From positions 310,001 to 374,000 of the forward strand of contig NZ_JAAWWK010000003.1 in the NCBI RefSeq assembly GCF_012272835.1: DNA of 64,000 bases. Direction: 5' to 3'. Below are positions 1-64,000 of this stretch, piece by piece. A model generated the notes under the pieces. It did no database searches and was not told the DNA's origin. It worked only from the letters and a program-made list of their open reading frames with translations. The position numbers were made by a program, and so were the translations under genes. How positions within the stretch are numbered: position 1 is the stretch's first letter; every line of letters begins with the position of its first letter. The DNA comes from Spongiibacter thalassae (GTDB taxonomy: Bacteria > Pseudomonadota > Gammaproteobacteria > Pseudomonadales > Spongiibacteraceae).

Positions 1-2085
1 TCGACGCTGGAATATCTTGCCCATGTCGCTGGTCGAGTGCTGGCGGAAACCAGTGTGCTGCCCCATATCAACGCGGGATGTATGACCGATGAGGAAATCG
101 CCCTGTTGCGTCCGGTATCAGCGTCGATGGGTATCATGCTGGAAACCGCCAGCGACCGCCTTGGCGAAAAGGGCATGCCCCACTATGGCTCGCCGGATAA
201 AGTTCCGGCGCGACGGCTGGAAACCATAGATCGGGCCGGTGCGGCGGCGGTGCCCTTTACCTCGGGTATTTTGATCGGCATTGGTGAAACCCGCCGAGAG
301 CGGGTTGAATCGCTGCTGGCCCTGCGTCAACTGCAGCAGCGTCACGGTCATTTGCAGGAAATCATTATTCAGAACTTTCGGGCAAAGCCGGGTACTCAAA
401 TGGCCGAATCGCCCGAGCCGGATCTGCAAGAACTGGTGTGGACGATTGCCATTGCGCGGCTGATTTTCGGTGCGCGAATGAGCCTTCAGGCACCGCCGAA
501 CCTGAGCCCGGGTGTGCTGCCACAATTAATTGCCGCAGGTATTAACGATTGGGGCGGGGTATCACCGATGACCCCGGACTACGTTAATCCCGAGGCGCCG
601 TGGCCTGAGGTGGAGCGTCTGACCCGGGAAACCGCCCAGTGCGGCAAGTTCCTGCATCAGCGCTTGACGGTTTACCCCCGCTACGTGAGAGATAGCGCCA
701 CCTGGCTTGCGCCCGAGGTGCGCTCACGGGTGCTTGCCCATTGCGACGGCGAAGGTATGCCCCGGGAAGATAGCTGGCTTACCGGCTCCGGGCGGGGCTT
801 GCCGAACCGTGACCGGGAATGGCTTGAGCGGGCAGGGCAGCTTTCTGCCCCTTTGAATATCAGCCCAGCGATTGCCACTGTCCTCGACCGGGCCAGCTCG
901 GTGCAGGGTGCCAATGAGCTGTCGGTGGCGGATATTGAAGTGCTGTTCAGCGCCAGGAATGATGACTTCGCTGCAGTGTGTCGTGCAGCAGACCAGCTCC
1001 GGCAACAGCGCTGTGGTGAGACAGTCAGCTACGTGGTCAACCGCAATATCAATTACACCAACGTGTGCTACTTCAAGTGCCAGTTTTGCGCCTTCTCCAA
1101 GGGTAAGCTGAGCGAGAATTTGCGCGGCCGCCCCTATGACCTCAGCGCTGAGGAAATCTCCCGCCGTGCCTGCGAAGCCTGGGAGCGGGGCGCCAGTGAA
1201 TTATGTCTACAGGGCGGAATTCACCCGGAATATACCGGCCAGACCTATCTGGATATTGTACACACTCTGCGCAGGGCAACCCCGGGTGCCCATATTCACG
1301 CCTTCTCCCCGCTTGAAGTCTGGCAGGGCGCACAGACACTGGGGGTCACACTGGCGGAGTTTCTCCAGCGCCTGAAAGCCGCGGGACTGGATTCCATGCC
1401 CGGTACCGCTGCCGAGATACTGGACGACACCGTGCGCGCGGAGTTATGCCCGGACAAAATCAATACCGCCCAGTGGCTGGAGGTGATGGAGGCCAGCCAC
1501 CGTGTGGGGTTGCGCACGACGGCGACAATTATGTTCGGCCACATTGACAATTATCAGAGCTGGGCGCGCCACCTGGTGTCAATCCGCGATTTACAGCGCC
1601 GTACAGGCGGTTTTACCGAATTTGTGCCGCTGCCCTTCGTTGCCAGCGAATCGCCGATTTATCTCAAGGGCAGGGCACGGCGCGGCCCGACCCTGCGCGA
1701 AGCGTTGCTGATGCACGCGGTGGCGCGGCTGGTATTTCACGGCACCATCGACAATATTCAGGCCTCCTGGGTAAAAATGGGGGTGGAAGGCGTGCAAGCT
1801 TGTCTTCATGCCGGGGCCAATGATGTCGGCGGCACGTTGATGAATGAAACCATAACCCGTGCAGCGGGTGCGCAGCACGGGCAGGAAATGAGCCCGCAGG
1901 CCTTTGAACAGTTAATTACTGCGGCTGGACGGCGGGCCCGGCCCCGCAACACCTTGTACGGCGACGCTGATCCTGCACAATTGCGCCGGGCGCGCCAGGC
2001 CCGGCCTCTGCAGCCACCAGAGAATACCCCGGCAAGCCGTTACGAACGCGAAAAGCTTGTAACTGACATCATTGCCACTGCATAG
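1..2085 (+). CDS. fbiC: FO synthase (CofG-CofH fusion), 5' end outside window
   Basis: Radical-SAM enzyme that makes FO (7,8-didemethyl-8-hydroxy-5-deazariboflavin), the chromophore of coenzyme F420, from tyrosine and 5-amino-6-ribitylamino-uracil. The reading frame is open from base 1, so the N-terminus and the CofG CX3CX2C cluster lie to the left. The first ~230 visible residues match CofG (GILIGIGETR, IIIQNFRAKPGT). The second half matches CofH, with its own CX3CX2C cluster (CYFKCQFC, Cys codons at 1066, 1078 and 1087) and the NINYTN lead-in. The fused order CofG then CofH is that of actinobacterial FbiC; archaea and cyanobacteria use two proteins. No other F420 gene is visible to the right. 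Family identity is strong; use of F420 by this organism is inference. Confidence 0.93.
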   Translation, partial: STLEYLAHVAGRVLAETSVLPHINAGCMTDEEIALLRPVSASMGIMLETASDRLGEKGMPHYGSPDKVPARRLETIDRAGAAAVPFTSGILIGIGETRRERVESLLALRQLQQRHGHLQEIIIQNFRAKPGTQMAESPEPDLQELVWTIAIARLIFGARMSLQAPPNLSPGVLPQLIAAGINDWGGVSPMTPDYVNPEAPWPEVERLTRETAQCGKFLHQRLTVYPRYVRDSATWLAPEVRSRVLAHCDGEGMPREDSWLTGSGRGLPNRDREWLERAGQLSAPLNISPAIATVLDRASSVQGANELSVADIEVLFSARNDDFAAVCRAADQLRQQRCGETVSYVVNRNINYTNVCYFKCQFCAFSKGKLSENLRGRPYDLSAEEISRRACEAWERGASELCLQGGIHPEYTGQTYLDIVHTLRRATPGAHIHAFSPLEVWQGAQTLGVTLAEFLQRLKAAGLDSMPGTAAEILDDTVRAELCPDKINTAQWLEVMEASHRVGLRTTATIMFGHIDNYQSWARHLVSIRDLQRRTGGFTEFVPLPFVASESPIYLKGRARRGPTLREALLMHAVARLVFHGTIDNIQASWVKMGVEGVQACLHAGANDVGGTLMNETITRAAGAQHGQEMSPQAFEQLITAAGRRARPRNTLYGDADPAQLRRARQARPLQPPENTPASRYEREKLVTDIIATA

Positions 2086-2185
2086 TGTCCCGGGCCGGCA
2101 CCGACGCTAACGGATAAAACCTGATTCAGTCCCGGCCAACTCTTAATGTTTTTGTCTCATATCATTCGTAAGGCAATGAATATCC

Positions 2186-3070
2186 ATGCTTTCTTATGTT
2201 TTCCCACTCTTCCCGGTCATGTTGCCAGTGCTGTTGTGTGCGATGGTTGGTGTGATCTGGGTGCGCACTGCCCAGCCCTACAACCAGGAGTTTGTGCGGC
2301 GCATGGTAATGTGGATCAGTGCTCCGGCGCTGGTGCTTTCAACCCTCGTCGAAGTCGATATCGGTATTGACCGATTACAGCAAATTGTTTTGGCAACCCT
2401 GGTGATGCTGGCATTCTCGGTGGTGATCGCCATGTTGTTCTGTCTGGTGGCAGGTTGGTCTCTGCGGGATTTTGTCGTGGCGTTGACCATTGGTAATACC
2501 GGCAATATGGGAATGCCGGTCTGCCTGTTTGCCTTCGGCCAGGAGGGGCTGGCACTGGCGGTCGGGCTGTTTTTGATCAGTATGGGTTGTCACTTTTCCA
2601 TCGGCATAGCGGTGCTCAATGGCCGCGCCGCGGTGAAGGCCGTGTGCAGTTCCCCCGTGGTATACGCCGGTGTGCTGGCAGCCATAATTATTGCGTATGA
2701 GCTGAGTGTCCCCAAAACAATAACCAACACCCTGGAAATTCTCGGCGGAATGGCTATTCCGCTGATGCTGGTCACTCTTGGAGTGTCTCTGGGCGGACTG
2801 CGCGTTGCCCAAACCGGCGAGGCCGTTGTGCTGGGTGTCGCGCGGATGGTGGTAGGGATCGGCGCGGCTCTGGCTACGGTCTGGTGTCTTGAACTGGAGG
2901 GGACTATTGCGAAAGTGGTGCTTGTACAGGGGGCAATGCCGGCGGCTATATTCAATTATTTGCTGGCGGTGCAGTACCAGCGGTCGCCGCAGGCGGTAGC
3001 GGGTATGGTGGTCAGCTCCACACTGATGAGCTTTGTGACTGTTCCGGTGATGCTGCTGTTTATCGCTTGA
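2186..3070 (+). CDS. AEC-family (auxin efflux carrier type) permease
   Basis: Integral inner-membrane transporter of about 294 residues, the usual length for AEC-family bacterial proteins. It is almost wholly hydrophobic, with about ten predicted membrane segments in two halves. The mid-protein segment TIGNTGNMGMPVCLFAFG is the conserved AEC signature (N-x-G-x-M-G-x-P). Bacterial members export organic acids such as malate or malonate, but the substrate cannot be read from sequence. It starts 100 bases after fbiC on the same strand and could be co-transcribed; no terminator is obvious between them. A longer +1-frame reading starting at 2146 is not coding. Confidence 0.85.
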   Translation: MLSYVFPLFPVMLPVLLCAMVGVIWVRTAQPYNQEFVRRMVMWISAPALVLSTLVEVDIGIDRLQQIVLATLVMLAFSVVIAMLFCLVAGWSLRDFVVALTIGNTGNMGMPVCLFAFGQEGLALAVGLFLISMGCHFSIGIAVLNGRAAVKAVCSSPVVYAGVLAAIIIAYELSVPKTITNTLEILGGMAIPLMLVTLGVSLGGLRVAQTGEAVVLGVARMVVGIGAALATVWCLELEGTIAKVVLVQGAMPAAIFNYLLAVQYQRSPQAVAGMVVSSTLMSFVTVPVMLLFIA

Positions 3071-3109
3071 TGCTTTTGCGCCGCGGGTAATCCCGCGGCG
3101 CGACAGGGT

Positions 3110-3595
3110 CTAACGCACGATAATTTTCTTTTTAATGCGCGCGATTTCCGCTTCCAGCTTCTGATAAATCGCCTTCACGTCGATATCTGCCCCGACCGCC
3201 GCTCGCGCGGATATCTGGGTCACCGGGAAAATCACCTCGTCCTTGTCGGGGATTTCCAGCGCGCGGCTGCGGCCCTTGTCGTCGATGTAAACCACCCAGC
3301 GCAGGCGATGTTCGCGGCGCAGGTGTTCACCCATAATAATACCCATGGCCTGTAACTTGGTGGTCTCGTCACCGTCGAGCAGGCGGCGGTCAAGGATTTC
3401 CTGCATCACGGCAAGATCGCTGTCCCGACCCTGGCCAAAGCTTCGACCAATTTTACTGCGGGCAAAACTGTTGATCTCCTCCTTGCGCACTTCCATGTAC
3501 TGCTCATCCATCGGTGAAATCGAATACACCTTCCATTGCTGGGCGTTGGCGACTAACGCCGCGGTGCACAGTACCACTAACGATAGAAATCTCAT
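3110..3595 (-). CDS. DUF3806 domain-containing secreted protein
   Basis: 161-residue protein with an N-terminal signal peptide (about residues 1-18, cleavage after VANA), so probably periplasmic. The rest matches the DUF3806 family as I know it: a helical start with ARSKIGRSFGQGRDSDL, the block LQAMGIIMGEHL, then RWVVYIDDKGRSRALEIP and FPVTQISARAAVGADIDV. No function is established for the family. It stands alone, convergent with the AEC permease. An imperfect inverted repeat at 3646-3653/3678-3685 lies in the 220-base gap upstream, shared with dapA. Confidence 0.75.
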   Translation of the reverse strand: MRFLSLVVLCTAALVANAQQWKVYSISPMDEQYMEVRKEEINSFARSKIGRSFGQGRDSDLAVMQEILDRRLLDGDETTKLQAMGIIMGEHLRREHRLRWVVYIDDKGRSRALEIPDKDEVIFPVTQISARAAVGADIDVKAIYQKLEAEIARIKKKIIVR

Positions 3596-3816
3596 GGCTA
3601 AGCTCCCCTGAAACCTTGAACACAGGATCTATTGTACTCTTTATTCGCGGCGATGGCGGCCCGACCGGGAATGCCCGTCGCCGCGTAATTCACTATGCTT
3701 TGACGCTTTGTTTCAACGATTGTTTCTTTATTGTGGTGGTGGTGCGATTTCTCCCTTGAGCTGGACTGCGCAGGCCAGTACCATTGGCGGCTTGCACCGA
3801 TTTTGGAGATTCACTG

Positions 3817-4695
3817 ATGATTTCTGGCAGTATTGTTGCCTTAGTTACTCCCATGCACCTGGATGGCAGCGTAGACTGGCAGGCATTGTCACGGCTGATT
3901 GACTGGCATATCGAACAGGGCACAGACGGTATCGTTGCGGTGGGCACCTCAGGTGAATCCGCGACACTGGCCATGGATGAGCACAAAATGGTCATCAAGG
4001 CCTGTGTCGACCAGGTTGCCGGTCGGATCAAGGTAATTGCCGGAACTGGCGCCAACTCGACTACCGAGGCGATTGAGCTGACCGACGTCGCCCGGGACGT
4101 GGGCGCCGACGCCTGTCTGCTGGTAACGCCGTATTACAACAAGCCGACGCAAGAGGGCTTGTACCAGCACTATATGGCAATCGCGAACACCGTCGATATT
4201 CCGCAAATTCTCTACAATGTTCCCGGACGCACCGCCTGTGATATGCAGAACGCGACCGTAATCCGGCTGGCGGAACACCCCAATATTATCGCGATCAAAG
4301 ACGCCACCGGCGATATCGCTCGAGGCAAGGAGCTGATCGATGCCGTCGGCGAGCGTCTGGCGGTGCTCTCCGGTGACGATGCCACGGCGATGGAATTGAT
4401 GTTACAAGGCGGCAAAGGGAATATCTCTGTGACCGCAAACGTTGCACCTGCAGCGATGAAGCAACTGTGTGACGCGGCGATGGCCGGCGACCGCGACCGC
4501 GCAACGGCGGTCAATGCCAATTTGCTGGCCTTGCATGAGCGACTGTTCGTTGAGTCCAACCCCATCCCGGTAAAATGGGCAATGGCAGAAATGGGGCTCA
4601 TGGAAAACGGAATTCGTTTACCCCTGACGCCGTTGAGTGAAAGTGCCCACCCACAAGTGCGGGAAGCGCTGACCCTGGCCGGCTTGCTGAAGTAA
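3817..4695 (+). CDS. dapA: 4-hydroxy-tetrahydrodipicolinate synthase
   Basis: Condenses pyruvate with aspartate semialdehyde, the first step committed to lysine and meso-diaminopimelate. The 292-residue chain is the normal length. The Schiff-base Lys161 lies in IAIKDATGD and Tyr133 in ILYNVPGRT, at the same numbers as in E. coli DapA. The GTSGES pyruvate-binding motif is also present. I chose ATG 3817 because GGAG at 3805-3808 is well spaced before it; a TTG 33 bases upstream is less likely. It heads the dapA-bamC-metallohydrolase-purC cluster, an order conserved in Pseudomonas. No lysine riboswitch is visible upstream. Confidence 0.97.
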
Positions 4696-4752
4696 ACTCA
4701 GCGAAATCTGGCCCGGCGACGAGCCTTCCAAATAATCTGTGCGTTGAGATAA

Positions 4753-5769
4753 GTGAAAAAACCCATGAGTTCCAGCACTGTAAAATACTCGATAGTTGTA
4801 GTCAGTTTGCTTGCGATGAGCGCCTGTGGTGCCTTCCGCGACCGGTCCCACGACTATCGCCGCGCCGAACTGAGCAAGCCCCTTGAATTACCACCGGGGG
4901 TCGAGTCCGACGCCCTCGGTGACCGCTACGTGGTGCCTGGCATAGAGTCCCATACGGTTTTGCCCGGGGAATTCTCCTTGCCGCGGCCGGAACCCCTCAC
5001 TAAAAACGTGGGTACTGCCGAAGTAAAAATTCAAAAACTGGACGACCAGCGTTGGATACTCCTGGACGGTACGCCCAATCAGGTCTGGCCGCGAGTGCGT
5101 GCCTTCCTTGATCGCGCCGGGCTGAAATTGGGCGATATCGATGGCGAGCAGGGCATTATGGAAACCGAGTGGCGGGAAACCGAACCCGGTGCACCGCTGG
5201 AGCGCTTCCGCTTCGTCCTCGATCAGGGCGTTCAGGTGGGTACCAGTGAAATACACGTGTTGGTGCAAAACCGCCCCGGCGAGGATTTCCCCGAGGTGTC
5301 TACCGACCTGCAGCGTGAAGACCAGATGGTAAGAGTGCTGGCGCAATATCTGGCGGACAGCGAAGCTCAGGGTACGGTGTCGATTCTCGCCCGTCGCGGG
5401 GGCAGCGAGAGCAAGGGTAAGATCTTCCTGGAAGGCGAAGAAGGCAATCACTACCTGCGCCTGTTCCTACCCAACGAGCGGGCATGGGCGGCACTGGGAC
5501 TGGCCTTGACCAAAGCGGGCTTTGAAATAGAAGACGCGTCTCCGGCGGTGAACAAGTACTGGCTCAGTTACATCGACCCCGAAGAGGAGCTTGGCTGGTT
5601 TTCCCGCATGATTGGCGCCGATCGCCGCAAGCGCAGCCGCTACGTGGTTGAAATGAAGATGCTCGGCGAATTCGAGAGCGTAATTCTGCTCAACTACCAG
5701 AAGGGCCGCCGTCTGCGCAACGATGAGCGGGAAGCTCTGTTGAAGCGGATTATGGGATTCCTGCACTGA
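4753..5769 (+). CDS. bamC: Outer membrane assembly lipoprotein BamC
   Basis: Lipoprotein subunit of the BAM complex that inserts beta-barrel proteins into the outer membrane (older names NlpB, DapX). A hydrophobic leader ends in a lipobox (LLAMSAC), with the lipid-bearing Cys near residue 25. An extended N-terminal stretch then leads to two helix-grip domains (about 110-210 and 230-335), as in BamC. The start is a GTG at 4753 giving MKK; ATG 4765 is an alternative that also keeps the signal peptide. It sits 57 bases after dapA, its usual neighbour, and its TGA overlaps the next ATG by one base, which suggests translational coupling. Confidence 0.92.
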   Translation: MKKPMSSSTVKYSIVVVSLLAMSACGAFRDRSHDYRRAELSKPLELPPGVESDALGDRYVVPGIESHTVLPGEFSLPRPEPLTKNVGTAEVKIQKLDDQRWILLDGTPNQVWPRVRAFLDRAGLKLGDIDGEQGIMETEWRETEPGAPLERFRFVLDQGVQVGTSEIHVLVQNRPGEDFPEVSTDLQREDQMVRVLAQYLADSEAQGTVSILARRGGSESKGKIFLEGEEGNHYLRLFLPNERAWAALGLALTKAGFEIEDASPAVNKYWLSYIDPEEELGWFSRMIGADRRKRSRYVVEMKMLGEFESVILLNYQKGRRLRNDEREALLKRIMGFLH

Positions 5770-6527
5770 TGCGTTTTGCCTCGCTGGGTAGTGGCAGCAA
5801 AGGTAACGCCACCCTGGTCGAGACAGCGAATGCCTGCATCCTGATTGACTGTGGATTTACCATTAAAGAAACTGTGCGGCGCATGGCTCGGCTGGGCCGG
5901 GCGCCAACAGATCTCAGCGCTATTCTGGTCACCCACGAGCACAGCGACCATATTAAGGGGGTGATGCCGCTGGCCCGCCGGTACAATATCCCGGTTTACA
6001 GCAGCTTTGGCACGGCAGAACACGGCGATATGCGTAATTCGCCGCTCTGGTCATGTTTGCCACTCGGGGTGCATGTCGAAATTGCCGGTTTAGATGTATT
6101 GCCGGTAGCAGTGCCCCACGACGCCCGCGAGCCGTGTCAGTTTGTCTTTCGCACACAGAAAAAATCCTTCGGCCTGCTCACGGATTTAGGTAGTATTACG
6201 CCCTTCGTCAGGGAGCACTACAGCGAGTGCGATGCGCTGTTGCTTGAGTGCAATCACGACGTGTCGATGCTCAGGGCCGGGCCTTATCCGCCGTCTTTGA
6301 AACGGCGAGTCGGTGGCGACTGGGGGCACTTGAACAACCATCAGGCAGCGTCGCTGCTCAAAGAGGTAAACCTCGGGCGCCTGCAGCATATTGTGATGGC
6401 TCACCTGAGTGAAAAAAACAATACTCCAGTGCTTGCCAAGGCAGCAGTGGAGCCCGTTTTGGCCGACAGCGGGGCGCTGCTGTGGGCCGATCAAGAAGCC
6501 GGATTCGACTGGCTGGAAATCGCGTAG
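5769..6527 (+). CDS. MBL-fold metallohydrolase (YycJ/WalJ-like)
   Basis: Metallo-beta-lactamase-fold hydrolase of 252 residues. The metal-binding motif THEHSDH is at residues 55-61, preceded by [13 protein letters not shown] and the LIDCG strand that start YycJ-type enzymes. Further metal ligands are likely in VPHDA and in LLECNHD. It is cytosolic, with no signal peptide. The family is related to nucleases of the RNase Z/5'-exonuclease group, but the substrate is not settled. It is coupled to bamC by a TGATG overlap and precedes purC by 17 bases, the same order as in Pseudomonas. Confidence 0.87.
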
Positions 6528-6544
6528 CGCGAGAGAGGACAACC

Positions 6545-7264
6545 ATGGAAAAACGCGAAGAATTGTATTCGGGAAAGGCAAAATCGGTTTTCAAAACCGA
6601 CGATCCGGATCGCTTTATTCTCACCTTCAGAAACGATACCTCGGCCTTTGACGGCGTGAAGGTGGAACAGCTTGACCGCAAAGGCATGGTCAACAACAAG
6701 TTCAACGCTTTTATCATGGAAAAGCTTCAGCAAGCCGGGGTACCCACCCATTTCGAAGGCCTGCTCAATGACAACGAGGCACTGGTCAAGCGCCTGGATA
6801 TGTTCCCAATCGAATGCGTTGTGCGCAATATCGCTGCGGGCTCCATCGTTAAGCGACTCGGTGTGACCGAGGGGCAAGAGCTAACGCCGCCGACCTTTGA
6901 AACCTTTTTGAAGGACGACGCCCTGCATGACCCGATGATTAACGAGTCGCATATTCGCAGTTTTGGCTGGGCGACCGATGCCCAGATGGCCAGGATGCGT
7001 GAACTGACTTATCAGGTGAACGACATCCTCAAGGCATTGTTCCTGGACGCAGGGATGTTGTTGGTCGACTACAAGCTGGAATTCGGGGTGTTCAGCGACG
7101 GCGAAATTTATCTCGGTGACGAGTTTTCACCGGACGGTTGTCGCATCTGGGACAAGGAAACCCGTGAAAAACTCGATAAAGACCGGTTTCGCCAGGATCT
7201 CGGCAATGTGGTAGAGTCCTACGAATTGGTAGGTCGTCGATTGGGAATGAATTTCGACGACTGA
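6545..7264 (+). CDS. purC: Phosphoribosylaminoimidazole-succinocarboxamide synthase
   Basis: SAICAR synthetase: ATP-dependent joining of CAIR and aspartate in purine biosynthesis. It has 239 residues, the usual bacterial length. Recognisable blocks are [10 protein letters not shown] at the N-terminus (ATP-binding loop), RNIAAGS, and [21 protein letters not shown] near residues 175-200. ATG 6545 is chosen because GAGAGGA sits just upstream; an upstream in-frame ATG at 6482 lies inside the preceding gene. It closes the dapA-bamC-MBL-purC cluster. A GC-rich hairpin (7274-7281/7291-7298) follows the stop but lacks a T-run. Confidence 0.97.
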
Positions 7265-7315
7265 TAAGCTGTGCCGCAGCGCGCAAATGCCGCTGCGGGA
7301 CCACTGAGAAACGCG

Positions 7316-7612
7316 ATGAAGGTCCGTTCTACTATCAGCAGAACCTATCCCCGAGCTCTGGTGGCAGTGCTGCTCGCACTGTCCCTGCTCTGGTCGTCGC
7401 TATTGCAGGCGGAACACATCCACCTTGCGGAACACAGCTCGGTAGAAGAGTCGCTGCTGTGTCAGCACAGTGTCTCAGCGGCGGTGTCCGCGGCCACTGT
7501 CATGGCAGCAGTGGCCTTTGTCGATCTGGTTGTGGGCGCTGCCCCGGTCGCACATCAGGCAAACGCCGCCCTTGTACTCCCTCCTGTTCGCGCCCCTCCT
7601 GTTAAATCTTGA
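7316..7612 (+). CDS. Small exported His-containing protein upstream of TonB receptor
   Basis: 98-residue protein with a clear signal peptide (positively charged start, hydrophobic core ALVAVLLALSLLWSSLL, cleavage near LQA). The mature part opens with AEHIHLAEHSS, giving three His in nine residues, then a single Cys-His (CQHS) and a second hydrophobic stretch. I do not recognise a named family, although small DUF2946-like proteins of this shape often accompany metal-uptake receptors. It lies 65 bases before the TonB receptor on the same strand, so a joint role in metal handling is a reasonable inference. ATG 7316 is preferred over a GTG 45 bases upstream because it starts the signal peptide. 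Confidence 0.65.
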   Translation: MKVRSTISRTYPRALVAVLLALSLLWSSLLQAEHIHLAEHSSVEESLLCQHSVSAAVSAATVMAAVAFVDLVVGAAPVAHQANAALVLPPVRAPPVKS

Positions 7613-7677
7613 ATATCCACTAATTCGATTAGCGCAGCGATTGCTGCGATGGTTTTCAATATTTACAGGATCATTCC

Positions 7678-9846
7678 ATGAAATCTGTCTATACCCTTGT
7701 GGGCGCTATTGCTTCAGCGGCCTTGCCAGCTTATGCCCAAAATATCAGTGAAAGCGAAACAGCTCCTGCCCACAGTCAGTCACATCGGCCCGCCCTTGAG
7801 CACGTTCTGGTATCCATGCCAGCCCATAAAAAAGAGGCAAAGACCGCGCTGCCAATCTACCGCCTGGACGGTGATGAATTACAGCGGGCAGCGGCGCAAA
7901 ACCTTGGTGATACCCTGGCTGGCCAGCCAGGTGTGAACAGCGCCAGTTTTGGCCCGGCGGTGGGACAGCCAGTGATCAGGGGACATATGGGGCCGCGGGT
8001 TCAGGTATTGCAAAACAGCCTGCCAACCCTCGATGTATCCAGTAACAGCGCCGATCACGCGGTGTCAGTCGAACCCTTGTTGGCCGATAGTATTGAGGTG
8101 CTGCGTGGCCCCGCGAGTCTGCTGTACGGTGGCGGCGCCATCGGCGGCGTAGTCAATATTATCGACGGTGCCATTCCCAGTCGTCATGTAGAGGGTATCG
8201 AAGGCGCGGCGGAAGTGCGCCATAGCTCGGTGAGTGATGGGCGCACGGCAGTGTCACGCCTTGACGCAGGGTCGGGCCAGTGGACCATCCACCTGGATGC
8301 CCTTTATCGCGATTGGGGCAGCCCGGACATACCGGGGCTGGCGGTCAATACGCGCACCGCCGACGCAGAGGAATTGGAAGAGAGCAGTCGCGGTGTTTTG
8401 GCAAATGTCGATGGCCGCAGCCGTCAGCATGCCCTCGGCACAGCCTACCATTTCAGTGATGGCGGCGAAGATCGAGGCTATATCGGCCTGAGTTTTCGCG
8501 AGCTGACCAGCAACTACGGCATTCCCGCCGGTGTACATGCCGAGCACGGTGAGCACGACGACGAGGAGCATGGTGAAGAGGAACATCATGACGAAGAGCA
8601 CCATGAAGACGAGCACAGCGAAGAGGGTCTGAGAATCGACCTGGTTCAGCGCCGCTGGGAGGCGGCGGGAGACCTTCATTTGGACGGTTTCTGGGAATTG
8701 TTGCGCTGGCGCTGGACCCACAGTGATTACCAACACGTCGAGCTGGAGCCACACGAAGAGGGAGAAAGCACTGTAGGCACACGCTTTGAGCGCAAAGGTC
8801 AGGCGGCGCGCCTTGAACTCGCCCATGCTGAATGGGGGCCGCTACACGGGGTCGTTGGTGTGCAATGGCAGAACACGCGCTTTTCCGCCCAGGGAGACGA
8901 GGCCTTTGTACCGCCCAGCGAGCAGGAGTTGCTTGGCATTTTTGTCGCGGAAGATTTTCATTTCTACCGCTGGCAATTTGAAGTGGGGCTGCGTGCGGAT
9001 CTCGACCGGCTAAGTGCAGAGGGGCGGCCACAGCAGGAGTTTTTTGGCAGCAGTGCCTCTGTAGCCGCGCTCTACGATATCACCGACAACTGGCTGGTAG
9101 CGGCCTCCTGGTCCCAATCCCGTCGGGCGGCGACTGCGGAAGAACGCTATTCCAATATTGCCGCACCAGCGGGGGAGTTGGTGGTACATGGCGCGACCGG
9201 TGTTATCGAGGTGGGCGACCAGGATCTCGGTCATGAAACCTCGGACAATTACGAGGTAAAGCTGCAGCTCAGCTATCCGCGAGTAAGCGGAGATGTAACG
9301 GCTTATTACAATGATTTTGCCAATTACATCTATCTGCAGCACACCGAAGAGGTACAGGAAGAAACATCGATCTATCGTTATCGCCAGAATGATGCCACCT
9401 TTCATGGCGTGGAATATCAATTTGACTGGCTCCTGACGGATGGTGGTGACGCCGGGCAGTTCAGCCTCGGCGTCTTTGGTGACCGCATCAACGCCAGCCT
9501 CAATGACGGTGAATGGTTGCCGCGACTCCCACCCCGTAGCGACGGCCTTCGGCTGGCATTCTCGCGCAAGCTGGCAAAGGGTTTGCTCACAGCCGACACC
9601 AGCTGGGTACGGGTGAATGCTCAGCGACGACAGCCGCTGAATGAGTCTGCGACGGCCGGTTACCACCGTCTCGATGCGAGTGTTGCTTGGTCGAGTCAAT
9701 TCGGCGATACGGACTACACTCTGTTTGTGAAGGGGCGGAACCTGGGCAATGAGGAAATCCGCAACAGCACGTCATTTATCCGTGATGTGGCGCCGGAGCC
9801 AGGGCGCAATATCGAGCTGGGAATGCGGGTAAATTTTGGTTCCTGA
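7678..9846 (+). CDS. TonB-dependent receptor, ZnuD-like (probable zinc uptake)
   Basis: Outer-membrane receptor of 722 residues: signal peptide (1-20, ending AYAQN), plug domain (about 45-170, with GDTLAGQPGVNSASFGPAVGQ split over plug strands and LRGPASLLYGGGAIGGVVN), then a 22-strand barrel ending in the expected aromatic-poor NFGS terminus. About residues 283-315 form one extracellular loop extremely rich in His, Asp and Glu (nt 8525-8625). ZnuD of Neisseria and Acinetobacter carries such a loop for zinc capture, so zinc is the likely substrate; heme or copper are alternatives. No Zur or Fur box was seen upstream. The preceding small His-rich gene may belong to the same transcript. Confidence 0.85.
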   Translation: MKSVYTLVGAIASAALPAYAQNISESETAPAHSQSHRPALEHVLVSMPAHKKEAKTALPIYRLDGDELQRAAAQNLGDTLAGQPGVNSASFGPAVGQPVIRGHMGPRVQVLQNSLPTLDVSSNSADHAVSVEPLLADSIEVLRGPASLLYGGGAIGGVVNIIDGAIPSRHVEGIEGAAEVRHSSVSDGRTAVSRLDAGSGQWTIHLDALYRDWGSPDIPGLAVNTRTADAEELEESSRGVLANVDGRSRQHALGTAYHFSDGGEDRGYIGLSFRELTSNYGIPAGVHAEHGEHDDEEHGEEEHHDEEHHEDEHSEEGLRIDLVQRRWEAAGDLHLDGFWELLRWRWTHSDYQHVELEPHEEGESTVGTRFERKGQAARLELAHAEWGPLHGVVGVQWQNTRFSAQGDEAFVPPSEQELLGIFVAEDFHFYRWQFEVGLRADLDRLSAEGRPQQEFFGSSASVAALYDITDNWLVAASWSQSRRAATAEERYSNIAAPAGELVVHGATGVIEVGDQDLGHETSDNYEVKLQLSYPRVSGDVTAYYNDFANYIYLQHTEEVQEETSIYRYRQNDATFHGVEYQFDWLLTDGGDAGQFSLGVFGDRINASLNDGEWLPRLPPRSDGLRLAFSRKLAKGLLTADTSWVRVNAQRRQPLNESATAGYHRLDASVAWSSQFGDTDYTLFVKGRNLGNEEIRNSTSFIRDVAPEPGRNIELGMRVNFGS

Positions 9847-9876
9847 TATATCGCAGGGCGCCGGCGTCTCTCAGCG

Positions 9877-10890
9877 TCATCCTCGTTTGCGGCGATAGTC
9901 TGTGGGGGTCAGTGTGGTCCACTGGCGAAAACTGCGAGTAAAGGCGCTCTGTTCGGAATAGCCGAGCAGGGCCGCTATTTCGCTGAGCTGGAGTTGTGGG
10001 TCGTCAAGATAGTGTCGGGCGAGCTGTTCTCGGCTCGCCCTTAACAATTCGCGAAAACTACTACCTTCGGCGTGCAGCTTACGCTGTAGATGGCGTGGTG
10101 ACAGGTGTAGTCGCGCGGCAACCGCTTCCGCGCTGCAATGGCCGGTGGGCAGCGTTTGCTGGATAAGCTGCATGACTTCGCCGAGCAAGCCAGAGGTGTT
10201 CTCGTCGGGAAGTTGTTTCAGCAGCTCCTGGGCCTGGGCTTCCAGCACCGCTGCCAGATCCGGGTTGGCCGAATCCAGAGTCTGCTCCAGCACCGCCATG
10301 GGGAACACCAGGCGAGTTGCGCTTTGGTCAAAGTTAACCTCACAGCCAAACCATTCTTCATAGGGCACAATGTCCTGTGGTCTGGGATTGATAAAGTCGA
10401 CGCGCTGTGGACTAAGCCGAGGCTGATTACACATATTCCGGCAAAATTGCAGCAGCGCGACGATGGCGGTCTCGTCTACCAGGGGCCCGGGGCGCCCCAT
10501 TTCGCTACCCCAGCTCAGGGTGACGTAGTCGCGATCAAACTGCCGATGCATAGGGTTCACGTCGTAAATTAACCGTTGGTAATGCTCCAGACGCTCCAGC
10601 GCCGCACCGAGATTGCCACAGGCAAGGATAACGTAGCCCATAATGCCCAGGTGTCGCGGACTGATGCTCTGTCCCAGATGCAAGCCCAGCAAGGGGTCGT
10701 CGAGCTGCCGCGCGGCGCGCTGTAACAGCTGGCTCCATTCAAACACCGGAAAGCGGCCCGGTCGGGCGGAGGTGGCCGGGCGTTTTTGACCGAGTGCCCG
10801 TTCACCATCGAGCCCACGTTCCGCCAGGTAGTCATAGAGCAGATGGACGTAGCTGGAGGGTATTGCTGAGCGTTCCAGGTAACGATTCAC
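9877..10890 (-). CDS. AraC-family transcriptional regulator (Arabinose_bd type)
   Basis: DNA-binding regulator with an N-terminal ligand domain of the 'arabinose-binding' type and two C-terminal helix-turn-helix motifs (LHLSPRHLQRKLHAEG and IAALLGYSEQSAFTRSFRQW). It is about 337 residues from GTG 10890, which has GGGA seven bases upstream. The frame is open further, to a TTG at 10947, but a TATAAT box on the same strand (10927-10932) would lie inside that extension, so the shorter start is preferred. Divergent from, and about 107 bases from, the desaturase-family gene, which it may control. Relatives often respond to fatty acids or sterol-like ligands; the ligand here is unknown. Confidence 0.88.
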   Translation of the reverse strand: MNRYLERSAIPSSYVHLLYDYLAERGLDGERALGQKRPATSARPGRFPVFEWSQLLQRAARQLDDPLLGLHLGQSISPRHLGIMGYVILACGNLGAALERLEHYQRLIYDVNPMHRQFDRDYVTLSWGSEMGRPGPLVDETAIVALLQFCRNMCNQPRLSPQRVDFINPRPQDIVPYEEWFGCEVNFDQSATRLVFPMAVLEQTLDSANPDLAAVLEAQAQELLKQLPDENTSGLLGEVMQLIQQTLPTGHCSAEAVAARLHLSPRHLQRKLHAEGSSFRELLRASREQLARHYLDDPQLQLSEIAALLGYSEQSAFTRSFRQWTTLTPTDYRRKRG

Positions 10891-10997
10891 AGGGCTTTCC
10901 CGATAAAGTATGTCCGAAATTGTCAAATTATAGTCGGCATCTGTCAATCATCCTGTGCAGCGACCGGCGATACTGACGCTATCACAGGAGAAAAATA

Positions 10998-11942
10998 ATG
11001 TTTAACGAGATGATAGCCACTGTCGAAGCCCTGTGGGGGCCCCATATCGACTGGAAGCAGCTGGTGCTAATGGCGGCGACACCGGTGTTTTTAATCGCAT
11101 TTTTCGGGGAGTACCTGATTCGTCAACGCCGCGGAGCAGGCCACCCCATGTGGCGGCAATTTGAGTTGAGAGAAATACTGACCAATCTGGGCCTGGGCGG
11201 AAGTTACCAGTTGTTGGAGTTTGCGATTCATTTCTTCGTCACGGGCGCTATTGTGCTGTGGATATACCAGTTCCGATTATTTGATATCGAACTTACCGCC
11301 TATACCGCACTACCGCTCTTCCTGTTGATGGAGTTTTGCTACTACTGGTTCCACCGGGGCAGCCACCGCATTCGTTGGTTTTGGAGTGCCCATGTGGTGC
11401 ACCATTCCAGCGAAACCATGAATATGACAACGGCGATGCGTCAAAGCCTGCTGTACTCCATTACTGGCTGGTGGCTGTTTTTTATGCCGATGGTGCTCCT
11501 TGGTGTACATCCGGCAGCGGTATTCTTCCTTTATGCGCTGAATCTCTGCTACCAGTTCTTTATCCATACCGAAGCGGTTGATCGACTGCCAAAATGGTGT
11601 GAGTGGCTGATGAATACCCCCAGCCATCATCGAGTGCACCACGGTCGCAACCCGGAGTATATCGATCGAAACTATGGTGGAGTGGTGATCATTTTCGATC
11701 GTCTGTTTGGTACTTTCGTCGCAGAAGACCGGCTGAACAATCCTGTGGACTACGGCATTGTCGATCAGATTCGCAGCCATAACATCGTCACGCTGAATAC
11801 CCATGAATTTCTTGCGATGTGGCGGTCTGTCGCTGCAGCGCCGGGGTTTACCGCGGGGCTAAAGGTGTTACTGGGACCGCCAAAAAACCGTGCAGAGGCA
11901 CAGGAAACCCGTCGAGGATTTACAGAAACAGCCGGCCAATAA
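10998..11942 (+). CDS. Sterol desaturase / fatty acid hydroxylase family protein
   Basis: Integral membrane di-iron enzyme of 314 residues with the His clusters of the family: FHRGSHR (about 115-121), HVVHHSSE (about 130-137) and HHRVHHGRN (about 213-221). Several hydrophobic segments flank them. Family members hydroxylate or desaturate lipid chains or sterols using O2; the substrate cannot be told. GGAG sits 8 bases before the ATG. Its last 23 bases overlap convergently with the end of rsmE. The divergent AraC regulator next door is the obvious candidate regulator. Confidence 0.88.
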   Translation: MFNEMIATVEALWGPHIDWKQLVLMAATPVFLIAFFGEYLIRQRRGAGHPMWRQFELREILTNLGLGGSYQLLEFAIHFFVTGAIVLWIYQFRLFDIELTAYTALPLFLLMEFCYYWFHRGSHRIRWFWSAHVVHHSSETMNMTTAMRQSLLYSITGWWLFFMPMVLLGVHPAAVFFLYALNLCYQFFIHTEAVDRLPKWCEWLMNTPSHHRVHHGRNPEYIDRNYGGVVIIFDRLFGTFVAEDRLNNPVDYGIVDQIRSHNIVTLNTHEFLAMWRSVAAAPGFTAGLKVLLGPPKNRAEAQETRRGFTETAGQ

Positions 11943-12630
11943 TCGCCGATACGGCGGTTTCGACTTTTAGAATTCGGGGGCCAAGGGTGAAGCTTTGCAG
12001 ACCCGCTGCCTCCAGTTTTTCCAGTTCATAGGGAATAAATCCGCCTTCGGGGCCAATCGCCAGCAGACAGTTGCCGGTGATGCCGGTCGGTGCCGTGGCG
12101 GCACTGTAGGGATGTGCGAGCAGCCCGGTTTTGCCGCTTAACAGCGCCGGCAGTCGGTCTTCCACAAAGGGCTTGAACCCCCGCGCTCGTTGCAGCTCCG
12201 GCAGTATCGTATCGCCGCTTTGTTCCAGACCCTCAATCATGGCGGCGTGAAGATGGGCCTCATCAACCAGGGGGCTTTGCCAGTAGCTTTTATCTACCCG
12301 CTGGCTGTTCAACAGTATTATTCGGCTGACGCCAAGTTCCGTTGCTGCGCGCAGGGTGCGGCGGGCCATTTTGGGTCGGGGCAGGGCGAGTAGCAGGGTC
12401 AGCGGCAATTTGGCAGGGGGAGGGGTGTCGAGGGTCACCCGCAGGCTAACCGCATCAGTGCTGATATCGGTGATCTGCCCTCGGCCGGTGTCGCCACCCA
12501 ACAAGCCGCAGCGCAGTGGGTCGCCCACCTTGGCGCGCAATACCTTGATGATGTGCCGGGCGCGAAACCCGGACACTCTGACGCTGTCACCGCTCAGGAA
12601 ATCCTCCGGTGTCAGTAACAGCAGATTCAT
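11920..12630 (-). CDS. rsmE: 16S rRNA (uracil(1498)-N3)-methyltransferase
   Basis: SPOUT-class methyltransferase that makes m3U1498 in 16S rRNA. 236 residues: an N-terminal PUA-like domain (about 1-70) and the knotted methyltransferase fold with the conserved SAM-binding block LLAIGPEGGF near residue 190 and a C-terminal LGPRILKVETA. The ATG at 12630 overlaps the stop of rimO by one base, so the two are translationally coupled. An upstream in-frame start at 12648 is inside rimO and less likely. The 3' end overlaps the sterol-desaturase gene by 23 bases on the opposite strand. Confidence 0.95.
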   Translation of the reverse strand: MNLLLLTPEDFLSGDSVRVSGFRARHIIKVLRAKVGDPLRCGLLGGDTGRGQITDISTDAVSLRVTLDTPPPAKLPLTLLLALPRPKMARRTLRAATELGVSRIILLNSQRVDKSYWQSPLVDEAHLHAAMIEGLEQSGDTILPELQRARGFKPFVEDRLPALLSGKTGLLAHPYSAATAPTGITGNCLLAIGPEGGFIPYELEKLEAAGLQSFTLGPRILKVETAVSAIIGRLFL

Positions 12631-13982
12631 CAGGCGGGTTCGGCCCACAAGTCGTAGTCATCGGCACCGATAATATTGACGATCAGCGCATCGCCGGGCT
12701 GAACGTCGGTAAAGCCATCCAGATAAACTTTGCCGTCGATTTCGGGCGCATCGGCAATACTGCGGCCGATCGCACCTTCCTCGTCAACGTGGTCGATCAG
12801 TATTTCTTCCTGGCCACCGATGCGCTGCTGCAATCGCTGCGCGGAGATTTCCTGTGCCACCGCCATAAACCGCTCCCAGCGGTCCTTTTTGATGTCATCG
12901 GGAACCGGGTCGCTCAAATCGTTGGCGGTAGCGCCCTCAACCGGGGAATATTCAAAGCAGCCAACCCGATCGAGCTGGGCCTCGCGCAGCCAATCCAGCA
13001 GGATTTGAAAGTCTTCTTCTGTCTCACCGGGAAAGCCCACAATAAAGGTCGAGCGGATGATTAAATCGGGGCAGATCTCCCGCCATTTTTTAATCCGCTC
13101 CAGAGTTTTTTCCTGGTGAGCGGGGCGTTTCATCGCCTTCAGTACCTTAGGGCTGGCGTGCTGAAAGGGAATGTCGAGGTAGGGCAGAATCTTGCCCTCG
13201 GCCATCAGCGGAATCACATTATCGACATGGGGGTAGGGGTACACATAGTGCAGGCGCACCCACACACCCATTTCGCCCAGGGCTTCGCACAATTCGAGCA
13301 TGCGACTTTTCACCGGGCGACCATTCCAGAATCCGGTGCGGTATTTGATGTCGACGCCATAGGCGCTGGTATCCTGCGACACTACAAGCAGTTCGCGCAC
13401 GCCGGCATTCACCAGGCGCTGGGCTTCTTCGAGTACGTCACCCACCGGACGGCTGACCAGGTCGCCGCGCATTGAGGGAATAATGCAGAAGCTGCAGCGG
13501 TGATTGCAGCCTTCGGAAATTTTCAAATACGCATAGTGGCGCGGGGTCAGTTTGATGCCCTGGGGAGGCACCAGATCGATAAAGGGATTGTGCTGCTGTG
13601 GCGCCGGTGCCCACTCGTGAACGGAGTTAACGACTTCCTCGTAAGCCGCCGGGCCGCTGACCGCCAGAACGTCAGGGTGTACAGCGCGAATCTTCGCGTC
13701 GTCCCCCATACAGCCGGTTACGATAACCTTGCCGTTTTCCTTAAGAGCCTCGCCGATCGCGTCCAATGATTCCTGTTTAGCGCTGTCGATAAACCCGCAG
13801 GTGTTCACCACGACCACGTCGGCGTCGTCATAGCTGGGGACAACATCGTAGCCCTCCATGCGCAGTTGGGTCAGGATGCGCTCGGAATCTACCAGGGCTT
13901 TCGGGCAACCAAGGCTGACGAAGCCGACTTTGGGGGCGGCAGCCGGTGAGGGGGTAGTGGGGTCAGCAGGGGTCGTGGCCAT
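12630..13982 (-). CDS. rimO: Ribosomal protein S12 methylthiotransferase
   Basis: Radical-SAM methylthiotransferase that modifies Asp88 of ribosomal protein S12. 450 residues in the canonical order: UPF0004 domain with cluster-binding Cys ([29 protein letters not shown]), radical-SAM domain with CX3CX2C ([12 protein letters not shown]), and a C-terminal TRAM domain. An Ala/Pro/Thr-rich extension of about 18 residues precedes the conserved start. It is upstream of and coupled to rsmE. The 264-base gap to the next gene on the right (13983-14246) holds nothing I can name. Confidence 0.97.
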
Positions 13983-14246
13983 GGCAATCTCGATAAGTCA
14001 GCGAACCGCGCATTCTACCTGAATCCAGACGACAGAACACGGGTTCCGGGGCAACAAGCCCGTGGCTCGGCTAAAATAATGCTATTCAGTCGCAACACTG
14101 ACTTGTATGTTGTGGAGTGGGATGCACAGCACGTCGCTTGATCGGATTGAACGATTCACTGCGTAAACACCGTGCCGCTCTTATTTGGGTAAATGGCAGG
14201 GGCTTGTGGGGAAACCCTGAGTCGTTGGCTGTTGGGAGAAAATAAT

Positions 14247-15026
14247 ATGTTTAAAAAAATCGCCACCGTTGCATTGGGGGCCGGACTGATCTCGGGTCCG
14301 GCCTTGGCTGACGCAACCGGCTGTGGGGACGCCTGTGCCAATAATGGGCTTTGGGGGAGCGCCTATGTGGAACAGAATATCCGTTATCTTGACCGCTTTC
14401 CCGATCTGATGCCCGCAGGCTATAAGTTGGGCCTGGGTACGGCGACCGCCAGGGAGCGCTTTGGCAGTGACCGCCCGATTTTTGGCCTACTGCCCCCCAC
14501 TGCGGTGCTACTGCGCGGTGAGCATATTAGTGCCGCAAGTTTCGGCAAGGGGATGATTGAGGCCGAGTTGGCGTATCGTCTAAAACGCCGTGTCGACCAG
14601 CCGGTGGCGAGTGTCGCCGAGCTTCGCAGCCTGGTAGACCTTGTCGCACCCTGCTTCGAGCTACCTGACCTCGCCCCGCTGGGCAGCGAGCCGGGAGTAT
14701 TTGAGCTGGTGGCCGGCAGCGTTGCGGCAAGCCGGTTTTATATTGGCGCCGGTGTGCCGGTTAGTACGGTAGATCTGGATGGCATTCGTGTGCGCTTGTC
14801 CTACGACGGCGACACGTTGGCAGATGATAAAGCATCGTCGGTGATGGGCGGTCAATGGCAGGCATTACTGGCACTGATTAACAACCGCGTCGCCTCGGGC
14901 TGGTCGATTGATCCGGAGCAATGGTTATTGACCGGCGCTATCGGAGGCATGTACCCGTTGAAGGAGGGGGTGTACAAGGCGAAATTTGACGGTCTTGGCA
15001 AGCTTAAACTGGAGGTTGCTGAGTAA
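14247..15026 (+). CDS. Secreted MhpD/fumarylacetoacetase-like protein
   Basis: 259-residue protein that resembles 2-keto-4-pentenoate hydratases (MhpD, XylJ). IEAELAY aligns with the metal-binding E-x-E of that family, and LTGAIGGMYPLKEGVYKAKFDGLG aligns (in shorter blocks) with the C-terminal strand-turn around LTGAL. Unlike those cytosolic enzymes, it starts with a signal peptide (MFKKIA, hydrophobic core, cleavage near ALADA) followed by a Cys pair (GCGDACAN), so a periplasmic location is likely. ATG 14247 has GGGAGA 7 bases upstream. No aromatic meta-cleavage genes are nearby. Substrate unknown; it may bind rather than convert its ligand. Confidence 0.72.
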   Translation: MFKKIATVALGAGLISGPALADATGCGDACANNGLWGSAYVEQNIRYLDRFPDLMPAGYKLGLGTATARERFGSDRPIFGLLPPTAVLLRGEHISAASFGKGMIEAELAYRLKRRVDQPVASVAELRSLVDLVAPCFELPDLAPLGSEPGVFELVAGSVAASRFYIGAGVPVSTVDLDGIRVRLSYDGDTLADDKASSVMGGQWQALLALINNRVASGWSIDPEQWLLTGAIGGMYPLKEGVYKAKFDGLGKLKLEVAE

Positions 15027-15034
15027 AGAGGTAT

Positions 15035-15544
15035 TCAGGCAAGCAGGAGGTGGTTGTCGGCAGTATGGCGGCACACCATACCGCGATCCCGCAGGACCTT
15101 GATTAAGCTTTCGCAGTCGTCCCTGGGCAGAAAACGGCCAAGGGGTATTTCCTGCCCATGGTGATAAAGAGCCAGCGGCGGTGCATCCCAGGGGTGAGGC
15201 TGGCGCCCGATCAGAAGCCGGGTTTCCCGAAAGTTAGCGCACCACCGGGAGTGATGGTAACGGGTGTGCAGTGAGACGGCGATGTGCTCGTCCTGAATCA
15301 GTAACTCTTCGCGGGTTTGTAACGCAATGCAGACCTTGCGTAGCAACAGGTAAAGCAGCGCAAGCTCTGCCGCGAAGAGAAGCACCACGGGCCATGCCCC
15401 CAGTGTAAAAAAACGCCAGGCGGCGATGCTGTAAATCACACCGAACAGGGTAACGATCGCTTTATTCGTAGACCAGGATGAAGATTGGTTGGGCTGCAGA
15501 CAGATGTGCAGTGTTGCGCCCTTTACTGTGCTGGCAATCATCAC
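15035..15544 (-). CDS. DUF2244 domain-containing membrane protein
   Basis: 169-residue protein with two adjacent membrane segments (about 30-70) followed by a cytosolic beta-rich part, as in the DUF2244 family. Typical end motif: IPLGRFLPRDDCESLIKVLR. Members are common in proteobacteria, often near cytochrome oxidase genes, but have no assigned function. It is convergent with the secreted MhpD-like gene (8-base gap) and follows the diguanylate cyclase on the same strand after 77 bases; membership of that operon is possible but not supported by tight spacing. Confidence 0.75.
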   Translation of the reverse strand: MMIASTVKGATLHICLQPNQSSSWSTNKAIVTLFGVIYSIAAWRFFTLGAWPVVLLFAAELALLYLLLRKVCIALQTREELLIQDEHIAVSLHTRYHHSRWCANFRETRLLIGRQPHPWDAPPLALYHHGQEIPLGRFLPRDDCESLIKVLRDRGMVCRHTADNHLLLA

Positions 15545-15621
15545 ACTCCCTCCGGAAGCCGCTGACCTTGTCTTTCAGTGTAGTCAGCTTGAGGTTGCCC
15601 CGCAATCACCCGCCTAAAAGA

Positions 15622-17235
15622 CTATACGACTTTAAATACCGGGGGAGGTGTCTGGTATACGCAGTAACGGTTTTTGCCGCCTTTTTTCGCCTTATACATC
15701 GCCTCATCGGCCTCTTTCAGAATCTGGCCGCTGACAGTCTGTAGTTCTTGCGGCGATTGCGGAGGGTAGATATTCACATATTGCCGTATACCGATACTGC
15801 AGCCGATATTCATTGTGTTGCCATTAAAGACAAAGTCCTGACGCAGGGCCTTGCAAATATTGCTGGCGATATTTTCGCTTACCGCGGTGCTGTGAATGTT
15901 TTCCAGCACTATGACGAACTCGTCGCCACCGAAACGGGCAACCATGTCATTTTCGCGTATATTCGCGCGGAAGCGACGAGCGGCCTCTTTCAGAATGTAG
16001 TCCCCGGCGTCGTGGCCTATGGTGTCGTTAATGGCCTTGAAGCCGTCCAGGTCTATGAATAACACACTCAGCTCGTCACCGCTGTCGCGGCGTAAAATGC
16101 TTTGGAAGTGCTCCATAAAATAACTGCGATTCGGCAGGGTCGTGAGTGCATCGTGCCGGGCCTTGTGGTGTATTTCAGAGTTGTCCTTTTTGTGGGCGGC
16201 GATCTCGGCGTGTAGCCCTCGAGTGCGGAAGGTCATCAGAATTACCAAAATGCTGATGACTGCGGCAATCTTGATCGACAGGTGAATAATGTTTTCGGCG
16301 TTGCCGATTTGACGGGCCAGGTCGGCGTTGCTTTCCTGGATGCGGGCTTTTTGCGCCGCGACCAGCGCTTCCAACTCTCGGGTTAATGCCTTCAACTGGG
16401 GTGAAATTTTTTCCCGCATGAGCAAACTGTCATTACGCCATTTGGGACTGCCGTGCACGCTTAACGCCGTTTCGAGCTGTTGCTGATAGACCGGCAGCAG
16501 TTCGCTAAATTCGTCCAATAAATCTTCCTGGTCAATATCGAGTGTAGCGCGCTGTTGTTCGAGCACCGCAATCGCTTGCTGTACTCCTTCCATATACAGG
16601 TCAATATCGGCGAGGGCGGCGGCGTTGCGAAACGCCAGATAGTTGCGTACCTGGCTGACAACCATGGTCCAGCTAAAGCGAAGGTTATCGATAGGATTAA
16701 TTAACGAGGTTTGGCGGCTGCCCTCGGCGAAATGCAACATATCCATAAGGTGTTGGGCCATTTCTCCGCCGAGTGGCTCCAGCGAGTCGCTGGCAATACC
16801 GATAGCGGGCATATTTTTCTTTACATCGTCTGCCAGCTGAAGCATTTGTTGGTTATGTGCCTTTATGCTGTCGACATGACCGCGAATAGTCTCGAGACGC
16901 TGTGAGTCTTCGGCTTCCTCGTTTTGGCGGGTAAGCCGGATCAACTCGTCGAGGGTGTGATCAATATCCGCCACTTTTTCCTGATACAGGGCGATATTGT
17001 TGCTGTCCTGCTCCACCATGTAATTGCCGAGCACGCTTAGCCCATGATAAAAATGGGTGGTGAGCTGCATGGCATTCAGCATCTTCGGTTGATACTGCTC
17101 AGTCACTTTTTCCAGCTTTTGCTGGGTGGTGGAAAAGCTGACCAGGGAGATAAGAATCACCGACACCATTAGCGCCGACACGACGGCGAGTGCCATCCAG
17201 CGCTTGCCGGGAATAAGATGGGCATTGATTTTCAT
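15622..17235 (-). CDS. Membrane diguanylate cyclase with periplasmic helical sensor
   Basis: Makes c-di-GMP from two GTP. 537 residues: TM1 (12-34), a long helical periplasmic region (35-315, coiled-coil/four-helix-bundle type), TM2 (317-335), then a GGDEF domain. The active-site GGDEF is at 436-440 and intact, DLDGFKAINDT is present, and RxxD (R427, D430) five residues before it forms the inhibitory I-site. There is no EAL domain. ATG 17235 is preceded by GGGAG; the 33-residue upstream extension is not coding-like. It is last in a four-gene unit with cytochrome P460, cupredoxin and diheme peroxidase (26-base gap upstream), so the periplasmic sensor may read their redox state; this is inference. 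Confidence 0.93.
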   Translation of the reverse strand: MKINAHLIPGKRWMALAVVSALMVSVILISLVSFSTTQQKLEKVTEQYQPKMLNAMQLTTHFYHGLSVLGNYMVEQDSNNIALYQEKVADIDHTLDELIRLTRQNEEAEDSQRLETIRGHVDSIKAHNQQMLQLADDVKKNMPAIGIASDSLEPLGGEMAQHLMDMLHFAEGSRQTSLINPIDNLRFSWTMVVSQVRNYLAFRNAAALADIDLYMEGVQQAIAVLEQQRATLDIDQEDLLDEFSELLPVYQQQLETALSVHGSPKWRNDSLLMREKISPQLKALTRELEALVAAQKARIQESNADLARQIGNAENIIHLSIKIAAVISILVILMTFRTRGLHAEIAAHKKDNSEIHHKARHDALTTLPNRSYFMEHFQSILRRDSGDELSVLFIDLDGFKAINDTIGHDAGDYILKEAARRFRANIRENDMVARFGGDEFVIVLENIHSTAVSENIASNICKALRQDFVFNGNTMNIGCSIGIRQYVNIYPPQSPQELQTVSGQILKEADEAMYKAKKGGKNRYCVYQTPPPVFKVV

Positions 17236-17261
17236 CGCACAGCTCCCTCGCTTCGCCGAAT

Positions 17262-17858
17262 TTATTTCAAAGCGCTGAATACATGGGCGAAGACATAGTC
17301 TCGATCTGCTACGCTGCGGTGACAGGCACCACACTGCTGCTCAACGTAGGGCTTGCTTGCGGCGCCCTGAAGTAGCACGGTGCCGTCGGGGCCGAATTGC
17401 AGGTATTCCCAATCGCCGTTGGCGCTGTCATATCCCGCGGGCTTTTTTATCATTGCGGTAACACTGATCGCGGCATTCGGCTTGCCCTGTTTGCTGGCAA
17501 AATTTTCCTTGAGGATGACCGTGCCCTCGGGGTAGCTGCTGTACTCCGGGGTATTGTCGTCATCATCGGGGTCTTCGAACCAGGTGATGTATTGCAGGTA
17601 GTTTTCTTTGTAGACCTCCTGCCCGATATTGCTGTACAGAATAATAAATTGATTCCAGTGCAGCCCCGAGTATTCGAAGCCGCTGAGGCGTGCCCATGAG
17701 CTTCGGTAGTTGTCTGACAAGACGGTAGCCGAAGCGGGAATATCAAACATTTTATGGCTATAGGGCGGCAGCTCCCCCGCGTCCTCCTCAGCCTGTGCAG
17801 TACCGAACTGGACCAACAGCGACAGCGTCAAGGCAATGAATCCCGCACGACGTTTCAT
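17262..17858 (-). CDS. Cytochrome P460 family c-type heme protein
   Basis: 198-residue periplasmic protein with a signal peptide (1-23, cleavage after AQA). The single heme c site CGACH (C176, C179, H180) is near the C-terminus, as in cytochrome P460 and cytochrome c'-beta. Family blocks visible are YPEGTVILKENF (110-120), GYDSANGDWEYLQFGPDGT (142-160) and ADRDYVFAHVF. In ammonia oxidisers P460 oxidises hydroxylamine using a Lys-heme cross-link; K117 is a candidate but this cannot be proved by eye. c'-beta proteins bind NO instead. Its start overlaps the upstream cupredoxin gene by 4 bases (ATGA), so the two are coupled. Confidence 0.87.
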   Translation of the reverse strand: MKRRAGFIALTLSLLVQFGTAQAEEDAGELPPYSHKMFDIPASATVLSDNYRSSWARLSGFEYSGLHWNQFIILYSNIGQEVYKENYLQYITWFEDPDDDDNTPEYSSYPEGTVILKENFASKQGKPNAAISVTAMIKKPAGYDSANGDWEYLQFGPDGTVLLQGAASKPYVEQQCGACHRSVADRDYVFAHVFSALK

Positions 17859-18496
17859 TTCAAGCCCTCGGTGGTAAGGGTAATTTGCCCGCGGCGCTTG
17901 CTCTTTTTGGTAATGTCGATGGGAGCAGCTATCTGGCTGTCAAGATGCAGTTCCAGGTCGTCGTAACCGGGGATCAGCACTTTGATAGCACGGGTGTTAC
18001 TCGGTACGTCATTCAGGGTAAAGCGATAGGTCTGCTCGGTTTTATCCATTTCAATAACACTGAAATGCTCGCTGTTGATATTCGCGATGTAGGCACGCAT
18101 TTTCGGGTGAATCTTGCAGCCGATACGTATCAACGCGTCGTCCTGCCACGAGGCTTCCACTTCGCGGGTGCCGCCGGGGGACATCAAACCAACGTCAAAC
18201 CTGGCATTGTTTCGAATGTCATTGGCGTAAACGTTGTGATCCATGTTGTCGGAGTTCTTGAATACCACCGCTTTCCCTGGGGCGTTAACGGCGATTGCCG
18301 TGGTGAAGGTTTTATCGACTTGATCGATTTCTACTCGCTGACTGCCCTGGGATGACGAGGGGACAAAGACCAGCGCGCCATAGGGTGCCCGTTTATCAAA
18401 ACTCAGGGTGCCGTGAATACTTGCGGCGGTAGCTTGCCATGACATTGCCAGACCGATACCGGTCGCAGTAAACATTTTTAGTAGGGTGTTGCTCAT
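17855..18496 (-). CDS. Periplasmic cupredoxin-like copper protein
   Basis: 213 residues: signal peptide (1-24, QATA/A), then a cupredoxin-like fold. A complete type 1 copper set is visible: H87 in NMDHNVY, and C127, H130 and M133 in IGCKIHPKM (C-x2-H-x2-M). This resembles plastocyanin/MauL-type 'methylamine utilization' proteins found beside MauG-like peroxidases. A C-terminal part (about 145-213) adds a beta domain with NDVPSNTRAIKVLIPGYDDLEL and a Lys/Arg-rich tail. Likely an electron carrier between the diheme peroxidase and P460 or their partners. It sits 25 bases after the peroxidase gene and overlaps the P460 gene by 4 bases. Confidence 0.82.
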   Translation of the reverse strand: MSNTLLKMFTATGIGLAMSWQATAASIHGTLSFDKRAPYGALVFVPSSSQGSQRVEIDQVDKTFTTAIAVNAPGKAVVFKNSDNMDHNVYANDIRNNARFDVGLMSPGGTREVEASWQDDALIRIGCKIHPKMRAYIANINSEHFSVIEMDKTEQTYRFTLNDVPSNTRAIKVLIPGYDDLELHLDSQIAAPIDITKKSKRRGQITLTTEGLK

Positions 18497-18521
18497 AGAT
18501 ATCTCTCTTTAACGCGACTAT

Positions 18522-19511
18522 TCAGGGTTGTGCCGGTCGAGCGTGTGCCTCGAGCTGGGTCAGGCTGCCCAAAAATGCCACCAGGTCAGCGATTTCGCTA
18601 TTGCTGAGTTGCAGTTTGGTCACCAGTTTGTCCTTGTGTTTGGCGGGGCCGCCGCCCTCATTGTAAAAACGGATTACCGCTTCCAGACTCTCCAGTGAGC
18701 CATCGTGCATATAGGGGGCGCTTAGGCTCACATTGCGCAGCCCAGGGGTTTTGAAAGTGTGATTAAGGCTGGCATCGCCAATCACCGCACCGCGGCCCGG
18801 ATCGTCCCCGTCAATGCCCAGGCTGCGAAAACTGTCATCGGTAAAGTGGGCGCCGTCGTGGCATTTGGTGCAATTGGCCTTGCCCTTGAACAGCTCGAAA
18901 CCCCGTTTGGCCTCTGCGCTGAGAGCGTGCTTGTCCCCTTTGATATAACGATCGAAGGGTGTGTCGGTAACTTGCAGGCTGCGGACATAAGCCGCCAGGG
19001 CACTGGCGACACTGTCCTTGCTGAGTACCGGATCGCCAAACACCGCGATAAATTCCCGTCGGTAAAACGGGACTTCTATCAAACGGTTGCGCATTTCCAA
19101 CGCCTGCAGGTTCATTTCCTTTTTAGCAACGATCGGCATCATGACCTGTTCTTCCAGACTCATTGCGCGGCCGTCCCACATGAAGGCGCTGCCCCAGGCG
19201 AGGTTATAAAGACTTGGGGTGTGGCGATCGAGGGGCGCGCCATTAGCCCCCTCACTGAGTTTCAGGCCGTCACCAAAACCCAGGTCAGGGTTGTGACAGG
19301 AAGAGCAGGGCCGATTATTGTTCTCGGAGAGGCGAGGGTCGAAAAAGAGCGCTTTACCCAGCTCGATTTGGCGTTGGCTGGGCGCCTCGTCATCCGGATA
19401 TTCAATGTCAGTGGCATCCGGCAGCGGATAGGACCCGGCATAGCTGACCATCGTGGCCAGGCATAACGCTATAGCGACGGTCGTTCCAATCAAGCGGAAA
19501 ACGGCGTTCAT
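18522..19511 (-). CDS. Diheme cytochrome c peroxidase / MauG-family protein
   Basis: 329-residue periplasmic diheme protein with a signal peptide (1-25, ending SYAGS). Two heme c sites: CSSCH (69-73) and CTKCH (214-218), in the CcpA/MauG two-domain arrangement, with TPSLYNLAWGSAFMWDGRA between them and TPGLRNVSLSAPYMHDGSLESL late in the chain. CcpA reduces H2O2; MauG oxidises protein residues. The choice cannot be made from sequence alone. It is the first gene of the peroxidase-cupredoxin-P460-cyclase unit, and the promoter-like sequence lies just upstream. Confidence 0.9.
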   Translation of the reverse strand: MNAVFRLIGTTVAIALCLATMVSYAGSYPLPDATDIEYPDDEAPSQRQIELGKALFFDPRLSENNNRPCSSCHNPDLGFGDGLKLSEGANGAPLDRHTPSLYNLAWGSAFMWDGRAMSLEEQVMMPIVAKKEMNLQALEMRNRLIEVPFYRREFIAVFGDPVLSKDSVASALAAYVRSLQVTDTPFDRYIKGDKHALSAEAKRGFELFKGKANCTKCHDGAHFTDDSFRSLGIDGDDPGRGAVIGDASLNHTFKTPGLRNVSLSAPYMHDGSLESLEAVIRFYNEGGGPAKHKDKLVTKLQLSNSEIADLVAFLGSLTQLEAHARPAQP

Positions 19512-19573
19512 TACAGTCCTTTAGTACGCGTAAGTGGGGGTATGCATCGCATTGCTTCACGCTGCTGCGAGCT

Positions 19574-19602
19574 GGTATATGCTCCTATACCGTTGAGCTC
19601 AA
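19574..19602 (-). promoter_or_regulatory. Candidate promoter with inverted repeat for the peroxidase-P460-cyclase operon
   Basis: On the minus strand, TTGAGC (19597-19602) and TATACC (19574-19579) are 17 bases apart and could be -35 and -10 boxes about 60 bases before the peroxidase start. The -10 is one arm of a perfect inverted repeat, GGTATA/TATACC (19574-19579 and 19586-19591, 6-base spacer), which could be an operator. A second inverted repeat, CACTGT/ACAGTG (19610-19615 and 19628-19633), lies just upstream of the -35. No known regulator consensus was recognised. Confidence 0.35.
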
Positions 19603-19657
19603 GAGTAAACACTGTTCATTGCGCGCTACAGTGTGGATTCCACTTATCACATATTCG

Positions 19658-20344
19658 CTAAAATGCGGCGTTGGCAAAGGGCGGGGGGCTGGAAATTGAA
19701 ATCACCTTACCGTGAGTTGGGTGGGTGAAGGTCAGTCGACTGGCGTGGAGGCGCAGTCGCGAGGAGGCTTGTTGGGCTGGGGGATGGGCATAGAAGTCGC
19801 AGCCAAGAATGGGATGGCCGAGGGCGGCGCAGTGTACCCGCAGCTGGTGTGAGCGTCCCGTGTGTGGTGTAAGCAACAGGCGACTGTAGCTGGCCGAACG
19901 GTGAAGGGTACGAAAATGGGTTTGGGCGGGTTTGCCGTGATCAAAGCACACCTTTTGCAGGGGGCGGCGGGGCCAGTCACAAATCAGGGGTAGATCAATG
20001 CTACCGGCATCGGCGTTAACCAGACCAAAGACATCGGCGATATACTCCTTGTCCACTTCACGCCGTTCAAACTGCTGACTCAGCGCGCGGTGAGAGTCCT
20101 TGTTAAGGGCGATCAGCATCAGACCCGAGGTGGCCATATCCAGCCGATGAACAATTTTCGCTTCCGGTTGAACCTCTTGCAGGCGACTGATGGCGCTGTC
20201 CTGATTGGCGGGGTGGCGACCGGGAACTGACAACAAACCACTGGGTTTATCGATCACCAATAACTCCGAATCCTGATAGTGGATGCCGATAACACCCGTG
20301 CAGGGAGGCACAATAAAGTCGCGTGATGTCTCGTCGGGGGGCAT
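19658..20344 (-). CDS. RluA-family pseudouridine synthase
   Basis: Converts uridine to pseudouridine in rRNA and/or tRNA. 228 residues, close to E. coli RluA (219), without an S4 domain. The catalytic Asp is in HRLDMATSGLM and other family blocks are VIDKPSGLLSVPG and LLTPHTGRSHQLRVHC. ATG 20344 is chosen because it directly precedes the conserved domain; the frame is open 73 codons further upstream but that part overlaps the divergent methyltransferase gene and looks non-coding. The specific target (23S U746/tRNA U32 for RluA) is inferred from length and lack of S4 only. Confidence 0.88.
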   Translation of the reverse strand: MPPDETSRDFIVPPCTGVIGIHYQDSELLVIDKPSGLLSVPGRHPANQDSAISRLQEVQPEAKIVHRLDMATSGLMLIALNKDSHRALSQQFERREVDKEYIADVFGLVNADAGSIDLPLICDWPRRPLQKVCFDHGKPAQTHFRTLHRSASYSRLLLTPHTGRSHQLRVHCAALGHPILGCDFYAHPPAQQASSRLRLHASRLTFTHPTHGKVISISSPPPFANAAF

Positions 20345-20434
20345 GGCGGAGTCGGCGGCCTGATTGATCGGTCGTGGGTATGTGGGGTGGTATTGTATAT
20401 TGCCCGTTATTAATAGAGGAAATATTAAAACCCT

Positions 20435-21133
20435 ATGTTGCACAAGAAATCTCAGGTAGTCGAAGAGGGTACGGAGCAACCACTGCGCGATTTGAGTGAC
20501 CGGCTTGCGCAGTATCTGCCCTATGCCGAGCTGGCCGCTACACCCTTGCCTTTGGCGCCACAAATGTCGCTGATGCTATTGGACAGCAGCTATCCCCAGC
20601 ACCTTCTGAACCAGGAGCAAATCCGTGTGGTAATGGATTACCCGGCGTATTGGTGCTTTTGCTGGGCTAGCGGGCAGGTGATGGCCAAGTATATTCTGCA
20701 AAACCCCACCATGTTCGCTGGCAAGCGGGTCATTGATTTTGGCTGTGGCTCAGCAGTGGCGGGTATCGCTGCGGCGATGGCCGGGGCGGCCGAGGTGGTG
20801 GCCTGTGACCTCGACGCCGACGCATTGGCCGTGAGTCGTATTAATGCAGAACTGAACGGGGTCGAACTGGAGTATAGCGGCGATTTTTTTGCCGATGACC
20901 AGCAGTACGACATTATCCTTGTCGCCGATGTGCTCTATGACAAGGCAAACCTGCCGTTACTGGCGCTATTTTTGCAGCGTGCAAAGCAAGTGTTGGTCGC
21001 TGATTCCCGCGTGCGGGATTTTTCCGTGGATCACTACCGGCACATCGGCTTTGAACGGGCGACGACGATTCCAGACTTGGCAGAATCCGACGAATTTTCA
21101 CGGGTTAACCTGTATCTCGGGGAGCGCCCCTGA
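20435..21133 (+). CDS. Class I SAM-dependent methyltransferase (ETFB-lysine methyltransferase-like)
   Basis: 232-residue cytosolic methyltransferase. The SAM-binding motif I is VIDFGCGSAVAGIAAA (about 100-115), followed by the acidic strand end VACDLDADAL and the post-II region ILVADVLYDK. The WPSG-like segment YWCFCWASGQVMAKYIL and overall length match the nicotinamide N-methyltransferase-like/ETFBKMT group, whose members modify lysines of proteins. An AGAGGA lies 14 bases before the ATG, a rather long spacing. The 90-base gap to the pseudouridine synthase must hold both promoters. The last 29 bases overlap the end of the convergent LysR gene. Confidence 0.8.
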   Translation: MLHKKSQVVEEGTEQPLRDLSDRLAQYLPYAELAATPLPLAPQMSLMLLDSSYPQHLLNQEQIRVVMDYPAYWCFCWASGQVMAKYILQNPTMFAGKRVIDFGCGSAVAGIAAAMAGAAEVVACDLDADALAVSRINAELNGVELEYSGDFFADDQQYDIILVADVLYDKANLPLLALFLQRAKQVLVADSRVRDFSVDHYRHIGFERATTIPDLAESDEFSRVNLYLGERP

Positions 21134-22031
21134 TTGGCGTGTGCAGGGTATCGAGAAAGGCCTTGCTGAGTGGATTCAGGTGTTTTGCCCGCGGGTAGAC
21201 GCTGCACCAGGATCGACGTATTGGAAAACCGTGGACATTCAGCGTACTGAGTTGTTGCGCAAGCCCGCTGTCGCGAATGATGTCTGTGGGCAGGATTGAC
21301 CAGTTTTCGCTGCCGGGCAGTGCATGACAGATCAGCCGATTGCTACCCAGTTGCTGGTAGCGGGGGATTACCACACTGTTCTGCCGGCAGTATTCATCGG
21401 TAATTTGACGGGTGCCGGAACCGGGCTCCCGCAACAACATGGGGTATGAAAGCAAATCCTGCAGGCGCAAACCGGTCTGTGTACATAGGGGATGGTTTCG
21501 GTCGATGACGACTTCGAGGGTGTGTTCGGCAAAGGGCGTGTATTGCAAACTTTGGTCACTGGGCACTTTTGTCATAACAGCGAGGTCGTCGAGATTGTCC
21601 CGCAGTCGGCTTAGCAGGTCATCGTGGTTGCCGACGTGTACCGCCATGTCGACCCCGGGGTGATGCTGGCAAAAGTGCTGGAGTTTTTGGCCCATTAAAC
21701 GTTCTGCGCTGGTCTCTACGGCGATATTCAAACGGCCCTGCAGCTGCCCGTGAAGGTCAGTCAACTCAATTTCAAGATGAACGAGGCGTTGTTGTAGCTC
21801 CCTTGCGGCGCGCAGCATCAATTCTCCGGCGCTGGTTAAAAACAGCTGACGCCCGATATAGTCAAATAACGCCTGACCGACAAGTTCTTCCAGGCTGCGA
21901 ATCTGGGCGCTGACCGCGGGTTGGGTAAGGGCGAGGTGCTCGGCGGCCCTGGAATAGCTGCGGTGCTGGCACACGGCGAGGAACACCGTTATTTGGCGGA
22001 GGGTCAAGCGGTTTAGAAAACTGATCTGCAT
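21105..22031 (-). CDS. LysR-family regulator of pyruvate carboxylase genes
   Basis: 308-residue LysR protein: N-terminal winged helix (about 5-65, with SYSRAAEHLALTQPAVSAQIRSLEE) and an effector domain (about 90-300). Divergent from pycA with 177 bases between. The same LysR-pycA-pycB arrangement occurs in Pseudomonas, so control of pyruvate carboxylase (anaplerosis) is likely. An inverted repeat ATAAG-N6-CTTAT in the shared intergenic region is a candidate operator. Effector unknown. Confidence 0.92.
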   Translation of the reverse strand: MQISFLNRLTLRQITVFLAVCQHRSYSRAAEHLALTQPAVSAQIRSLEELVGQALFDYIGRQLFLTSAGELMLRAARELQQRLVHLEIELTDLHGQLQGRLNIAVETSAERLMGQKLQHFCQHHPGVDMAVHVGNHDDLLSRLRDNLDDLAVMTKVPSDQSLQYTPFAEHTLEVVIDRNHPLCTQTGLRLQDLLSYPMLLREPGSGTRQITDEYCRQNSVVIPRYQQLGSNRLICHALPGSENWSILPTDIIRDSGLAQQLSTLNVHGFPIRRSWCSVYPRAKHLNPLSKAFLDTLHTPIRGAPRDTG

Positions 22032-22077
22032 GTTTGCCCTGAACTTTGCCGCGTTTCCCCGTCGATCTTTGTCAACT

Positions 22078-22093
22078 ATAAGCTATATCTTAT
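22078..22093. promoter_or_regulatory. Candidate LysR operator between lysR and pycA
   Basis: Perfect inverted repeat ATAAG/CTTAT with a 6-base spacer (22078-22082 and 22089-22093), 47 bases from the LysR start and about 115 bases before pycA. LysR proteins typically bind interrupted palindromes of about this size near their own promoter. The flanking sequence is AT-rich. No other symmetric element was seen in this gap. Confidence 0.4.
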
Positions 22094-22208
22094 GTAGCCT
22101 GCGAGAAATATTAATTTTTTATACGCTAAAAAGTGGGCTATCTTTTGGCGATCGAAACAGGATTCGCTGCCAACCCTATACGGCAATCTGATAGCGGGGA
22201 AGAGTACG

Positions 22209-23624
22209 ATGCTAAGCAAAATTCTAATCGCCAATCGCGGTGAAATCGCGGTGCGCATTGTCCGCGCCTGCGCGGAAATGGGCATTCGCTCGGCGGCGAT
22301 TTATACCGAGGCAGACCGCTTTTCGCTCCATGTAAAACGGGCTGACGAGGCCTATAACGTGGGCGCCGACCCGCTGGAGGGTTATCTCAACCCCCGCAAA
22401 CTCGTCGCCCTGGCGGTGGAAACCGGGTGTGACGGCCTGCACCCCGGTTACGGCTTTTTATCGGAAAATGCCGAACTGGCTGAAATCTGCGCGCAGCGGG
22501 GCGTCACCTTTATTGGTCCCAGTGCCGAGGTCATTCGTCGCATGGGCGACAAGACCGAAGCCCGTCGAGCAATGGTTGCCGCCGGAGTACCGGTCACACC
22601 GGGGACCGAGGATAATTTGTCCGGTGTGGACGAGGCGGTGGCGGTAGCCGCCGATATCGGCTATCCAATAATGCTCAAGGCGACTTCCGGGGGAGGTGGG
22701 CGCGGAATACGTCGTTGCGACAACGAAGCCGATCTGCGTCGTCAGTTCGACCGAGTCGTTTCCGAGGCAACCAAGGCCTTTGGGCGCGCTGACGTTTTCC
22801 TGGAAAAATGCATAGTCAATCCTCGACATATCGAGGCGCAGATTCTGGCGGACAGCCAGGGCAATGTCATCCACCTTTATGAACGGGATTGCTCGATTCA
22901 GCGCCGTAACCAGAAGCTTATTGAGATCGCCCCGTCGCCCCAGTTAACCCCGGAACAGCGCAATTATATCGGTGAGCTGGCAGTGCGCGCGGCGACCGCT
23001 GTAGGTTACGAAAACGCCGGCACGGTGGAGTTTTTGCTGGCGGACAATCAGATTTATTTTATGGAGATGAATACCCGCGTTCAGGTCGAGCACACGATAA
23101 CCGAGCAAATCACCGGGGTAGATATTGTCCGTGAGCAGATTCGTATTGCTTCAGGCCTGCCGCTGGGCTATCGCCAGGAAGACATCAGCTTTCGTGGTTA
23201 CGCCCTGCAATTCAGGGTGAATGCAGAGGATCCGAAAAACGACTTCTTGCCGAGTTTCGGCAAAATCAGCCGTTACTATGCGCCGGGTGGACCCGGGGTG
23301 AGAACCGACACTGCCATTTACACGGGCTACAACATACCCCCGTATTACGATTCAATGTGCCTGAAGCTGATTGTGTGGGGGCTGACCTGGGAGGAAACCC
23401 TTAATCGCGGTGCACGGGCGCTGAACGATATGCGCCTGCAAGGGGTTAAAACCACGGCCCCCTATTATCAGCAGATTCTCAAACACCCGGATTTTCGCGC
23501 GGCGACCTTCGACACCAGTTTCGTTGAGAGCCATCCGGAGTTAACTCATTACTCCGACAAAAACCGCCCGGAAGAAGTAGCGCTGGCGGTTGCGGTCGCG
23601 ATTGCCGCCCATGCGGGACTGTAG
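22209..23624 (+). CDS. pycA: Pyruvate carboxylase subunit A (biotin carboxylase)
   Basis: ATP-dependent carboxylation of biotin, the first half-reaction of oxaloacetate formation from pyruvate. 471 residues: N-terminal biotin-carboxylase domain (ILIANRGEIAVRIVRAC at 6-22), ATP-grasp with glycine-rich loop ATSGGGGRGIR, the catalytic region EMNTRVQVEHTITE (about 287-300) and the C-terminal domain. It could also be read as acetyl-CoA carboxylase AccC, but the neighbour pycB and the LysR context favour pyruvate carboxylase. GGGGAAGAG lies just before the ATG. pycB follows after 57 bases. Confidence 0.93.
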   Translation: MLSKILIANRGEIAVRIVRACAEMGIRSAAIYTEADRFSLHVKRADEAYNVGADPLEGYLNPRKLVALAVETGCDGLHPGYGFLSENAELAEICAQRGVTFIGPSAEVIRRMGDKTEARRAMVAAGVPVTPGTEDNLSGVDEAVAVAADIGYPIMLKATSGGGGRGIRRCDNEADLRRQFDRVVSEATKAFGRADVFLEKCIVNPRHIEAQILADSQGNVIHLYERDCSIQRRNQKLIEIAPSPQLTPEQRNYIGELAVRAATAVGYENAGTVEFLLADNQIYFMEMNTRVQVEHTITEQITGVDIVREQIRIASGLPLGYRQEDISFRGYALQFRVNAEDPKNDFLPSFGKISRYYAPGGPGVRTDTAIYTGYNIPPYYDSMCLKLIVWGLTWEETLNRGARALNDMRLQGVKTTAPYYQQILKHPDFRAATFDTSFVESHPELTHYSDKNRPEEVALAVAVAIAAHAGL

Positions 23625-23681
23625 TCTGCCAAACACAACTTATTTACTTACTCGATGCCGACGGATCAACAAGGATTTACC

Positions 23682-25499
23682 ATGACGACGCCAACGCCTA
23701 AACCTGTACTGATCACGGATGTAACCCTGCGCGACGGACACCAGTCACTGATCGCCACACGACTGCGTACCGAAGACATGCTGCCGCTTTGTTCGGAGTT
23801 GGACGCGGTGGGGTTTTGGTCACTGGAAGTGTGGGGCGGCGCCACCTTCGATGCCTGTGTCCGTTTTCTGAAGGAAGACCCCTGGGAGCGACTCCGGCAA
23901 CTCCGCGCAGCCCTGCCCAATACCCCATTGCAAATGCTGCTGCGTGGTCAGAATCTGCTCGGTTACCGGCACTACGCCGACGATGTGGTCGAGGCCTTTG
24001 TTGAGAAGTCGGCAGAATACGGCATGGATATATTCCGTGTCTTCGATGCCATGAACGATGTGCGCAATTTGCAAACGGCCATCGCGGCGGTGAAAAAAGC
24101 AGGAAAGCACGCACAGGGCACCATTTGCTACACGACCAGCCCGGTGCACAACACTGAAGTCTTCGTGCAGCAGGCACGGGATATGGTGAATATGGGTATC
24201 GACTCCATCGCCATCAAGGATATGGCCGGCTTGCTAACGCCCACGGCGACCGCAGAACTGGTGTCAGCCCTAAAGGCGGAATTCGATATTCCCCTGGCCT
24301 TGCACTCACATATGACATCGGGCCTGGCGGGTTTGTGTCAACTTAAGGCGGTGGAAGCCGGTGTGGATATTATCGATACCGCGATGTCGGCGTTTGCCAA
24401 CGGCACCAGCCATCCGGCGACGGAAACCATGGTTGCAGGATTCAAGGGCACCGCCCATGACACTGGTCTGGACTTGCCCGCCTTGCAGGAGATCGCGAAA
24501 AAGCTGTGGGCCGTGCGTAAAAAATACCACCAGTTTGAAAGCGAATTCACCCGCGAAGATGTCAGCGTACAGATCAATCAAGTGCCCGGCGGGATGATGT
24601 CAAACCTCGCCAATCAGTTGAAAGAGCAGGGCGCTCTGGGGCGAATTGGCGAGGTGTTCAACGAAATACCCCGTGTACGGCAAGACCTGGGCTACCCGCC
24701 GCTGGTCACCCCGACCTCACAAATTGTCGGCACCCAGGCGGTAATGAATATTCTCGCCGACAAGCGCTATACCACCATCACCAATGAAGTGAAGCGTTAT
24801 CTTCAAGGTCATTACGGGGCGGCTCTGGGCAAGGTCAATGAAGAACTGCGGGCAAAGGCCATCGGCAACGAAACCTTGATCGATGTGCGTCCCGCCGACT
24901 TGCTTCCCGCTGAAATGGGCAGGTTGCGCGCTGAAATAGGCGACCTGGCTGAGCAGGATCACGACGTCCTCACCTATGCCATGTTCCCGGATATAGGTCG
25001 CAGCTTTCTCCAGCAGCGCCGCGATGGCAGTTTGCAGCCGGAAGAACTGGAAGCCGCAGGCGCCGGCAGCCGCCCTGTAAGTGAGGGAGGGGTGCCGACT
25101 GAATTTGTTATCGATGTGCACGGCGAAAGCTATCAGGTAGCAATAACCGGTGTTGGGATTAAAGGAAAGGGTAAACGACACGTTTACATGACCCTGGATG
25201 GCATGCCCGAGGAGGTGGTATTTGAAGCCCTGAATGAATTCCAGTCCGGCGGTGGCAGTGGTCGCAAGCAGGCCAACAAGCCGGGGCATGTCACTACAAA
25301 TATGCCGGGCAATATTGTCGAGGTACTTGTGGCTCAGGGCGACGCGGTGACAGCCGGGCAGCCCGTACTGGTGACCGAAGCAATGAAGATGGAAGCCGAG
25401 GTACAAGCACCTGTTTCCGGCACCGTCACCGATATCCATGTCAGCAAAGGGGACAGGGTAACCCCAGGTGAGGTACTAATTGAAATAGATGAAGTCTAG
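23682..25499 (+). CDS. pycB: Pyruvate carboxylase subunit B / oxaloacetate decarboxylase alpha type
   Basis: Transfers CO2 from carboxybiotin to pyruvate. 605 residues: HMGL-like carboxyltransferase barrel (about 8-270, starting TDVTLRDGHQSL, with metal and Lys motif AIKDMAGLL), a conserved carboxylase domain (about 295-460), an Ala/Gly-rich linker and a biotinyl domain whose EAMKMEAE holds the biotin attachment Lys569. ATG 23682 has AAGGA 6 bases upstream; an ATG 27 bases earlier is less likely. It makes a two-subunit alpha4beta4-type enzyme with PycA, as in Pseudomonas. No oadB/oadG sodium-pump genes are nearby, which argues against oxaloacetate decarboxylase. Confidence 0.92.
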   Translation: MTTPTPKPVLITDVTLRDGHQSLIATRLRTEDMLPLCSELDAVGFWSLEVWGGATFDACVRFLKEDPWERLRQLRAALPNTPLQMLLRGQNLLGYRHYADDVVEAFVEKSAEYGMDIFRVFDAMNDVRNLQTAIAAVKKAGKHAQGTICYTTSPVHNTEVFVQQARDMVNMGIDSIAIKDMAGLLTPTATAELVSALKAEFDIPLALHSHMTSGLAGLCQLKAVEAGVDIIDTAMSAFANGTSHPATETMVAGFKGTAHDTGLDLPALQEIAKKLWAVRKKYHQFESEFTREDVSVQINQVPGGMMSNLANQLKEQGALGRIGEVFNEIPRVRQDLGYPPLVTPTSQIVGTQAVMNILADKRYTTITNEVKRYLQGHYGAALGKVNEELRAKAIGNETLIDVRPADLLPAEMGRLRAEIGDLAEQDHDVLTYAMFPDIGRSFLQQRRDGSLQPEELEAAGAGSRPVSEGGVPTEFVIDVHGESYQVAITGVGIKGKGKRHVYMTLDGMPEEVVFEALNEFQSGGGSGRKQANKPGHVTTNMPGNIVEVLVAQGDAVTAGQPVLVTEAMKMEAEVQAPVSGTVTDIHVSKGDRVTPGEVLIEIDEV

Positions 25500-25507
25500 A
25501 AAAGAGC

Positions 25508-25536
25508 TTGCACTTGATAATGAGAATGATTACTAT
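25508..25536 (+). promoter_or_regulatory. Fur box overlapping a sigma-70 promoter
   Basis: TTGCAC (25508-25513) and TACTAT (25531-25536) are separated by exactly 17 bases and form a plausible -35/-10 pair. The 19-base stretch 25516-25534 matches the classical Fur consensus (GATAATGATAATCATTATC) at 15 of 19 positions by my count and fills the spacer and -10 region, the arrangement expected for Fur repression. The only gene-like element directly downstream is the short structured transcript ending at 25646. Confidence 0.72.
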
Positions 25537-25542
25537 TTGCTT

Positions 25543-25646
25543 CAAGTTGCAGGGGCGGATGGCAGCCCCCTCTCTCTGACGTGTCTGCCCGCTGCAACTT
25601 ATCTCTCCGTATTAGCCCCGGTGCATGATTGCGCCGGGGTTTTTTT
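25543..25646 (+). ncRNA. Candidate iron-responsive small RNA (RyhB/PrrF-like role)
   Basis: Predicted transcript of about 104 nt, from 7 bases after the -10 to the end of the terminator T-run. It opens with a stem of 16 base pairs and one bulge: 25544-25552 pairs with 25592-25600, and 25553-25559 pairs with 25584-25590. The loop 25560-25583 and the linker 25601-25614 carry exposed pyrimidine tracts (CCCCCUCUCUCUG and AUCUCUCC) that could pair with Shine-Dalgarno sequences. An intrinsic terminator follows. There is no credible start codon and ORF inside. Fur-repressed sRNAs of about this size (RyhB, PrrF, NrrF) shut down iron-using genes in low iron; I do not recognise sequence identity to any of them, so this is a role analogy. 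Confidence 0.62.
25616..25646 (+). terminator. Intrinsic terminator of sRNA candidate / pycAB
   Basis: A 9-base-pair GC-rich stem (25616-25624 with 25631-25639, one G-U pair) and a 6-base loop are followed by seven T (25640-25646). It would end the sRNA and also any read-through from pycB, 120 bases upstream. Confidence 0.88.
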
Positions 25647-25718
25647 ATGGCCAGCGCAAGAGATTCCCGCGTGAAGCGGCCTCTTTTGCACGCGAGGAGT
25701 GCGGGAATAAACAGAAAG

Positions 25719-25795
25719 TGGTGCCCCGGACAGGATTCGAACCTGTGACCTGCCCCTTAGGAGGGGGCCGCGCTATCCAGCTGTGCCACCGGGGC
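25719..25795 (-). tRNA. tRNA-Arg (anticodon CCU)
   Basis: 77 bases including an encoded 3' CCA. All four stems fold: acceptor GCCCCGG/CCGGGGC, anticodon stem GCCCC/GGGGC with loop CUCCUAA, so the anticodon is CCU (reads AGG), and the T-arm with GTTCGAATC. It follows gpt on the same strand but has its own promoter-like sequence upstream. Confidence 0.96.
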
Positions 25796-25824
25796 ATATC
25801 GAGGTGGGCGTTACAAAGCGCAAA

Positions 25825-25853
25825 ATTCTATAGGGAATAGGGCGCTGAGGCAA
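25825..25853 (-). promoter_or_regulatory. Candidate tRNA-Arg promoter
   Basis: On the minus strand, TTGCCT (25848-25853) and TAGAAT (25825-25830) are 17 bases apart, which would place the start near 25818, about 23 bases before the tRNA. The -35 box lies at the very end of the gpt region. The -10 differs from consensus at one position. Confidence 0.45.
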
Positions 25854-25855
25854 AA

Positions 25856-26320
25856 CTACTTGATCAGGGGTTCGCTGTAGCTGGGTTCAATGTCCCAAGG
25901 GAAGTGAACCCAGGTGTCCTGGGCGAATTCCCGAATAAAATGCTGGGCCAGGTGTTTGGCCTTGGGTTTGGCGTAGATGGTGACAAAGGTCGCTTTGGGC
26001 AACAGGTCCCGAGCGATTTTTGCGGTGCCGCCGGTATCGACCAGGTCATCGACAAGAAGGTAGCCATCGCCATCCCCCTCGACGGTTTTTAAAATATTTA
26101 CCTCGCCTTGTTGGTCGTGGTCGTAGCTGGCGATACACAGGGTGTCTACCACTCGAAGGTTGAGTTCCCGTGCCAGAATCGCGCCGGGCACCAGCCCGCC
26201 GCGAGCAATACTGATGATGCCCTTCCAGGGGGTATCCAGCAGCTGTCGGGCGAGATTGCGTGTGTCACGATGAAGTTCATCCCAGCCAAGATAATAAACG
26301 GGCATCGATGAATCGGGCAT
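25856..26320 (-). CDS. gpt: Xanthine(-guanine) phosphoribosyltransferase
   Basis: Purine salvage: attaches phosphoribose from PRPP to xanthine, guanine and possibly hypoxanthine. 154 residues against 152 in E. coli Gpt, with matching blocks along its length: WKGIISIARGGLVPGA, CIASYDHD and the PRPP-binding loop LLVDDLVDTGGTA (about 90-102), plus a late QDTWVHFPWD. ATG 26320 is preceded by AGGA at good spacing; an in-frame ATG five codons later is an alternative. Nothing suggests co-transcription with the upstream gene. Confidence 0.95.
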   Translation of the reverse strand: MPDSSMPVYYLGWDELHRDTRNLARQLLDTPWKGIISIARGGLVPGAILARELNLRVVDTLCIASYDHDQQGEVNILKTVEGDGDGYLLVDDLVDTGGTAKIARDLLPKATFVTIYAKPKAKHLAQHFIREFAQDTWVHFPWDIEPSYSEPLIK

Positions 26321-26484
26321 GGGTAGGTCCTATTGAGAAGTGTCTGGGAAAATTCAGGGGGATTTTGACCGATGTCCTTGGCTGGGGCAAGGTAAAGTCC
26401 GGGTATAAGAGCACGGGGGTTGCAGGGGAGTCAGTCAAAAAAATAACGCTTCCCCTTTGGGGTTTTGTTATATTGCACCAAAGT

Positions 26485-26498
26485 GTCAAATATTCGAC
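26485..26498. promoter_or_regulatory. Candidate FleQ-type operator upstream of the FleQ-like gene
   Basis: GTCAAATATTCGAC is a near-palindrome (TGTC/GACA arms just outside) that matches the Pseudomonas FleQ consensus GTCAATAAATTGAC at 10 of 14 positions by my count. It lies 16-29 bases before the FleQ-like start codon, a position suited to autorepression. Short site, so a chance match is possible. Confidence 0.35.
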
Positions 26499-26513
26499 AA
26501 GGCGGCCCGTATA

Positions 26514-27836
26514 GTGAAGCCCGTAACAGTATTGCTCAGTGCCGCTGAGCCTCAAGCGGCATTGTTTGCTGAAATGATTGCGGCGCTGGGTTGCCGTCAG
26601 GCAGACAATGCCAGCAGCGACGCCGAGGCACTGGTATTGGCCGAGGGCGGCGATATCGCGGCGTTGTCCGCAGCCCAACGAGAACTCCCGGTAATCGCTA
26701 TGCCCTCACAGCGGCGCACCGCTGAAAAAGCAGGGCTGGCCGTTTTCGCAGTATTGTCCACGCCGCTGTTTGACAGCCTGTTGCACAGCCTTCGTCGCCT
26801 GTCTGCACAGTTGCCTGGGCATTATGCGGAAAACAATCACGATATCGGCATAGTCGCTCACAGTGAGCCGATGCGGCGTTTACAACAACTTGTTCAGCAG
26901 GTGGCAGCGAAATCGGTGACGGTTATGCTGTCTGGACCATCGGGGGCAGGGAAGGAAGTTGTCGCGCGCAGCATACACCAATTATCAGCACGCTCAGCCA
27001 AGGCCTTCGTGCCGGTGAATTGCGGCGCTATTCCCCGTGAACTGCTTGAGTCTGAGCTATTTGGTCACGAAAGGGGGGCCTTTACCGGTGCGATAAGCAG
27101 CCGGGCGGGGCGCTTTGAGCTGGCCGATGGCGGCACCTTGTTTCTCGATGAAATCGGCGATATGCCACTGGATATGCAGGTGAAAATATTGCGTGCGATT
27201 CAGGAGAAGTGTTTTGAACGAGTAGGCTCCAATACCACCCGAAGTGCAGACGTGCGTATTATCGCCGCCACTCACCGTGACCTCCCGGCAATGATCGCCG
27301 CAGGTGAGTTTCGCGAAGATTTATTCTATCGCTTGAATGTCTTCCCAATTGCTGTGCCAGGGCTGGCTCAGCGCCGGGAAGATATACCGGCCCTGGTGAT
27401 TGATATCAGTGAACAGCTGGCGCAGGACGGCGTCGGTGAGCTGCGATTATCTCCCGCTGCGCTGGCGTCCCTGCAGTGCCACCCGTGGTCGGGAAACGTG
27501 CGTGAGCTGGCCAATTTACTCGAGCGACTGGCAATAATGTACAACGGCGAGATGGTGGGTTTTGCCGACCTGCCCGAGGCCTATCGGTGGGAAATGGACG
27601 ACTGGCAGCAGCCGGCCATCGAAGACGTAGCCCTACAGCGCTCAACACCCAGGGCGAAATTCTCAGCTGGAGGCATTGATCTTAAAGCGGAGGTCAGAGA
27701 GTTGGAAATACGGCGTATTCGGGAAAGCCTAGAATACGCCAATGGCGTGGTAAGTCAGGCCGCTAAACAGTTGGGTTTGCAGCGCACCACGCTAATCGAA
27801 AAAATGCGCAAATACGGCCTGGCCAATAAGTGTTAA
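26514..27836 (+). CDS. fleQ: Sigma-54-dependent activator, FleQ/FlrA-like
   Basis: 440-residue enhancer-binding protein. Residues ~1-115 form a weak receiver-like domain (no clear phosphorylatable Asp site), as in FleQ. The AAA+ domain (~125-350) has Walker [10 protein letters not shown], the sigma-54 contact GAFTGA and Walker B LFLDEIGD. The C-terminal Fis-type HTH ends [26 protein letters not shown], very like FleQ. In Pseudomonas FleQ controls flagella and, in response to c-di-GMP, exopolysaccharide genes. No flagellar genes are in this window, so the second role, possibly on the bcs genes, is attractive but inferred. GTG 26514 is taken as start because the conserved protein begins there. 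Confidence 0.8.
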
Positions 27837-27847
27837 ATACACCGACC

Positions 27848-28201
27848 CTAACCCCCGGAAAGTTTAACCCTATAGCCCATATCTTCGAGTAACTTCTTCA
27901 GCGCAAGCCGCTGGTCTCCCTGAAATTCCAATACGCCGTCCTTTACCGCGCCACCAATGCTGAGTTTTTGCTTAAGTGTTTTAGCCAGGGACTTCAGCTC
28001 GGCATCGTCGAGGGGCAGGCCGCTGACCAGGCTGACACCCTTGCCCTTGCGGCCTTTGGTTTCGCGGCTGATGCGCACTATGCCGTCACCGGTTGGTCGG
28101 CTTTTGCTGCGGGCGATTTCCTTGCAGCGGCAGCGGTCTATGGCCTCGGCACAATCCGGGCAAAGTCGTCCGGTGTCGGTGGAATAGACAAGGCGTGACA
28201 T
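27848..28201 (-). CDS. yciH: SUI1/eIF1-like translation factor YciH
   Basis: 117-residue YciH protein. An N-terminal Cys-rich knuckle (CPDC, then CRC) is followed by the SUI1/eIF1 fold with VRISRETKGRKGKGVSLVSGLPL and the end block KKLLEDMGYRVKLSGG. YciH binds the 30S subunit and reduces initiation by non-canonical complexes in E. coli. ATG 28201 has GGAG 6 bases upstream; a longer frame start overlapping slyX is unlikely. Convergent with the FleQ-like gene, divergent from slyX. Confidence 0.93.
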   Translation of the reverse strand: MSRLVYSTDTGRLCPDCAEAIDRCRCKEIARSKSRPTGDGIVRISRETKGRKGKGVSLVSGLPLDDAELKSLAKTLKQKLSIGGAVKDGVLEFQGDQRLALKKLLEDMGYRVKLSGG

Positions 28202-28275
28202 GGTGATCTCCAAAACGGCGCGGTGACAATGGGAAAGGCGTATAATCGCCGCATTATCCAATAGAGAGACGATTG

Positions 28276-28530
28276 ATGCCAATGGCGAATGTTGATGTCA
28301 CAGAGCACGGCGAACTACTGATTGAGTTACAGACTCAGGTCGCGTTTCAGGAAGACCTGTTATCCGCATTGAATGATCGGGTAACCGAACAGGATCGGGA
28401 GTTGCGCACATTGCGTGAGCAGATGAAGGCTCTGGGTGCCGTTACGGCGCAGTTGCGGGTGATGCTGGAAGAGCAGGGGGCAGGTGGAGAAAGTGTGGCC
28501 AGCGCCATAGAGCGCCCGCCACACTATTAG
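28276..28530 (+). CDS. slyX: SlyX family protein
   Basis: 84-residue coiled-coil protein: LLIELQTQVAFQEDLLSALNDRVTEQ split across heptads, and the C-terminal PPHY that is typical of SlyX. Function is not established. ATG 28276 follows GAGAGAC; a second ATG at 28282 is possible. It shares a 74-base divergent region with yciH and is convergent with the next gene (3-base gap). Confidence 0.92.
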   Translation: MPMANVDVTEHGELLIELQTQVAFQEDLLSALNDRVTEQDRELRTLREQMKALGAVTAQLRVMLEEQGAGGESVASAIERPPHY

Positions 28531-28533
28531 TTT

Positions 28534-28932
28534 TTACGACTTGTCCAGAACAAGGACATCTTCAGCCTGGGGGCCTTTTTCGCCATCGCTGAGGACGAAT
28601 TCGACTTCCTGCCCCTCAACAAGGCTGCGACGACCGCGGCCTTTGTCGCGAATCGAGCGAAAGTGTACAAAGACGTCTTCGCCGTTTTCCCGTGTAATAA
28701 ATCCGTAGCCCTTGCTGACATTGAACCACTTTACCGCACCCCGTTCACGCTTGGTGCTGAGCTTGTCAACGAGATCAGGCAAGCGCGGAGAGACCAGAAT
28801 GGCGGCAAGTACAGCGGCGAAGACTACCGCAGCGGGGAGCGCTTGAAAGCTGTCCAGACCAAGCTGTGAAAGAGAAAAAAGGCTAAGTGCTGCAATAGCG
28901 GCAGCGACAACAGTTCTGATTATTAATAGCAT
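28534..28932 (-). CDS. Membrane-anchored cold-shock domain protein
   Basis: 132 residues: two hydrophobic helices at the N-terminus (about 1-25 and 30-50), a charged linker, then a complete cold-shock domain (about 63-132). Both RNA-binding motifs are intact: KGYGFI (RNP1) and DVFVHF (RNP2). It likely tethers a nucleic-acid-binding domain to the inner membrane on the cytosolic side. ATG 28932 is chosen; the frame is open to a TTG 45 bases upstream with no better ribosome site. Similar CSD-plus-membrane proteins exist in Pseudomonas relatives but their role is unclear. Confidence 0.85.
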
Positions 28933-29014
28933 AGATAAATAGTAACCAAATAATAAAAAATCGACAAAATACGGCAAATGACGGCAATTATGCCGCCAAG
29001 TGCAGAGTATAGCA

Positions 29015-29857
29015 TTAGCCGCCGTCTACGTCTTTCGCCAACTGCCGCAGGCCGAAGCGCCGTTCCAGAATGGCGTCTTTCAATCGTGACGGCAGTTGGC
29101 CGAGGAGGTGAAGGCTGCGGTGCCCATGAGCGACGCCAAGGTAAGGGGGACTGCGGCGCTTCTCGGCTGCGGCAATGATCTTCTCTGCGACCACCATGGC
29201 AGGAGTGGCGTCGCGCTGGGACAGCCCTGCGCGTTCAGCGATACGGGCAGCAAGGGGCTGGTAGCGCGGTGAAAGTGTACTGTTCGCCAGTTCCGCGCTC
29301 GCGCGATTGGCAAACTTCGATTGAATGGCGCCGGCGCGAACCACCATCACCTGAACACCAAAGGGGGCCAGCTCCATTCTCAGTACATCACTCAGGGTGT
29401 GCAGTGCAGACTTGCTGGCGCAATACCCGCCCGCGAAGGGAGTGCCAAGGCCGGCGGAAACACTGCCGATATTCACCACCGTGCTGCCTGCATGAAGGCT
29501 CTCGATCACCCTCTGCACAAGGTGCAGGGGGGCAACGGTATTAATGGCTAATTGTTGCTGCAGGCGATCGATTGGCAGGTCGAGGAGTGGCCCCATCGCG
29601 CCGTATCCGGCGTTGTTGATGAGCAGGTCGAGACGAGGGTTGTCCCGCTGTATTTCGTCGCATAGACGACCCACCGCTTCGGTGTCTGCAACGTCCAGCG
29701 CCCGGCGCAGTATGTTCGAATGATCTATGCGGATATCTTCAGCGCAGCGCGCTGTTGCGTAAACACGGTAACCGAGATTCAAACAGTGCGTCGCCAAAGC
29801 CTCACCAAGCCCGCTGGAACAACCGGTGATAAGGGCAACACGTGTTTTTGTAGGCAT
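29015..29857 (-). CDS. Short-chain dehydrogenase/reductase (SDR) family oxidoreductase
   Basis: 280-residue classical SDR: NAD(P)-binding TGCSSGLGE at 12-20, NNAGYG near 81-86, active-site Ser in [10 protein letters not shown] and Y-x3-K in YCASK (about 145-149). The family reduces or oxidises carbonyl/alcohol groups; the substrate is unknown. The Arg at the end of strand 2 (ATAR) suggests NADP preference (inference). It is a single gene between the membrane cold-shock protein and the divergent histidine kinase. Confidence 0.9.
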
Positions 29858-29997
29858 AGTTCACATTTTCCCGAGTCTAATCATGATGTTTAGTGGTAAC
29901 TACGAATGGGGTTACGCCCAAATTCCGGCGATGATGGCGAAGTATTTGCGGACCGGATAATACTACCTCCGCATGTGGTTTACAGGGAGATTATTGC

Positions 29998-32628
29998 ATG
30001 GGCCTAGTCCTGTGTTCGCTTAAAGCGGCAGCTAGCGAAGGACAAACCAGGGCTTTTGGCTTATTGGCTGGCGGCGTGGTGGTCGCCTGCATCGGACTTT
30101 TCGCCGGTCTGTTTCTCATAATTACCAACTTTCAGAGTAAAACAACAGACCATACCGAGCAGTCGCAATTTTTCAACTTTTCCAGAAACTATGTTGAGTT
30201 GAGTCAGTTATTGCAACATGGCGCGATCATCAACGATTGGGCTGCCCGGCGGGAGAGTGGCGATATTCAGGGGCTCGCGCAACTTCAAAATGATTTTCGA
30301 CGGTCTGAGGTGTTGCTGCGCGCGATGCCGTATAAAGCGGATGTGGGTCCCGCCCTGGAGCGTCTTCATTCCATTTTGTCACTATACCGCGCCGACGTTG
30401 CCGGAAAATTTCCGTTAAATTTCAAGCTGGATCAAAAAGCCATTGCCGATGCGCTGGCAGAATTGGAGGCGGAGCGGGACAGCCGATTTGTCCTGTATCG
30501 CGACAGAATTTCCAATGCACGTCGCCACGCGTTGACCTTCGAAATCAGCTTTGTTCTGGGGCTGTGCTTCCTGCTGTGTGCTTGCCTCTACGGGCTGCGT
30601 GTTTTGGCAGAGCTGAGGCAGCGCAGTATTGATCTGGCATTTCAACGACAGCGCGCAGAATCATTGGTGGAGGGGTTACCCGGTGCCGTTCTGGTGTGCA
30701 AAATCAACGGCGAAATCGTCGGCCAAAGCGCTACCGTCCACCGTCTGCTGGGTTATCGTCCAGCAGACTTGGTTGGCCAATCTATAGATATGCTGTTCCC
30801 TGAACGATTCCGCGCGCAGTTTCAGGTCTTTATCCGCAATTTTTTGGCTGGGGCGGGGGGGGACGATAACAGCGGTAAAGGTAGGGAAATGGTAATGGCC
30901 AGCCACAGTGGCCGCGAGATGGCGATGGAGCTCCAGCTCGGTCGCTTCGATGACGTTGAAAAGGGCTCGATGTTTCTGCTGCAACTGCGAGATGTCAGTG
31001 ACCAAAAGCTCCTGCATGAACAATATCAGTATTCCGAGCAGCGCTTCAGTCTGGCCATACGCGCGTCGGGCGTCGGCATATGGGACTGGAATCTGCGCAC
31101 CCATATGGTCTATGTCAGCCAGAGCTGGCTGGCATTGGTAGGTGAAGAAAGCCGGCTGCCGAGCAAGGATTTAGAGCTGTTCAGTCGGTGTATCGCGGCT
31201 GACGACCAGGCTGAGCTTCGCAAGAAGATGTTTGACTTCCTGCGCAGTACAGAGAAAACGCTATCGTTTGAGCATCAATTAAAGCGTGCCAACGGCCGCT
31301 TGGTGGAAGTGGTTTGCCATATCGCAGCCCAGCGAGATGCGACCGGTCGGGTAACGCGGATTGTCGGTGTTCACCGGGATATCACTGAATATAAAGAGTT
31401 TACCCGTCAAAAAGACGCGGCACTGCGCCAGCTGCAGGATAAATTACGGCTTGCGACCATGCAGATCACACAGGCAGAGCAGGCCGTTGCCGAGGCGGCC
31501 AGTGGTCGGGAAACGTTCTTTAACGTGGTTGGTCATGAAATTCGCACGCCAATGAACGCCATCGTTGGTATGAGCGATCTTCTGTTTAAAACCCGCTTGG
31601 ATCGCGAGCAAAAAAGCATGCTCGATACCATACGCAGGTCTTCGTCGAATTTGCTGGCCACCCTGGACGGCATCGTCGATTTCAGCGCATTGGAAAGCGG
31701 CGAGTTGCAGCTACAGCCGGAAAATGTGCAGTTGCTGGATGTCGTGGAAAACCTGGTAGAAAGTTTTGCCGGACAAGCGGAAAAACATAAGCAGCAACTA
31801 CTGTTGCAGGTTGATCCTAATTTAAGTTCGAGCTTTTATACCGATCCGCGGCGGCTTCGTCAGGTAATTTCGGCACTGCTCGAGAACGCCCTGAAATTTT
31901 CCGTGTATACGGTGCCGCGGGGGATCGCTCAGTTGCGCTTGCGAGCGGCAGGAGAGACAGAGGTTTCGCGCCATAGCTGGGCCAGTTTGGTGGTCGAGGT
32001 CCGCGACAACGGGGTGGGCATTCCCGAGAACGTACGGGAGCAGATTTTTACCGCCTTTGTGCAGGTTGAAGGCAGTCGCGCTCGCCGGTTTGGTGGCCTC
32101 GGCCTGGGGCTGGCCGTTGCCAGTGGGCTGGTCAAGTTGATGGGTGGGGTGATCGAAGTGGATGAGGTCGGCGGCGAATGGACTTGCTTCCGTGTGTTGC
32201 TGCCCTCCAGAGATCCGATCATTTCCCAGCTCAGCCCGGTCAGCCGGGACGAGGCCATGGTATTGCTGTATACCGAAGATGCGCGCCTGCGAGAGAATGT
32301 GGCCATTGCCCTGCAACGATACGGATGGTGGGCCCGGCAGTTCGGCGACCGGGAGTCATTGCTCAACAAAATGCGCTCAATGAACCTCGGGCAGGATCGA
32401 CAAAAGCTGATTCTGTTAACCGACAATGCCTCCCAGGTACTCTCCGAGGAGTGCGAAAAGCGAAGCATTCATCGCCTGTTGATGACGCCCCGCCCGCGGG
32501 ACGCTGAGGCCAAAAGCGCTGCGGGAGTCTTTCTCGACCCGCTATTGCCCTCGCAGCTGAATCGGCAACTCAGTCGGCTATTTCCACCTTCAGTCAGCCT
32601 TGTAAAGGCACAGCGTCCGGCGGGTTAA
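29998..32628 (+). CDS. Sensor histidine kinase with two PAS domains and C-terminal pseudo-receiver
   Basis: 876 residues: TM1 (20-43), periplasmic helical region (about 45-175), TM2 (about 178-200), PAS (about 220-340), PAS-PAC (about 345-465), HisKA with His513 in [13 protein letters not shown], then HATPase (N box LLENALKF, G boxes VRDNGVGIP and GGLGLGLAV). About 750-870 looks like a receiver fold that has lost its landmarks: no Asp in the strand-3 position (ILLTDN) and MTPRP where KP is expected. This is a BarA/GacS-like layout without a working receiver or HPt. AGGGAGA precedes the ATG. No response regulator gene is adjacent, so it is an orphan. Its stop overlaps the cold-shock gene end by 4 bases. 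Confidence 0.88.
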
Positions 32629-32834
32629 ACCTTCATAACATCTTCCGCTTGAAGTCCCTTCGGGCCCTCGATCACATTAAATTCCACGCTTTGCCCCTCG
32701 TCCAGGGTGCGGTAGCCATCGCCGCGAATGGAGCGAAAGTGAACGAATACATCGTCGCCCTCACTGCGGGTGATAAAGCCAAAACCCTTTGCGTTGTTGA
32801 ACCACTTAACAGTCCCGGTTACTCGGTTGCTCAT
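32625..32834 (-). CDS. CspA-family cold-shock protein
   Basis: 69-residue single cold-shock domain: KGFGFI (RNP1) and DVFVHF (RNP2), preceded by GTVKWFN. An RNA/ssDNA-binding chaperone in the cytosol. It has a long leader: the best promoter is about 220 bases upstream, and the leader contains a terminator-like hairpin, consistent with the regulated 5' UTRs of cspA genes. Its domain closely resembles that of the membrane-anchored protein at 28534-28932 (shared [10 protein letters not shown]), so the two are likely related. Confidence 0.94.
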
Positions 32835-32936
32835 TGCATTTCCTCTATGACTTCACTGTTCAGAGTTGCTGGATTGCTTTGAATGAAGCGCGGCTGTCCC
32901 CTCGGCTTCCGTGGAGGGCACCCATGCGCTCGGTAT

Positions 32937-32979
32937 AAAAAAGCCCCGTAAGCCAGCACGCGAAGCGGTGCTGCCGGGC
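32937..32979 (-). promoter_or_regulatory. Terminator-like hairpin in the cold-shock gene leader
   Basis: On the minus strand, GCCC/GGGC arms (32976-32979 with 32943-32946) enclose an inner 6-base stem (CAGCAC/GTGCTG, 32954-32959 with 32968-32973), followed by six T (32937-32942). It sits about 105 bases before the cold-shock start codon and downstream of the predicted promoter, so it could act as an attenuator. This and the promoter and valS terminator below account for the 337-base gene-free stretch 32835-33171. Confidence 0.5.
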
Positions 32980-33058
32980 GGTGTTGTCGGCTTTAGCGAC
33001 AGTGTGGTGGGAAAAACTAACATCGGCTTTTGGCGGGTATATCTGCCTTGACGGTTCT

Positions 33059-33086
33059 ACTATAACGATTGAAAAGGATTTGTCTA
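33059..33086 (-). promoter_or_regulatory. Candidate promoter of the cold-shock gene
   Basis: TAGACA (33081-33086) and TATAGT (33059-33064) on the minus strand, each one base from consensus, spaced by 16 bases. The start would be near 33052, giving a leader of about 218 nt before the cold-shock ATG. Confidence 0.55.
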
Positions 33087-33110
33087 CGGTTAGAGCGAGG
33101 GGAGTGCGAC

Positions 33111-33141
33111 AAAATGTCCGCGACCCCGGGCGGGTGCGGAC
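33111..33141 (-). terminator. Candidate valS terminator
   Basis: GTCCGC/GCGGAC arms (33136-33141 and 33116-33121) with additional inner G-C pairs, followed on the minus strand by ATTTTG. It lies 31 bases after the valS stop. The T-run is short, so efficiency may be modest. Confidence 0.5.
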
Positions 33142-33171
33142 AGAATGAGGAAGGGGAGCAGGCTGTCGTAA

Positions 33172-36036
33172 TCAGAGGGTTTTGAAGGACTCGATCTGCT
33201 CGACAAGACGCTGACGGGCGCTTTCCTGGCCACTGAGCTTTTCGCGCTCTTTCTCGACAACCGCGGCCGGTGCCTTATCGACAAAACCTGCGCTGGATAA
33301 TTTCCCGGCAATTCTGGCGATATCCTTATCCAGCTTGGCTATTTCCTTTTCCAGTCGGGCAATCTCGGCGGCGGTGTCGATCAGGCCCGCCATAGGCACC
33401 AGCACTTCCATTTCGCCGACGAGCTGTGTCGCCGACATAGGAGCGGGCTTGTCACCCAGGGCGTCAATGGTGTCGAGCTTGGCCAGCTTGATCAGGAATT
33501 GACGGTTTTCCTCCAGGCGACGCAGATCTTCCGCCCCGGCATTGCGCAGCAATACCGGGATACTCTTCGACGGTGGCACATTCATCTCGCCGCGAATATT
33601 TCGCACCGCGGTAATCAACGCTTTCAGCCACTCAGCATCCTCCAGAGCAACGGTGTCTTCGTCGCAGCCCTCGTTGACCGGGTAGCTCTGAAGCATAATG
33701 CTGCTGCCGGGGGCAAAGCGATCACCGAGAGCGATCGGTGCGACCCGCTGCCAGATTTCCTCAGTAATAAAGGGCATAAAGGGGTGGGCGAGACGTAGCG
33801 TCGCCTCCAACACGGTGATCAGCGTGCGTCGAGTGCCACGTTTAGCCGCCTCGCTGGCGTTGTCGTCCCACAATACGGGCTTGGACAGCTCCAGATACCA
33901 GTCACAGTATTCGTTCCAGATGAATTCATAGATTTCCTGGGAGGCATGATCCAGGCGGTAGTTGTCCATCGCGGCGCCAACGCGCTGCTGTGCTTGACCA
34001 AGTCTCGCAAGTATCCAGCGGTCGGCGAGGCTAAGAACCACCTCTTCACCGTTGCTGCCACAATCCTGCCCCTCGGTGTTCATCAGCACGTAGCGGGCCG
34101 CATTCCAGATTTTATTGCAGAAATTCCGGTAGCCTTCGAGTCGCTTCATATCCCAGTTGATATCGCGACCGGTTGAGGCCAGTGAATAAAGGGCGAAACG
34201 CAGGGCGTCGGTGCCGTGGGCGCCAATACCGTCAGGGAAGGCCTTGCGAGTATTCCTGGCGATTTTTTCTGCCAATTGCGGCTGCATCATATTGCCGGTG
34301 CGTTTTTGTACCAGCTCTTCAAGACCTATGCCGTCAATCATGTCGAGGGGGTCGAGTACATTGCCCTTGGACTTGGACATTTTCTGACCCTGCTCGTCGC
34401 GAATCAGCCCGGTAACGTAGACCTTCTTAAAGGGCACCTGGGCCGTGCCGTCTTCATTTTTCATGAAGTGCATGGTCATCATAATCATGCGGGCTACCCA
34501 GAAGAAAATGATGTCGAAGCCGGTGACCAACACCTCAGTAGGGTGAAAGGTTTTCAAACGCTCGGTATTCTCCGGCCAACCCAAGGTGCCGAAGGTCCAC
34601 AGTGCCGAGCTGAACCAGGTGTCGAGTACATCGTCGTCCTGGCGCAGCACCACAGACTCAGCCAATCCATATTTGCTGCGGGCCTCCGCTTCGTTGCGGG
34701 CGACGTAGATATTGCCGTCGGCGTCATACCAGGCTGGTACTCGGTGGCCCCACCACAGCTGTCGGGAGATGCACCAGTCCTGAATGTCACGCATCCAGCT
34801 GAAATACATATTCTCGTATTGTCTGGGCACGAACTCGATACGGCCGTCCTCAACCGCGGCGATGGCGGGCTCGGCAAGTTTTTGTGTGGCGACAAACCAT
34901 TGGTCGGTCAGCATGGGCTCAATAACCAGTCCTGAGCGATCTCCCCGGGGCACCTTTAACGCGTGGTCGTCTACCTTATCAAGCAGCCCCGCCGCCTCCA
35001 TGTCGGCAACGATTGCCTTGCGCGCGGCATAGCGATCAAGCCCTGCGTAAGCACTGGGTAAACTTGCATCCAGGTCGGTGTTGGCGCTGCTGTCGCTGTT
35101 GAATACCTCGGCGACCTCGCGAATGGCCGCGTCTTTGTCGAGGACATTAATCATTGGCAGCTGGTGGCGCTGACCCACGGCGTAGTCGTTAAAGTCGTGG
35201 GCAGGGGTGATTTTTACACAGCCGGTACCAAATTCCCGGTCTACATAGTCGTCGGCGACAATGGGAATGCGGCGGCCAACGAGGGGCAGGTCAATAAACT
35301 TGCCGATCAGTGACTGATATCGCTCGTCGGCGGGGTTGACCGCAACCGCGGTGTCGCCCAGTACGGTTTCCGGACGGGTGGTGGCGACGACCAGGTAGGT
35401 CTGCCCATCGGCCGTGGTGGCGCCGTCCGCCAATGGATAGCGGAAGTGCCACATGAAGCCCTTTTCGTCCTTGTTTTCAACTTCAAGGTCGGAAATGGCA
35501 GTGTGCAGTTTTGGGTCCCAGTTCACCAGGCGCTTGCCGCGGTAGATCAGGTTATCATCGTAGAGTCTGACAAAGACTTCCTGAACCGCTTTGTAGAAGC
35601 CGTCGTCCATGGTGAAGCGTTCATTTTCCCAGTCTACCGAAGCGCCCAAGCGACGCAATTGGCTGGTTATGGTGCCGCCGGACTCCTGTTTCCACTCCCA
35701 GACTTTTTCCAGGAAGGCGTCCCGGCCCAAATCGTGGCGGGTCTGGCCGCTCTCCGCGGCCAATTTGCGCTCCACCACCATCTGGGTGGCAATACCCGCG
35801 TGATCGGTGCCAACCTGCCACAGGGTATTGGCGCCCTTCATGCGCTGATAGCGGGTCAGGGCATCCATAATGGAGTCCTGGAAGGCGTGACCCATATGAA
35901 GGCTGCCAGTCACATTTGGTGGCGGGATCATGATGCTATGCGCGGGGCCATTGCCGCTGGGGGAGAAATACCGATTGGTCTCCCAGGTCTGATACCACTT
36001 TTTCTCAATATCAGCGGGTTGAAATGTTTTGTCCAT
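33172..36036 (-). CDS. valS: Valyl-tRNA synthetase
   Basis: Class I aminoacyl-tRNA synthetase of 954 residues (E. coli 951). The HIGH-type motif is [15 protein letters not shown] near residue 40-53 and the KMSKS motif is QKMSKSKGN near 555. The editing domain ([15 protein letters not shown]) lies between them, the anticodon domain follows, and a C-terminal coiled coil of the ValRS arm type ([19 protein letters not shown]) ends the protein. It lies downstream of pepA, holC and a small gene on the same strand, an order conserved in Pseudomonas. Confidence 0.98.
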
Positions 36037-36162
36037 GGGGTTCCGTCTAAGCCGTTAGCAGCGTTGAATCGTCTCGCAGGTGGCCGGAAATGACCGCAAA
36101 GCGATTAAAAAAGGGCGCCAAGTATACTGAGTTTTAAGGTCAAGGGGCAAAACCTCCGGGCT

Positions 36163-36543
36163 TTATCCGCGACTTTGTTGATGCCACCGGGCCAATATTT
36201 CGCTGTCGAGCTTGAGCAGCCGGCGGCGCAACTCGGCTTCAATGTCAGGCAGCAAGTCATCGATCAATGCCTGAATAAAGACTTCACGGCTGTGATCGTC
36301 GTCGCCGGGGTAGTGGTGTTCGCGGGCGGTTTCCTCGGCATCCGCCGGTGTATCGCTATAGCGGACGCCACTGTCCGCGAGCGAAGGAGCGGCGGGATCA
36401 GCCTGAAACGTGGGCGACGGCTCCAGAATATCGTCAAGCACCGGGATGTGCTGCAATCGATCGGAGTCATCAGCCAGAGATTTTTTAAGGTCTTCCAAAT
36501 CCGATAGTAAAGGCGAGTGTCTCGTTGAGCCGGAATCTTTCAT
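36163..36543 (-). CDS. Hypothetical acidic protein between holC and valS
   Basis: 126-residue, strongly acidic protein without membrane segments. The middle is low in complexity and rich in Asp, Glu, Ser and Pro; the end (REVFIQALIDDLLPDIEAEL and RRRLLKL) is a predicted amphipathic helix region and probably the conserved part. A small gene at the same place between holC and valS is also present in Pseudomonas, with no assigned function. ATG 36543 is preferred; the open frame upstream overlaps holC. It starts 7 bases before the holC stop codon region, so it is coupled to holC. Confidence 0.75.
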   Translation of the reverse strand: MKDSGSTRHSPLLSDLEDLKKSLADDSDRLQHIPVLDDILEPSPTFQADPAAPSLADSGVRYSDTPADAEETAREHHYPGDDDHSREVFIQALIDDLLPDIEAELRRRLLKLDSEILARWHQQSRG

Positions 36544-36550
36544 GCTGTCC

Positions 36551-36985
36551 TCAAACACGGATATTGTGGTTGAAAAGGGGGTATCCCCGGTGTTTGTAGA
36601 AAGCGTAACGCTGCCGCGACGCTTGCAACAGCTCGTCCTGCTGAAAGACAAGCTCGGCTACGCGCTGAAAGCGACTGAATAGCGCCGGAACCTCGGCACC
36701 CAGATTGATTAATACATCGTCGTGGTCGCCGTAATGGCTCTCGGCCTCGGCCGCGGACAGGATGGCAACACTCTCGAGCTGCCGACCGTCGTGACCGTGG
36801 GGCACAAAAGCCTCTGCGCGATAGCCCCAAAGCTGCTCGCCCAGCTCAGTGACAACCGCGTCGTCAGCTGCAATAACAACCACCCTGTGGCGGCTATTCA
36901 CCGCCTTTTCCACCAAACGGCAGCAATAGTGCAATGCGGCGCTGGGGTCATCGGTAGACAGTATGTAAAAATCAACCCGGGTCAT
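36551..36985 (-). CDS. holC: DNA polymerase III chi subunit
   Basis: 144-residue chi subunit, which links the clamp loader (via psi) to single-stranded DNA-binding protein. Recognisable blocks are MTRVDFYIL at the start, ALHYCCRLVEKAVNSRHRV and the central EQLWGYRAEAFVPHG, with a late DVLINLG. ATG 36985 is 7 bases after the pepA stop, so the start is well fixed; the longer open frame runs into pepA. Part of the conserved pepA-holC-X-valS cluster. Confidence 0.93.
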   Translation of the reverse strand: MTRVDFYILSTDDPSAALHYCCRLVEKAVNSRHRVVVIAADDAVVTELGEQLWGYRAEAFVPHGHDGRQLESVAILSAAEAESHYGDHDDVLINLGAEVPALFSRFQRVAELVFQQDELLQASRQRYAFYKHRGYPLFNHNIRV

Positions 36986-36992
36986 TAACCGC

Positions 36993-38471
36993 TCAGCCCG
37001 CCGCTTTGCTCTGGAGGTACTGGCATAGCAAGCCAACGGGGCGACCGGTGGCCCCCTTGTTAGCACCGGAATTCCACGCCGCCCCGGCGATATCCAGATG
37101 AGCCCAGCGCAGGTCCTTGCAGAAGCGTGACAGGAAGCAGGCAGCGGTAACGCTCCCTGCTTCAGGGCCACCGATATTGGCCATATCGGCAAAATTGCTG
37201 TCCAGCTGTGGCTGGTAGTCATCCCACAGTGGCATCTGCCATGCGCGGTCACGGGCGGCGTTGCCGCTGTCAATCAGTTCACGGGCAAATTCGTCGCTGT
37301 TGCTGTACAGGCCAATCGCATGTTTGCCGAGAGCAACCACGCAGGCGCCGGTCAAGGTCGCAATATCGATCACCGACGCCGGCTTGAAACGGGCGGAGTA
37401 GGTGAGAGCATCGCACAATACCAGTCGGCCTTCGGCATCAGTGTTGAGGATTTCGATGGTCTGACCAGACATGCTGGTCACCACATCACCGGGTTTCGTG
37501 GCGCGGCCATTGGGCATGTTCTCAGCGGCGGCAACAATGCCGACAACATTCAAGGGTAGGCCCATTTCGGCGATAGCCGACATTGTGCCGATGACGCTGG
37601 CGGCACCGCACATGTCGTATTTCATCTCATCCATTTTGGCGCCGGGCTTTAAACTGATGCCACCGGTATCGAAGGTAATACCCTTGCCAACCAGTGCGTG
37701 GGGAGCGTCGGACTTCTTGCCGCCCTTGTATTCAATGACAATCAGCTGTGCTGGTTGGTCACTGCCGGCACTGACCGAAAGCAGGGCGCCCATACCCAGT
37801 TGCTGCATTTTCTTTTCATCCAGCACCGTTACACTGATCGCCTCATGTTGGCGGGCCAGTTTACGGGCTTCCTTGCTGAGATATACCGGGGTACAAATAT
37901 TTCCGGGCAGGTCACCGAGATTTCTGGCGACGTTCACGCCATGGCCGATCGCCTGGCCTGCGGCTACAGATTTGCGGTTGGCGTCGGTGTTGGCGGCAAT
38001 CAAGGTGGCGCGGCGCAGGGTCGCAGCAGGCTTCGGCTTGCTCACGGTGGCGGTGTAGCGGTATTGGGCAACTTCTATCAGCTCGGCGCTGCGCTGTAAA
38101 AGCCATGTAGCTTTACGGTTTTCAACCTGGGTGTCGTTGAAATGCAGCGTCACGTCCTTGCATTGATTTTTCGTGGCGACCTGCAGGGCGGCATTAATCA
38201 TTTTATCGACGTCGCTGTCGCTGACGGTGTCGCCATCGCCCCGGCCAATCAACACCAGTCGCTTGGCGCGCAGCCCGGTTACAGCAGGTAAATAGAGTGT
38301 GTCGCCGACCTTGCCATTAAAATCGCCACGCTCAATCAACGACTTGATGGTTCCCTGACAGGCGGTGTCTATAGCCGCCAGCGTACCGTCGAGTGAAGCG
38401 TTACAGATCAGCACAAGGCAATCGGTGGTGATCTTGCTGGTGTCTTTGCCTGGTTTAAGGCTAATTTGCAT
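36993..38471 (-). CDS. pepA: Leucyl aminopeptidase
   Basis: M17 family zinc/manganese aminopeptidase of 492 residues (E. coli PepA 503). The signature NTDAEGRLVL (about 335-344) is intact, as are GKGITFDTGGISLKPG with the catalytic Lys and metal-binding Asp, and the GACVVALG block. In gammaproteobacteria PepA is also a DNA-binding protein. It is divergent from lptF with 194 bases between, the classical arrangement. First gene of the pepA-holC-X-valS cluster. Confidence 0.97.
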   Translation of the reverse strand: MQISLKPGKDTSKITTDCLVLICNASLDGTLAAIDTACQGTIKSLIERGDFNGKVGDTLYLPAVTGLRAKRLVLIGRGDGDTVSDSDVDKMINAALQVATKNQCKDVTLHFNDTQVENRKATWLLQRSAELIEVAQYRYTATVSKPKPAATLRRATLIAANTDANRKSVAAGQAIGHGVNVARNLGDLPGNICTPVYLSKEARKLARQHEAISVTVLDEKKMQQLGMGALLSVSAGSDQPAQLIVIEYKGGKKSDAPHALVGKGITFDTGGISLKPGAKMDEMKYDMCGAASVIGTMSAIAEMGLPLNVVGIVAAAENMPNGRATKPGDVVTSMSGQTIEILNTDAEGRLVLCDALTYSARFKPASVIDIATLTGACVVALGKHAIGLYSNSDEFARELIDSGNAARDRAWQMPLWDDYQPQLDSNFADMANIGGPEAGSVTAACFLSRFCKDLRWAHLDIAGAAWNSGANKGATGRPVGLLCQYLQSKAAG

Positions 38472-38665
38472 TTATAGTCTCACTTATAAAAAGTCGCGGA
38501 CGACGCTGGGATAGGCAATAATGCCGTCCACGTTTCGAATTACATCGTGCGATAGTCGGTGAACGTGGCGCCACCATCACTGAACGCGTCGAAGGTTTAA
38601 CGTAAATAGTGTAAAGGGTATTATCTGCGCGTGAAACCACCTGTCCCCAAAGGAGCCTCAGGTCT

Positions 38666-39778
38666 TTGATTCTTTTCCGCTATCTGGCCAGTGAAGTACT
38701 GAAATCGGTCTTCGCAGTGACCCTCACACTGCTGGTCATCATTATGAGTGGGCGCTTCGTCAAATATCTCGCCCAGGTTGCCTCGGGGGATTTTGCCCCT
38801 GACGTGCTGTTTCTCATTATGCTGTACCGCCTGCCGGGATTTTTAGAGGTCGTACTGCCGCTGGGTCTGTTTATCAGTATTCTGCTTTCCTACGGTCGCC
38901 TTTACGTAGACAGCGAAATGACGGTGATGAGTGCCTGTGGCCTGAGCAGGCGCCGTTTGCTGCTCTATACCCAGATACCGGCTCTGTTTGTCGCAGCTAT
39001 CGTTGCCTATATCAGTATGGTGGTAAGCCCCGCCGGCATTCAGGCCTATGTTGCCGAACTCGCAGAAAGCCGAGCAGAAATCGGGGTAAAGGCCGCGGTT
39101 GAAGGGCGGTTTCGTATCGATAAATCCAGTGGTCGTGTTACCTATATCGAGCGGATTGATCGCGACGATCAATCCATGTCCGGCGTTTTTATGGCCCAGG
39201 CAGAAATGGCCGAGGGCGATGAACGCTCCTTTGTCTCTGTTGTGGCGGCAGACAGTGGCCGGTTTCAAGTGGATGAGGAAACCGGAGCGCGCCACCTTGT
39301 GTTGGACAATGGCGTGCGCTACGTGGGTGAGCCCGGGCAAGCCGACTACCAGTTCACCAGCTTCGAGCGTCTGAGTCAGTTAATGCGCGAGCCAGAGGTC
39401 AAAACCTATCGCCAGGAACTCGACGGCAAGAGCACCGCTGAACTGTGGGGCAGCGACCGGCTGGAGGATATCGCTGCCGTCCAGTGGCGAATTTCATTGA
39501 GTGTGCTGGTGCCAATTGCGGCACTGATCGCCGTATCCCTGAGTAAAACAGACCACCGCCGCGGCCGCTACGGCAAGATGTTCCCCGCATTCATGTTGTA
39601 TATGGTGTATCTGGTGGCGCTGAATGCGGTGCGCGATGCCATCGCCAAGGGAGACTGGCCGGTGTTTCCCGGAATGTGGGTGATCCACGGCGTATTTTTA
39701 TTGCTAGGTTTGGTGCTGTTGTATCGGGACAGTGCCTACCGCCATTGGTGGTTGGGCTGGAGACGCAAGAGTGCGTAA
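38666..39778 (+). CDS. lptF: LPS export ABC transporter permease LptF
   Basis: Inner-membrane permease of the LptB2FG complex that extracts lipopolysaccharide. 370 residues: three N-terminal membrane segments (about 12-115), a periplasmic beta-jellyroll (about 125-265, with GRVTYIERID) and three C-terminal segments. The start is TTG 38666, supported by AGGAG 10 bases upstream and by the family N-terminus (ILFRYLASEVLKS). lptG overlaps its end by 8 bases. Confidence 0.95.
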   Translation: MILFRYLASEVLKSVFAVTLTLLVIIMSGRFVKYLAQVASGDFAPDVLFLIMLYRLPGFLEVVLPLGLFISILLSYGRLYVDSEMTVMSACGLSRRRLLLYTQIPALFVAAIVAYISMVVSPAGIQAYVAELAESRAEIGVKAAVEGRFRIDKSSGRVTYIERIDRDDQSMSGVFMAQAEMAEGDERSFVSVVAADSGRFQVDEETGARHLVLDNGVRYVGEPGQADYQFTSFERLSQLMREPEVKTYRQELDGKSTAELWGSDRLEDIAAVQWRISLSVLVPIAALIAVSLSKTDHRRGRYGKMFPAFMLYMVYLVALNAVRDAIAKGDWPVFPGMWVIHGVFLLLGLVLLYRDSAYRHWWLGWRRKSA

Positions 39779-40832
39779 ATTAAATCGCTATATTGGCCGC
39801 ACCGTTGCCGGCGCCATCTGCCTGGTGCTGTTGGTTATTGTCGGCATTGACCTATTGTCGGTGCTGATTGAAGAATTAAAGGAAATACGTGGCGATTATA
39901 CCTTTGTATCGGTATTGAAATACGTTGCTCTGGTCGCCCCGGGCGCTCTCTACGAGTACCTGCCCTTTGCCGCATTGGTGGGCTGTCTGGCAGGGCTCGG
40001 TGCCCTGGCCAGTAGTTCCGAGCTGGTGGTGATGCGCGCTGCGGGGATTTCTACCTATCGGCTGGTACTGGCAGTGATTAAACCAACGCTGCTGATTACG
40101 GCACTGGGTTTGCTGGTCGCCGAGTATGTTGCCCCGGCAGCCCAGCAAATTGCCGAAAGCCAGCGAGCGATTGCCCTGCAAAAAGTGGCCAGCGTGCACT
40201 CCCGACACGGTATGTGGCATCGCGAGGGCAAGCAGTTTATGCATTTTAATGCAGTACAGCCCAATGGCGTGCTTTACGGTGTCAGTATTTATGCCTTTGA
40301 TGAGCAGCGCCAACTGGTCAATAGCAGCTACGCGGAAAGGGCCTATTTCAGCGGCTCACAGTGGACCCTGGAGGATGTCAGCGCCGTCTCCCTGAGTGAC
40401 AAAGGCGCAGTGCAGCAGCGTCACAGCGAACTCCCCTGGGATACCGAACTGTCACCCGAACTGCTGAATATTCTGGTACTGGATCCGGCAGATTTGTCGA
40501 TCAGCGGTCTATGGCGCTATGCCAGCTATTTGAAAAAACAGGGCCTGAATGCGGGCGATTACGAGCTGGCGTTCTGGAATAAGCTGCTGCAGCCGGCGAC
40601 GATTCTGGGCATGGTGTTTGTCGCCATCTCCTTTATTTTTGGGCCGCTGCGCAATGTCACGATGGGCTTTCGAGTGTTTGTCGGGGTGATGGTGGGCATC
40701 GTGTTCAGCACTCTCCAGGACATCCTCGGGCCATCGAGCCTGGTCTATGGCTTCGATCCGATATTGGCCAGTATCGCGCCTATTGCGATCTGTTTTGCTG
40801 TTGGCGTACTGTTGATGGCACGCCGAACCTGA
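39771..40832 (+). CDS. lptG: LPS export ABC transporter permease LptG
   Basis: Partner permease of LptF. 353 residues with the same plan: N-terminal segments (KLNRYIGRTVAGAIC...), a periplasmic domain (about 130-260) and C-terminal segments. GTG 39771 lies inside the last codons of lptF (8-base overlap), which points to translational coupling; an ATG 39 bases upstream is deep in lptF and unlikely. The ATPase gene lptB is not in this window. It meets the RDD gene end-to-end with no gap. Confidence 0.95.
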   Translation: MRKLNRYIGRTVAGAICLVLLVIVGIDLLSVLIEELKEIRGDYTFVSVLKYVALVAPGALYEYLPFAALVGCLAGLGALASSSELVVMRAAGISTYRLVLAVIKPTLLITALGLLVAEYVAPAAQQIAESQRAIALQKVASVHSRHGMWHREGKQFMHFNAVQPNGVLYGVSIYAFDEQRQLVNSSYAERAYFSGSQWTLEDVSAVSLSDKGAVQQRHSELPWDTELSPELLNILVLDPADLSISGLWRYASYLKKQGLNAGDYELAFWNKLLQPATILGMVFVAISFIFGPLRNVTMGFRVFVGVMVGIVFSTLQDILGPSSLVYGFDPILASIAPIAICFAVGVLLMARRT

Positions 40833-41315
40833 TCAGCTTTTTTCTGCTTTGGGCAAGACGCGAAGGCGGGTACCACACAGGCGGTCGTGCCAGCTGAGCC
40901 GATCCTTATCGATCCATATCCAGAAAAAACCCAGGCCACACAAACCCAGCGAAACGAAGGCGGCAACCACTCTGGCGGCGCATCGGGGCCAGGAAATTCG
41001 GCCTCCATCAACGGTTTCCAGTTTCAGGCGCCAGGCCTGCATTCCCAGAGTCTGGCCATTTTTTCGCCAGAAAAAGCCGAAAAAGCCAACGGTCAGCGCC
41101 ACTAGATAGGCTTGGTAAAACGCCCCGTGAAGTGGCGTGTTCAATTCATGAACCACACTATCGGTAGCGGGGGACTGCCCCAGATTTGCCGTATTCATCA
41201 GCAAGGCCGGAATTAGCGATGCAACAAAAAGCACGCCGAACAACAGGCAGCCGTCGTAAACGATTGCCGCCAAGCGCCGCCAGGGGCTGGCATAAGTGGG
41301 TTCAGTAGTCCGCAT
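40833..41315 (-). CDS. RDD family membrane protein
   Basis: 160-residue protein with the RDD motif near the N-terminus (SPWRRLAAIVYDGCLL: Arg and two Asp, one here and one later), four hydrophobic segments and the conserved GQTLGMQAWRLKLE and DRLSWHDRLCGTRL. RDD proteins are small inner-membrane proteins, some acting as Na+/H+ antiporters; no assignment here. ATG 41315 has GGAG-like sequence upstream (CCTCCAT on the plus strand). Convergent with lptG. Confidence 0.88.
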   Translation of the reverse strand: MRTTEPTYASPWRRLAAIVYDGCLLFGVLFVASLIPALLMNTANLGQSPATDSVVHELNTPLHGAFYQAYLVALTVGFFGFFWRKNGQTLGMQAWRLKLETVDGGRISWPRCAARVVAAFVSLGLCGLGFFWIWIDKDRLSWHDRLCGTRLRVLPKAEKS

Positions 41316-41506
41316 GGAGGTTTCCTTGAAGTCGAGGCGGCGCATTATAACAGACTGATACTCGCTGACAGTGCTTGCCAGCCATAGACAGTCGGATAAG
41401 GCTATGTCACTCTCTTTACCCGTAAATTCAGCAGGGGTTGCGACACCAAACGGGAGTGACGGCAGTCCTTGCCTGAGTAGAATAATAGCCAGGGTATAAA
41501 ACACGC

Positions 41507-42184
41507 ATGCGTTTATTATTGATCGAAGATGATTTCAGTGTTGCGGAATATATCGTTAAGGGATTGAAAGAGAGCGGCTACACCGTTGAGCACGCCAGTG
41601 ACGGAAAAACCGGGTTGGTCAAAGCCACCACGGAGGAGTTTGACGCGCTGATTGTCGACCGCATGTTACCCAATGTGGATGGGCTAACCATTATTCAGAC
41701 CCTGCGTGCGGCCAACGATTCCACTCCAGCGCTTATCCTCAGTGCCCTGGGTGAGGTGGACGACCGGGTAAAGGGCCTGAAGGCCGGTGGTGATGACTAC
41801 TTGGTTAAACCCTTCGCCTTTGCCGAGTTGCTGGCCCGGATCGAAGTTATTATGCGACGCCACGAATCCAGCTCAACGGTCACCCGACTGAAAGTCGCCG
41901 ACCTGGAAATGGATCTGCTGGCCCACAAGGTCACCCGCGCCGGGCAGGTATTCAACTTGCAACCGCGGGAATACAAGTTACTCGAATACCTGATGCGCCA
42001 TGCCGGCCAGGTCGTTACTCGCACCATGCTGTTGGAAAACGTATGGGACTACCATTTCGACCCGCAAACCAATGTCATCGATGTTCATATCAGCCGCCTT
42101 CGCCAAAAAATAGACAAGGGCTTTGATCGTCCGCTGCTGAGCACCGTTCGCGGCGCCGGATACATGCTGGATGATGCTGAATAA
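41507..42184 (+). CDS. OmpR/PhoB-family response regulator
   Basis: 225 residues: receiver domain with acidic pocket (EDD at 7-9), phospho-acceptor Asp51 and Lys101 in KPF, and a C-terminal winged helix (about 130-222) with RVRGAGY-like end STVRGAGYML. It acts on DNA once phosphorylated by the kinase encoded next, whose start lies 14 bases inside this gene. The nearest sequence type is QseB/PhoP-like. Targets cannot be named. Confidence 0.93.
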   Translation: MRLLLIEDDFSVAEYIVKGLKESGYTVEHASDGKTGLVKATTEEFDALIVDRMLPNVDGLTIIQTLRAANDSTPALILSALGEVDDRVKGLKAGGDDYLVKPFAFAELLARIEVIMRRHESSSTVTRLKVADLEMDLLAHKVTRAGQVFNLQPREYKLLEYLMRHAGQVVTRTMLLENVWDYHFDPQTNVIDVHISRLRQKIDKGFDRPLLSTVRGAGYMLDDAE

Positions 42185-43577
42185 AATATTTACCAGTTTC
42201 ACCTTTCGCTTTCTGGTCGGCTATGTCGCATGGCTAAGCGTTGCCGTGCTGCTGGTATTGATGCTTATTTACGCCTTCATCGCCTACGATTTTTTCAGCG
42301 ATGTGCACCGTTCAGTTGAGGTCGAGCTCAAAGAGCTGCGCGAGGCCTATGAAGAGGGCGGTGAAGAAGGGGTCGATCGCTTTGTCGAGGTTCGCAGCGG
42401 CCCGACTCGACTGATTCGTTTTTTCTATTATGTGGGCGACAGCGAACGACACAAGGTTGCTGGCAATCTTGAGGAATGGCCCAATACCAAGGAGTATCGC
42501 GGCGGCTGGTTGGGATTTGATTTTGCTTCGCTCACCAAAATTGCCGATCCGGTTAACACCGAATTTATCGCGCGCTCAACGCGGCTCGAAAGCGGCGAGC
42601 ATCTGTTGGTCGCCCGGCACTATGCCGACGTACTGAACAGTACCACCCTGGTCGCTGGCGCGCTGATTCGCAGCATGGTGGCGACCATTATTCTCGGCAC
42701 AATTGGCGGCGCGATCATGGCGGGACTGAGCCTGAAACGCATTGAGGCGATCAACGAATCCCTGCTGCGGATTATGTCGGGGGATTTCTCCGAGCGCATC
42801 GACATCAGTAGCAGCACCGGCGATTTTCGGCGCCTGTCAGTAAACGTTAACCAGATGCTCGACCGCATCGAGGTGCTAATGACCGGAGTGAGGCAGGTGT
42901 CGGACAATATTGCCCACGATTTGCGCACACCACTTACCCGGCTGCGCAACCGCCTGAGCGAGCTGTACGATGACTGTGATAACCCGCAGAACCGGGAGCA
43001 GGTCGAGGCCTTGATTGAAGAAGCCGACGGTTTGCTGGGTACGTTCAGTGCATTGTTACGCATTGCCCAGGTCGAATCCGGCAACCGACGCTCGGGCTTT
43101 GGCGAGGTGGACTTGTGCACCCTGGTGTCAGACGTTATTGAGCTCTACGAGCCCCTCGCCAGTGACAAGGAACAGCAGTTCAACACCGCGATGGCTCGGG
43201 TGGGAAAATTTCACGGCGATCGCAACCTGTTGTTTCAGGCAGTCGCCAACCTGGTCGATAACGCGATCAAATACACTCCCGAGGGGGGGCGGGTCCATGT
43301 CGGGCTGTCAGTCGATGCAAAGGCCTTTAAAATTACGGTTGCAGACTCCGGGGTAGGTATTCCGGCAGCGGATAAAGAGAAGGTGTTTCAGCGATTTTTC
43401 CGGGTGGAGGGCAGTCGCAGTCAGCACCCGGGTAACGGCTTGGGCTTGAGCCTGGTACAGGCAGTGGTGCGCCTGCACGATGGCTTTATCGAGCTGGAGG
43501 ATAATCATCCCGGCTTGCGGATTGTTGTCCGTCTACCACGGCAGAATGCCTCGGCAAGCCACGCCCGGGCAATTTGA
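42171..43577 (+). CDS. Sensor histidine kinase paired with the OmpR-type regulator
   Basis: 468 residues: TM1 (15-38), periplasmic domain (about 40-160), TM2 (about 162-185), HAMP, HisKA with His249 in NIAHDLRTPLTRLRN, and HATPase (N box NLVDNAIKYT, ADSGVGIP, GNGLGLSLV). A complete, active-looking kinase. The start overlaps the response regulator by 14 bases; ATG 42174 is equally possible. The periplasmic part has an acidic stretch (EEGGEEGVDRF), which in some kinases binds cations; signal unknown. Confidence 0.93.
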   Translation: MMLNKIFTSFTFRFLVGYVAWLSVAVLLVLMLIYAFIAYDFFSDVHRSVEVELKELREAYEEGGEEGVDRFVEVRSGPTRLIRFFYYVGDSERHKVAGNLEEWPNTKEYRGGWLGFDFASLTKIADPVNTEFIARSTRLESGEHLLVARHYADVLNSTTLVAGALIRSMVATIILGTIGGAIMAGLSLKRIEAINESLLRIMSGDFSERIDISSSTGDFRRLSVNVNQMLDRIEVLMTGVRQVSDNIAHDLRTPLTRLRNRLSELYDDCDNPQNREQVEALIEEADGLLGTFSALLRIAQVESGNRRSGFGEVDLCTLVSDVIELYEPLASDKEQQFNTAMARVGKFHGDRNLLFQAVANLVDNAIKYTPEGGRVHVGLSVDAKAFKITVADSGVGIPAADKEKVFQRFFRVEGSRSQHPGNGLGLSLVQAVVRLHDGFIELEDNHPGLRIVVRLPRQNASASHARAI

Positions 43578-43580
43578 TAG

Positions 43581-44210
43581 TCAGTGACAGCGAAGGTGGG
43601 AGGTGTCGGGTGGAGGCGGAAAGCGTTCTTCCCGCTCTACACCAAGTTGACTGCCTGCCGGGGCGAGGCTTATTCCCCCGCACAACTCATCGAGATCTAT
43701 TTGAACGGGGCCACCGCTGTGGCCGCCTGGCGCGGTGCCGGGCTGCAGGAGTTGCAGGTGGCTCACATCAGGCGGTGGCGGGGCGCTCGCGCGCGCTGTC
43801 GTGCTAACAGGGTCACCGCTACTAACGCTGAGATGGCTGGTGTTGACAACAGGTGGAGCAACAGTTTTGCGTTCATTTTCACGCAATACCGGACTGCCCA
43901 CAGGGGAAAGGGACAGGGCTTCCGGTGGAGCTGCCGCGGCATGGCGTTCAATCGCCGCAGCTTGGGGCGAGGCGCTTATTGCAGGCTGGGACTCAGTCAA
44001 TATGCCCAGTTTGTCAAAGGCAAGCTGCAGGCGGCTGATTTCTTCGCCAGAGATCGCTTTGCGAACGCGGGTGGGTTTACCCACCAGCAATTTTTCAATT
44101 TGCTCAGGGGGGCGTTTAAACAGCTTCGCGAGCTGCGCGACCGCGCGGTTGCGGTCGCAACCCATCGCCAGCTGCCCGGTCAGAAAAAGATCGAATCTGT
44201 CTTCAGCCAT
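43581..44210 (-). CDS. Unknown protein with Pro-rich PPPPDxSHL repeats
   Basis: 209 residues. Residues 1-75 form a compact helical domain (FDLFLTGQLAMGCDRN, RPPEQIEKLLVGKPTRVRK, RLQLAFDKLGI) with conserved character. The rest is low-complexity and disordered-looking, carrying three related motifs, PPVVNTSHL (119-127), PPPPDVSHL (144-152) and PPPPDTSHL (198-206), and two partial LxxPG/LAPAG extensions (153-158, 182-186). No membrane segment or signal peptide. I do not recognise a named family. The opposite strand is also open across this region, but the repeats and conserved N-terminus mark this strand as coding. Convergent with the kinase gene (3-base gap). Confidence 0.72.
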   Translation of the reverse strand: MAEDRFDLFLTGQLAMGCDRNRAVAQLAKLFKRPPEQIEKLLVGKPTRVRKAISGEEISRLQLAFDKLGILTESQPAISASPQAAAIERHAAAAPPEALSLSPVGSPVLRENERKTVAPPVVNTSHLSVSSGDPVSTTARASAPPPPDVSHLQLLQPGTAPGGHSGGPVQIDLDELCGGISLAPAGSQLGVEREERFPPPPDTSHLRCH

Positions 44211-44349
44211 AATTTTCCCGGCACCATGATACGTTGATACCAGCCCCTACGCTTTATTACGTTATGTTCACAACTTAGCAGAGTGCGGGGGGCGGTGGTA
44301 ACATCGGATCCATAAATATGTGATGTGTGTGGGGAAACTGCGAGTACTT

Positions 44350-45405
44350 ATGAATCTTGAAGCGGTGCCGAGTCGATTTGCCCGATCATTGATAAACCTC
44401 GCCACTGAGCGAGGTTTTGACGCTAATCAACTACTCAGCGCCGCAGGAATTCCCTTCGATCCCGCTAATACACGATCCCGCGGTTATGAATCCCACATCA
44501 ATGCGATGCAATACACCCGTCTTTATCAGCAGGTGATGAGGGTCATTCAGGACGAGGCCTTTGGCTTGATGCTGGGGCGGGATGTCACCCCTGGGGCGTT
44601 CCGCATGATGTGCTATTGCCTGCTGAGCTGCGAGAATCTCGACAAAGCAATCAGACGGGCCTGTGAGTTTTTCCACACTTTTTATGACGCCGATGCCCAT
44701 ATCCACATGGATACTCGGCGCGATAACGCCATTGTTGGCTACGGCAGTGTGAAAAAAGCCTTTGCGGGCGATCAGGTAGACGCCTCCGACCTTTACAGTT
44801 TGTCCATTTGGCATCGTTATTTCTGCTGGTTAGTGGGTAGTCATATCGAGCTGAAAGAGGTGCGTTTTGCCGGTCAGGCGCCGGCGGGCCGGGGACGGGT
44901 CGAAAAATACCAGAAGCTGTTTAATTGCCCGGTGTATTACGGTCAGTTGCGGGACGAATTCGTGTTCGATACTCGATACCTCAGTTTACCGCTTGTGCAA
45001 AACGAACGCAGTTTGAAGGAGTTCTTGCGCAACGCTCCCTATCCCCTGATGGTGATGGACCGAGGGCGCAACGACGACAGTGCGGTCAATCGCGTGAGGG
45101 CGATGATAGGCCAGGATTTTTCCCAGGGTTTCCCCAGCTTTGAGCAAATCACCGAGGCACTGAATACCTCAGCGCCGACCCTGCGCCGACGGCTGAAAAA
45201 GGAAGGTACCAGTTTTCAGCAGCTTAAGGATGAATGTCGCAGTGAAGCGGCCAAGGCCTATCTCAGTAATTCAGAGTTGTCGATCAATGCCGTCGCGGCG
45301 CTCATGGGCTTTACCGACCCCTCGGCCTTTCACCGCTGCTTCAAAAAATGGACGTCGATGACCCCGGGCGAGTACCGAAATCGCGAACGCTGTGCTGACG
45401 ACTAG
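44350..45405 (+). CDS. AraC-family regulator (Arabinose_bd type)
   Basis: 351 residues: N-terminal ligand domain of the arabinose-binding type (about 20-205, with GLMLGRDVTPGAFRMMCYCLL) and two C-terminal HTH motifs (LNTSAPTLRRRLKKEG and VAALMGFTDPSAFHRCFKKW). It precedes, on the same strand, a thiolase and a FadB/J-like gene (139-base gap), so control of this beta-oxidation pair by a fatty-acid-derived ligand is plausible. ATG 44350 begins the conserved protein; an upstream ATG at 44320 is possible, and neither has a strong ribosome site. Confidence 0.85.
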   Translation: MNLEAVPSRFARSLINLATERGFDANQLLSAAGIPFDPANTRSRGYESHINAMQYTRLYQQVMRVIQDEAFGLMLGRDVTPGAFRMMCYCLLSCENLDKAIRRACEFFHTFYDADAHIHMDTRRDNAIVGYGSVKKAFAGDQVDASDLYSLSIWHRYFCWLVGSHIELKEVRFAGQAPAGRGRVEKYQKLFNCPVYYGQLRDEFVFDTRYLSLPLVQNERSLKEFLRNAPYPLMVMDRGRNDDSAVNRVRAMIGQDFSQGFPSFEQITEALNTSAPTLRRRLKKEGTSFQQLKDECRSEAAKAYLSNSELSINAVAALMGFTDPSAFHRCFKKWTSMTPGEYRNRERCADD

Positions 45406-45544
45406 TTCATAAACCCACTCTATCTATTTGATTTATAATATAAATACCTGATTCTGCCAGCCTCTTGACCGCTAATGTTATTGTCGCTGTAGCCGGCCCC
45501 ACGCGATGCTATGCGCCGACATTACACTTCTGGCAGGACACAGC

Positions 45545-46744
45545 ATGGCAGACGCTTTTATCTATGACGCGATTCGCACCCCTCGGGGCAAAGGCAAACG
45601 CGGGGGCGCACTTTACGAAGTCAAACCTATTGATCTGGTCACCAACTTATTGGAGAGCCTTCAGGCCCGTCTCGATCTCGATACGCGGCAGGTAGAGGAC
45701 CTGATACTCGCCTGTGGCGAACCGGTAAAGGAGCAGGGGCAGAATATCGCCAAGGCCGCTCTGGTCTACTCCGGCTGGGACAATATCACCACTGGCGCAC
45801 AGTTGCATCGCTACTGTGCGGGGGGGCTGGACGCAGTCAATCTAGCGGCGGCGAAGGTTGCCTCTGGTTATGAAGACCTTGTCGCCGCCGGCGGCGTTGA
45901 GTCCATGTCGCGGCTGGGCATCGGCGCGAGCGGGGGTGCAACCGGTGACCCCAGGGTGGCGATGAAATCCTATTTCATCTCTCAGGGACTTGGCGCGGAT
46001 ATGATTGCCACCCAGGATGGTATCAGCCGCGAAGAACTGGATGCCTACGCCCAACGCTCACAGCAGCGTGCCGCTGCTGCTCGGGACAAGGGCTATTTCT
46101 CGTCGCTGGTGCCGGTGAGAGACATGAATGGCATCACTGTTCTCGATCACGACGAGTTGATCCGCCCCGATACAACAATGGCTGGCCTGGCGAAATTAGC
46201 CCCGGCCTTTCAAATGTTCAACGATTTCGGTCACGGCGGCGTTGCCCAGCTGAAATACCCCGACCTGGACAATATCCATTGCGTACACACTGCCGGTAAC
46301 TCTTCAGGCATTGTCGACGGCGCCGCGCTGGTATTGGTCGGTAGCGCCGAGGCAGGGCGCGACCAGGGACTCAAGCCCCGAGCGCGCATCGTCAGCTGTG
46401 CCCTTGTGGGTAGTGAGCCAACCATCATGCTGGATGGCCCGGTTCCGGCAACCGAAAAGGCCCTGCGCAAAGCCGGTCTTTCGGTAGACGATATTGATCT
46501 CTTCGAACTCAACGAAGCCTTCGCCTCAGTCGTCCTGCGCTTTCAACGCCGCCTGGGCATAGCCGACGACAAAATCAACGTTAACGGTGGTGCTATCGCC
46601 ATGGGCCATCCCATTGGTGCAACGGGTGCGATGCTGGTGGGAACACTGCTGGACGAATTGGAGCGGCGTGATTTGCAGCGCGGTCTGGTCACGCTGTGTG
46701 CTGGTGGCGGCATTGGTATTGCGACAATCATTGAGCGGGTATAG
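45545..46744 (+). CDS. Acetyl-CoA C-acyltransferase (thiolase)
   Basis: 399-residue thiolase: Cys91 nucleophile in [30 protein letters not shown] with the catalytic His, and the second Cys in [10 protein letters not shown]. It catalyses the last step of beta-oxidation, or acetoacetyl-CoA formation. ATG 45545 is chosen because AGGA lies 6 bases upstream. It is followed after 42 bases by the FadB/J-type multifunctional protein, so the pair should form a beta-oxidation complex. It lacks features that would separate FadA from FadI. Confidence 0.92.
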
Positions 46745-46786
46745 CGGCGCCGGCGAGCGCCCTCAAGACATCGAGAGAGTTGTGAA

Positions 46787-48961
46787 ATGAGATACATCCG
46801 ATTAGAAAAAGACAATGACGGCATCGTTGAATTCATCTTCGATCAGCCGGGTAAAAGCGTGAATACCATGGGCGCGGAGTACGACGAGGCAATGCGTGCC
46901 GCCGTTGCCAAAGTACAGGACATGGTTGCAGCGGGGAACATTACCGGTATCTATGTGCGCAGTGGCAAGCCCGGGCAGTTCTTTGCCGGTGGTGATATCA
47001 AGGAAATGCTGGAAATGGATATCAATCCGCCTGTGGCGGAAAAAACCCGTATGTACGAGGGAATAATGGCTACCAAGGCGCCACTGCGTATTCTGGAAAC
47101 ACTCGGCGTGCCGGTCGCCGTAGGCATTAACGGCCCGGCATTGGGTGGCGGCTTTGAGATTGCCCTGGCGTGCCACTACCGCGTCGCCATCGAGGGCGTA
47201 CAAATGGGACTGCCCGAGGCGATGATTGGATTGATGCCCGGTGCCGGTGGTGTCGTGCGTATGACCTATCTACTGGGTATGCAGGAGGCGATCGGGCTGA
47301 TTAGCCAGGGCCGGCGGCTCAAGGCTCAGCAGGCGCTGAAAAAGGGCCTGGTCCACCAGCTCGCGAAAGACGAAGCGGATATGCACGCCAAGTCGAAGGC
47401 GTGGATTAAAGCGCAATCGGAGACAGAGGAAAAAGCAGCCCAACCCTGGGACAAAGAAGGCTATACCATTCCAGGAGGCGGCCCTGATGACCCGCAAAAT
47501 CAGGGACTTACGTTTTTTGGCCCGGCTAACGTGATGGTACAGACGAAAAACCTGATGCCAGCACAGAACGCGATTTTTGCCTGTGTGGTCGATGCCGCGA
47601 GAGTAGACTTCGATACCGCCCAGAAAATCGAGGGTCGTTACTTCCTCAGCCTGCTGCTGGACCAAACGGCGCGAAATATGATGACGGCCTTTTTTGTCCA
47701 GATGGAGGCCCTGAACCGGGGGGCCAGCCGCCCTTCAGCGCCAGAAAAATTCGTCTGCAGAAAACTGGGAATATTGGGGGCCGGGCAAATGGGCGCGGGC
47801 ATCGCCGCTCTGGCCGCGCAAAAGGGCATTGATGTCGTACTTAAGGACATCAACGAAGAAGCAGCTGAAAAGGGTGCCTACTACGCGCAGGCCTTTTACG
47901 ATAAGGGCATCAGTAAAGGGAAGCTAACCGAAGCACAGAAAGCCGACTATCTGGCTCGGATCGCACCAACAGCAGATTATCAGCTGCTGGCGGACTGCGA
48001 CCTGGTGATTGAAGCGGTATTTGAAGACCGCTCGGTGAAAGCTCTTGTTACCCGGGAAGCGGAGGCGGTGCTGGCCAAGCACGCGGTATTCGCATCGAAT
48101 ACCTCAGCCTTGCCGATCAGCGAGTTGGCCGAGGCCAGCAGCCGAGCCAGTAACTTTATCGGTATGCACTTCTTTTCTCCGGCGGAGAAAATGCCGCTGG
48201 TTGAGATCATTCGCGGGCAACACACCAGTGACGACACCCTGGCCAAGGCCTTTGACCTGGCCCAGCAGTTGGGTAAAACACCCATTGTGGTGAATGACGC
48301 CCCCGGCTTTTTCACCACCAGAGTCATCAGCCAGACCATTTCCCAGGGCGCAGAGATGCTCGAAGAGGGCGTTAACCCGGTATTGATTGAATCTGCGGCC
48401 CGTGACAACGGTTCGCCGGTGGGCCCATTGGCGGCAATCGATGAAATCAGCCAGGAAACCGCCTATAAAAATGGCCAGCAGGCGAAGGCCGATGCTCTTG
48501 CCCAAGGCAATACGTGGCAGGACAACGCGGCGTCGCGCATACTGGATAAAATGGTGAATGAATACGGCCGTCGAGGGAAAGTGCACGGCGGCGGCTACTA
48601 CGATTATCCGGAAGGGGGCAAGAAAAGGATATGGCCTGGACTGAAGGAGGCTTTCGCGCCACAGGGTTACCGCGATATTCCCTACGCCGATATTCGTGAT
48701 CGTCTGCTGTTCAGTCAGTGCCTTGAAGCGGTGCGAGCGATGCAGGACGGCGTGGTTACCAGCGTGGCCGATGGCAATATCGGTTCTATCATGGGCATAG
48801 GTTTTCCCGCCCAAACCGGAGGGGTATTCCAGGCGATCAATGCCTACGGTGCACCAGCCTTTGTCGAGCGTGCGAGAGAGTTGGCCAGTCGCTACGGAGA
48901 GGTGTTTGCACCGCCAGAGTTACTGCTTGACTACGCCCAGTCCGGTAAGAAGTTCCTCTGA
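46787..48961 (+). CDS. 3-hydroxyacyl-CoA dehydrogenase / enoyl-CoA hydratase (FadB/FadJ-type)
   Basis: 724-residue multifunctional beta-oxidation enzyme. Residues 1-~200 are the crotonase domain with both catalytic Glu contexts ([15 protein letters not shown] and [14 protein letters not shown]). The Rossmann domain begins at about 325 with [15 protein letters not shown], followed by the dehydrogenase motifs [18 protein letters not shown] and the C-terminal helical domains. ATG 46787 has GAGAG-type sequence upstream. The two genes together cover hydration, dehydrogenation and thiolysis of acyl-CoA; an acyl-CoA dehydrogenase is not in this window. Confidence 0.92.
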
Positions 48962-49014
48962 CCCGATACGCCGCCAATTGCCGATTTTCAGTAATTGGCG
49001 GCGGTTTGTACGGC

Positions 49015-49950
49015 CTATTCCACCGCACTGAGGTCGAGAAAGGTTTCAGTGTGAATTCGGGGCCGGGCCGCGCCCTTCAGAAAGCAGTGTCGCTGCCAGT
49101 GCTGAATAAACGACAGTGACCCGCAGAGGTACACTACAAATTCACTTAACGGGCCCAGCGCCGCGACCCCATCTGCGATACTTTCCGGCGAAAGCCATCG
49201 CGGGAAGGAGGCAGCCCCGTCGCGATGATGACCAAGGCTTTCCAGCGCCGCTGCGAACTCCGACTGCTCAGCGGTGGCCAAAAAGTGCATGACTCGCTGC
49301 GTGTCCTGTTCCCGAACACGTTCTGCCATCGACAGCAACGGCGCAATACCAGTACCTTCCCCCAAAAACAGGATCGGGCGACCATCATCTCGCTCATCCA
49401 GTAAAAAGTTTCCCAATGGCCCACGCAGTTGAATGGTGTCACCTATCGCCATCCCCCGAATAAGTCGAGAACTGATCGCGCCATTGCGGCGGTATCGAAC
49501 CAGAAGAGTAAGATCACCGGCGCTGGCACTGCCGATGGGGGAAAAAAATCGCTGCTGTTGGCCTTCACAGGACAGTGCAAAATACTGGCCCGGTTGCCAC
49601 GTGCAGCGTGCACTTAATGTTACCTTGTAAAAGTCATCACCAAGTTGCTCGCGCCCGGTCAGGTGGGCATCCAGCCAGGTGTTGCGCCGCTGGGGTAGGG
49701 CAATGGTCATATCAGATAACGGCACAAGGCGACAGCTGAGAAAGGCGCCTTGCTGCTGTTGCCGGTCACTCAGTCCGGACTGCGCCTTGCGTAACTGCGT
49801 GGAGGGCGGACGCTCCTCCATCACGCAGCTTTGGCATATTCCGGCCTGGCAGCTGTGGGGGATACGGCATTGGTGGCGCAAAAGGCAGTGGAGTACTGAC
49901 TCACCGTCGCGCAATTGATAGGCTTGTCCGTCGAAGAATAGCGTAGGCAT
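49015..49950 (-). CDS. 2Fe-2S/FAD oxidoreductase (flavodoxin reductase-like electron transfer protein)
   Basis: 311 residues. An N-terminal plant-type [2Fe-2S] ferredoxin domain (C34, C39, C42 and a fourth Cys in GAFLSCRL near 72) is followed by a FAD domain (TWQPGQYFALSC, FSPIGSAS) and an NAD-binding domain (LFLGEGTGIAPLLSMAERV). This is the layout of oxygenase reductases such as those of naphthalene or benzoate dioxygenases. No oxygenase is adjacent, so the electron acceptor is unknown; a partner such as the sterol-desaturase-type enzyme at 10998 is conceivable but unsupported. ATG 49950 is preferred over a GTG two codons upstream. Confidence 0.85.
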   Translation of the reverse strand: MPTLFFDGQAYQLRDGESVLHCLLRHQCRIPHSCQAGICQSCVMEERPPSTQLRKAQSGLSDRQQQQGAFLSCRLVPLSDMTIALPQRRNTWLDAHLTGREQLGDDFYKVTLSARCTWQPGQYFALSCEGQQQRFFSPIGSASAGDLTLLVRYRRNGAISSRLIRGMAIGDTIQLRGPLGNFLLDERDDGRPILFLGEGTGIAPLLSMAERVREQDTQRVMHFLATAEQSEFAAALESLGHHRDGAASFPRWLSPESIADGVAALGPLSEFVVYLCGSLSFIQHWQRHCFLKGAARPRIHTETFLDLSAVE

Positions 49951-50044
49951 ACACACCGCTCAGTTAACGCTTGAAATCAAGTTTATCATGTTGGGCGGCG
50001 TTGTTTTTTAATTGATAGTACACAACAGGGAAGGGGGCTAGCTG

Positions 50045-50746
50045 ATGCAATCAGCAGATCAGGAGCACGCCATTATTACCGGGTGGCGAAACAATGCCCG
50101 TCCGTGGGCAGAAGCCGTTCGTGCAGGGGTAATAAAAAGTCGTCGTGAAGTGACCGATCAGGCGATATTGTCTGCGGTGCTTCGCTTTTCGCCTCGGCGT
50201 GTACTCGACATCGGTTGCGGGGAGGGTTGGCTACTCCGTCGCTTGGCCGAACGTCAGGTCTACGGGGTGGGGATCGACGGGGCGGCAGACCTGGTAGCGC
50301 TTGCCAATAGTGCTTCAGCTGATAAAGAGCTCGGCAATTACCGCTGCCACGCCTACGATGAAATAGCGGCATCACCGACTCTGTTGAGCGATGTCAACGC
50401 AGATGTCATTGTATGTAATTTTTCACTTTTGGGGGAATCGCTATCCCCCTTATTACAAGCACTTCCCCATGGCTTGGCAGGTCGGGGGCACTTGATTGTG
50501 CAAACGCTGCACCCCTGTTTTTTACCTGGCGACTACTGTTCGGGCTGGCGAGAGGGCAGTTGGCAGGGGCTGGCTCCGGCTGTCGCCGAAGGCTTTGCGG
50601 AGCCAGTGCCCTGGTATTTTCGCACGCTTGAGGATTGGCTTTCCTTGTTTTCAGCCACTGGCTGGCAGTTACAGCAAATCACCGAGCCCTGTTTCGACGG
50701 GGCAACAGAACCCGTGTCAGTAATATTTACCCTGGGGCACGCATAA
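50045..50746 (+). CDS. Class I SAM-dependent methyltransferase
   Basis: 233-residue soluble methyltransferase: motif I VLDIGCGEGWLLRRLAE (about 53-69), acidic residue in GVGIDGAADL, and IVCNFSLLGESLSPLL in the post-II position. Resembles UbiG/BioC-like small-molecule methyltransferases, but the substrate cannot be named. AGGGGGCTAGCTG precedes the ATG. It is divergent from the 2Fe-2S reductase (94-base gap) and the TM2 gene follows after 43 bases. Confidence 0.85.
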   Translation: MQSADQEHAIITGWRNNARPWAEAVRAGVIKSRREVTDQAILSAVLRFSPRRVLDIGCGEGWLLRRLAERQVYGVGIDGAADLVALANSASADKELGNYRCHAYDEIAASPTLLSDVNADVIVCNFSLLGESLSPLLQALPHGLAGRGHLIVQTLHPCFLPGDYCSGWREGSWQGLAPAVAEGFAEPVPWYFRTLEDWLSLFSATGWQLQQITEPCFDGATEPVSVIFTLGHA

Positions 50747-50789
50747 ATTTCGGCATTGCCCCTGGCGCACAACTAACTCAGGAATACTT

Positions 50790-51194
50790 ATGGACTCTGT
50801 CAACGATACCCACAACAAATACGTCGCCTATGTTCTCTGGCTATTTGGCTTTATGGGGGTACATCGCTTTTATCTGGGGCGACCGATCAGTGGCACAATC
50901 TATTTTTTTACGCTCGGCTTGTTTTTAGTGGGGTGGATTGTCGACCTTTTTCTGATCCCCGGCATGGAGCGCGAGGCAGACCGCCGTTTTATTGAAGGCA
51001 GCCACAGCTATACCCTGGCGTGGGTGCTGCTGACCTTCCTGGGTATTTTCGGCCTTCATCGCATGTACCTGGGTAAATACATCACCGGTGTACTTTATTT
51101 GCTTACCGGGGGCCTGTTCCTATTCGGCGTCATCTATGACTATTGGACGCTTAATCAGCAGGTTAACGACAAAAATACCGAGATGTTTTACTGA
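50790..51194 (+). CDS. TM2 domain protein (two tandem TM2 units)
   Basis: 134-residue membrane protein with two copies of the TM2 unit: YVAYVLWLFGFMGVHRFYLG (about 11-30) and LAWVLLTFLGIFGLHRMYLG (about 76-95), each followed by a second helix and an acidic or Asp-containing turn. TM2 proteins are small inner-membrane proteins of unknown function. The end carries a short charged tail. A bidirectional terminator follows 18 bases after the stop. Confidence 0.9.
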   Translation: MDSVNDTHNKYVAYVLWLFGFMGVHRFYLGRPISGTIYFFTLGLFLVGWIVDLFLIPGMEREADRRFIEGSHSYTLAWVLLTFLGIFGLHRMYLGKYITGVLYLLTGGLFLFGVIYDYWTLNQQVNDKNTEMFY

Positions 51195-51212
51195 AGCGCG
51201 CAGGAAAAGCCG

Positions 51213-51249
51213 ATACAAAAAACCGCGCCTTATGCGCGGTTTTTTGTAT
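51213..51249. terminator. Bidirectional intrinsic terminator
   Basis: Perfect 16-base-pair inverted repeat (51213-51228 with 51234-51249) around a 5-base loop, with a GC core CCGCGC/GCGCGG flanked by six A on the left and six T on the right. It can end transcription of the TM2 gene (plus) and of bcsG (minus), which stops 10 bases to the right. Confidence 0.93.
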
Positions 51250-51259
51250 GCTCATTTTG

Positions 51260-52870
51260 TTATTGGTAGGGCGTCCAGGTCTCTCCGTCCAGTGAGAGGT
51301 AGGCCTTGCCGCCGATCTGCATCACCGTACTACCATCATTCTGAGAAACAGGATCGGTCTCAGGCAGGTTCAAGGTCAAGTCTTCCGCGCGGTACTGCTG
51401 GTTATTGAACAACTTGAACTCCAATATATTCGCAACAATCTGTCCCAGCGCCTGGAAGCTGCTGGCCTGACCAACCCTGACAGGGTCGCCAGCGCGACGG
51501 ATATTCGGGCCAATAATTTTTACGCCCACTGGAATATGGGTAATGGAGGGTGTGGGAATTTCCCGCATACCGGAAATTTGTGTAGAGTCCCCGCGCAGGC
51601 TGGCACCGTGTTCCGGAATCATTACCACTACAACGTTACGTCCTGATGCTTCCAGAGTTTTAAAGAACTGGCCAAGATCCGAGAACAGAATGTCCAGACG
51701 GCGGGCATAGCTCTTGTTTCCAAACAGGGCCTCTTCGCCAATGATACGGTTACCATCGTGCAAGCTTGGCGTATTGTAAATTGCAGCGACCTTACCTGCA
51801 GGATTGTTTAAACGAGTCTTCCACCACTGTTCAAGCACATCCCTGTCGCGGAATATCGGCGTACCATCAAAGGCCTTCTGGGCGCGCTCAAATCCGCGCA
51901 GCGGGAAAAGCTCCGCATCTATGCGACCGTATTGACGGGTGCGCTCAAGAAAGCTGTCGAATTTACCGTCGTGGTTCATAAGCAGCGCGGATTCGAATTC
52001 ATGGGATTCCAGCTGTTCGAACAACAGACAGGAGGGGTCAACGTCTTCGTAGAGATCCTGGTGTGCGGGCTGGCCGCAGCTGGCTCTTGTCAGGCGCAGC
52101 AGGGCGGGGCCACTGTAGCTTGTTGCGGAGTTAAACTGCTCAAAGAGTATATCGAACTCGCTCATCAATGGGTGGTTTAGCCGGTTAACGACCTCCATGT
52201 CATCCCAGGATAAGGAGCAAACACTAAGGAAAATAATGTCGAAATCGGCTTGATTGTTCGCAATATTGGGGAAGGCTACCTGACGATTTTTCTCGCTGGA
52301 GAAAAATTGATCCAGCCGTTCATTCAGGCCTGCATCGCTTAAGTCTGTGGGGGTATTGGTTGCTCTCGCTACAGTTTGCGGGGCCGTCGCTACCGCACTG
52401 TTGTTGGTATCTGCGGGGCGGAAAACCAAAATACTGAGCATGGCGACCAGTACCACGGGGGTCATGCGGAATATACGATTCGCTATCAGGTAGGCGACAA
52501 TCCCCACCAGCATGGTCATCACGACATTGACGGGCAGGAAGCGTAGCACCAATTCCAGCAGGTAGTCGGCCTCAAAGGTGCTGAGCTGTTCCATCTGGGC
52601 AAAAAGTCGCGACAAGGGCGGCATATGGGAATCATAGTGAAGCAGCCACAAACCGATGACAATGGCGATGACCTGGCGCAACAGCCGCGCGAGTGCGAGA
52701 GGCAGAGGGAGCAGCAAAAATGCGGCAAAAGCGAGATTTTCGAGAAGATGGAAGTCGATTACACCGGCAAAATAAAGTGCAAGTTTCGCGAGAAAATAAA
52801 AATTCCAAGCGGCGAGTTCAGGCAGACGTAATGTGCTATCGGGAGACGGCAGGGGCGCTGTCGCTTTCAT
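51260..52870 (-). CDS. bcsG: Cellulose phosphoethanolamine transferase BcsG
   Basis: Inner-membrane zinc enzyme that transfers phosphoethanolamine from phosphatidylethanolamine to cellulose. 536 residues: about five N-terminal membrane segments (20-150), then a periplasmic alkaline-phosphatase-like domain. The catalytic set of E. coli BcsG is matched: nucleophile Ser253 in SYSGPALLR, Cys218 in LSVCSLSWDD, His371 in SLHDG, and Glu420-His421 in IPEHGASL. The spacings Cys-Ser (35) and Ser-His (118) equal those of E. coli. It is third in bcsE-bcsF-bcsG on the minus strand. It implies modified, not plain, cellulose. Confidence 0.95.
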   Translation of the reverse strand: MKATAPLPSPDSTLRLPELAAWNFYFLAKLALYFAGVIDFHLLENLAFAAFLLLPLPLALARLLRQVIAIVIGLWLLHYDSHMPPLSRLFAQMEQLSTFEADYLLELVLRFLPVNVVMTMLVGIVAYLIANRIFRMTPVVLVAMLSILVFRPADTNNSAVATAPQTVARATNTPTDLSDAGLNERLDQFFSSEKNRQVAFPNIANNQADFDIIFLSVCSLSWDDMEVVNRLNHPLMSEFDILFEQFNSATSYSGPALLRLTRASCGQPAHQDLYEDVDPSCLLFEQLESHEFESALLMNHDGKFDSFLERTRQYGRIDAELFPLRGFERAQKAFDGTPIFRDRDVLEQWWKTRLNNPAGKVAAIYNTPSLHDGNRIIGEEALFGNKSYARRLDILFSDLGQFFKTLEASGRNVVVVMIPEHGASLRGDSTQISGMREIPTPSITHIPVGVKIIGPNIRRAGDPVRVGQASSFQALGQIVANILEFKLFNNQQYRAEDLTLNLPETDPVSQNDGSTVMQIGGKAYLSLDGETWTPYQ

Positions 52871-52875
52871 TAATT

Positions 52876-53070
52876 TTAGTCCTTAACGCTAGGCTTTTTG
52901 CTATTGGAATTATCGTCCTGCCCCAGTTTGTAGCGGCGCAGATGGGCAGGCTCAGTGTGGGTATCAAGAAAATGCACGATCCATGCTGCGACTTCCCTAA
53001 AGAAATAGCCAAACAGAAAGCCTGATGCCAAACCGATAAAAAGCGTACTCAGAAAACTGTGTATTGTCAT
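52876..53070 (-). CDS. bcsF: Cellulose biosynthesis protein BcsF
   Basis: 64-residue single-pass membrane protein (hydrophobic segment about 5-30, charged C-terminal tail rich in Lys, Arg and Asp), the size and layout of E. coli BcsF (63). In E. coli it recruits the BcsE c-di-GMP sensor to the membrane synthase. Sequence similarity in such a small protein is weak, so the call leans on its place between bcsE and bcsG, 5 bases upstream of bcsG. Confidence 0.78.
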   Translation of the reverse strand: MTIHSFLSTLFIGLASGFLFGYFFREVAAWIVHFLDTHTEPAHLRRYKLGQDDNSNSKKPSVKD

Positions 53071-53118
53071 TGTGAAACCCTGTAATTACCACCCAGTCAA
53101 TTTAGAGGCGTCCGCAAC

Positions 53119-54699
53119 TCAGTGCAGGTTTTCGCCGGTGTAGGTCCGGCGCTTGGCGAAGCGGTAACCCCGTTCCACTTTCTGTGCGTTGACCTCGCCC
53201 TTGGGGTCGCGTGCGTCCAGCAGGTCCCTGGCTCGCTCGGTATCGATGGCAACTTCGGATTTGCCTATCTGTTTCAACTCGCTGTTGATTGTGTTCGGCT
53301 GGTGATACACCTGACGCCCGCTGAAAATGTCGTTAACCGGCAGTTCAAGCGAGTTGTGCAGAGCCGTGTCCACATCGTCGATACCGCAGGCATAAAGGAA
53401 CAAATAGACCATATCGTTAGCGATGGTTAGCAGGTCTCCCTCTCGACGTAAGCGGCACAGACCGAGCGTTTGCTCCAGGGATATCCCCTCCAGCGGTTTA
53501 AGCTGAATAAGCAAGTGGGTCATTTCACCGTAACGGGTGTTACCGAAGGCACGCTGAACATAGCGTACGAAATCCTGTGGCTCACAATAACCATGAAAGC
53601 GAGAGTAAGGCCGCATTTCGCTCAGTTTGGACAGAGTGGGTGGCAGCGAGCGCTTGAACAACATTCCTTGCAAGGCCGATACCATGTTACGCACCCGCGC
53701 GCCCTTTACGTTGTAGGGGATAATCAGATTGCAGCCAGCATTAAGCAGGTACACTTCATCGGCTGAGCGCAAACAACGATCGGTTTCCCGTACAACAATT
53801 TTCAGTTTTTCACCGGCGCGGCAGCGAAGTTGGTAGACCAAAATGGCCAGCTCGTCGATTTCGCTGGTATTCCGGCAGCGCAGTATCACAGTGGCCGCGT
53901 TGATATTTTCCTGAAGGCTGGCGACCAATTCCAGGTTGTTGGTTTTATCGGCAACAACGTGTTGGCGCGGGTAGAGGTCTCGGTAAATATCACTCAGGGT
54001 GAAAATAGTGTCCGAATCGGTGGTGCTTTTCAGCACTTCAATATTGTGCTTGCCCACTTTCTCCCCGTCGGTGACGACGAAGGAATGGGGGTCGCTATGA
54101 AACAACCATTCCTGATCGGCGATGAGATTATCGGGGAGGTGCCAGAAGTCGACATCCACGCTGAACGTGTTGTCGTTATTCTGGTTGTGAGCGGCCAAGC
54201 CCATCAGTACTGCATTACAGCCTTTCAGGCTGGGCCACAGGGTTTCGTATTGCCCGTGGATCATAAACAGCACGGAATGTTCGTTTTCGGAACAAAACCG
54301 CTTCCAGGCGGAAAGTTCCCTGCGTAACTCAGCGTCGCTGCTACGGGCGAAGCAGTGCTCGTCAAGGACGACGCAGATCTGCTGCTTGCGCCCAAGAGGT
54401 AGCCGTTTGATGTCCTTTAACAGACCTCTTAAGCGGATTTTCTCCGCGGATTTAGTGTCGTCGAAAAAATAGGTTGTTTCTGCATTCCGCTCCAGCAGGA
54501 GATGAATTTGAGCCGCTTCGCTGTGGTGGAAGCTCTTTTTGAAAGTCTTTGCAGTATCTTGAACAATCAAAAAACTATCGCGATGCAATAGATTCGTCAG
54601 AGGTGCGATCAGCTCCTGAGCGGAATGAGTCATCAGACAATACAGGCCTTCCTGTTTCAATGAGTGGCGCAGCGTGACCTGCATGTCCTGTTCTGGCAT
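53119..54699 (-). CDS. bcsE: Cellulose biosynthesis c-di-GMP sensor BcsE
   Basis: 526 residues, against 523 in E. coli BcsE. Layout: N-terminal degenerate receiver-like and NTPase-like regions and a C-terminal GIL domain. The c-di-GMP-binding RxxD is R304-D307 (RETD), followed by CLRSADEVYLLNAGCNLIIP split around ADEVYLL. BcsE boosts cellulose synthesis through BcsF and the BcsRQ complex. ATG 54699 is preceded by GGAGAA; the open frame 13 codons upstream is not needed. It is divergent from bcsR. Confidence 0.92.
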   Translation of the reverse strand: MPEQDMQVTLRHSLKQEGLYCLMTHSAQELIAPLTNLLHRDSFLIVQDTAKTFKKSFHHSEAAQIHLLLERNAETTYFFDDTKSAEKIRLRGLLKDIKRLPLGRKQQICVVLDEHCFARSSDAELRRELSAWKRFCSENEHSVLFMIHGQYETLWPSLKGCNAVLMGLAAHNQNNDNTFSVDVDFWHLPDNLIADQEWLFHSDPHSFVVTDGEKVGKHNIEVLKSTTDSDTIFTLSDIYRDLYPRQHVVADKTNNLELVASLQENINAATVILRCRNTSEIDELAILVYQLRCRAGEKLKIVVRETDRCLRSADEVYLLNAGCNLIIPYNVKGARVRNMVSALQGMLFKRSLPPTLSKLSEMRPYSRFHGYCEPQDFVRYVQRAFGNTRYGEMTHLLIQLKPLEGISLEQTLGLCRLRREGDLLTIANDMVYLFLYACGIDDVDTALHNSLELPVNDIFSGRQVYHQPNTINSELKQIGKSEVAIDTERARDLLDARDPKGEVNAQKVERGYRFAKRRTYTGENLH

Positions 54700-54915
54700 T
54701 GCGAAATTTCTCCGAGCGCTGGGCTGTAGCGACCACAAATGGTAAAAATGTCAAGAATACACTTCACAAACTATATAGAAAGTATAATAGTATGGCCATT
54801 GTCTAGTGCAACTCATTTTAGACGCGATAGTATGCGTTTAGTGGTATTACTGTACAGCATGTATGTTACTCTTGCGAAAGGGATTTGCTCAGAAATGATA
54901 GAATTGGAGTGGGGC
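54700..54915. promoter_or_regulatory. bcsE/bcsR divergent control region
   Basis: 216 AT-rich bases that must hold the promoters for both halves of the cellulose locus. A perfect TATAAT is at 54783-54788 on the plus strand, but I see only a poor -35 at the right distance. A GTCAA half-site (54750-54754), as found in FleQ boxes, is present without a good second half. No sigma-54 (-24/-12) element and no c-di-GMP riboswitch fold was recognised. The plus-strand frame stays open here, but the residues do not resemble BcsR. Confidence 0.45.
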
Positions 54916-55119
54916 GTGGAGAAAGAAAAAGAAATGATCCAAGATAGGGAATCACCCGTACTTAACAATGCGAACAGGGTAGGTGCAGACGTTCGGGAAG
55001 TACTTCTCTCGCTCGGTGATCGCGGAGCAATGCCCTACAAGGAAAGTCGAGTTCAGCAAGACATTCAACGTATTATCAAAAAGTGGCCGATAGTGGCCGA
55101 ATTGAACGGCGCTCGATAA
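54916..55119 (+). CDS. bcsR: Cellulose biosynthesis protein BcsR
   Basis: Small regulatory subunit that pairs with BcsQ and caps the synthase. From GTG 54916 it has 67 residues, like E. coli BcsR (62). The C-terminal half aligns with it: a helix with DVREVLLSLG, then YKESRVQQDIQRIIKKWPIVAELN, comparable block by block to the E. coli end (ALKRWPLLAEF). GGAG at 54906-54909 is ideally spaced for the GTG; ATG 54934 is an alternative. A start at 54739, giving 126 residues, adds sequence unlike the family. A 109-base gap separates it from bcsQ. Confidence 0.75.
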   Translation: MEKEKEMIQDRESPVLNNANRVGADVREVLLSLGDRGAMPYKESRVQQDIQRIIKKWPIVAELNGAR

Positions 55120-55228
55120 ACAGGCGGTGGCACTTTGGTAGGCCCAAAGCTGGTGCGCCACTCTAAAAAACCGATAGCTGAAAGCGGATGTCAGTACCTC
55201 AATCGATCCGATGTAAGGACTTGTAGCG

Positions 55229-55972
55229 GTGTATAGCCTTTTGTTAAGCGGCGCCCATGGCGGCGTCGGTACAACCACCACAACTGCCAATCTGGCAGCT
55301 GCCCTGCAGGTTCAGGGTTTTAAAACACTCTCGCTGGATCTGAATTGCGATAATGCTTTGGGCACGCACTTTGGTGTACATGTCACCGAGCTCGGTGGCT
55401 GGATGCGGGCCGCGCTGGACGGAGAAGACTCGCGCAACAGCATATTTCAATCCCATGACGGTCGCTGTGTACTCCCCTTTGGCCACGTTGCTCAACAACC
55501 GGACCTGATTTTGCGACGCATGTTGAACGAGCGTCCGTCAATCGTGCGCGAGCTGATTGCAGATCTGTCGGGGGAGGGGTTTGACTATTTACTGATCGAT
55601 GCGCCAACGACTCTTAATCGTTCTCACCTGGGTATCGGTGGCATCGGTGACCTCGAGCTGCTGGTGTGTGGGCCGGAAATTCAATCCTACAGTTTACTGA
55701 AGCGCCGCCGCGAAGAGGTGCTGCACAGCAAAACCCACGTAATAATGAATTGCATTCAGCCTGAGGTCCCGTTGTTTGGCGACCTCGCGGTACTAATCCG
55801 CGAACAATTTGCCCAAAACACAGTGCCAACGGCTATTCATCAGGATTACTCAGTTCCCGATTCATTGGCTTATTTTGAGTCGGTGATCGCGGCTGCACCT
55901 GACAGTCAGTCCGCCAAGGACTTTCATGCACTAGCGCTGTGGTGCACCTCGACGCTCAAGGCGAAAGCGTAA
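55229..55972 (+). CDS. bcsQ: Cellulose biosynthesis ParA/MinD-like protein BcsQ
   Basis: 247-residue P-loop protein related to MinD/ParA; with BcsR it forms a complex at the cytosolic face of the cellulose synthase. The nucleotide loop GAHGGVGTTTTT (8-19) lacks both lysines of the deviant Walker A box, as in E. coli BcsQ (RGGVGTTT). LIDAPTTLNRSHL is the Walker B region. The GTG start at 55229 has AAGGA nine bases upstream. Its stop overlaps the bcsA ATG by one base. Confidence 0.93.
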   Translation: MYSLLLSGAHGGVGTTTTTANLAAALQVQGFKTLSLDLNCDNALGTHFGVHVTELGGWMRAALDGEDSRNSIFQSHDGRCVLPFGHVAQQPDLILRRMLNERPSIVRELIADLSGEGFDYLLIDAPTTLNRSHLGIGGIGDLELLVCGPEIQSYSLLKRRREEVLHSKTHVIMNCIQPEVPLFGDLAVLIREQFAQNTVPTAIHQDYSVPDSLAYFESVIAAAPDSQSAKDFHALALWCTSTLKAKA

Positions 55973-58566
55973 TGGTGGATATTTTCCCTCTGCTAAAATC
56001 TCGCTACCGCTACTATGTCGGTGACATGGAGTTGGGCTTGCTCGGGCGCATCCCCCTTTGCCTGTGGCTGGTTTTTTCATCCATTTTCCTACGCGAGAAG
56101 CTCGCTGGTGTGAGCGCATGGAAAATGCCCGAAGTCTACTTGCCGCAAATTGATATAACGCACATCAAAGGGCTTGACCCCCTGCGGGTGATTGTCCAGT
56201 TGGCGTGGTTGTTTTTCTTCAAGGCGTCGACACCTGGGCGCAGCGAATATTCACCCTCTGCCCTCGACGAGCTCCGCGCAAAGACGGACGCATGGATAGG
56301 CAAAATCAGCCACGCCTTTAATCGTTTTAGCCGCCGGGTTCGAGTCCAGTTTCAGCGGGAAGCGCAGCGTCGCGGCCTCCGCCAAATGCCCTGGCAAGAG
56401 GTAGATAAAAAAGGTGGACGGCTTCGCGGTGGTTTGATGATCGTGCTGACCCTGGCAATTGGCTTTTTGTGCGTGACCGTGCCGCTTGATCCTATGCAGC
56501 AGTTTTTCTTCGGCGCAACGCTATTTATTTTACTGTTGATACTTAACCGCATCCCCGGTCGTTTTCCCGGCATGTTGATGATGGTGCTGTCGCTATTGGC
56601 GTCCTGTCGTTATATCTGGTGGCGGGCAACGTCTACGCTGAACTATGACGATCCCCTGGGTTTGGCTCTGGGTATAGGCTTGCTGCTTGCGGAACTCTAT
56701 GCGTGGGTCGTGCTGGTGCTGGGCTTCTATCAGAACGTCTGGCCGCTGAAACGACCCGCAACAAAACTGCCCGACGATGATCGCACTTGGCCCACAGTCG
56801 ACTTGTTTATCCCTACCTATAATGAAGAACTCGACGTTGTTCGGGCGACGGTATATGCCGCTCAGGGGCTGGACTGGCCTGAAGATAAGCTCAAGATATT
56901 TATACTCGATGACGGCAAGCGCGATGAGTTCCGTGATTTTGCCGCCGAGGTAGGGGTCGGCTACGTGCGTCGCCCCGACAACTCCCATGCGAAGGCCGGT
57001 AACATTAACCACGCGCTCAAGCAAACCGACGGCGAGTTTGTCGCGATCTTTGACTGTGACCATATACCAACCCGCGCCTTCCTACAGATATCTATGGGCT
57101 GGTTCCTCCGCGACCCCAAGCTGGCGCTGGTGCAAACCCCTCACCATTTCTTTTCGCCTGACCCCTTTGAGCGAAACCTGGAGAACTTCCGTGAAGTACC
57201 TAACGAGGGCGGGCTGTTTTACGGCTTGATTCAGGACGGCAGCGACCTCTGGAACGGCACCTTCTTTTGCGGTTCCTGTGCAGTCATTCGGCGTGAGCCG
57301 CTGGAAGAGGTGGGCGGAATCGCCGTCGAAACAGTAACGGAAGACGCCCATACCTCATTGCGAATGCACCGTCTGGGTTATAACTCAGCCTATATACGCG
57401 CACCGGTTGCCGCGGGGCTGGCAACAGAAACGCTGTCGGCCCACATCGGCCAGCGTATCCGCTGGGCGCGAGGCATGGCGCAGATATTGCGTACAGACAA
57501 TCCGCTTACAGGAAAAGGACTGAAGTGGAGGCAGCGACTTTGCTATTTCAATTCCATGCTGCACTTTATGTCCGGTATTCCGCGAATCGTGTTCCTGACA
57601 GCACCGTTGGCCTTTCTGCTACTACACACGTATATTATTTATGCGCCGGCGGTGATGATACTGCTCTACGTATTCCCCCACATGCTTTATTCCTCGGTGG
57701 TAAATGCCAGGGTTCAGGGGAAATACCGGCACTCGCTTTGGGGCGAGGTGTATGAAACGGTCCTGTCGTGGTATGTGGCCAGGCCCACCACGGTGGCGAT
57801 GTTCGCGCCCCATAAAGGTACGTTTAACGTTACGGCCAAAGGTGGCTTAATCGAAGAAAAATATTTCGACTGGGTGATGTCAAAGCCCTATATATTGTTG
57901 GTTTTATTAAATATCGCAGGTTTGGCGGTAGGTGTATGGCGCTTGCTGGAAGGCCCAAGTGATGAAGTGAACTCGGTGCTAATGAACCTGTTTTGGGCAA
58001 CCTATAATCTGGTTATTCTCGGCGGGGCCGTTGCCGTAGCCGGGGAAATGAAGCAGGTACGCCGGGACCACCGTGTGTCTGTGCGCTTACCCGCAAGCGT
58101 TAGGTTGAAAAACGGCACTTTGCTGAACGCGGAAGTTGCAGACTTTTCTCTCGGTGGCCTTCGAGTAGAGTTAAGCCCCGAGGCCGCGGGGATGATGGAA
58201 AGGGATGTTTCGGTAATAATGGAACGGGCAGGGCGTGAGTTCGTGTTCCCGATGCATGTTGCCTTTAAGGGGCGCACCAGTGTTGGCCTTCAATTGCGCG
58301 ACAAGTCGCCAACGACTATGGTGAACTATGTTCAATGTACCTTTGCGCGGGCAGATAACTGGGTTCGCTGGAAACAGGGTATGGCGCCAGACAAGCCCCT
58401 GAGCAGCCTGAGAATGATAATTCACGTAAGTATCCTCGGCTATAGCCGCCTTGTGAATGGCCTGTTAGAGCCATTGAAGCAAAGTTCGGGAAGCCTTTTT
58501 AATACTTTCACTACGCTGAAGAGCCTGCGGCCTCAGCCAATCAGTATGCGAGCAGATGATCTATGA
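55972..58566 (+). CDS. bcsA: Cellulose synthase catalytic subunit BcsA
   Basis: Processive family-2 glycosyltransferase that polymerises UDP-glucose and threads cellulose through its own membrane channel. 864 residues (E. coli 872). N-terminal membrane segments (about 20-45, 155-260) are followed by the GT domain with DD (313-314), DCD (361-363), TED (456-458) and QRIRW (494-498), all intact. More membrane segments lead to a C-terminal PilZ domain with RxxxR (R697, R701) and D724-x-S-x2-G for c-di-GMP. The ATG overlaps the bcsQ stop; 11 upstream codons in frame are within bcsQ. The end overlaps bcsB by 4 bases. Confidence 0.97.
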   Translation: MVDIFPLLKSRYRYYVGDMELGLLGRIPLCLWLVFSSIFLREKLAGVSAWKMPEVYLPQIDITHIKGLDPLRVIVQLAWLFFFKASTPGRSEYSPSALDELRAKTDAWIGKISHAFNRFSRRVRVQFQREAQRRGLRQMPWQEVDKKGGRLRGGLMIVLTLAIGFLCVTVPLDPMQQFFFGATLFILLLILNRIPGRFPGMLMMVLSLLASCRYIWWRATSTLNYDDPLGLALGIGLLLAELYAWVVLVLGFYQNVWPLKRPATKLPDDDRTWPTVDLFIPTYNEELDVVRATVYAAQGLDWPEDKLKIFILDDGKRDEFRDFAAEVGVGYVRRPDNSHAKAGNINHALKQTDGEFVAIFDCDHIPTRAFLQISMGWFLRDPKLALVQTPHHFFSPDPFERNLENFREVPNEGGLFYGLIQDGSDLWNGTFFCGSCAVIRREPLEEVGGIAVETVTEDAHTSLRMHRLGYNSAYIRAPVAAGLATETLSAHIGQRIRWARGMAQILRTDNPLTGKGLKWRQRLCYFNSMLHFMSGIPRIVFLTAPLAFLLLHTYIIYAPAVMILLYVFPHMLYSSVVNARVQGKYRHSLWGEVYETVLSWYVARPTTVAMFAPHKGTFNVTAKGGLIEEKYFDWVMSKPYILLVLLNIAGLAVGVWRLLEGPSDEVNSVLMNLFWATYNLVILGGAVAVAGEMKQVRRDHRVSVRLPASVRLKNGTLLNAEVADFSLGGLRVELSPEAAGMMERDVSVIMERAGREFVFPMHVAFKGRTSVGLQLRDKSPTTMVNYVQCTFARADNWVRWKQGMAPDKPLSSLRMIIHVSILGYSRLVNGLLEPLKQSSGSLFNTFTTLKSLRPQPISMRADDL

Positions 58567-60866
58567 AAAAAACGGCGGTCTCTTTAATTTCGCGGCTATC
58601 TATGTGTTTAGCCATGCTAGCCATAGTGCAGCCCCTTTGGGCTACTGCCGCGGTGGAAGCAGACAGCACTGCGGAATTGATGCTGGAAAGTGAGGCATGG
58701 TTGTTGGAGTCCGAGCCAGCACCAGAGTTCCGCGACTATCAGCTGAAATTGCAGGAGTTGGGTTACCCCAATTCGGCCAAGTTGCGCGGTAGCGAAAGCA
58801 GCGTTTACATGAACTTCGGCTCGCGACTCGACGAAATCATTGTCGGGGGAGAACTTCGCTTCCACTACACCGTGTCTCCAGCGCTGATGGCGAAGTTTTC
58901 CCACCTTAAGGTTTACCTTAACGAAGAAATTATGGGGGTGATCCCCATCACCGACGAAGCGCGAATCAGGCAGTATGCCAGCGTGCAACTCGACCCCAAA
59001 TACTTTGCCGATTACAACCAGTTGCGAGTTGAGCTTATTGGTCATTTAGACAAAGAGTGCTGGAGCCCCGATGACTACAGCATCTGGACCGAGGTCAGCG
59101 GCTCAACAGAAATACGCCTCCGTGCTGAGCCACTGCGGGTAGCTAATGACCTGAGTCTTATACCAGCGCCATTTTTTGACAAACGGGATTTTCGCCGTTT
59201 AACACTGCCTGTCGTATTGCCGTCAAACTACAGCCTTGAAAAGGTGCGTGCTGCCGGCGTAACCACGTCGTGGTTCGGTTCGTTGGCCCGCTGGCGTGGT
59301 GCCAGTTTCCCTCTGTCGATCAATGAGCTGCCCGACGATCACGCAATTGTGTTCATGACCAACGACGCACGCCCGAAAATTTTTGAAGATTTCCCACCCG
59401 TTGATGCGCCGACATTGCAGATGATAGACCACCCCACCAAGGTCGCTGCCAAATTGCTGCTGATACAGGGTCGAAACGACGAAGAGCTTAATCAGGCGGT
59501 TCGCGGTCTGGTATTGGGCACAGCGTTGCTGTCCGGTCCTGTGGCCGTGGTGAATCGCGCCGAGCAAGTCAAGCCCCGTGAACCCTATGATGCTCCGCAT
59601 TGGCTACCTACCGATCGCGCGGTTCATATCGGTGAACTGGTCGATGACCCTGCCCAACTTCAGGTAGTGGGGCGCACGCCACCACCAATCAAGGTCAGCT
59701 TTCAATTACCGCCCGATTTGTTTACCTGGCGTAGTCGTGGTATTCCGCTGAAACTGGACTACCGCTATTCACCACTGACCTATGAAGGCACTGGGTCGAT
59801 GATGAGTATGAGTATCAACGACCAGTTCGTAGAAGGCTTTAACCTTACCGACAACGGCTTTTCCGGTACGGATAACCGCGTTCGTGTACCGTTGATTAAC
59901 GACTCGTTCATTTCTGTAAGCGAGCGTTTGAAAGTTCCTGCATTTAAAGTCGGCAGCCAGAACCAGATGGTGTTCCAGTTTGACTTTGCCGGTGTGGCCA
60001 GTGGCGCCTGTAAAACTGTGTCGCCAGGCCGTCGTTACGCCGCAATAGATGCCGACTCTACACTGGACTTTACCGGCTTGCCGCATTATATCGAGATGCC
60101 CAACCTGCGAGCATTTGTGAACGCTGGCTTCCCATTCACTCGAATGGCCGACTTGTCTGAAACCGCCGTATTGATCCCACAGAATGCGCCCAAAGAAGTG
60201 CTGGAAACGTTCTTCCAGTTGATGGGAGCTGCGGGTGCCAGCTCGGGTTTCCCGGCAATCAGTGTAAGCCTGTTCGACAAGTGGGATAAAGAGCAGCTCA
60301 AATTGCGTGAGAGCGACATTCTAAGCATCGCCATCAACCCGAAAATGAGTGGCCTTAAGGAAAAGCAAATCCCGCTGATCTTCGACGACGCCCGCCGAGC
60401 CATAGAGTTGCCTATACGCAATATTGAACCGGGCAATGAAGTCTGGGGCGGAGCTGTACCTGAGTTGGCAGAAAGCGCAGAGAACGTCGAAATCACCAGT
60501 TCTGGCGGGTTCGCTGCGGTGGTCGGTTTGCAATCACCTTACAATAGCTCGCGTAGCGTAGTATCGGTGATGGCGACCAAGCCCGCTGATTTCAAAATGG
60601 TGCAAGAGGCTTTAAATGACTCAGGCCGGATTAACTATATGTTCGGCTCGGTGGTCACTTTCCGCGGCGACCAGCAAACCAGCTACAACGTTGGCGACAA
60701 GTACTTTGTCGGTGCTCTGCCACTTTGGGATCTGATCTGGTTCCACTTCTCTCGCTACCCTCTATTACTCGGCTTCCTCAGTGTACTGGTAGTGCTTCTG
60801 TTGGCGGTCTTCCTACGTCGGGTACTGGGTGCAATGGCGGCAAAACGTCTGCGCGGGGGTAAATAA
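58563..60866 (+). CDS. bcsB: Cellulose synthase periplasmic subunit BcsB
   Basis: 767-residue periplasmic partner of BcsA: signal peptide (1-30, ending ATAA), paired carbohydrate-binding and flavodoxin-like domains (about 60-690), and a C-terminal membrane anchor (about 728-752) with a basic tail (RLRGGK). Length and layout match E. coli BcsB (779). It is needed for BcsA activity. The start overlaps bcsA (ATGA type) and bcsZ begins on the next base after its stop, so bcsABZC are tightly coupled. Confidence 0.95.
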   Translation: MKKTAVSLISRLSMCLAMLAIVQPLWATAAVEADSTAELMLESEAWLLESEPAPEFRDYQLKLQELGYPNSAKLRGSESSVYMNFGSRLDEIIVGGELRFHYTVSPALMAKFSHLKVYLNEEIMGVIPITDEARIRQYASVQLDPKYFADYNQLRVELIGHLDKECWSPDDYSIWTEVSGSTEIRLRAEPLRVANDLSLIPAPFFDKRDFRRLTLPVVLPSNYSLEKVRAAGVTTSWFGSLARWRGASFPLSINELPDDHAIVFMTNDARPKIFEDFPPVDAPTLQMIDHPTKVAAKLLLIQGRNDEELNQAVRGLVLGTALLSGPVAVVNRAEQVKPREPYDAPHWLPTDRAVHIGELVDDPAQLQVVGRTPPPIKVSFQLPPDLFTWRSRGIPLKLDYRYSPLTYEGTGSMMSMSINDQFVEGFNLTDNGFSGTDNRVRVPLINDSFISVSERLKVPAFKVGSQNQMVFQFDFAGVASGACKTVSPGRRYAAIDADSTLDFTGLPHYIEMPNLRAFVNAGFPFTRMADLSETAVLIPQNAPKEVLETFFQLMGAAGASSGFPAISVSLFDKWDKEQLKLRESDILSIAINPKMSGLKEKQIPLIFDDARRAIELPIRNIEPGNEVWGGAVPELAESAENVEITSSGGFAAVVGLQSPYNSSRSVVSVMATKPADFKMVQEALNDSGRINYMFGSVVTFRGDQQTSYNVGDKYFVGALPLWDLIWFHFSRYPLLLGFLSVLVVLLLAVFLRRVLGAMAAKRLRGGK

Positions 60867-61979
60867 ATGAAAGCAGTAGTCATTGCCTTTCTGGCAATGC
60901 TGCTGGCCGTGCAAGCAAATGCTGAGCAGTGTTCCTGGCCTGAATGGGAGCACTTTGCTGCGAACTATATCGATGATGATGGCAAGGTGGTGGATGGTAG
61001 CGACGAGCGCCAGATCACCACCTCTGAAGGCCAGTCCTATGCCATGTTTTTTGCATTGGTGGCGGGCGACAAGCAGCGCTTCCAGCAATTGCTTGACTGG
61101 ACTTCAGCAAACCTCGTTGATGGCAGCCTGGCGAAGCAATTGCCTGCATGGCTATGGGGTCAGGGCGAAAAAGAGAAGGGTATTATCGATGCCAACGCTG
61201 CATCAGATGCCGATTTATGGATTGCCTATAGCCTGGCGGAAGCCGGGCGTCTTTGGTCTAACCATGAATACCGGACGCTTTCCTTTTATCTTGCCAAATT
61301 GATCGAACGTAAAGAAACGGCACAAACCGAGAGTTACGGCGCGGTTTTGCTTCCGGCTCCTTACGGTTTTGTTATGGACGACGGTGACGTCCGTCTGAAT
61401 CCCAGTTACCTGGCGCCTCAATTATTACGTCGAATGGCAACACTCTATCCTGGCTCCAAATGGCCGGAAATAGAGCGCTCAGCATACAAATTATTGATTG
61501 ATTCCGCACCGGACGGGTACAGCCCTGACTGGTTTCGACTCAGTGGTTCAAGGATAATGCCGGACCCCAGCAAGGGATACGTTGGTAGCTACGACGCTAT
61601 TCGCGTGTACCTATGGATAGGCATGCTGCACAAGGATTCACCACACAGGGATAATCTTGTTCAGCATTTTTCAATGATGGCAGCGTTAACTGATGTGTTG
61701 GGTACGCCGCCTGAGACGGTGGATATCGCCACATCCACCTGGCAGGGAGACGGCCCCTACGGCTTTTCCGCTGCGATGATTCCGTTGTTGCGGCAGACGG
61801 ACATGGGCGCCGCAGCAGCCAAGCAAAAGGCTCGCGTCGTCAAGGCGATGCAGTCGGCTTCAGGCCGCGATAGCTATTACAATACCGTGCTCAGCCTGTT
61901 TGCTATGGGGTGGGAGCAGGGTCGTTATAAATTTGGTCCCGAGGGGCAATTGGAAGTGTTGAAAGGTGGTTGCGAATGA
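60867..61979 (+). CDS. bcsZ: Endo-1,4-beta-glucanase BcsZ (GH8)
   Basis: Periplasmic cellulase of glycoside hydrolase family 8 that trims nascent cellulose. 370 residues: signal peptide (1-19, VQANA/E), catalytic acid Glu54 in TTSEGQSYAM and base Asp243 in SYDAIRVYLW; E. coli BcsZ uses Glu55 and Asp243. Other GH8 blocks: DADLWIAYSL, WFRLSGSRIMPDPSKGYVG in parts. It begins at once after bcsB and its stop overlaps the bcsC ATG. Confidence 0.96.
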   Translation: MKAVVIAFLAMLLAVQANAEQCSWPEWEHFAANYIDDDGKVVDGSDERQITTSEGQSYAMFFALVAGDKQRFQQLLDWTSANLVDGSLAKQLPAWLWGQGEKEKGIIDANAASDADLWIAYSLAEAGRLWSNHEYRTLSFYLAKLIERKETAQTESYGAVLLPAPYGFVMDDGDVRLNPSYLAPQLLRRMATLYPGSKWPEIERSAYKLLIDSAPDGYSPDWFRLSGSRIMPDPSKGYVGSYDAIRVYLWIGMLHKDSPHRDNLVQHFSMMAALTDVLGTPPETVDIATSTWQGDGPYGFSAAMIPLLRQTDMGAAAAKQKARVVKAMQSASGRDSYYNTVLSLFAMGWEQGRYKFGPEGQLEVLKGGCE

Positions 61980-64000
61980 AGGGTGGTGTACTGGCTTGGC
62001 TGGCATTAGTCCTGTTGCTGGGGCTGTTGGTCTGGCGTCAATTCGCTAGCGGCCCCGACGCCGAACTGCCGGAGTACGACCTGGATATTCGGGAGGTCGC
62101 TGCACCAAAAAAGGTATTACAGCCGCTGATCGTCCGTAACACAAAAGTCGAAATGCGCTATGAGCAGCAGATCGAGCGTGAGGAAGTGATGAATCGCGTC
62201 GATTTGATGAAATCAGCGCTGGTTCGCTTGCAGGCACTTAACCCTAACAGCCCCGATGTCTACTTCTTTCAAGCCTGGATGGCGGTAGAAGAAGGCCGCA
62301 TGGAAGAAGCGGAAGGGATACTGCAAACCATGCAGCTGGAGTGGCCCAAAGCGACCAGAACGGCCCAACTTGAAGATTATCTGCGGGTCAAGGGCGAAGA
62401 TAAAGCGCAATTGCAAACCGCTCGGGTTCTGGCCAAGGCCGGACGCCCGGAGCAGGCCTTGGTGCTATTCGAGAAATTGTTCCGCGACTCTCCACCGCTA
62501 CTCTCTCTTCAGCTTGAATACCTGCGCCTGATGGGACGGGTGGATGCGCGCAAGGATGAAGCCCTGCAGCGCCTTGAACAACTAAATGAGAAGTACGAAA
62601 ACTTCCCACCGGTTCAACTTGCCCTTGCCGAAGAGCTTGCCTCCACCGAGGAAGGGCGTCCCCGCGCGCGGGAGATTTTTGCCGATATCGCCAACGGCCC
62701 TGCCTATGGCTTGGCTGCAGCGCAGTCCTGGCGCCGAATGCTGGAACGCCAGGAAATCAATCCCGAGGTTCTGCGTGACTACGAGGTGCTGGCGCTGCGT
62801 TACCCCGGCGATTTGGCGATCCAGGAGTCTTATCGCGGTGCGATAGAAGCCGAACAAGCGGAACGGGAGCGCATGCGTAACCCGTACTACCGTGCCAAGA
62901 AAGAAGCGCTGGCCTATATGGATCGTGGCCTTGGTTACAAGGCTCGTCCAAAACTGCTGTTCGCGCTACGCGGTCGCCCCGAAGACCCCGAGCTTCACGG
63001 TAATCTCGGTATTCTGGCCCTGCGCGCCGGCCAGCACGAAGCGGCCGTGTCCTATTTCAATCGCGCACTTCACTATAATGTTGACCCCGATAAAACCAGT
63101 CGCTGGGAAAGTCTGAAAACCACCGCATCCTTCTGGTATGAATTACGCCGTGGTGAAGCACTTCGCGACGACAGACGCTACGTCGATGCCCGCGCCGCCC
63201 TGCAACGGGCCGGAGAAATCGATCCGCTGGCACCGGAACCCTTTGTAGTGCTTGGTGAAATCGCCTGGGCACAACAGGATTTCAACGGCGCTGAAGCCTT
63301 CTACTATGAGGCCCTGCGACGCGACCCTTATTCGGAAGCGGCCCTTTGGGGACGGGTGCAAATGCGCTACGAAAAAAGTGGCTTCAATGCGGCGCAGGCT
63401 TTGGTAAACAGTTACGGGCCTGCCGAGCGCAAGGCCATCGCGTCATCCTGGGCTGGATTAAAACGTGACAATGCCATACAACATCTCGAGAAAATTCGCC
63501 GCAGTGGCTCTACTGCGCAAATTGCTTCAGCGATAGACAATGTTATTGCTCAGGAGCCCTTGAGTGCGTGGCAACGCAGTGATGTTGTGGAGGCCATGCA
63601 GCAAATCGGGCAAGCCGAACGCGCCGATCAATATATGGAGCGCTGGGCCAGCCGTGACCGGAGCCCTGAAATGCAATTTGCCTACGCCCTGTACTTGTCG
63701 AAACGGGGTGAAGAGCTGATGGCAATTGCAGTGCTGGAACGTATACCGGAGTCCCGTCGCAGCGATGCCATGAACAACAACCTCGCTCGGCTTCAACTCA
63801 ATGCGGAGCTGAACCGCACCGCAGATATCGACAACGAAAGCGAGATCGAAGCAATCGCGCGCCTCGAAGAGCGCTTTGCCGGACAAGATGGTCCGTTGTT
63901 GCGCGTGGCAAATCGCTGGTTTGACGTCGGTGAGCGCGAGCGGGCCGCAACGCTACTTGCAAGCTTGACTCCCATCGCTGAACAACCGATGTACCGTCAA
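61976..64000 (+). CDS. bcsC: Cellulose export protein BcsC, 3' end outside window
   Basis: Open for 675 codons from ATG 61976 to the last base, with no stop, so this is the N-terminal part of a larger protein (E. coli BcsC 1157 residues: TPR periplasm and outer-membrane barrel). A signal/anchor segment (5-22) is followed by tetratricopeptide repeats. Block similarity to E. coli BcsC is visible, for example LVRLQALNPNSPDV (E. coli LYRLELIDPNNPDV), then NPYYRAKKEALAYMD and HGNLGILALRAGQHEAAVSY. The start codon overlaps the bcsZ stop by 4 bases. The outer-membrane domain lies beyond the window. Confidence 0.93.
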   Translation, partial: MKGGVLAWLALVLLLGLLVWRQFASGPDAELPEYDLDIREVAAPKKVLQPLIVRNTKVEMRYEQQIEREEVMNRVDLMKSALVRLQALNPNSPDVYFFQAWMAVEEGRMEEAEGILQTMQLEWPKATRTAQLEDYLRVKGEDKAQLQTARVLAKAGRPEQALVLFEKLFRDSPPLLSLQLEYLRLMGRVDARKDEALQRLEQLNEKYENFPPVQLALAEELASTEEGRPRAREIFADIANGPAYGLAAAQSWRRMLERQEINPEVLRDYEVLALRYPGDLAIQESYRGAIEAEQAERERMRNPYYRAKKEALAYMDRGLGYKARPKLLFALRGRPEDPELHGNLGILALRAGQHEAAVSYFNRALHYNVDPDKTSRWESLKTTASFWYELRRGEALRDDRRYVDARAALQRAGEIDPLAPEPFVVLGEIAWAQQDFNGAEAFYYEALRRDPYSEAALWGRVQMRYEKSGFNAAQALVNSYGPAERKAIASSWAGLKRDNAIQHLEKIRRSGSTAQIASAIDNVIAQEPLSAWQRSDVVEAMQQIGQAERADQYMERWASRDRSPEMQFAYALYLSKRGEELMAIAVLERIPESRRSDAMNNNLARLQLNAELNRTADIDNESEIEAIARLEERFAGQDGPLLRVANRWFDVGERERAATLLASLTPIAEQPMYRQ

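Follow-up and report, generated by a model that had tools for sequence, protein, structure and literature searches.

The window, i.e., the 64,000-nucleotide stretch of Spongiibacter thalassae DNA analyzed here (genome size 4.4 Mb), carries between positions 25508 and 25646 a short element made up of a promoter with a Fur box in its spacer, followed by a predicted RNA of ca. 104 nt with two hairpins. The promoter begins 9 bases after the stop of pycB at 25499. Relatives of pycB are present in 21 of 21 family genomes, and protein relatives at 81-84% identity occur in Spongiibacter pelagi, Neomelitea salexigens and Zhongshania species. The features of the locus are as follows.

23655..25499, plus strand: pycB, pyruvate carboxylase subunit B (named as in the earlier note), an ORF of 614 aa and the conserved upstream neighbor
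25508..25513, plus strand: -35 element TTGCAC, read from the sequence
25516..25534, plus strand: Fur box GATAATGAGAATGATTACT, 15/19 against the consensus, situated in the spacer and extending into the -10 element
25531..25536, plus strand: -10 element TACTAT, read from the sequence
25543..25646, plus strand: predicted small RNA of ca. 104 nt, its 5' end deduced from the position of the -10 element
25544..25600, plus strand: 5' hairpin with a divergent, covarying stem (helices 1 and 2)
25566..25570, plus strand: CCCCC in the apical loop (a run of at least 5 C is unpaired in the MFE fold of all 13 intact members)
25602..25608, plus strand: UCUCUCC linker, the proposed seed, found in every one of the 13 members and unchanged throughout the 11-sequence alignment
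25614..25646, plus strand: intrinsic terminator and U-tract (12-pair stem at 25614-25641, 4-base loop, T-run)
25719-25795, opposite strand: tRNA-Arg, the next gene found downstream of the element

An earlier note on this DNA had described a sigma-70 promoter filled by a 15/19 Fur consensus match. The match is indeed found within the promoter spacer (scored against what we take to be the Fur-box consensus) and the 17-base spacing is also there, but the hexamers are weak, with 7 of 12 positions identical to the sigma-70 consensus, and the promoter was not listed by a scan that requires 9 consensus positions. A putative Fur box thus sits at the RNA's own promoter, where Fur binding is predicted. 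A second 15/19 match to the Fur consensus lies in the window at 59798-59816. As a match of this quality appeared 8 times in 60 simulated first-order 64-kb sequences (0.13 each) and the hexamers are weak, the window by itself would leave the case undecided; what places the element beyond chance is that 13 of 18 genomes of the genus keep the Fur box, the promoter, both hairpins and the linker.

The window RNA folds with an MFE of -52.5 kcal/mol (z -5.94, 200 dinucleotide shuffles), and single-sequence folds of all 13 members give z-scores of -3.9 to -7.7 (100 shuffles each). Its 5' hairpin has the long stem that had been announced, although with 17 outer pairs and one bulge in the MFE fold instead of 16 bp, and the strong terminator was recovered as described, with its 12-pair stem and T-run. 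Two pyrimidine tracts had been proposed as exposed seeds: in the window MFE fold neither the CUCUCU tract of the loop nor the UCUCUCC linker is paired, but only the linker is an invariant seed, the loop tract being found in some Spongiibacter-type members. These members (n = 7) have UCUCUCCGUAUU, while the Zhongshania-type members (n = 6) have GAUUCUCUCC[G/A]AUUU and a CCCCCAUUU loop, keeping the C-run without the CUCUCU tract; UCUCUCC is the part constant across both sequence classes. The CUCUCC of the linker is unpaired in the MFE fold of 12 of 13 members and partly paired in G006, and the probability that all six bases are open varies between 0.29 (G006) and 0.99 (G000), with 0.50 in G012 and G013. 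A discrete non-coding RNA with an intrinsic terminator and conserved structure is predicted.

The statement that no ORF lies between promoter and terminator does not hold literally, as a 61-aa mechanical ORF (25489-25674) spans the element. We rejected a coding role for it because the spacing between conserved blocks shifts the frame among relatives, and in this sense the element does not look coding. The apical region of the S. thalassae copy (window 25559-25579) also contains a tiny ATG...TGA ORF that by eye has 6-7 codons in G000, G006, G012 and G013, is longer in G011 and G014 and lacks an ATG in G003 (all Spongiibacter-type members); it is probably incidental.

The comparison covered 18 genomes of the genus-level group (Spongiibacter/Zhongshania) and three of a second genus of the family. 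RNAalifold on a plain MAFFT alignment of 11 copies yielded no useful 5' structure owing to the divergence of the stems, and covariance models were therefore seeded from three well-aligning sequences and then extended. Model R1 was built on three genomes other than the window genome and matched the window copy with 54.7 bits; model R2 was built from 11 members, the window copy among them, which it matched at 25539-25646 with 80.6 bits. Intact copies occur in 13 of the 18 genomes (G000, G002, G003, G004, G006, G007, G008, G011, G012, G013, G014, G016 and G017), those of G004 and G007 having been found by R2. All 13 retain TTGNNN-N17-TANNNT with a Fur box of 14-16/19 inside the 17-base spacer, and 11 are located directly after pycB, the copies of G004 and G007 lying ca. 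1.95 kb from it. The R2 search also recovered decayed copies without a Fur box (scores of 10-11/19) in G005 and G010, and no convincing copy in G001, G009, G015 or the second genus: the best matches in G009, G015, G018 and G020 reach at most 26.6 bits and have no Fur box, and G001 and G019 gave none. In Spongiibacter pelagi (L034, L053), both the RNA and the sdhC GGAGAG described below are absent; two short ORFs follow pycB there, by eye a vapBC-like toxin-antitoxin pair.

The first extension comprised 14 matches (including a second, opposite-strand match in L033, the relic in L037 and the window copy twice), and the final covariation count uses 11 rows, one per genome. In this alignment, which was fitted to the model and hence favors structure, two-sided changes are seen at 25 of 33 pairs, a value reached in 1 of 500 shuffles; with three sequences aligned without structure, 10 of the 33 pairs are already two-sided. 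Helices 1 and 2 of the 5' hairpin account for 18 of 22 pairs (11 sequences) and the terminator for 7 of 11 modeled pairs. Paired cells amount to 90.9%, as opposed to 64.0% in shuffles and 39-53% with partners slid, and the covariation score was attained by none of 500 shuffles. Relatives thus keep the Fur box, the terminator and the stem, the latter with compensatory changes, which is the check that the earlier note had proposed, and the comparison gives strong support to the prediction of a lineage-specific sRNA gene with a Fur box.

Beyond the genus, searches of the order and class, both of limited sensitivity, returned no convincing copy of the RNA. The order search with R1 gave matches in 53 of 293 genomes (E <= 0.1), seven of them in the genus, and, of the eight known members that it covered, failed to find G016 and G017, both Zhongshania type, which makes it weak for this type; the class search with R2 gave matches in 43 of 369 genomes (E <= 0.001), the window genome included. 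Among the 53 stronger non-genus places, which were read, the best Fur match is 13/19 and the others at most 11, and many are by eye barely more than terminators; three of the places (L178, L179 and L193) are at contig ends with fewer than 75 bases upstream. The neighborhoods of pycB at 75 non-genus loci contributed two weak matches (22.3 and 16.5 bits), by eye a far-end inverted repeat and a terminator. Two loci of genus g3, L139 (1501-1592, G021) and L152 (G100), show a linker-like UAUCUCCGCAUU before the terminator and Fur matches of 9/19 and 11/19, i.e., no Fur box, and may possibly be a distant or convergent sRNA. Six class-level loci (L181, L182, L184, L187, L198 and L204) carry short hairpins with C-rich loops just ahead of a C-rich terminator stem, again with no Fur box; they resemble other small RNAs of the C-rich-loop kind. 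At the gathering threshold, Rfam reports only a tRNA in the window, and likewise only a tRNA in 15 loci (the 13 intact members and two relics). The RyhB model has no match at E <= 10, and PrrF (RF00444) reaches 19.0 bits where its gathering score is 90, so that the RNA is assigned to neither family, in agreement with the earlier claim that it has no sequence identity to known iron sRNAs.

Based on these features, we consider it likely that the element encodes a Fur-repressed, RyhB-like, iron-sparing sRNA that acts in trans and is unrelated in sequence to the known ones. This is the architecture that had been proposed, and it finds support in the conserved Fur box, terminator and stem as well as in complementarity to sodB and sdhC, both classical targets of iron-sparing sRNAs, but not to acnB. 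As the seed matches the mRNAs of two respiratory/antioxidant enzymes, the sRNA would probably save iron when it is scarce. Three candidate targets (sodB, sdhC and acnB) were examined, with the region upstream of pycB as a control, and acnB was discarded, as it has no conserved complement across genomes. What the sequence comparison shows is a conserved promoter containing the Fur box, the RNA structure with its open linker, and sites in the targets that match this linker; it gives fair support to sodB and sdhC as candidate targets.

The gene that we presume from its resemblance to be sodB encodes a protein with Pfam Sod_Fe_C, putatively an iron enzyme. Its Shine-Dalgarno sequence is AGGAGAGA in all 12 sRNA-bearing genomes where the gene was found (none in the incomplete G002), and in each of them the linker is complementary to it over 7-11 nt. 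Contiguous Watson-Crick pairing between a genome's own linker and sodB extends over 7-9 nt in the Spongiibacter type (7 bases in the window genome, not significant alone) and 10-11 nt in the Zhongshania type, compared with 7 nt throughout for cross-class pairs; these two classes with differing sodB pairing offer a comparative handle. Within the Spongiibacter type, pairing with the sodB of relatives spans 7-13 nt, and thus there is no genome-by-genome fit. Ten Zhongshania-type genomes (six with the sRNA, four without) contain GGAGAGAATC exactly at 45 sites, of which six are the complements within the RNA genes themselves; 43 were read, and the remaining two are at RNA genes. The only gene with GGAGAGAATC before its start in five of the six sRNA-bearing genomes is sodB, while at ilvC (named by eye) the site occurs in two of the six and in three without the sRNA. 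Presence of the sodB site is, however, not tied to that of the RNA, since the four sRNA-less Zhongshania-type genomes (G001, G005, G010 and G015) all keep the whole of GGAGAGAATC there; counting all five sRNA-less congeners, GGAGAGA persists in four and GGAGAG is lost only in G009.

The window genome contains 197 GGAGAG-N3-11-ATG sites as opposed to 85 for the reversed pattern, and of 30 sampled among the 197, 14 have a match of 7 or more bases to some part of the RNA. When compared with shuffled targets, duplex energies are mostly unremarkable and were given no weight as evidence; those of the window genome are ordinary relative to mononucleotide-shuffled targets (p = 0.18 for sodB, 0.32 for sdhC). 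One gene (L216, G000:C1:292174), by eye for a rubredoxin-like protein, has the Shine-Dalgarno sequence AAAGGAGAGA with a 7-base complement to the linker, and is a possible further iron-protein target, though such matches are common. It could be argued that the RNA, though a genuine Fur-regulated sRNA, acts mainly on other mRNAs, reached, e.g., via the C-run loop, and that it matches sodB and sdhC only incidentally, owing to their Shine-Dalgarno-like sequence: GGAGAG commonly serves as a Shine-Dalgarno sequence, 7-nt matches are frequent, sodB retains its site where the RNA is gone, and the C-run, for which no target was found, is conserved as well as the linker. We regard this as rather improbable, though the most serious of the alternatives, given that the sodB complement of the Zhongshania type exceeds the cross-class length and that the sdhC GGAGAG lies far from the start codon and is missing where the sRNA is missing.

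One GGAGAG is located 77-82 bases upstream of the sdhC GTG in all 13 sRNA-bearing genomes, this GTG being taken as the start (most genomes have an in-frame GTG 12 bases further upstream), and it is absent from the 200 bases examined in all five sRNA-less congeners. At its place, G001 and G010 have an inverted repeat with another loop, G005 has AGAGAA, and the divergence is greater in G015 and G009; nor is the sdhC GGAGAG present in G018 and G019, which belong to the second genus. In local 30-nt folds, the site forms a hairpin in 13 of 13 genomes with four to six of the six GGAGAG bases in the loop, and in folds of the whole 165 nt it remains in a hairpin loop in 11 (not in G003 and G011). Predicted pairing at this site reaches 6-7 Watson-Crick bases in the Spongiibacter type, 9 in G004 and G008, and 11-12 with G-U pairs in the Zhongshania type; the 6-base match of the window genome is not significant alone. 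When ancestry is ignored, the odds of a 13/13 versus 0/5 split are 1 in 8,568. On the best tree, with the sdhC states taken by hand, the correlation with the sRNA amounts to three changes within the genus, two of them on well-supported branches, i.e., two independent contrasts that point the same way, a number too small for a sign test. As two sRNA-less genomes keep relics, the three changes are read as losses. We postulate, at somewhat less than even confidence, that the sRNA and a dedicated receptor hairpin of sdhC (GGAGAG at ca. -80, outside the ribosome site) co-evolve, being lost jointly from leaders that are otherwise recognizable. The parallel absence of both in apparently three lineages makes for a ready comparative test of sRNA-target co-evolution, with the two sequence classes as the second handle.

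A GGA in a hairpin loop is also the signature of RsmA/CsrA sites, and some sdhC loops read AGGA. The sdhC hairpin might thus be a site of this type, absent together with the sRNA by coincidence, but we consider this very unlikely, as the full GGAGAG, beyond GGA, is kept in 13 of 13 genomes and gone from the five sRNA-less congeners, and the Zhongshania-type sites read TTGGA and not A-N-GGA. Least credible of all, and disfavored, is that the element is no regulator, but either the terminator or 3'UTR of pycAB, its spacer resembling a Fur box by chance, or else the cis leader of some gene further downstream: the promoter does begin just behind the pycB stop and the scan gave no other plus-strand terminator between, but 13 genomes retain the Fur box, spacing, linker and covarying hairpin, the RNA lies well away from pycB in G004 and G007, and the downstream sequence varies among genomes, the next gene in the window being an opposite-strand tRNA.

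For the Fur-repressed, iron-sparing sRNA, the following course of events can be envisaged. Iron-loaded Fur would repress the sRNA promoter; at low iron, Fur would leave the promoter spacer and the ca. 104-nt RNA would be made, ending at its own terminator. The open CUCUCC linker between the two hairpins could then pair with GGAGAG in iron-enzyme mRNAs, covering the Shine-Dalgarno sequence of sodB and so blocking its translation, and binding the small hairpin ca. 80 nt upstream of the sdhC start, by which sdh expression would be lowered. The lowering of the targets would probably involve Hfq, as is usual for iron-sparing sRNAs in proteobacteria; Hfq genes and Fur-family genes are each found in 20 of 21 family genomes. 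Action on sdhC could proceed by recruitment of Hfq or a nuclease or by blocking of a ribosome standby site, and Spot 42, acting on sdhC, is an earlier example of Hfq-mediated control at a distance from the start. From this arrangement of sites we infer that Fur binds, that expression depends on iron, that the targets are repressed, that Hfq is required and that pairing 80 nt upstream affects sdhC.

In the literature searched on sRNAs, iron or Fur in Spongiibacter, Spongiibacteraceae and Zhongshania, we found no description of this RNA, nor any sRNA study of this group. Among Firmicutes, the closest comparable systems are IsrR of Staphylococcus and FsrA of Bacillus. IsrR has Fur boxes, iron-enzyme targets, three stem-loops plus a terminator, and three C-rich regions that are single-stranded in loops or next to a stem (PMC9410917). 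It differs in belonging to Firmicutes and in that the invariant seed here is CUCUCC rather than a C-run.

With RyhB of enterobacteria and PrrF of Pseudomonas, the RNA shares a Fur box at the promoter and sodB and sdhC as candidate targets, and it differs in its two hairpins and short linker seed from what we take to be their layout. For both of them, a Fur box directly at the sRNA promoter is described, with sodB and sdhC as confirmed targets (PMC7377471). BrrF of Burkholderia cenocepacia is presented there as an analogue in function that is confined to its lineage, shows no sequence similarity to known Fur-regulated sRNAs and targets sdhC and sodB; it has no Fur box directly upstream and is probably controlled via co-expression with hemP (PMC7377471). 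The RNA described here is like BrrF in being lineage-specific, dissimilar to known Fur-regulated sRNAs and directed, by prediction, at sdhC and sodB, and unlike it in having a Fur box in its own promoter. Iron-sparing sRNAs seem to arise repeatedly with unrelated sequences, as noted for BrrF (PMC7377471), and if our reading is true, this RNA would be another one, in a marine gammaproteobacterial group.
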